Positions 1 to 24,186 of a DNA stretch of 24,186 nt are shown here, piece by piece (positions within the stretch are counted from its first letter, which is position 1; each line of letters begins with the position of its first letter). Source of the DNA: a virus. Where the stretch lies: positions 1-24,186 of IMG/VR virus record IMGVR_UViG_3300020183_000452. One strand, written 5' to 3'. Under the pieces are notes generated by a model, which ran no database searches, was not told the DNA's origin, and saw nothing but the letters and a program-made list of their open reading frames with translations. Position numbers and translations under genes: made by a program.

Positions 1-764
1 GGTGGTGGTGTCACAATCAGCGCAAGCGGTGGCGGTGATGATTCAGCGGGTGGTGGTGATGATTCAGCGGGTGGTGGTGATGATTCAGCGGGTGGTGGTG
101 ATGCTGGTGTGGGTGGTGAGGTAGTTAAAACCTGAAATTCTAAAGTATAATCGGTGTTGGAACCTAACTGCTGTACCCTCACTGTATAATTGCCAGAATT
201 ATAAGGAGATGCTCCGCTCAAAATTTCTTGACCTATATTTCCATCTCCAAAATGTTGTTGTGCTAACATCAAATTAGGATTGTTTCCCGAAGTCCATGCA
301 CTACCAGTTTGTATGCCTAACCAAGCAATATTGTCAGAAGAACTGTAACTTCTAAGAAAAATCTTATCTAATATCTGATTTTCCCCTACAAGGAAGGTAA
401 AATAATCACTATTTCCACCTACAGATGCAACAACTAAGCCGTTACCGTTATTCAAAGTTGCAACAGTTGGTGAATCCGCAGAATTAGAAAGAGTTCCGTT
501 TATGCTTTCATTCCAAATAGTATATGCTGAATTATTGAGAGTCTCTGTAGTTGTAGTTGTAAGTGTAGCGGATTTTTGATGTGGAGTGTTGTCGTTTTGC
601 AGTATGAATTCACCTGCTTCGCTTTCATACACCAACACTTGCTTGGTGGAAACAAAACTGGTTATGTATGAGTCTTTGATAGAAACGATATTGTCTACTA
701 CCACATTTATTACTGTGTTAGTGGTATTTTTATTTCTCGTCCAGTATTTTGTTTGATTGTTCAT
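1..764 (-). CDS. Virion/fibre-like protein with PPC-like beta domain and Pro-rich repeats (partial, runs off left edge)
   Basis: An ATG at 764 opens a frame that stays free of stops to the window edge (254 complete codons), so the 3' end is missing. The ATG overlaps the TAA of the upstream minus-strand gene (TAATG), which fixes the start and suggests coupled translation. Residues about 1-100 are Thr/Asn-rich. Residues about 100-212 look like a secreted-type beta-sandwich: the stretch SGNYTVRVQQLGSNTDYTLE (near residue 200) resembles the end of bacterial pre-peptidase C-terminal (PPC) domains. It is followed by a Pro-rich linker holding three copies of the seven-residue unit SPPPAES, then more Pro-rich sequence. 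No signal peptide or membrane segment is seen. Being in tandem with a virion-type gene, it is most simply a fibre or decoration protein. The PPC resemblance is by eye, and the function is inferred. Confidence 0.72.
   Translation of the reverse strand, partial: MNNQTKYWTRNKNTTNTVINVVVDNIVSIKDSYITSFVSTKQVLVYESEAGEFILQNDNTPHQKSATLTTTTTETLNNSAYTIWNESINGTLSNSADSPTVATLNNGNGLVVASVGGNSDYFTFLVGENQILDKIFLRSYSSSDNIAWLGIQTGSAWTSGNNPNLMLAQQHFGDGNIGQEILSGASPYNSGNYTVRVQQLGSNTDYTLEFQVLTTSPPTPASPPPAESSPPPAESSPPPAESSPPPLALIVTPP
37..99. repeat. Three perfect tandem copies of a 21-bp unit
   Basis: The 21-bp unit is repeated without mismatch at 37-57, 58-78 and 79-99, with degenerate flanks on both sides. The period is a multiple of three. 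On the minus strand it encodes SPPPAES repeats, so copy number can change without breaking the frame. It lies in a linker of the partial gene at the left edge. Confidence 0.95.
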
Positions 765-2509
765 TAGGAAGCGTAGAACGAGAATGTCATACCCGTACCA
801 GTGTTATGTGGTGCAAACGCCGCAGAGTAAGCGGGGTAGAATACCTTGATTTTGTCAATGTTGTCTACTTCAAAGAACATCTCATCACCGTGATACAGAG
901 TATATGATGCGTAACCTGATGTTGCTCCCCATATTGCAGCATCCGCTTCTGAAATAACACACATAATTTCATTCTGTGATGCGTTTGCTCCCGTGGCAAG
1001 CCTAGAAGCCTTGATGCGAACTCCATTAGAACAGGTGTATCCGTGTGCTGCACCGCCTTGATGACAAAAATGTGTTAGGTTTTGTGGGCTGTTTGTAGCA
1101 GAGACTGTTCTCGCCAAGAATTTTGATGGCTGTTTATTGCTTATAACACTTACTGCCACCGAACTTTGTGTACTGTAAGTGGTTCCATTTGGAAGAATGG
1201 ATCCCTTTATTGCCTGTATATTTGCGCCAAGGTTATCCCTGACAAGGCTGAAAATGGAGTTTTTGTCTTGGAAATCGTTTGCACCAACACTTTGAATGTC
1301 GGAGTACAGTGCCTTCTTTACTGCTGCCAAGAAGTCTGTGTTGTTCTTGACATTGGTAATGGAAGAGTTAATGGTGTCGGTTTGTGAAGTAAAGTTTTCT
1401 AGTTCAACAGGCAGAAGTCCACCGCTGTATCCCTTTACCTGAACTGGATCGCCGCTTGTGCTGCCTGTGACCCAAACACCTGAAAGGGCAAAGGTGCTGC
1501 CCTGTACGTGAACTGGAGCGTTAGCACTGGTGGTAATACCCAGCGTGGTTCCGAATGTTGCACTCGCAGACACAGTGAAAGTGATGCCACTGTTCACCAT
1601 GAACACGTTCATTGCGGCTGCACACCAACCAGCACCTGTTACCCCGCCAACGCGAGTGGGATTTGTGCCTATGAGCGCGTTCACATATGTTGGAACTGTA
1701 GCCTTGCTGTCGTCATCGCTTGCGCCTACACCGTATACAGTAACCGTGTCTGTTGCGTACGCTAGGTTGCGGATATCCAAGTCGAATGCGGTGACGGTAA
1801 CACCACTAATTCCAACGTCGAATGATTTCACATTGACATTGAGTGCGTTGTTGTCTGAATAAATGGGTGATGCGGTTGAACCAGTGAATCCAAACAGTCC
1901 TACGGAAACTGTGGATGCGGTGCCTCCACCGTATACAGTAACCGTGTCGGACACAGCAGTTAGTCCTCTGATAGAAACGGTGGTGAAAGTTACACCGATT
2001 GCGGTGGCACCCGAAACACCAAACACTCCCAAATTGGAGAACGAAGAAACTGTTACGGGTAGGCTTCCGCTGAATGTGATTCCTACTGGGTATCCACTAG
2101 AAATACCTTGCACCGCCACATAGTCAATACCGGCGGTTATTCCTAGATCGTATCCAACGGTTCCTCCGTAAAGGGTACGAATATCTAAATCGGTGGCAAC
2201 AGCAGTTACAGTACCAGTTACACCTACTGCCTCTCCTCCTGCGATACCTTCAATCTGAATGGCGTCTCCGGTTTGCCCCACAATAACCGTCTGTAGCCCG
2301 TAGTACACACCAGTGGTGTACTCGTATCGCCCCCATGCGCCGCACAAACCAACCGGTAGCGGAGTGTCGCTGTTGATGTTCGTTACATTGTCACCTGTTC
2401 CATAGACAATCTTGACTAATTGGTGATGTGAGTTGTTGACAAAATCACTGGCGATGGTATAAGTAATTCCGCTAGTGACAATGTTGTAGGTGTCGCTGGT
2501 TGCTCCCAT
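764..2509 (-). CDS. Beta-repeat virion structural protein (fibre or decoration type)
   Basis: This 581-residue protein is rich in Gly, Thr, Val and Ser and has no recognisable enzyme motif. The N-terminal 60 residues carry a QLVKIVYG segment followed by SDTPLPVG, a pattern common at the head of phage structural proteins. The middle is a series of related beta units in which DLDIR-L or SIRGL is followed by DTVTVYG, which suggests stacked beta repeats as in fibre shafts. The C-terminal 150 residues are different, with a TSATNSPQNL-like region and the ending TGMTFSFYAS, and may form a globular cap. The start ATG at 2509 has a well-placed GGAG (CGGAGAAAGA then ATG). The stop overlaps the next minus-strand start (TAATG). 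The exact role (neck, head decoration or tail fibre) cannot be decided from sequence. Confidence 0.7.
   Translation of the reverse strand: MGATSDTYNIVTSGITYTIASDFVNNSHHQLVKIVYGTGDNVTNINSDTPLPVGLCGAWGRYEYTTGVYYGLQTVIVGQTGDAIQIEGIAGGEAVGVTGTVTAVATDLDIRTLYGGTVGYDLGITAGIDYVAVQGISSGYPVGITFSGSLPVTVSSFSNLGVFGVSGATAIGVTFTTVSIRGLTAVSDTVTVYGGGTASTVSVGLFGFTGSTASPIYSDNNALNVNVKSFDVGISGVTVTAFDLDIRNLAYATDTVTVYGVGASDDDSKATVPTYVNALIGTNPTRVGGVTGAGWCAAAMNVFMVNSGITFTVSASATFGTTLGITTSANAPVHVQGSTFALSGVWVTGSTSGDPVQVKGYSGGLLPVELENFTSQTDTINSSITNVKNNTDFLAAVKKALYSDIQSVGANDFQDKNSIFSLVRDNLGANIQAIKGSILPNGTTYSTQSSVAVSVISNKQPSKFLARTVSATNSPQNLTHFCHQGGAAHGYTCSNGVRIKASRLATGANASQNEIMCVISEADAAIWGATSGYASYTLYHGDEMFFEVDNIDKIKVFYPAYSAAFAPHNTGTGMTFSFYAS
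1729..1948. repeat. 22-bp direct repeat pair inside the beta-repeat gene
   Basis: Positions 1729-1750 and 1927-1948 are identical over 22 bases and lie 198 bp (66 codons) apart in the same frame. Both encode the DTVTVYG core of the protein repeat. Surrounding copies are diverged at DNA level, so this pair is either a recent duplication or gene conversion between units. Confidence 0.85.
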
Positions 2510-2591
2510 TTCTTTCTCCGTTGAAATCTCGTGGGGTGTGTTTCAGATAGATACTCTACCTATGTATGTAAAAAATGAAAGCAAGCAAAAC
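2510..2591. promoter_or_regulatory. Divergent intergenic region with a candidate late-promoter-like octamer
   Basis: This gap separates the minus-strand virion gene from the plus-strand gp33-like gene. The plus strand has GATAGATA at 2546-2553. This is two changes from the T4 late octamer TATAAATA, and it shares ATAGATA with the other divergent gap at 8890-8897. The minus strand carries the ribosome-binding GGAG for the gene starting at 2509. No convincing host-type -35/-10 pair is seen. The promoter assignment is inference from motif similarity only. Confidence 0.3.
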
Positions 2592-2810
2592 ATGGAAACA
2601 GTAATGAACATACGGTTCGCCCGAGAGGTAGAGAACCATGTGAAGCGGTTTGGGGTTTCGTATATTGATGCTGTGATAGCCGTTTGCGAACAGTACGGTA
2701 TAGAACCACAGGTGGCTGCAAAGTTCCTCAACAAGCCTATTATTGAGAAAATCAAGGCGGAGGGACAGGAACTAAACCTGCTTCCAAAAAATACCAAACT
2801 GCCTGTTTGA
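2592..2810 (+). CDS. 33: gp33-like late-transcription coactivator
   Basis: This small protein (72 aa from the ATG at 2592) resembles the short gp33 proteins of marine T4-like phages: a helical SYIDAVIAVCEQYGIEP segment, then a charged helix IEKIKAEGQELNLLPK and a short C-terminal tail. In T4, gp33 bridges host RNA polymerase and the gp45 sliding clamp so that late genes are transcribed. It sits directly upstream of gp32, an arrangement I believe occurs in related phages. The start is uncertain. The frame is open from 2490, but ATGs at 2490 and 2562 have no Shine-Dalgarno, and the first would overlap the divergent gene. Residues ETVMNIRFAREVE begin the plausible fold, and an ATG at 2604 preceded by GGAAACAGTA is another option. 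Identification rests on length, pattern and context, not a database match. Confidence 0.62.
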   Translation: METVMNIRFAREVENHVKRFGVSYIDAVIAVCEQYGIEPQVAAKFLNKPIIEKIKAEGQELNLLPKNTKLPV

Positions 2811-2813
2811 TTG

Positions 2814-2841
2814 TTGACAGACAGTAATCCTCCGCTATCTT
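2814..2841 (+). promoter_or_regulatory. Candidate sigma70-type promoter for gp32
   Basis: TTGACA (2814-2819) is followed after 16 bases by TATCTT (2836-2841). It lies in the 114-base gap between the gp33-like stop and the gp32 start and would start transcripts near 2848. The -35 box is perfect and the -10 matches TATAAT at four of six positions. It would give gp32 a transcript of its own besides read-through from gp33. No experimental support. Confidence 0.45.
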
Positions 2842-2847
2842 ACCTAC

Positions 2848-2924
2848 ATAACTGGTGAGCGTTTGGGTATTGGCATCCACACACTTCACACAGCGTACAC
2901 ACCGTAATACAATAAGGAGACAAA
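2848..2924 (+). promoter_or_regulatory. gp32 mRNA leader, low-structure and C/A-rich, with strong ribosome-binding site
   Basis: If transcription starts near 2848 the leader is about 77 bases. It has several CACAC stretches between 2877 and 2902 and few possible base pairs. It ends with AAGGAG at 2914-2919, five bases before the ATG at 2925. In T4, gp32 represses its own translation by binding an unstructured leader. The composition here is compatible with the same logic, but I see no clear counterpart of the T4 leader pseudoknot. Confidence 0.3.
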
Positions 2925-3872
2925 ATGGGATTCAAAGACCTAAAGAGCGCGTCAAAGTCCATGTATCAGACTTTGGCAACCGAAATGGAAAAGATGGCAA
3001 AGAAGTCAGAGTCGTACAAGGACGACCGCTTTTGGAAGCCAACTCTAGACAAGATGAACAACGGCTACGCCGTGATCCGCTTTCTTCCTCCCGTGGAAGG
3101 AGAGGATGTACCGTGGGCGCGTATTTGGCATCACGGTTTCCGTGGTCCGGGTGGTTGGTATATTGAAAACTCATTGACCACCATCGGGCTAAAGGATCCG
3201 GTTTCTGAAATGAACTCGGAGTTGTGGAACACTGGTTCCGACAAGGACAAGGCTATTGCCCGTGACCGTAAGCGCAAACTGTCGTACATCTCCAATATTC
3301 TTGTAGTTTCAGACCCCAAGAATCCCGAGAACGAGGGTAAGGTGTTCCTGTTCAAGTACGGCAAGAAGATTTTCGAGAAGGTACAGGAAGCCATGCAGCC
3401 CCAGTACCAAGACGAAACGCCCATTAACCCGTTTGACTTTTGGAACGGTGCGGACTTCAAACTGAAGATTCGTCAGGTGGACGGGTATGTGAACTACGAG
3501 AAGAGTGAGTTCGCTGTCCCCAGCCCACTTGCGGGTGGCAACGACAAGGAACTGGAAACCATTTGGGCAAAGCAGTATCGACTGAAGGAGTTCACTGATC
3601 CAAAGTCTTTCAAGTCGTACGACGAACTAAAGGCACGCCTGCTGAAGGTTCTTGGTGACGACATTCGTGCCAGTGTGGGTGAGTCGTACTCGCGCGGTGG
3701 TGCGGAATCAGCAGCAGTGGAGTCGGAAGACGATGCGCCTCCTGTTCGTTTGCCCAAGCGTAGCCCTGCTCCCGAACCAAAGAAGTCTGCTGTGCGTGTG
3801 GATGATGAAGGCGGTGAAGCAGACACCGAGGATGCTCTGTCGTACTTTGAAAAGTTGGCAGAGGAAGAGTGA
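2925..3872 (+). CDS. 32: ssDNA-binding protein gp32
   Basis: This 315-residue protein binds single-stranded DNA cooperatively in replication, recombination and repair. Recognition comes from the core: YAVIRFLPP, then WARIWHHGF with GGWYIENSLTTIG, NILVVSDPKNPENEGKVFLF, KYGKKIFEKV, FDFWNGADFKLKIRQVDGY and YEKSEF. These align in order with the T4 gp32 core (HGF-KNGKWYIE, ANILVVKDPAAPENEGKVF, GANFVLKVKQVSG). The N-terminus (about 1-25) is basic and helical, as needed for cooperativity. Residues about 250-315 form an acidic tail ending in DALSYFEKLAEEE, the usual partner-docking arm. The protein has no cysteine, so the Cys ligands of the T4 zinc site are absent; DPVSEMN stands where T4 has its Cys-rich loop. 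The start is supported by AAGGAG, and a hairpin terminator follows the stop. Confidence 0.96.
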   Translation: MGFKDLKSASKSMYQTLATEMEKMAKKSESYKDDRFWKPTLDKMNNGYAVIRFLPPVEGEDVPWARIWHHGFRGPGGWYIENSLTTIGLKDPVSEMNSELWNTGSDKDKAIARDRKRKLSYISNILVVSDPKNPENEGKVFLFKYGKKIFEKVQEAMQPQYQDETPINPFDFWNGADFKLKIRQVDGYVNYEKSEFAVPSPLAGGNDKELETIWAKQYRLKEFTDPKSFKSYDELKARLLKVLGDDIRASVGESYSRGGAESAAVESEDDAPPVRLPKRSPAPEPKKSAVRVDDEGGEADTEDALSYFEKLAEEE

Positions 3873-3895
3873 ACCCTCTACATCCCTTTTGAGAG

Positions 3896-3923
3896 AGGAC
3901 GCCGAAAGGCGTCCTTTTCTTTT
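3896..3923 (+). terminator. Rho-independent terminator after gp32
   Basis: An eight-base-pair stem AGGACGCC / GGCGTCCT with a GAAA tetraloop (3904-3907) is followed by TTTTCTTTT (3915-3923). It lies 23 bases after the gp32 stop and touches the end of the convergent tape measure gene. The T-run is only on the plus-strand side, so it should stop gp32 transcripts efficiently and minus-strand transcripts poorly. Confidence 0.93.
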
Positions 3924-6345
3924 ATGCAGGCATAATTGAACCCATTTGGAAAGCCTTGATTGTGGGTTCGTTGTTTCGGATGCGTAGGTCGTCGTTAAAG
4001 TTGTTTGTCACATTGTTCACGTTGGTTCTTGAGTTGTTTGTTGCTACAACCGAAGAGTTTGCAGCGGGGGTGCTTGCTGTTGCGTTTGCCAGTTCTGAAC
4101 GAGCAGCACCAGCAGCCATAGTCTGTCTGCCTACTTCACTCCCTGCACCTGATGTGGGTGCCACCGAGCCTTGGTATCCAGCCCCATTAACCGCTCCAGT
4201 TTCGTTTGAGGCTGATTTTTCTCCATCAATCGGGTTTGCTCCGCCATCTTCAACTGAAATAAGACTACCCAAACCAGGAATAGATTCCACCAAGTCGTAG
4301 ATTCCTCGTCCACCAAGGGCTTCGCCAAGTTGTTCGCCCAACCATCTGCCCAACCACGCTCCACCCATACTACCAACAATGCCTCCAATTGCAGTTCCTG
4401 CACCAGGCACAACAGAGCCAAGGGCACCTGCAAGCACGCCCCCGCCTATGCTTCCTAGTGCTCCACCTATTGTTCCTACCAACTGCTTTCCAATCATCTC
4501 TTTTTTCTCGTCAGGAGACAGATTGGGGTTGCCTTTGGTTGACGATATGTCCATTGCACCAATTGCAGTTTCAAGTAGAGCACCTATGCCAGGAGCACTC
4601 AACAAAGCCTTGCCTACAGTTTTTGCAGACCCTCTGATGCCTTCACTCAATAGGTTCAGTGGATTGAGTCTAGACGCTGCTCCGCTCACTGCTCCAAATG
4701 CGGAAGAAAGTCCTGATCCAATAGAAGACAGTAGTCCTCTACCACCACTTACTACTTTACCTGCTGTGGACGCAATTGTGCGACCTGCCAATCGTGGAGC
4801 AAGACGAGCAGTACGCAACAATCGACCAGTACGACCTCTACGACCTACCATGCCTATGGCGGTGTCCATCAATCCGCCCGATTCACCTGACCCCTGTCCA
4901 TCCTGATTGCCAAACATAGACATGAGTCCACCGCCACCGATTCCCAATTTGTTTGCAATAAGAGCCATAAGACCGACAAGAGTTCTTGGATCTTTGGAGC
5001 CTTTATCTCCTATTGCCTCTGCCATGTCATCCAGCCCCTGTAGAGGAGACTCCGCTTGTGCTCCGTATTCGGGAGACGACAGTTCTCCTGCGTCTGGTGT
5101 GCTTGATTCTGGTGGGAAAGGTATGACTGATGACTGTGCGCGTCTTCCAGTGAATGCGCCACCAAAATCTAGATACCCTGTTCTGGTTTTTGCACCACGA
5201 CGAGAAACACGTTTTCCTATTCTGCCCAAGAATTCTGATTCGGTGTCTCGTGATTCTCTTCGTTCCCGAGCAATATCAGACAGTAGACCACCCACAACAG
5301 GAATACCTGCAAGAAGCCTTTCCGGAATGGATCGCGCATACGTCTCAACACTCTCCTTTACTCTTGCGCCAAAACCAGACTGCTTCTTTAGTGTTTCTAC
5401 TACTGGCTGTATCAGTGACTCTATTTGAGACGCTACTGCGTCGGCAGTTCCGCCCTTTGCTTGTTTTGCAATATTCAGAATAGACTTTAGGCGAACCAAG
5501 TAATACGACGCTTCTTTGGCGTCTCGCGCTTCAAGTGCGTCTTCGGATAGATTAACTGCTTGCTCAAGTAGTTCTTGAGCAGCAAGTCCACTCATCTTGT
5601 TGGGGTCAAATAGGTTTCTATTTGCAGAGATGAAGTCTTGAGCAACGTCTCTGATTCCACCTCCGCCTTCTCCCCCCAATACCTGTTCTTCAAGCGTGGT
5701 GTCTGCTCCGAGTTTTTCTCGTCTTTGACGTATCTTTTCTAGTATATCAGACCGCTCTGGTGGAGCACTTGCAGCAGGCTCAGATGTTGGAGGTTCATTA
5801 TCTTCTGGTTGCCTCTGTCCTTGTTTGGCTCTTTTGGCGCGTTCTTGTTCCGCAGCGCGTTCGGCTTTGGCGCGTTCTCGTGCAGCAGCGCGTTCGGCTT
5901 TGGCGCGTTCTCGTGCAGCAGCGCGTTCGGCTTTGGCGCGTTCTTGTTCCGCAGCGCGTTCGGCTTTGGCGCGTTCTCGTTCCGCAGCGCGTTCGGCTTT
6001 GGCACGTTCGGTCGCTTCAAGGTCCGCAGCGCGTTCGGCTTTGACACGTTCTCGTTCCGCAGCGAGTTCGGCTTTGACACGTTCTCGTTCCGCAGCGCGT
6101 TCGGCTTTAGCCTTTTGTTTCGTGTCGTAGTCGTTTGCGGTTTTATATGCAGCAAGAAGAGCAGTTTCTGCCTTGGCTACTTGTTTTTCTGCTGCACGAA
6201 CTGCGTGAGGTCTTGCGGTTGCCGCTATGTAAGTTCCGTTTGGGTTACGACCCTTACGTGCTTTTTCAAGAACACGCTCTGCGTACTGAAACGCTTCGGT
6301 TGCGTCTGCAATTAGTTGCTGATATACCTCGTTACCTGTAGCCAT
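3922..6345 (-). CDS. Tail tape measure protein (gp29 position)
   Basis: This 807-residue protein is the best candidate for the tape measure that spans the tube lumen and sets tail length. Residues 1-75 are helical. Residues 78-172 are an almost pure charged helix of 11-residue units (AKAERAAERER and variants). Residues 200-330 are further helices. Residues about 540-720 hold hydrophobic, Gly/Ala-rich segments (LVGTIGGALGSIGGG and VPGAGTAIGGIVGSMGG) that could insert into a membrane, a hallmark of tape measures. The C-terminus is an Asn-rich tail ending in MGSIMPA. It lies directly downstream of gp26 and its frameshift region, the usual place for a tape measure after tail assembly chaperones. 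AAGGA seven bases before the ATG gives a good ribosome-binding site. T4 gp29 is 590 aa. At about 0.15 nm per residue this would predict a tail near 120 nm (inference). Confidence 0.75.
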   Translation of the reverse strand: MATGNEVYQQLIADATEAFQYAERVLEKARKGRNPNGTYIAATARPHAVRAAEKQVAKAETALLAAYKTANDYDTKQKAKAERAAERERVKAELAAERERVKAERAADLEATERAKAERAAERERAKAERAAEQERAKAERAAARERAKAERAAARERAKAERAAEQERAKRAKQGQRQPEDNEPPTSEPAASAPPERSDILEKIRQRREKLGADTTLEEQVLGGEGGGGIRDVAQDFISANRNLFDPNKMSGLAAQELLEQAVNLSEDALEARDAKEASYYLVRLKSILNIAKQAKGGTADAVASQIESLIQPVVETLKKQSGFGARVKESVETYARSIPERLLAGIPVVGGLLSDIARERRESRDTESEFLGRIGKRVSRRGAKTRTGYLDFGGAFTGRRAQSSVIPFPPESSTPDAGELSSPEYGAQAESPLQGLDDMAEAIGDKGSKDPRTLVGLMALIANKLGIGGGGLMSMFGNQDGQGSGESGGLMDTAIGMVGRRGRTGRLLRTARLAPRLAGRTIASTAGKVVSGGRGLLSSIGSGLSSAFGAVSGAASRLNPLNLLSEGIRGSAKTVGKALLSAPGIGALLETAIGAMDISSTKGNPNLSPDEKKEMIGKQLVGTIGGALGSIGGGVLAGALGSVVPGAGTAIGGIVGSMGGAWLGRWLGEQLGEALGGRGIYDLVESIPGLGSLISVEDGGANPIDGEKSASNETGAVNGAGYQGSVAPTSGAGSEVGRQTMAAGAARSELANATASTPAANSSVVATNNSRTNVNNVTNNFNDDLRIRNNEPTIKAFQMGSIMPA
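5830..6114. repeat. 33-bp tandem repeats encoding the tape measure charged helix
   Basis: About eight to nine units of 33 bp (11 codons) run through this stretch, two of them identical (5870-5902 and 5903-5935). The minus-strand product is AKAERAA followed by ERER, EQER or ARER. The unit length keeps the heptad-like 11-residue periodicity of a right-handed helix or coiled coil. One interrupted unit near 6000-6030 (ADLEATER) breaks the register. All six frames stay open here because of composition, which produces spurious plus-strand ORFs. Confidence 0.93.
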
Positions 6346-6374
6346 GTAGTGATCCTTTGGTCATGGCAAATACT

Positions 6375-6506
6375 TCACAGGGGCTTTCGCTTTGACGCTC
6401 GTTCTTTCTCTGCTTTCAAATAGTTCAGCAGCAGTGTTATGTAGACTTCCCGTTCCCAAGGAATAAGGTTTTCCACCTCTTCTAGGGAGTAGTTGTGGTG
6501 CTGCAT
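6375..6506 (-). CDS. Alternative: stand-alone 43-aa ORF within the -1 frame
   Basis: If no frameshift occurs, the only internal ATG of the -1 frame (6506) would give 43 residues beginning MQHHNYSLEEVENLIPW. No Shine-Dalgarno precedes it (the upstream bases read AACTTTGACCTG), and it would discard the preceding 19 residues, which look like protein sequence. I consider it less likely than the fusion. It is listed because the coding signal itself seems real and would otherwise be missed as a gene. Confidence 0.3.
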   Translation of the reverse strand: MQHHNYSLEEVENLIPWEREVYITLLLNYLKAEKERASKRKPL

Positions 6507-7261
6507 CAGGTCAAAGTTTAGTTGATAGTAAGCCCCTAGTGTGTTATGACACAGGGCTATTGAAAAAAATCGGTCACGCTCTTCAGTTCAATAGTGTTAG
6601 ACTCCCCACAGTGAGGACACACAAACTTGAACGAGTACTTTAGTTCAGGGATGCTCTTAAAGTACTGCATAATTTTTTCAAACTGTTCGGGCAGCATATT
6701 CTCTACAAAGTCTGAAATCTCTTTGGGGTTAAGGTCTTTGGCTAGCACCACCTCTTCACCCAACACAAAGGAGTCAATACACTTCTTTGTCATTTCAATC
6801 ACCATCTCTACTTCGGACAGATTGTAGTCCAAATCGTGCATGGACGGATACCGCATGATTACTGTGGTGTTGTCGTTCAGAGAGATTTGCGAATTGACGG
6901 CTTCTTTGTCTACCGCGCTAATACTGATATCGTCTAGTTTCAGTTTGTATGACGCGGACTGCCCACATTTACCGCATACCACTTGCGGCTTTACTTCTTC
7001 ACCAACAGACTTGCAGCGTATCTGAAGAAACGCGTATTCGGTGTCTGCTGTGCAAATCTTTTTTGTGTCCAGTGTGTTCTTTGTGCACGCAGACACCACA
7101 TTACGAATGGAGTCGTTTATTTGGTTTTGGTTGTTGGACTGTAAAGCCATGAGGAGAACCTTCTCCTCTTTCACAACAAACGGTCGGTACTTTACAACCA
7201 TTCCAGAAACAGGAAGAGTCATGGTGTATTCAGGCAATGAAGCAAGGGTCAATTTATTCAT
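6375..7261 (-). CDS. Predicted gp26-T frameshift fusion (tail assembly chaperone-like)
   Basis: Reading gp26 through residue 233 and slipping back one base on T-TTT-TTT (6569-6563) gives a 295-residue product with 62 extra residues, stopping at TGA 6377-6375. The extension starts SIALCHNTLGAYYQLNFDLM and continues with SLEEVENLIPWEREVYI and a charged helix KAEKERASKRK. The order 'aromatic helix, Asp-Leu-Met, SLEEV-x(4)-PW, helix' resembles the downstream (T) part of tail assembly chaperones, which is usually expressed only by frameshifting. The -1 frame is open from 6587 and has no ATG, GTG or TTG before 6506. The tape measure gene starts 30 bases after this stop. In lambda, gpG and gpGT coat the tape measure before tube polymerisation. 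Whether gp26 has that role here is inference. The frameshift itself is predicted, not shown. Confidence 0.66.
6531..6569 (-). promoter_or_regulatory. Putative -1 programmed ribosomal frameshift signal
   Basis: Three elements line up on the minus strand. The slippery heptamer T-TTT-TTT at 6569-6563 is in the right register of gp26 (GAT TTT TTT CAA TAG). A four-base spacer (6562-6559) follows. Then comes a two-part hairpin: AGCCC (6558-6554) pairs with GGGCT (6535-6531), and directly above it TGTGT (6553-6549) pairs with ACACA (6544-6540), with loop CATA and a four-base bulge (6539-6536) on the 3' side. The zero-frame stop TAG (6559-6557) sits at the foot of the stem. Slippery site, short spacer and stable stem are the standard parts of a -1 frameshift cassette. 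Confidence 0.7.
6557..7261 (-). CDS. 26: gp26-like baseplate hub / tail assembly protein
   Basis: This 234-residue protein matches the T4 gp26 family pattern: an N-terminal PEYTMTLPVSG followed by VKYRPFVVKEEKVLLMAL, then IRCKSVGEEV and a CGKCG motif (96-99), a helical middle (LPEQFEKIMQYF), and a second CPHCG motif (215-218). The two CxxC pairs could bind zinc. In T4, gp26 is needed to assemble the baseplate hub, although its place in the virion is unclear. The start has GAGGA five bases upstream, and a promoter-like CTAAATA lies further up. The last codons GAT TTT TTT CAA TAG form a slippery run before a hairpin (see the frameshift feature), so this is probably the short, more abundant form of a two-product gene. 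A 211-base gap to the tape measure is otherwise unexplained. Confidence 0.85.
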   Translation of the reverse strand: MNKLTLASLPEYTMTLPVSGMVVKYRPFVVKEEKVLLMALQSNNQNQINDSIRNVVSACTKNTLDTKKICTADTEYAFLQIRCKSVGEEVKPQVVCGKCGQSASYKLKLDDISISAVDKEAVNSQISLNDNTTVIMRYPSMHDLDYNLSEVEMVIEMTKKCIDSFVLGEEVVLAKDLNPKEISDFVENMLPEQFEKIMQYFKSIPELKYSFKFVCPHCGESNTIELKSVTDFFQ

Positions 7262-7287
7262 GGTGTCCTCAAAATTGGAGATGTACT

Positions 7288-7295
7288 GTATTTAG
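7288..7295 (-). promoter_or_regulatory. Candidate late promoter (CTAAATAC) upstream of gp26
   Basis: Read on the minus strand, CTAAATAC sits just after the stop of the tail tube-like gene, in a 34-base gap, and about 26 bases before the gp26 ATG. It differs slightly from the T4 late octamer TATAAATA. It would let gp26, the frameshift product and the tape measure be transcribed as a late unit. Evidence is position plus similarity only. Confidence 0.38.
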
Positions 7296-7847
7296 TCAAC
7301 GGTATGAAATGTAATCAGATCGAATTTTTCGGAAATGGAACGAAACTTCCTGCTGCATAAGGTCGCCGTCTTTGTCGTAGCCCAACTGGATTTCACCCAC
7401 TGATTTGGGATACGCTTCCTCAAGAGTGCAAACATGATAGAACCCGTCGTCACGGTTGAGTGCGTTTATTTGAATTTCTGTTACATAGTTGTCGTAGTAC
7501 TCCATTTTGAAGTCTTGGGGATTGCAGATGTAGTCAAGCCACGCGTCAAAGAACTGCCGCTCCCGTAGATCCGCAGACAGTATGAATGTGGCGTTTAGTT
7601 CTCCTTGGTATGTCATCTCAAACGGGAAGTTTCGTGCTGGTCCGTACAGGCGATTGGACTGGGTTGCAAGAGACTTGCTTGGTATTGATATGGAACTGCA
7701 CCGTACAGACAGTTGCTGCAAAAACGAAAAGTCCACCGTGAGTTCTCTCGGCGGAAGTATTATCATTTCGTAACGATTTCCGTGTGCAACCCCACTCTGA
7801 AGAATGGAGTCCATCATGCTGTTTATGTTTCCTGGTGTGAATGCCAT
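7296..7847 (-). CDS. gp19-like tail tube protein
   Basis: This 183-residue protein resembles the T4 gp19 tube fold. It has N-terminal helix MMDSILQSGVAHGNRYEMII, the strand pair LSVRCSSISIPSKS, FPFEMTYQGELNATFILSADLRERQFFDAWLDYI in the middle (T4: WTVTVMNDEAHDARQKFVDW), and a C-terminal EEAYPKSVGEIQLGYDKDG-L-QQEVSFHF (T4: LWPTNVGELQLDWDSNNEIQTFEVTL). Tube subunits stack as hexameric rings around the tape measure. Its place beside gp26 rather than beside a sheath gene suggests it may be a paralogous tube or tube-initiator ring (gp54-like role) rather than the main tube. Its start follows the upstream TGA directly (TGA then ATG), and the gene before it ends there. Confidence 0.72.
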   Translation of the reverse strand: MAFTPGNINSMMDSILQSGVAHGNRYEMIILPPRELTVDFSFLQQLSVRCSSISIPSKSLATQSNRLYGPARNFPFEMTYQGELNATFILSADLRERQFFDAWLDYICNPQDFKMEYYDNYVTEIQINALNRDDGFYHVCTLEEAYPKSVGEIQLGYDKDGDLMQQEVSFHFRKIRSDYISYR

Positions 7848-8453
7848 TCAGTCTCCCCTTATGAATCGTCTGTATGTGCGTGCAAATACGGTTTCTCTTT
7901 GAATACGCTTTGGACGGGTTCCGGTTTCTGTGCTCTTGAAACCTTCCAGTTTTGCTTGAACAATGTCACTCCAAAAGTCAAAAGGAATGATCACAGGTCT
8001 ACGCTTCACCCCTTCCCATAGGTATCGGCGGAAGCACGGCTTGTATAATCTGAAACGAGCAGAACTGGGTAGCGTGTTTTCCTTTAGCACGAATCGAGTT
8101 CTCCAGTCCTCCCTTTCCTTGTTCGGGATGGTTGCTAGATTCTCCATCATTTGGGTGAACAGGAACTCTCTCCACTTTGGAGACAGGAAGTGTAGGTTTA
8201 TCCCCTCAAATCCGTCTCTGCCTGATTTGGTGACAACCACCAGTGGATACGAGTCGTAGTGCCCACCGCGTTTACGGAACGACTCGCTGATAGGCTTGTA
8301 GGTAAAGAACACCAGTTGTCCTGTGAGTAGTCGAGGGGGAATGAGCAGTGTTTTGTTGCTTTGAAAAAAGCGAAGCAACCCCACATACGATTGGTCTGTT
8401 CCACCCAATTCGCTTGTGGTGTCCTCCAGTATTTTTTCCAGTTCGTCGTTCAT
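7848..8453 (-). CDS. Conserved T4-like virion assembly protein, function unknown
   Basis: This 201-residue, basic protein carries a recognisable core. A strand-rich GQLVFFTYKPIS is followed by HYDSYPLVVV, then DGFEGINLHFLSPKWREFLF, and later YLWEGVKRRPVIIPFDFW. This 'Y-D-YPL then GINLHFL-P' pattern recurs in T4-like phages near head-completion and tail genes, but I cannot link it firmly to a named T4 gene. A gp2 or gp3 role (DNA end protection or tail completion) would fit its position next to gp4 but is only a guess. The N-terminal 40 residues are variable and acidic, and the C-terminus is strongly basic (KRIQRETVFARTYRRF). The start overlaps the gp4 stop (ATGA), indicating coupling; its own stop abuts the tube gene. 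Confidence 0.6.
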   Translation of the reverse strand: MNDELEKILEDTTSELGGTDQSYVGLLRFFQSNKTLLIPPRLLTGQLVFFTYKPISESFRKRGGHYDSYPLVVVTKSGRDGFEGINLHFLSPKWREFLFTQMMENLATIPNKEREDWRTRFVLKENTLPSSARFRLYKPCFRRYLWEGVKRRPVIIPFDFWSDIVQAKLEGFKSTETGTRPKRIQRETVFARTYRRFIRGD

Positions 8454-8890
8454 TTGGATTTCTTGAATAGATCGTCTTCAGTGAGAATCTTGAACTCCCA
8501 CCCTTTGGTCTTTGCGGCTTCGGTCGCTGCTTCCCACTTGGCTTTGTTTACCATCCAAGTCTTGACTTCTGAAATATACCCTCGTGTGACTCGGCTCCGC
8601 TTCTTTGGCTCACTGCACTGCTTCTTTGGCTTGATTTCGATCAGAAGAGTTTTTACCCCTTCAGGAGTCTTCATCTCAACGATAAAGTCTACAAAGTACC
8701 GATGCCGCTGACGATCTACTGGACTCCAGTACGGTACAACTACCTCTTCTGATCCCCAGCGAAGTACATTTTGAGTTGTGTCGCAGTACTTCATAAACCG
8801 CCGTTCCCACATACTGCGATAGCATATCTTCATGGGATCGCCCATGTACTTTGAAGGGTTTTGCGGTTTAAATATCCCCTTGTATGCCAT
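8450..8890 (-). CDS. 4: gp4 head completion protein (PD-(D/E)xK-like)
   Basis: This 146-residue protein matches the T4 gp4 (gp50/gp65) head-completion family: NPSKYMGDP, RSMWERRFMKYCD, NVLRWGSEEVVVPYWSPVD, RHRYFVDFIVEMKT, LLIEIKPKKQ and WMVNKAKWEAA. A nuclease-type core can be seen, with a Glu in SMWERR, Asp68 in YFVDF and Glu85-x-Lys87 in IEIKPK, as in PD-(D/E)xK folds. In T4 the protein is needed to finish filled heads before tail joining. The start at 8890 gives the expected N-terminus MAYKGIF; the frame extends 16 codons upstream, but that stretch would overlap the divergent gene and has no family resemblance. No clear Shine-Dalgarno precedes it. The stop overlaps the next gene (ATGA). 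Confidence 0.88.
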   Translation of the reverse strand: MAYKGIFKPQNPSKYMGDPMKICYRSMWERRFMKYCDTTQNVLRWGSEEVVVPYWSPVDRQRHRYFVDFIVEMKTPEGVKTLLIEIKPKKQCSEPKKRSRVTRGYISEVKTWMVNKAKWEAATEAAKTKGWEFKILTEDDLFKKSK

Positions 8891-8897
8891 ATAGATA
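8890..8897 (+). promoter_or_regulatory. Candidate late promoter (TATAGATA) for the baseplate operon
   Basis: TATAGATA differs from the T4 late consensus TATAAATA at one position. It ends 22 bases before the ATG of the gp48-like gene, so a transcript starting six or seven bases downstream would have a leader of about 16 bases. It overlaps the start codon of the divergent gp4 gene. It would drive the long plus-strand baseplate operon. Motif and position only. Confidence 0.45.
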
Positions 8898-8919
8898 GGT
8901 ATGCACACAGAAACAAAAA

Positions 8920-10347
8920 ATGGCAAACAACATTCCAAATCAAATTCAGACCGCGCCTAAACCTACCTCGGTAGTGTCCACAAATAGACCTCCCGACAAT
9001 ATTGCTTTGGCTTCGGGATCACGAACAAACACCACCGATCCAGTGGTTTCAGCCCTTGAAGGCGACAACGGTGGTTTAAAGGGTTCGTATTCTAATCCCA
9101 AGGTTATACGTTTTCCTGTAGACATTAGCAGTGGTCAGTATCCTCACGTCATGCAGTTCAAAGCGTACTGGCGTTGGGAACGCAAAGACCTTGCGGACGA
9201 AAGAGCAAAAGCAGTTGAAGACTCCAACGAACAAATCAACAAACTGGAGGCAATGAAAGAGCGTTTAGAACGCGGAGAGGTTCCTGCAACAATTGCTTCG
9301 CGTCTTGCTCTTGGTGGTCCAGATGTACCGTATGAAGCACTTACACAAGACACCGCAGCAGCAAAACGTCTACTGGAAGAGCGAATCAAAAGCGAGCAGA
9401 CTAAACTTGAAGAGTTGAACAGTATAGGAAAGGTCAGCCTAGACACCGACGAAACTTTGCAAGTACAAGACAGAGTGGGAAACTCCATAGCAAATTTGTC
9501 GATTGCGGAGTCCGCTGCTTCTTCTGGAATTTTGGCAGCAAGCGGAGCGGCAGGATTCAGTTTGCTTACTGGTGGGTCGGGTAAAGATGCTTTGAAGAGT
9601 GCAGGCATAGCAGGACTCGTTGCAGCAGGTGGTGCTGCTGGTCTTGCCGCACTAGCAAAAGTAGCACAAAATCAACCAGTGTACGATCAGATGATTTCTA
9701 TGTACCTTCCGTTTTGCACAAAGATAAACACCGAAGATATGTTTGTGTATGAAGATACAGGAGGAACAGCAGTTCTTCGTGGATTGATGGATGCAGGATC
9801 AGGAATAGATTCTGCTCTTGATGCTGCTGCTCAAGGTGTAGTCGCAGGAGCACAACAAATAGGTGGTGGTGTTGGAACTGCTGTAGGATTGGCAGGCGGT
9901 CTAGTGATTAATCCTCGTTTAGAAAAACTATTCAAGCAAAAGGAGATGCGGAACTTTACCTTTAGTTGGGAACTGTATCCGCGAAACGAGGACGAAATTA
10001 CTGCCATACAAGAACTGATTAACACTTTCAGGTATCACGCCCACCCAGCAAAAGACGAGACAGTGATTGGTGACGAACCGTCTAATACACAAATCAACCT
10101 TCGTGTGCCTGCGGAGTTTACTGTACGGTTCATGTCTTACACCAAAAACGGAGACACCAGTTCGTTTCAAGACAATCCGTACATTCCTAAAATTTCTCGC
10201 TGCGTGATCAACCAAATTTCTGCTGACTTTACTCCTAACTCGGTGTTCTCGTCTTTCAAAAACAACGCACCAACAGCAGTGACACTCACCATATCCATGA
10301 GTGAAGTCACTGCCATGACCCGCGAAATTGTAGAGAGAGGATTCTGA
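8920..10347 (+). CDS. 48: gp48-like baseplate tail tube cap
   Basis: This 475-residue protein belongs with the tube cap/initiator proteins gp48/gp54. The conserved end (residues about 330-475) reads NPRLEKLFKQKEMRNFTFSW, then ELYPRNEDEITAIQELINTF, LRVPAEFTVRFMSY, IPKISRCVINQISADFTPN and ending MTREIVERGF. This matches the T4-like pattern 'fR-f-f-f-F-PR, PS-F-i-f, L--i--Cvl--i-v-ytP, l-f-E---lt'. An N-terminal strand (KVIRFPVDISSGQYPHVMQF) leads into an insertion: a coiled coil at about 88-170 and Gly/Ala-rich hydrophobic stretches at 198-250 and 295-330. T4 gp48 is 364 aa, so the extra length lies in this insertion. The cap sits on the baseplate and nucleates the tube. It is the first gene of the plus-strand operon, with a two-base gap to gp53. 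gp54 is the alternative name. Confidence 0.78.
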   Translation: MANNIPNQIQTAPKPTSVVSTNRPPDNIALASGSRTNTTDPVVSALEGDNGGLKGSYSNPKVIRFPVDISSGQYPHVMQFKAYWRWERKDLADERAKAVEDSNEQINKLEAMKERLERGEVPATIASRLALGGPDVPYEALTQDTAAAKRLLEERIKSEQTKLEELNSIGKVSLDTDETLQVQDRVGNSIANLSIAESAASSGILAASGAAGFSLLTGGSGKDALKSAGIAGLVAAGGAAGLAALAKVAQNQPVYDQMISMYLPFCTKINTEDMFVYEDTGGTAVLRGLMDAGSGIDSALDAAAQGVVAGAQQIGGGVGTAVGLAGGLVINPRLEKLFKQKEMRNFTFSWELYPRNEDEITAIQELINTFRYHAHPAKDETVIGDEPSNTQINLRVPAEFTVRFMSYTKNGDTSSFQDNPYIPKISRCVINQISADFTPNSVFSSFKNNAPTAVTLTISMSEVTAMTREIVERGF

Positions 10348-10349
10348 TC

Positions 10350-11276
10350 ATGTACTTCTCTAAATTTCCCTATGTTGAGTACACACTCAACAGCAAAAAC
10401 AACGAAACAAAAACAGTTCTTGTTCGCAATCTTTTACGCAGGATTGGGCTTTCAGAAGAACTGAAAACTGGAAGGTCTGTGTTCATTGAGTACGATATCA
10501 AGGACGGAGAGCGTCCAGAACACATTGCAGAGCGAGTTTACGGTGATGTAGAATACCACTGGTTGGTACTGCTTACCAACGATGTTGTTGATCCATATCA
10601 CGGGTGGTGTAAATCTGGTGATGTGTTACAGGAGTACATCAATAAAAAGTACACAGGGTACTCGGTTTATATCACAAACAGAACCACTGGTTCCACTTCT
10701 GGTTGGTTTTACAATAGCAAGGTTGGGCAAGGCAGTAGCCTGTCACAAGGTAGTGTAGTTGATGCAGTAATTGAATACTCTCCAGAATTTTGTAAACTCA
10801 CTGTTTCCAATCCCTCCTTTTCTACTGGTGACGCAACACTAATTGGAAATTGTGGAGGTGTACATACAGTGTATATTCACAAGATTGACCGCAATGATCT
10901 AGCGGTTCACAATTTTCAAATTACTAGACCTGTTGGTAGTTGTGGTGCAGTAGAAACTGTAACAGTTGATCCGTTGTCACAACAAACCAATAGTTACAAC
11001 TTTTTGGGTGGCTTTATCAGTGGTAAAGAAAACTTGTATCCCGTGGTTGATTCCAGTGGTTTGTGCTACGACAACAGCCCAAATGGAGTGGTAGACCTTT
11101 CAGAAACCTATATTGGAAACTACATGGGTATCGGTGGTTCTTCTGTAAACATTTACAGTTTGTCCAACACAGTGTATGAACTAGAACAAAACGAGAACAA
11201 GAGAACCATCAAGATTCTACACCCACGATACAAGCGTCAGGCTCTTAAGGAACTGCAAACCCTGCTAGGACTCTGA
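10350..11276 (+). CDS. 53: gp53 baseplate wedge protein with enlarged insertion
   Basis: The N-terminal 100 residues match gp53: YVEYTLNSKN, VLVRNLLRRIG, then YDIKDGERPEHIAERVYG, YHWLVLLTNDVVDPYHGW and LQEYINKKYTG. This is the LysM-like domain with the T4 signature 'YHWVILLTNDIIDP-GW'. The C-terminus ELEQNENKRTIKILHPRY then KRQALKELQTLL is also typical. T4 gp53 is 196 aa and this one is 308. Residues about 105-270 form a Gly/Ser-rich, beta-looking insertion with several Cys (148, 168, 198, 239). gp53 clips neighbouring wedges together as the baseplate closes. It lies two bases after gp48 and one base before gp27. Confidence 0.9.
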   Translation: MYFSKFPYVEYTLNSKNNETKTVLVRNLLRRIGLSEELKTGRSVFIEYDIKDGERPEHIAERVYGDVEYHWLVLLTNDVVDPYHGWCKSGDVLQEYINKKYTGYSVYITNRTTGSTSGWFYNSKVGQGSSLSQGSVVDAVIEYSPEFCKLTVSNPSFSTGDATLIGNCGGVHTVYIHKIDRNDLAVHNFQITRPVGSCGAVETVTVDPLSQQTNSYNFLGGFISGKENLYPVVDSSGLCYDNSPNGVVDLSETYIGNYMGIGGSSVNIYSLSNTVYELEQNENKRTIKILHPRYKRQALKELQTLLGL

Positions 11277-11277
11277 T

Positions 11278-12609
11278 ATGCCCAATCAGTCTCAAATTGG
11301 ATCAACACTTCTGAAGGCAGGCGACTATGTGATGGATCTGATTGAGATCAGGTCTTTGGTGAGTAATAGATCATTAGATTTGAGAGGACTTGTAAAGAAG
11401 GTAGAGATTTACGAAGACTTGTTTTCTCCATATCTCACTTCAAAATTGTACATAGAAGACTCGTTCAATTTTCCAGAAAAACTTCCAATCACTGGACAAG
11501 AGGTGGTAGAGATTCGCTTCAAGTCAGACATAAATGATTTCAAGCCTGTGACTCTATCGTTTCGTGTGTACAAACTAGACAATCACCAAATAGGGGACAA
11601 CAGTAAAAGTCAAACATATACTCTTCATCTTATGAGTGTGGGTGGGTATCTCAACTACTCCCAGTTCTGTGGGTACTCACTGAAAGGCAGCACTTCAACA
11701 ATGGTGCAAACCATCTTTGAAAAACACTTTCCTGATTCAGTGTGGCAAGATAGGTTACTGATAGAGTCAAGCAAGGAAAATTACTCCTTGGTTATTCCTG
11801 GGTCGTACACTCCATTCAAAGCCATAAACTGGTTGACTGGTCGTGCTTTTAGTGACCGTGGTTCTAACTACAGCCCTTACTACTTTTATGAAAGTCTTGA
11901 CGGTTACTGCTACAAGAGCCTTGCGGGAATAATGGAAGACGGATTTTTGAAGCGACAGCGGTACACCTATATGCCGCCTAATCTAGCGTTGACCGAAAAT
12001 CAGGTAGACGCCGTTCCTTTTGCAACGGCTTTGCCCCCAAGATATCACAAGATATTAGGTCTTGAAGACCTTGGACGATTCAACATGGCAACAAACATTT
12101 CAAACGGAGTGGTTTCGTCTCGTTTGATGGTTCACGATTTGATTCGTAAACAGGAACGTAACAGCCAGTTCTTTGAAAGCGATGTGTTTGAAACCAAATC
12201 AAAAATGGGAACCGAGCCTTTCTTTAAAGAAGAAAAGGGCGATGCAAACGAAATCTTAAAAACCGGAGCAGCCTTCTATTACCTGCCTTCAACTCCGTAT
12301 ACAGTGTACAACCAAATAAACTCGGTAGTTGACAACTTCCAACACGAAGAGTTGTTTTTGAAGCACCGACACCATACAGGCACCATGCTTACCCACAAAC
12401 TGGCTATGCTAGTATACGGTGATTCGCGCAGACGAGTGGGAGATGTTGCAACCATTGATATAAGTCGTATTCAAAGTGATGGACATCTTGATGCTTCTGT
12501 ATCGGACAAGAATCTTGGTGGAGACTATCTAATCACCTCTATACGACACGATTTTGGAACTGCGTACACTTGTAAATACGAACTATCTAAAACCTGTATG
12601 GGGGTGTGA
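11278..12609 (+). CDS. 27: gp27-like baseplate hub protein
   Basis: This 443-residue protein fits the gp27 hub ring that joins the spike gp5 to the tube. The N-terminus GSTLLKAGDYVMDLIEIRS with DLRGLVKKVEIYEDLFSPYL-SKLYIEDSFNF, and later GQEVVEIRF and SQTYTLHLMS, form the first tube-like domain. YLNYSQFCGYSLKGSTSTMV begins the next, and TPFKAINWLTGRA with YYFYESLDGYCYKSL is the characteristic central piece. The C-terminal GDSRRRVGDVATIDI and GGDYLITSIRHDF complete the second tube-like domain. T4 gp27 is 391 aa. It lies between gp53 and gp5 as in related phages, and its stop TGA overlaps the gp5 ATG (TGATG). Confidence 0.9.
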   Translation: MPNQSQIGSTLLKAGDYVMDLIEIRSLVSNRSLDLRGLVKKVEIYEDLFSPYLTSKLYIEDSFNFPEKLPITGQEVVEIRFKSDINDFKPVTLSFRVYKLDNHQIGDNSKSQTYTLHLMSVGGYLNYSQFCGYSLKGSTSTMVQTIFEKHFPDSVWQDRLLIESSKENYSLVIPGSYTPFKAINWLTGRAFSDRGSNYSPYYFYESLDGYCYKSLAGIMEDGFLKRQRYTYMPPNLALTENQVDAVPFATALPPRYHKILGLEDLGRFNMATNISNGVVSSRLMVHDLIRKQERNSQFFESDVFETKSKMGTEPFFKEEKGDANEILKTGAAFYYLPSTPYTVYNQINSVVDNFQHEELFLKHRHHTGTMLTHKLAMLVYGDSRRRVGDVATIDISRIQSDGHLDASVSDKNLGGDYLITSIRHDFGTAYTCKYELSKTCMGV

Positions 12610-13706
12610 TGAAAGGCTTTCTAGGAAAAGAAGGATTTGTGTGGTGGCATGGTGTAGTGGAAGACACCGCCGATCCCTTACAACTTGGTCGGTGCAGAGT
12701 TCGTATATTTGGATTTCATGTAAAGGACAAAGTACAACTACCCACCGCCGATTTACCGTGGGCGTATCCAATCCAGCCGCTGACTTCTGCTGCACTTTCA
12801 GGAGTAGGACAGTCACCCACCGGACTACTTGTTGGTTCTCATGTGTTTGGATTTTTCAGAGATGGAGAAGAAGCACAGGATCCTGTTATGATGGGATCTT
12901 TTGGTGGGATACCTCAAACTCAAAGCATTACTTCTGAAGGGTTTCAAGACCCAAGCGGTAAGTACCCTGCTACTACCTCTTCTGTTTCTTCTGGTGTGTT
13001 TCCTTTAGGAGTTTCTGTGGTTGGCGAACAGGACACCAACCGCCTTGCACGAAACTCTGATCCCGCTCAAATGCAAAACACTATTGTGGCACAGAAAAGG
13101 GCTACGGTAAAGAAAGATGTGCAGAGTAATCCTAACATGAAAGCCAAGTCTTCGTGGTCGGAGCCTCCTACTCCGTACGCTGCACGCTACCCACGCAATC
13201 ATGTTAGTTTCAGTGAGAGCGGTCATGTGCAGGAAGTGGACGACACACCCGGTGCAGAAAGACTGCACAACTATCACGAATCAGGAACCTTTACTGAAGT
13301 AGGAAACGGATGGCAAAACAATCCTGATGGAACTCGCGTCCAACGAGTTGTCGGAGACGACTACGAAATTGTGTACGGCAACAAAAAAATTCACATTGCT
13401 GGCGGCGCAGGCGTTGATTTGGTAATTGAAGGCGGAATGAATGTAACCATAAATGGTGGCGTGAATGTTCAAATCAATGGTAACGCAGACATTCTTGCAA
13501 ACTCTAATGTAAATCTACAAGTAGAGGGTGATCTAAAGGCGTCCGCAAAAACTATGGAGTTCTACACAGACGGAGACATAGGCTTCTCGGGCAGGACTAT
13601 TTCATTTATGACCGACTCTGCCGTGATAGTCATGCAGCAGGGTAAGCGTATTGAAGTAAACTCGGGCGAACCAGTAGTTAAACCCAAGCGGGTAAACTTG
13701 AGGTAA
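12609..13706 (+). CDS. 5: gp5-like central spike protein without lysozyme domain
   Basis: This 365-residue protein forms the membrane-piercing spike below gp27. Residues 1-105 are the OB-fold: VWWHGVVEDTADPLQLGRCR, VRIFGFH, LPWAYPI and GLLVGSHVFGFFRDGEE-QDPVMMG. Residues about 105-195 are a linker. Residues 198-260 have the spike-collar pattern SFSESGHVQEVDDTPGAERL, HESGTFTEV and VQRVVGDDYEIVYGNK. Residues 262-335 are short beta repeats (GGVNVQINGNADILANSNV and similar) that build the triple-stranded beta-helix. T4 gp5 (575 aa) carries a lysozyme domain between OB-fold and helix; the linker here is too short and has no such motif. The ATG at 12609 is preferred over an in-frame GTG three bases upstream, since it gives the TGATG overlap with gp27. 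Confidence 0.9.
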   Translation: MKGFLGKEGFVWWHGVVEDTADPLQLGRCRVRIFGFHVKDKVQLPTADLPWAYPIQPLTSAALSGVGQSPTGLLVGSHVFGFFRDGEEAQDPVMMGSFGGIPQTQSITSEGFQDPSGKYPATTSSVSSGVFPLGVSVVGEQDTNRLARNSDPAQMQNTIVAQKRATVKKDVQSNPNMKAKSSWSEPPTPYAARYPRNHVSFSESGHVQEVDDTPGAERLHNYHESGTFTEVGNGWQNNPDGTRVQRVVGDDYEIVYGNKKIHIAGGAGVDLVIEGGMNVTINGGVNVQINGNADILANSNVNLQVEGDLKASAKTMEFYTDGDIGFSGRTISFMTDSAVIVMQQGKRIEVNSGEPVVKPKRVNLR

Positions 13707-13709
13707 TCC

Positions 13710-13940
13710 ATGACTGGTGGCATGAACTACAGAGGAGTGCATCGCAAGTACGCCGAAGGGTCTTCGGAGTATGTTACATATCATTACGGAGATGTGGTAA
13801 AGAGAGGAACCAAATTCTATGTGTGTGATACAAAGAGTACATACGGATACATTCCTGAAGACCTTGGATCAGGATTTACACTCATGTCTTTGACTGTAGA
13901 CCCATCACCAAACGATCTTATTGACGGGGGGGCATACTAA
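13710..13940 (+). CDS. Small spike-operon protein with carbohydrate-binding-like motif
   Basis: This 76-residue protein has the segment YVTYHYGDVVKRGTKFYVC followed by DTKSTYGYIPEDLGSGF. The 'Y-x-GDVV-x(2)-GTxFYVC' pattern resembles the short CBM5/12-like modules often attached to phage tail proteins, where aromatic residues line a sugar-binding face. GAGGT seven bases before the ATG gives a clear ribosome-binding site. The stop overlaps the PAAR gene start (TAATG). It sits between the spike shaft and the spike tip, so it may decorate the spike or contact the cell surface. The fold assignment is from pattern only. Confidence 0.62.
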   Translation: MTGGMNYRGVHRKYAEGSSEYVTYHYGDVVKRGTKFYVCDTKSTYGYIPEDLGSGFTLMSLTVDPSPNDLIDGGAY

Positions 13941-14206
13941 TGCCAGGATTCGGAGTATGCAGAGCCAACATTGACAGTGCTGGCGGTCTGATTCTTGTGG
14001 GCAATCCAACATTGTTTTTGGATGGGTTTCCTGTATCGGTGGAAGGCAATCCTGTTGAGGATCACGGCAACGGAGAACACGACAATGCTGTAATGATACA
14101 GGGTAATTCCAACTTTGTAGTGAATGGAACTCCAATATGTACTGGTGCAAGTCAAGCCAGTTGTGGGCACACTCCCACATCTTCATCAACACTATTTGCG
14201 GGGTAA
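13940..14206 (+). CDS. 5.4: PAAR-type spike tip protein (gp5.4 equivalent)
   Basis: This 88-residue protein has the length and composition of PAAR tip proteins. An opening MPGFGVCRANIDSAGGLIL leads to the repeats NPTLFLDGFPVSVEGNPVEDHG, then AVMIQGNSNFVVNGTPICTG, SQASCGHTPT and a short tail. Such repeats fold into a small cone that caps the gp5 beta-helix and holds a metal ion; candidate ligands are His42, His47, His77 and Cys75, but I cannot say which are used. It follows gp5 after one small gene, and its start is coupled to that gene (TAATG). Confidence 0.88.
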   Translation: MPGFGVCRANIDSAGGLILVGNPTLFLDGFPVSVEGNPVEDHGNGEHDNAVMIQGNSNFVVNGTPICTGASQASCGHTPTSSSTLFAG

Positions 14207-14209
14207 ACC

Positions 14210-14995
14210 ATGACGTGTCCGTGTAAACAAAAATTAACTAACGGCGAAAAGAGCATTCTTACATTTGGTCTGAATGACTTCCAAAACTTGTTAACAAAAC
14301 CCAATGAAACTGCAATCTCGGCAGCAGCAGCACTTTCAGGTAAAAATTCTGCACGGGTGACAGCACTGTTGTCTCAAGCCACCGGAAGCACATCATCATT
14401 GAGTGTAATAGCACCTGCACTAACAGCCGCACAAACCCGTCTAACGGCAGTGGGGGCTGCGGTAAGCAAGTTTGACCAAGAGTGTGCAAAGTACAAAGAC
14501 CCAAAGCAGTTGGCACGAATGATTAGTAGTCTAAATCTATACGGGCAATTTCAGTGTGCATTGGGCATAGAAGGAGTTGATGTTGCTGTGGGCATGAACA
14601 TGATTCAGAATGACGGTAAACAGTCTATTCAAGCACTTGTGGCAGCACAGGTTGACATGGAAGCACTTCTGAACCAATTTAGTCCTGAATTAGGAACTTC
14701 TACCTCACAAGCAATAGCCGCTTTTCAGGGGGGAATTCAAGATGTGTTTTCAAAAATAGACGCAGCAAACTCTGCTGTAAACGGTGCTGTTGACGCGGCT
14801 ACGGCTAAAATGTCAGAAGCCCTGTCGTTTATAGACAAGGTTACCTCTATAAATCTGATGAGTAACATAATTTCAGAAAGTAATGACCCGTGCAACCAGT
14901 TGAGTGTGGACTCTACAGTTAATTTGGTGAATCCCCAATTTACAAATACGGTTCGATCTGCATTGGCAAGTTCAGGAAGTACCAGTTTCAGATGA
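14210..14995 (+). CDS. Unknown Ala/Ser-rich helical protein of the baseplate operon
   Basis: I do not recognise this 261-residue protein. After a short MTCPCKQKL start it is mostly predicted helix, rich in Ala, Ser, Thr and Gln (for instance AISAAAALSGKNSARVTALL and AANSAVNGAVDAATAKMSEA), with Cys at about 91, 116 and 229. Its C-terminal third (SNIISESNDPCNQLSVDSTV, then NPQFTNTVRSAL) looks more ordered. No signal peptide or membrane helix is evident. Its position directly after the PAAR tip suggests a hub or spike accessory. The stop overlaps the next start (ATGA), so the two products may be made in fixed ratio. Confidence 0.6.
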   Translation: MTCPCKQKLTNGEKSILTFGLNDFQNLLTKPNETAISAAAALSGKNSARVTALLSQATGSTSSLSVIAPALTAAQTRLTAVGAAVSKFDQECAKYKDPKQLARMISSLNLYGQFQCALGIEGVDVAVGMNMIQNDGKQSIQALVAAQVDMEALLNQFSPELGTSTSQAIAAFQGGIQDVFSKIDAANSAVNGAVDAATAKMSEALSFIDKVTSINLMSNIISESNDPCNQLSVDSTVNLVNPQFTNTVRSALASSGSTSFR

Positions 14996-15669
14996 ACAGC
15001 ATTACCGAATTTCTCAAATCAGCAACAGACCTTGCGCTTGTGTGGGGCGAGTTTTTGGGTGTATTGATCATGGGAGTCGGTATCGGTGTTGTTGGGGTGA
15101 TCCGTAGCCGCAAGCAGACAGAAAAGAAAATAGAGGAAGCAGCCAGGGTAGAGGAGTCACACGCTGTGATTCGCCACACCCGCGTTCACGAACACCTCAC
15201 TGAACTGCGCGTCACTGTTCGTGCGTCTCGTTGCTTGGTGTTTCAGTTTCACAACGGGGGCAAGTTTGCTGACGGCAGTTCCATTAAGCGTATATCTGTT
15301 ACCCATGAGTCGTGTGCAAGCGGGGTAAAGAGCATGATGATTGAGTCGCAGGATGTTATGCTGAACCGATACATTGATGTTGTCCGTATTCTTGACCAGT
15401 CTCCTGATCGAATTATTCGTGTAGAGACGCTATCTGAGTCCGCATTCCGTTCAAGTTTTGAGATAAATAATGTACTGTTCTTTACTGTTAGTCCGTTGCG
15501 GTGCATGGACGGAGTAACGCCTTTGGGATTTGTGTGCTGTCAGTGGTGTTCTACTGACGGGCTAGATCAAATTGAGAAGGACGGCATTTCGGAGCATTCG
15601 GTGGAACAGGTCATAGAAAGTAGCAGTAAAACCATAAACGCTCACCTGACGAACCAACGGGAGACTTGA
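14992..15669 (+). CDS. Membrane-anchored GAF-like protein
   Basis: This 225-residue protein has one hydrophobic segment at about 17-37 (VWGEFLGVLIMGVGIGVVGV) followed by basic residues RSRKQ, which suggests an inner-membrane anchor with the rest in the cytoplasm. A short charged helix (41-75) leads to a domain with TVRASRCLVFQFHNGGKFAD then GSSIKRISVTHES. This 'r--vf-FHNG--f-dG' pattern recalls small-molecule sensor folds of the GAF type, and GFVCCQWCS near 179-187 fits its last strand. It lacks obvious catalytic residues. Lying between baseplate genes and sharing ATGA overlap with its predecessor, it is expressed with them, but a membrane-bound sensor would be unusual for a baseplate part. 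Function unknown; the GAF label is by eye. Confidence 0.62.
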   Translation: MNSITEFLKSATDLALVWGEFLGVLIMGVGIGVVGVIRSRKQTEKKIEEAARVEESHAVIRHTRVHEHLTELRVTVRASRCLVFQFHNGGKFADGSSIKRISVTHESCASGVKSMMIESQDVMLNRYIDVVRILDQSPDRIIRVETLSESAFRSSFEINNVLFFTVSPLRCMDGVTPLGFVCCQWCSTDGLDQIEKDGISEHSVEQVIESSSKTINAHLTNQRET

Positions 15670-15672
15670 CTA

Positions 15673-16086
15673 ATGGCAGTTAGACTGGTCAACACGAACA
15701 GTAACACCCCTTCGTACTCCGATGTGGAGATTGGTTTATCGCGCAACCCCAAGACTGGCGATTTGCTCACGGTTACAAATTCTGCTGCGGTGCGGCAGTC
15801 CATTCGCAGTCTTATAAGCACATCATTTGGAGAACGACTGTTTCAACCACGAATTGGTGGGTCACTACGAAACTTGCTGTTTGAGCCTATTGACGAAATT
15901 ACTGCATTAGAAATCCGTGACCGTTTGATTGAGACTCTGCGTAAGCACGAGCCTAGAATTGGAACTTTGTTTGTGGATGTTAGTTCTGACGCAGACGGAA
16001 ACAGTTATACAGTAAATGTAGAGTACGGAATGCTAGAGGTGAACGAGTCTCAAAAGATAACAGTCACCCTTGAAAGGATACGGTAA
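15673..16086 (+). CDS. 25: gp25 baseplate wedge protein
   Basis: This 137-residue protein is the gp25/GPW family wedge component. The signature lies at 53-72: GERLFQPRIGGSLRNLLFEP, preceded by AAVRQSIRSLISTSF and followed by ALEIRDRLIETLRKHEPRI and the final strands YTVNVEYGML and KITVTLERI. gp25 sits at the core of the wedge where gp6 and gp7 meet and helps trigger sheath contraction. T4 gp25 is 132 aa, so this is full length. GGGAGA lies about nine bases before the ATG. It precedes gp6, as usual. Confidence 0.95.
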   Translation: MAVRLVNTNSNTPSYSDVEIGLSRNPKTGDLLTVTNSAAVRQSIRSLISTSFGERLFQPRIGGSLRNLLFEPIDEITALEIRDRLIETLRKHEPRIGTLFVDVSSDADGNSYTVNVEYGMLEVNESQKITVTLERIR

Positions 16087-16089
16087 CAG

Positions 16090-18111
16090 ATGGCTACTAG
16101 AAGCGACAGTTTCAATCTGCTTGGATTGGATTTCCAAGACGTCAAAGCGTCTCTGAAATCGTATCTGTCGTCCCAAGCAACACTCAAAGACTACAACTTT
16201 GACGGCTCGGTTTTGAGCACCATACTGGATGTGCTTGCGTACAACACCCACTACCAAGCCTTTTACGCCAACATGGTGGCAAATGAAGCGTTCTTGGACT
16301 CCGCTGCACTGCGTAGTTCTGTTGTATCCCATGCAAAAACATTGGGGTATGTCCCGTCTTCTATCAGAGCAGCAAATGCGGTCTTAACCATTACTGCTCC
16401 AGCGGCAAGTAACAACACCTACTTGTCCAGAGGAACAGAATTTATTGGAGTTGCAGGCGATGGAACTCAATACAGGTTCTCTTTGGTTGACACTGTTTAC
16501 GCAAACGGAAACACTGAAAAGTTTGAGAACATTAAGATATACGAGGGTACACTCCGTCGTATAAGTTACATTTACGACAGTAATCGTAAAAACGGGACAC
16601 TGCTCACTATACCAAACAATAAAGCAGACACTTCTACTGTGCGCGTACGTGTCCAAGCGTCACCCACAGACACCACTGGTTCTACTGATGTGTGGTCTTA
16701 TACCACAAACTACATTAGTCTTACTTCTACATCCAAGGTGTTCTTTCTTCAAGAAAAGGAATTGGGTATTTACGAGGTGTTCTTTGGCGACAACTTCATG
16801 GGATCTCGTCCATCAGATGGTAGTCTTATCACCATTGAGTATTTGGAGACAAACGGAGAAGAAGCAAACGGAATCTCGTCATTCACCACTGCAATATCCG
16901 GACTACAATCAATACAGACAGTTGCGGCTTCCTCTGGAGGGTCTAGTCCTGAAAATTCGAGTCGCATAAAGTTTCTTGCTCCACGCTTCTATCAGTCCCA
17001 GTCCCGTGCAGTAACAGAAGACGACTACACTGCGAAAGTTTTCAAAGAGTATCCAAACACTGACTCCGTTGTGGTATACGGTGGAGAAACAGTGTATCCT
17101 CCTCAATACGGTAAAGTGTTTATTGCTGTAAAGCCACAGAGTGGAAATGCTCTAACCACTGACGAAAAAACATCACTGATTCGCTCTCTACGACAAAACT
17201 CTTCTATTGTAAGCATTATTCCTGAAATAGTCGATCCAGACAATATTGACATTATAGTGGACTCTTTGATTACATACAATCCAACAGCAACAACTTTATC
17301 TGTTGGTACACTCAAGGCACTCATAGTAGCGTATATTTTCAACTACTCATCAACCTATCTTGAACGGTTTGGTTCAAACTTATACTTGTCTAAACTCACT
17401 CAAGGAATAAACGGTTTAGACTTGTCCATACTAGGCAATCAGACAAAAATCAAAATGCGTAAGAGTGTAAACTTATCTAAACTTGTGGCAGGAAAAGGAA
17501 TACAAATCACTTTCAACAATCCATTACACCACCCACATGACGGACACGGTTCTGTTTTAAGCACTACAGAATTCTCTCATGTTGGATCAGATGGTGTAAC
17601 ATATACAGGTGTTTCAGCAGTGGACAATGGGTACGGCAAGATTGATTTAATCAAATACGAAATAAACGGTGGTATTCGATTAGTGTATCCAAACATTGGA
17701 GTGATTAAGTATTCCGAAGGTGTTGTGTCCTTCAATACACGATTCGCTCCAATTACTTCAAGTGTATTTTTCAGTGTTACCGTTCAGCCTGACAATTTAG
17801 ACCTCTTTGTATTTGAAAACAAGATACTAAGAATAAGTAGAGGGTATTCAGATTCTGTATCAATTTCACTAACTACACAAACAGACCGCAAACAATCTTT
17901 GACTGCTAATTCAAATACAGCAGTGCATTCCACAGGCGGAAGTAGTACTCCAACATATTTCAGAAGCAATGGCAGTGGTAGTAGCAGCAGTGGTAGTAGC
18001 AGCAGTGGTAGCGGTGGTAGTAGCAGCAGTGGTGGTGGTAGTAGCAGCGGTGGTGGTGGTAGTAGCAGCAGTGGTGGTGGTAGTAGCAGCGGTGGTGGTG
18101 GTGGATATTAA
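16090..18111 (+). CDS. 6: gp6 baseplate wedge protein with Ser/Gly-repeat tail
   Basis: This 673-residue protein matches gp6, the wedge component whose dimers form the inner baseplate ring. The N-terminus has LGLDFQDVKASLKSYLSSQ, YNFDGSVLSTILDVLAYNTH, YQAFYANMVANEAFLDSAAL and HAKTLGYVPSSIRAANAVL, a strongly conserved gp6 block. The middle has the baseplate-J-like pattern EVFFGDNFMGSRPSDGSLI, APRFYQSQSRAVTEDDYTA and VYGGETVYPPQYGKVFIAVK. Body length is close to T4 gp6 (660 aa). The last 45 residues are unusual, almost only Ser and Gly (SSSSGGG and SSSGGGG) ending in Tyr, encoded by tandem DNA repeats. The next gene starts two bases after the stop. Confidence 0.93.
   Translation: MATRSDSFNLLGLDFQDVKASLKSYLSSQATLKDYNFDGSVLSTILDVLAYNTHYQAFYANMVANEAFLDSAALRSSVVSHAKTLGYVPSSIRAANAVLTITAPAASNNTYLSRGTEFIGVAGDGTQYRFSLVDTVYANGNTEKFENIKIYEGTLRRISYIYDSNRKNGTLLTIPNNKADTSTVRVRVQASPTDTTGSTDVWSYTTNYISLTSTSKVFFLQEKELGIYEVFFGDNFMGSRPSDGSLITIEYLETNGEEANGISSFTTAISGLQSIQTVAASSGGSSPENSSRIKFLAPRFYQSQSRAVTEDDYTAKVFKEYPNTDSVVVYGGETVYPPQYGKVFIAVKPQSGNALTTDEKTSLIRSLRQNSSIVSIIPEIVDPDNIDIIVDSLITYNPTATTLSVGTLKALIVAYIFNYSSTYLERFGSNLYLSKLTQGINGLDLSILGNQTKIKMRKSVNLSKLVAGKGIQITFNNPLHHPHDGHGSVLSTTEFSHVGSDGVTYTGVSAVDNGYGKIDLIKYEINGGIRLVYPNIGVIKYSEGVVSFNTRFAPITSSVFFSVTVQPDNLDLFVFENKILRISRGYSDSVSISLTTQTDRKQSLTANSNTAVHSTGGSSTPTYFRSNGSGSSSSGSSSSGSGGSSSSGGGSSSGGGGSSSSGGGSSSGGGGGY
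17971..18105. repeat. Ser/Gly-codon tandem repeats at the 3' end of gp6
   Basis: A simple array of AGT/AGC and GGT codons closes gp6. It contains two identical 42-bp copies in tandem (18019-18060 and 18061-18102), each encoding SSSSGGGSSSGGGG. Shorter, less regular units precede them. The period is a multiple of three, so slippage would lengthen or shorten the tail in frame. Confidence 0.95.
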
Positions 18112-18113
18112 AA

Positions 18114-21100
18114 ATGGTAAACGCTAATAGCATAATTCTAAACACTAGCGTAGAGTCTTTAGAGGACATCTTTTCTCCATTCATAGAGCAGCAGTTCCCG
18201 TCTTTTGTTCGTGCAGACTATCGTAAATTAGTTTTATTCGTGAAAGCGTATTACGAATGGTTGGACCAGCGTGGAAATTCTGGTTATGTGCTTGGTAAAC
18301 TGGACACAGTTTCCGATGTGGATCAAAATGTGGATGAGTTCTATTCACACTTTACAAACACATACCTTGCATCGTTTCCTACTCTGCTTGCCACAGATTC
18401 ATTGGGTAACAAGCCCAACAAGAAAACTCTTCTGAAAAAAATCAGAGACTTCTACGGCAACAAGGGTACAGAAAACTCATACAAGTTCTTGTTCAAGGTG
18501 CTATATGACAGCGACTTGGAGTTGTACTACCCTAAGACTGATATCCTTAAAGCGTCTGATGGACAGTGGACAGAACCAATTTCTATCAAGACAACCTCCG
18601 TTAATGGATCAAATCTGTTCAATGTAAAGAACGGAACAATCGTTCAGTACGACTCGGGAAGAAATGTATTGGCGTCTGCTGAAATTGACTCTGTTGTGCA
18701 GTACTCGTTTAACGGACTGCTCATTACCGAGTATTTCATCAAGGATTTAAACGGAGACTTTGTTCCCAATCGTGATGTAACAGTGAGCAAAGGTTCTGTG
18801 GAGTACTCTGAAATTGCGTATAGTGTGCTTGGTGAGTTCTTTGTTGAACTTCCAGGTGAAGGCTATCAGATTGGTGACACTGTTTCTGTTGTAACCACAG
18901 CAGGAACTGGATTTGTTGCGCGAGTAGAGCAAACTGGTTTGGCAGGTAGTATCAAGAAAATTGGTATTATCAACTCGGGTGTGAACTACGGCTCCGATGT
19001 TATTGCTAGCGTGATTAGCAACAGTGGTGGTCGAACCGCAAAAGTCATTGCTCTTCGCAGTGCCATTACCTATTATCCAGGATACTTTTCAGGAAATCGT
19101 GGCAAGGTGTCGAGCAACAAGTACGTGCAGGACGGAAACTACTACCAAGAGTTTTCGTATGAACTGAAGAGCGCAATTTCACTGAAAACCTACTTTGATG
19201 TGCTTAAGCGTATTGTTCACCCTTCTGGAATGAAGATGTTTGGTTCCATCTTGGTGAAGAAAGCAATTGACAACGCACTGTCTTCATCATCACAGGAAAC
19301 TACTTTCGAGACTCCTGTTGTTGGACGATACACACCGTATGCTCCACGCACATTCAATGATCTACGCAACGGCTACTTCTTACCTAATCAGGTGAAGGGT
19401 GCTACCCTACAAGTGTGGTTGAGTGGCTACAATGTTCGTGGAAACACCAGCACTGGAGTCACTGCAAACCGCAGTGATTTGGGTGAAACTGCTGGCTTGG
19501 CGTTTGGTGTAAACTCTTGGCAGAGTCTTGTTACTGGATACACATTTTCTCACGCTACTGTCTCTTCGGATGTGTGGCTGACACCACGATTCAAATACGA
19601 GGCGGTAAACACACACCCGTCTTTGGTGGTTCGTCCTGTAAACGAAAACGGTTCCGATTTGTATGAACCCACAACCGGAGTAACTGTAGCCCAGTGGAGA
19701 AGTTTAGGTTACGAAGGGCTGTCTCTTGGGCGGTTGGGGCTTACAGCGGGTCGCTCGTACTTTGCGGTTTGCAAACCTCGTATTGGTGGCAGCATTACGG
19801 CTGTTGGAACTACAAACGGTCGTGCGTTGGTCAGTGATCATTTTGGGCATCACGGAATTGCATTTGGTTTCACTGGAGACACCACTACACTGAAGGTTTT
19901 GGGTTGGAATGTTGGTGCGTCTCGGGTAAACTGGGTGATTGGAAACGCAGGATCCACAGGAGAGTGGAAACTGCTGTCGCAAACGTACTCGTACTCCACT
20001 AGCGGTAACTCGGGTCCGCTGTCGCTGTTCTTAAACGGTGTGTGTTTGGGAACAACTGCTGAAGCCACAAACATAACCTCCGCCTCACACGGTGCAACAC
20101 TTGCTGTTGGTCAAACAAAGAATGTTGCCGATTTGTGTTTTGACGGCGAAATCGCTGAAGTACTGTGCTATCAGGGTGATGTGGGTGAAGGGGATCGACA
20201 GAAGATTGAAGGGTACTTGGCACACAAGTACAATCTAGACGGCAACCTTCCTGCTTCACACCCGTACAAGACTACTCCTCCTGGTGCGTCGCTGCCTGCG
20301 GGTGGTTGGAGTGGATCCACCGGCGACTTCTATCCTGTTGGATACAATCCGTACATTGGCTCTACCACAGAGGTTGGACCAAACGGCAGCACCGCTGCAC
20401 TGGGTTCGCTGTTCTACAATACAAACTTGGGGTACACATACACAGTGATGGACGAGTTTGGACTCACCGCACACAATCCTATTGGTTCTCCATTGGGTAG
20501 CACTACTGCGTGGTACAGCGGCAAAGAAGGGTCGTTGACTCCTGAAGGTATGCGTGGTCTTGTGCTGTGGCTGAAGCCAGAGAACATCGGGGTGTGTGGT
20601 TCTGTGGTCAACGGTGTAAGCACAGATGTGTGGACGGACGCATCTCCACAGGCTAATCACGCCCTGCCGCCCACATGGGATCGGTGGAACGGCTCTTTTA
20701 CAGCAACAAATACAAGTATTACTACTAGTGGCGGATGGTCAAAGCATCTGTATGACAGTACAAACGCTGTAACAAAAATCAGATTCGCCCTAAACGGACT
20801 GTGTGGAGGATTCACTACAGGACGGTTAATGGCTATTGGTTTTGACCGAGACCCTGCTACTTCAACTTCATTTTCGGGTATTGACTACGCATTTTACAGT
20901 TACGGTCCTCACGACAATACACCAACCAATCTCAATAGGTCAAGAAGAGTTCTGTGGCTTACTAACTTTAGCGGAACACAAGACAACGCAGATTTGCTAA
21001 ACGCTGGTGCTTTGAACAGCACTAATTTTTCGGCATACGATGACTATGTGTTTGAACTGGAGTACGAAGAGCCAAACATTGTGTGGAGAATAAATGACTC

Positions 21101-23909
21101 CGTTGTTAGAAAACAATTTTGTGGGTACGGGCAAACTTTTTACTTTGATTCTTCTTTCTATACTCTCGCGTACACTGGACACATTGGACACTCTTTCACT
21201 GTGTTGGGTATGTGGAACGGAACCAACCCTGTTACACCAACAGTAAGTACACTTGTAACAAATAAACCTGCTGAAATATACACGCAAGTCTACGCAGGAG
21301 TCACCATCGACAAACTGCGACCCACCCTGCAAACCGCAGGGTTCGGTGGAGCCACTGGAATTTCATTCAACGGCGGACTGGTGTTCTCTCCACAAACTCT
21401 CTACCGTGGTGTAAGCCTTGCAGCAGGCATCTGCATGGGATTCACTGCCGCAGGTAGCAGTGCAGAGAAACTACTCACAGGGCAGCACCTGTATCTTAAG
21501 CGTCCACTAAAGATCACTGATGACGCAGACATCTTTGTGGTGTACCGCCCCACCCTTGAAGGCTTGAGTTACGGATACGGTGTTCTTGCGTCTCGTAACA
21601 CCAACGTCATGTACGGCAACAATGTGCGGTTTGACTCTGTACTGTTCAACCGCTCGTACAATGAAATCGACCGAAACACCAGCCTGCAAAACTCTTCGTA
21701 CTACAGTATTCTGCCCAACGGAACAGTCATGTATCCAGGCGCGTCTCTGCCGCCTTCGGGACTCATGGGTTTCCGACCACAGGGAGATGCGTCAGGGGCA
21801 GCACAGAATTTCATTGCATACGATCCCCATGTGTCTGGTGTGTGTATGGGTATTTGCATTGGAGAAGCCACCCGTGATCTTGGTGGTCGTATTGATTCGT
21901 TTGTGAATGGTGATCGTGCGCTGAACCGTTCTCGTAGCACTGGGCGACAGATTGGTTCGGTTTCTCCACCACCAAGCGACGAATACGCAATCAGCAAAAA
22001 TCTGCTGTACCGATTCGACGCAGGCAAGACCGCTTCACTGGGCGAGTTTGTGACCGCAAAGACTGCCAATCTGCTTGATCCGTATCCGTTGCGCGAAACA
22101 CCTCTGAACTTTATTGGTCCCATTGCTCCGTCCATGTGGGGAGGAGACGGAGGGTTCACCCCTGCTGTCTTGGTGACGCAGGACGATGGAGCCAGCATAG
22201 ACACGGATGAAGTATACGAAATGACCACAGGAACCAATAGTAATATCTATTTGAACAGAGGCACTGCTGGTGGCGGTGCTGCCGCAGGTGCGTGGGTAGA
22301 CTCCACCACCACTTCCACCACATGGACTGCTTCGTTTACCATTCGTAGGGACGACGGTGCCGCTATTACAAGTGCTAGTGTGTACATTTACACGCTTGGC
22401 AGCAACGATTCCGCACCAGGAACAATTGAGTCATTGGGTAGTGGGTGGTATCGTGTTACACGAACAAAAACACTAACAACTGCCGCCGCCGCAAACATTC
22501 TCATAGGGCTTACGGGTTTGGGAGCAGGGGTAAAGTACCGTATTGGTCGTGTGTTCTTGCAGCCGTATCCTGCGAGCAGCGATATTGCAGGCACAACCAT
22601 ACGGTCATCAGGCAGTTATCCTACTGGTTACACTAGGGTTGGAACCGTTACTGCAAACGAAGTGGGATACAAGACTGGACCTTCAGGCTATGCCGAAACC
22701 GTGTGGCACGGCAAAAACCACTCTACAATTGACACCGTTGCGTCATTCAACCCTAATGTTGGGTTCAATACTCCTGTTGTATCTGTAGACCGCACCAAAC
22801 TGTACAGGTATTCTGTGTGGGTAAAACGAGCGGTGTTGAGTAATGGTAATGTGTATTTTGGAAACAGTTCCGCTGTTCTAAAGCGCAGCGACGGAACCAC
22901 AGACACCAATCCATATTTTGATTCAGGGGGAGAAGCCGATAGTTCGTATGTTGGAAAGCAAAACCAGTGGGTACTGGTTGTTGGTCATATTCATCCCGTT
23001 GGCAGCGGCACAGGCTCCAACCACCCCAACAGCGGGTACTATCTGCCCAACTCAGGAACAACCTACTCAGGATTAGTAAATGCCACTCATGGCGACAAGG
23101 TGTGGACTTCTACAAACACAACAGACGCGCTTCGTGTGTTCCTGTACGGGTCAAACAACAGGGGAGAAGAAGTACAGTTTGCTCGTCCCCGAATTGAAGT
23201 GGTTGACGGCAGTGAAATCTCAATTGAAGACCTTACGAGTAGTTCCATCAATAAGGTGTACGATTTGAGCACCACTGGTGCAATTTCTGAAGTTCTGAAT
23301 GAAGTGGGCTACTCATCGGACGGAGGCGGGTGTGTGGTGTTCAATGGCGGACCAGGTGTAATCTCTACAAATACTCCACTGGTGTTTGGCAGCAACCGAA
23401 ACATTACATGGGAGGCGTGGGTAAAGCCGTCCGTAGGGGGTGGACACGATATGTACATGGGTTCGGGTGATCTTCCGTATTTTGACAACTACGCTGGTGG
23501 GCGTTTGCTGTGGAGCGTGAATCAGGCTGGAGCGCAGAAATTAATTACATCAGCACCAGGATTTTTCGCGGCAAATGCTTGGCATCATGTGGTGTGTGTT
23601 TCCAAATACGACGGAACAACTACTCGGTACACAGTTTACAAAAATGGAGTAAAGATCACCACCACAGACGAGTCTGGTGCAGACACTTCAACCACTGGAT
23701 TAACTGGATCAGAACTATTAGGTAGCAGCAATAACGGAAATGTTGTGTTCAGCATAGGAAATTGGTCAAGTGGTAATAGATTTACTGCGGGTGGAAAGGA
23801 CTACGCTTTCCGAGGCTCGGTTTCAAATACTCGTGTGTACTCACGTGATTTGACTCCATCAGAAGTTCAGCAGAACTTTAACGCTTTGCGAAACCGATTC
23901 GGTTTGTAA
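18114..23909 (+). CDS. Giant baseplate protein with multiple lectin-like domains (gp7 position)
   Basis: This 1931-residue protein joins a baseplate head domain to host-contact modules. Residues 1-390 are the conserved phage structural domain: PFIEQQFPSFVRADYRKLVL, VKAYYEWLDQRGN, VDEFYSHFTNTYLASFP, KKIRDFYGNKGTENSYKFLF, LYDSDLELYYPKTDIL, then GEGYQIGDTVSV repeats and FDVLKRIVHPSGMKMFG. Residues about 430-725 form a concanavalin/LamG-type lectin ending GEIAEVLCYQGDV and IEGYLAHKYNL. A second begins at 815 (GLVLWLKPENI, VWTDASPQANHA), and its continuation (RPTLQTAGF, ISFNGGLVF, ADIFVVYRP) resumes only at 1069. A third opens at 1297 (LLYRFDAGKTAS) and resumes at 1714 (KVYDLSTTG to SEVQQNFNALRNRFGL), with two carbohydrate-binding-like domains between (about 1315-1490, 1500-1700). 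Position after gp6 suggests a gp7/gp10-type wedge or adhesin; the domain names are by pattern. Confidence 0.8.
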   Translation: MVNANSIILNTSVESLEDIFSPFIEQQFPSFVRADYRKLVLFVKAYYEWLDQRGNSGYVLGKLDTVSDVDQNVDEFYSHFTNTYLASFPTLLATDSLGNKPNKKTLLKKIRDFYGNKGTENSYKFLFKVLYDSDLELYYPKTDILKASDGQWTEPISIKTTSVNGSNLFNVKNGTIVQYDSGRNVLASAEIDSVVQYSFNGLLITEYFIKDLNGDFVPNRDVTVSKGSVEYSEIAYSVLGEFFVELPGEGYQIGDTVSVVTTAGTGFVARVEQTGLAGSIKKIGIINSGVNYGSDVIASVISNSGGRTAKVIALRSAITYYPGYFSGNRGKVSSNKYVQDGNYYQEFSYELKSAISLKTYFDVLKRIVHPSGMKMFGSILVKKAIDNALSSSSQETTFETPVVGRYTPYAPRTFNDLRNGYFLPNQVKGATLQVWLSGYNVRGNTSTGVTANRSDLGETAGLAFGVNSWQSLVTGYTFSHATVSSDVWLTPRFKYEAVNTHPSLVVRPVNENGSDLYEPTTGVTVAQWRSLGYEGLSLGRLGLTAGRSYFAVCKPRIGGSITAVGTTNGRALVSDHFGHHGIAFGFTGDTTTLKVLGWNVGASRVNWVIGNAGSTGEWKLLSQTYSYSTSGNSGPLSLFLNGVCLGTTAEATNITSASHGATLAVGQTKNVADLCFDGEIAEVLCYQGDVGEGDRQKIEGYLAHKYNLDGNLPASHPYKTTPPGASLPAGGWSGSTGDFYPVGYNPYIGSTTEVGPNGSTAALGSLFYNTNLGYTYTVMDEFGLTAHNPIGSPLGSTTAWYSGKEGSLTPEGMRGLVLWLKPENIGVCGSVVNGVSTDVWTDASPQANHALPPTWDRWNGSFTATNTSITTSGGWSKHLYDSTNAVTKIRFALNGLCGGFTTGRLMAIGFDRDPATSTSFSGIDYAFYSYGPHDNTPTNLNRSRRVLWLTNFSGTQDNADLLNAGALNSTNFSAYDDYVFELEYEEPNIVWRINDSVVRKQFCGYGQTFYFDSSFYTLAYTGHIGHSFTVLGMWNGTNPVTPTVSTLVTNKPAEIYTQVYAGVTIDKLRPTLQTAGFGGATGISFNGGLVFSPQTLYRGVSLAAGICMGFTAAGSSAEKLLTGQHLYLKRPLKITDDADIFVVYRPTLEGLSYGYGVLASRNTNVMYGNNVRFDSVLFNRSYNEIDRNTSLQNSSYYSILPNGTVMYPGASLPPSGLMGFRPQGDASGAAQNFIAYDPHVSGVCMGICIGEATRDLGGRIDSFVNGDRALNRSRSTGRQIGSVSPPPSDEYAISKNLLYRFDAGKTASLGEFVTAKTANLLDPYPLRETPLNFIGPIAPSMWGGDGGFTPAVLVTQDDGASIDTDEVYEMTTGTNSNIYLNRGTAGGGAAAGAWVDSTTTSTTWTASFTIRRDDGAAITSASVYIYTLGSNDSAPGTIESLGSGWYRVTRTKTLTTAAAANILIGLTGLGAGVKYRIGRVFLQPYPASSDIAGTTIRSSGSYPTGYTRVGTVTANEVGYKTGPSGYAETVWHGKNHSTIDTVASFNPNVGFNTPVVSVDRTKLYRYSVWVKRAVLSNGNVYFGNSSAVLKRSDGTTDTNPYFDSGGEADSSYVGKQNQWVLVVGHIHPVGSGTGSNHPNSGYYLPNSGTTYSGLVNATHGDKVWTSTNTTDALRVFLYGSNNRGEEVQFARPRIEVVDGSEISIEDLTSSSINKVYDLSTTGAISEVLNEVGYSSDGGGCVVFNGGPGVISTNTPLVFGSNRNITWEAWVKPSVGGGHDMYMGSGDLPYFDNYAGGRLLWSVNQAGAQKLITSAPGFFAANAWHHVVCVSKYDGTTTRYTVYKNGVKITTTDESGADTSTTGLTGSELLGSSNNGNVVFSIGNWSSGNRFTAGGKDYAFRGSVSNTRVYSRDLTPSEVQQNFNALRNRFGL

Positions 23910-23919
23910 GGAGACTGGT

Positions 23920-24186
23920 ATGCCTGACGAGTTTTTACCACAACTAGAAAATCAGTTTGCCGCAGGACCGGATCAGTCCAATCCTGTAGACATTATTTTG
24001 GGCAGAATTGGTGCAAATGTGAGTGCAGGAGCCACAGGCAGCGGTGTCACTGGATCAGCAGCGTGGATCACTTCTGTGCAGACAAACACTCCCTCGTACT
24101 CATTTGCAGGAGTGATCAGCGAAGTGATTGTGTTTGACCGCAAACTGGACGACGCAGAACGAAATCGCGTGTACTCGTACTTGGCT
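23920..24186 (+). CDS. Start of another lectin-like virion gene (partial, runs off right edge)
   Basis: An ATG at 23920, with GGAG six bases upstream and 10 bases after the previous stop, opens a frame that continues to the window edge (89 codons). The product begins MPDEFLPQLENQFAAGPDQS, and residues about 64-88 (SFAGVISEVIVFDRKLDDAE then RNRVYSYL) match the closing strands of LamG-type lectin domains, as in the preceding protein (GEIAEVLCYQ, then IEGYLAHK). The lectin end comes only about 60 residues from the start, so the N-terminal part of that fold appears shortened. Probably a further wedge, fibre or adhesin component; the rest lies outside the window. Confidence 0.72.
   Translation, partial: MPDEFLPQLENQFAAGPDQSNPVDIILGRIGANVSAGATGSGVTGSAAWITSVQTNTPSYSFAGVISEVIVFDRKLDDAERNRVYSYLA

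Follow-up and report, generated by a model that had tools for sequence, protein, structure and literature searches.

The window, by which we mean the whole 24,186-nt stretch of the IMG/VR virus record IMGVR_UViG_3300020183_000452 that was analyzed, carries on its minus strand a gene of 234 codons that ends with the stop codon TAG at 6559-6557 (Table 1). Its product contains the PF12322 domain of the T4-like gp26/gp51 chaperone family (PF12322, PHROG 150/634), and by these sequence matches the gene is the gp26 gene of a T4-like phage. Upstream of gp26 are a tail tube paralogue, a DNA end protector gene, and a head closure gene, which follow the same order in phage phiM7. Downstream, the gp26 frame overlaps a second open frame, whose end at 6375 is 30 nt upstream of the gene taken as the tape measure. 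Two overlapping frames therefore lie between tail tube and tape-measure-like genes, the tape measure match itself being weak. Within the putative tape measure gene, tandem 33-bp repeats at positions 5833-6108 encode A/E/K/R-rich repeats. Rfam and tRNA scans returned no match.

The 3′ end of gp26 reads ACC GAT TTT TTT CAA TAG, in which the heptamer T-TTT-TTT is followed by CAA TAG. A first-pass annotation of the window had placed this heptamer in the slippery register of the gp26 frame and had described the −1 frame as open from 6587 to a TGA, with 62 added residues; both statements can be read directly in the sequence. The TGA is at 6377-6375, the extension comprises 62 codons counted from 6563, and the residues gained after Asp-Phe-Phe in the −1 frame are SIALCHNTLGAYYQLNFDLMQHHNYSLEEVENLIPWEREVYITLLLNYLKAEKERASKRKPL. 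The predicted fusion is 233 + 62 = 295 aa long.

Table 1. Features of the gp26 locus in the window, and variant sites at the corresponding place in relatives.
Feature	Position	Strand	Evidence
Slippery heptamer T-TTT-TTT in the gp26 frame (Asp-Phe-Phe codons)	6563..6569	-	Conservation in relatives
gp26 frame-0 gene, short form (TAC-N)	6557..7261	-	PF12322 E=4.5e-57; PHROG 150 E=8.8e-59
−1 frame extension, gp51-type C-terminal domain of the predicted long form (TAC-NC)	6375..6563	-	PHROG 634 E=4.4e-26; dN/dS 0.13; junction alignment
Hairpin, 4 nt after the heptamer	6531..6558	-	MFE -12.1 kcal/mol, z -3.3
Putative tape measure gene, 807 aa	3922..6345	-	Weak PHROG 167 tape measure match 1.2e-6, position, size, repeats
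Tail tube protein paralogue, directly upstream of gp26	7296..7847	-	PHROG 45 tail tube E=1.4e-30
Heptamer-less Ackermannviridae and Vibrio loci	L085:2280-2310, L101:2285-2305, L102:2290-2310, L096:2045-2070, L092:2210-2230
KVP40, K567, YB07, and phiM7 sites	L083:2315-2335, L103:2320-2340, L084:2250-2265, L089:2165-2195

At the gp26 3′ ends of relatives, the T-run is kept almost throughout. The pattern NNT TTT TTY is found at the same place in 69 of 72 distinct gp26 proteins (IMG/VR relatives and 14 named phages) and, in a second, more distant gp26 set, in 77 of 78 distinct relatives; a third set, found by searching with the extension alone, has T TTT TTN in 58 of 59 distinct loci, and the three sets overlap in part. 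Among 8265 other gp26 codons from 36 relatives, in-frame T TTT TTN did not occur once. Because the pattern is absent from the other gp26 codons yet present here in nearly every relative, the slip site stands above chance.

Some variation was observed at the site. In the set derived from the extension (L199-L278), 15 of the 59 distinct loci have T-TTT-TTA in place of T-TTT-TTY. In two relatives (L068 and L073), the 0 frame continues for several codons beyond the slip site before it stops, and the shift position is unchanged. The −1 extension is also kept in the Ackermannviridae SFP10, May, and JA15 and in the Vibrio phages D492 and SUMAE, where ATT TTC or CTT TTC replaces the heptamer.

The −1 frame remains open for approximately 155-190 nt beyond the gp26 stop in every IMG/VR relative with a readable end; the other alternative frame in the same relatives is usually closed within about 16 nt. 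Purifying selection, for which a check had been proposed, was found in the −1 frame only: across 36 distinct members of the window's clade, the dN/dS of the extension is 0.13 in this frame and greater than 1 in the other two. The extension is conserved from its very first codon, and beyond its stop variation is equal in all three codon phases (0.54-0.55).

A hairpin can form shortly after the heptamer, and none of 200 shuffled sequences folded as well. Of the structure given in the first-pass annotation, the base that pairs 6558-6554 with 6535-6531 is as described, but the upper arm has 4 bp rather than 5, in a slightly different register; the minimum-energy fold has one G-U pair extra. The hairpin is stable across the window's clade (most z values are about −1.9 to −3.5), and its commonest stem, GCCC...GGGC, is kept in most members, while the L036 group pairs another stem at the same place. 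For the named structure, the alignment revealed conservation with little covariation. No consensus structure emerged when 29 sequences were folded together with RNAalifold, probably owing to different pairing in the L036 group and in L062. The hairpin is likely a frameshift stimulator in the window's clade. However, since a strong local stem after the slip site is missing from many distant relatives, it is an accessory of this clade and not a defining part of the system.

The extension had been taken for an unannotated domain, a view that has to be corrected: it belongs to the family known as gp51 and matches PHROG 634, named "baseplate hub assembly catalyst". In cyanophages, the gp51-type extension is often annotated as a separate gene, which is sometimes 5′-truncated. 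In the T4-species sequence used here (phage RB55, Tequatrovirus T4), gp26 matches PF12322 over the whole protein, and gp51 matches PF12322 at 1-201 (7.7e-55) and PHROG 634 at 147-246 (8.2e-24). When a profile of the predicted fusions was aligned with T4-type gp51 (hhalign E 7.7e-24, 241 columns), the junction was crossed without a gap, with DFFSIALCHNTLGAYYQ in the predicted fusion facing DVFKLLVNPDEIFTFYQ in T4-type gp51. The predicted long form therefore has a gp51-type C-terminal domain, as judged by the PHROG 634 match and the gapless junction, and from these matches and this alignment we infer that T4 gp51 corresponds, in one continuous frame, to the frameshift product and that the short form corresponds to T4 gp26.

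The two phage types accordingly share a family (PF12322 with PHROG 634) and a short/long pair, and differ in that T4 has two genes and a gp26 without NNT TTT TTY, whereas the window has one gene and a shift. All 18 tested genomes with a −1 extension have a single PF12322 gene, while all eight tested T4-type genomes have two (gp26 and gp51). None of the T4-type gp26 ends examined contains NNT TTT TTY; they read GAG TTC TTT, GAA TTC TTT, AGT TTC CTT, GAA TTT GTT, or GAG TTT TTT. An unrooted tree, which shows the split without its direction, places the proteins in three groups (slip-site gp26, T4 gp26, and gp51). T4 gp26 and gp51 have been listed as hub assembly chaperones, gp51 being required for assembly and absent from the final particle, and genetic evidence for gp26 in the T4 hub has been noted (PMC3004832). 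The listing and the assembly role of gp51 fit a chaperone reading; the genetic evidence for gp26 in the T4 hub fits it less well.

The extension had also been called T-like, after the T part of tail assembly chaperones, and this likeness concerns position and architecture. Alignment of gp26 and the extension with lambda G, lambda T, and Mu gp41 by hhalign gave probabilities of 0.1%, and Foldseek searches of the PDB with gp26 and gp51 models returned no match, as did sequence searches of the PDB. Since neither homology to the lambda and Mu proteins nor a match to a solved fold was found, "T-like" is to be read as an analogy of position and architecture only. Lambda G/GT is likewise a short/long pair made by a −1 shift at the 3′ end of a gene directly upstream of the tape measure; however, its slip site is G GGA AAG, and its proteins have no detectable sequence similarity to those described here. 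P2 E/E+E′ is similar in having a poly-T slip site (T TTT TTG) and a 57-aa extension directly before the tail length gene T, but hhalign of the two extensions covered 19 columns at a probability of 1.8%, which establishes no homology. The gp26/gp51 locus of the cyanophages S-RSM4 and P-SSM2 is orthologous and has T TTT TTC; unlike the locus in the window, it is annotated as two genes, with a 5′-truncated gp51 in S-RSM4.

That annotation points to a different reading of the locus, with the extension as an independent gene 51 that has a translation start of its own. It is annotated in this way in S-RSM4, P-SSM2, Melnitz, and phiM7, and in KVP40, K567, YB07, phiM7, and D492 a −1-frame ATG indeed overlaps or adjoins the gp26 stop. 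In the window, however, no ATG, GTG, or TTG follows the slip before the ATG at 6506, as the first-pass annotation had noted; this ATG is codon 20 of a frame conserved from codon 1 and is not preceded by a Shine-Dalgarno sequence. The search for a second ORF with its own start and ribosome site yielded none in the window's clade: a Shine-Dalgarno sequence precedes a start codon within the first 20 codons in 0 of 46 distinct extensions, as against 41 of 45 gp26 starts, and the first start codon in the L036, L041, and L049 rows does not appear until codons 30-44, beyond the first half of the conserved block. The second ORF is open and under selection, and has no initiation signals of its own. With no ribosome site, late start codons, and conservation from codon 1, a free-standing gene is therefore unlikely in the window's clade, and we regard this explanation of the locus as very improbable. 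Even in KVP40, K567, YB07, and phiM7, the slippery run is kept despite the nearby start. The heptamer and a start codon at the gp26 stop occur together in these four phages, so reinitiation is possible there and may add to or replace the shift, giving a free extension.

Two further explanations accept the T-run and place its meaning elsewhere. RNA polymerase could slip on the run and produce mixed mRNAs, so that the frame would change at transcription; the window does have seven consecutive T, but in many relatives the run is only six T long, with C or A as the next base, which fits the ribosomal X-XXY-YYZ rule. Runs of six T are shorter than those usually reported for transcriptional slippage, and we consider this origin of the frame change marginally less probable again than a separate gene. 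The least probable of the three is that the T-run and the open −1 frame are by-products of a conserved Asp-Phe-Phe and an old gene fusion, with no functional shift. Asp-Phe-Phe is itself conserved, but the codons that encode it are not freely chosen: in the first gp26 set, the first two codons are NNT TTT in all Phe-Phe rows, although at other positions in the set about half of the codons for Phe, Asp, and Asn end in C (for example, 342 TTT vs 310 TTC for Phe and 546 GAT vs 505 GAC for Asp). The selection on the extension also argues against a by-product, as does the lack of a second PF12322 gene in genomes that carry the −1 extension.

We conclude that a single gene at this locus very probably gives rise to a pair of tail assembly chaperones by −1 ribosomal frameshifting, with a predicted fusion protein as the long form. 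On sequence grounds, the frameshift is strongly supported by the preserved slippery run, the selected −1 frame, the second ORF that lacks a start with a ribosome site, and T4 gp51 as its in-frame version. The fusion protein, the ratio of short to long form, and the chaperone action are inferred; for the chaperone action, the grounds are position, architecture, and T4 genetics. Most ribosomes would stop at TAG and release the 234-residue gp26, the short form, while a minority would slip back by one base with tRNA-Phe on both codons of T-TTT-TTT, aided in the window's clade by the downstream hairpin. The slipped ribosomes would read on into the extension and produce a low level of the 295-residue gp26-gp51 fusion, the long form. 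By analogy with lambda G/GT (PMC5009743), the shared part may coat the product of the adjacent tape measure gene and the extension may recruit tail tube subunits, and both forms would leave the particle afterwards. In T4-type phages, each of these products would have a gene to itself: gp26 for the short form and gp51, an in-frame fusion, for the long one.

The G-T frameshift was described in a 2016 review as widely conserved "except T4" (PMC5009743). The proposal that gp26 is the G-like member of a chaperone pair is supported by our analysis and is already prior work: Vladimirov, Gautam, and Davidson (2022, Virology 566:9-15), as cited in PMC10885494 and PMC12846349, identified the tail chaperone genes of T4-like phages. 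In these citing passages, the study is credited with reporting, for some T4-like phages, a short gene alongside a longer fused one (PRFect, PMC10885494) and, for T4-like TAC-N genes, poly-T slip sites (the Adele paper, PMC12846349). The locus in the window is thus not categorically new but a well-conserved and very clean new example of a trick reported for T4-like phages. Far more tentatively, and with the odds against it, one could suppose that these proteins form a non-homologous class in which the frameshift architecture before the tape measure was either retained or arose anew, and that the two-gene version in T4 is a derived loss of the shift.

These results favor regarding gp26 and "gp51" as a single frameshifted gene in T4-like phages from marine and fresh waters. 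Such genes are often annotated as two, with gp51 truncated, or omitted as in SFP10 and AS-zj. The results also ground in sequence a claim about T4 that can be tested, namely that gp51, an essential hub protein whose function a 2010 review gave as unknown, is the chaperone's long form. Genomes with one and with two PF12322 copies can serve as natural controls in asking what sets the short/long ratio.

Two minor observations concern proteins encoded in the window. A 581-aa protein encoded on the minus strand at 764-2509, near gp33 and gp32 homologues, had no PHROG match at E<=0.01. The CxxC pairs of gp26 have a patchy distribution among relatives.
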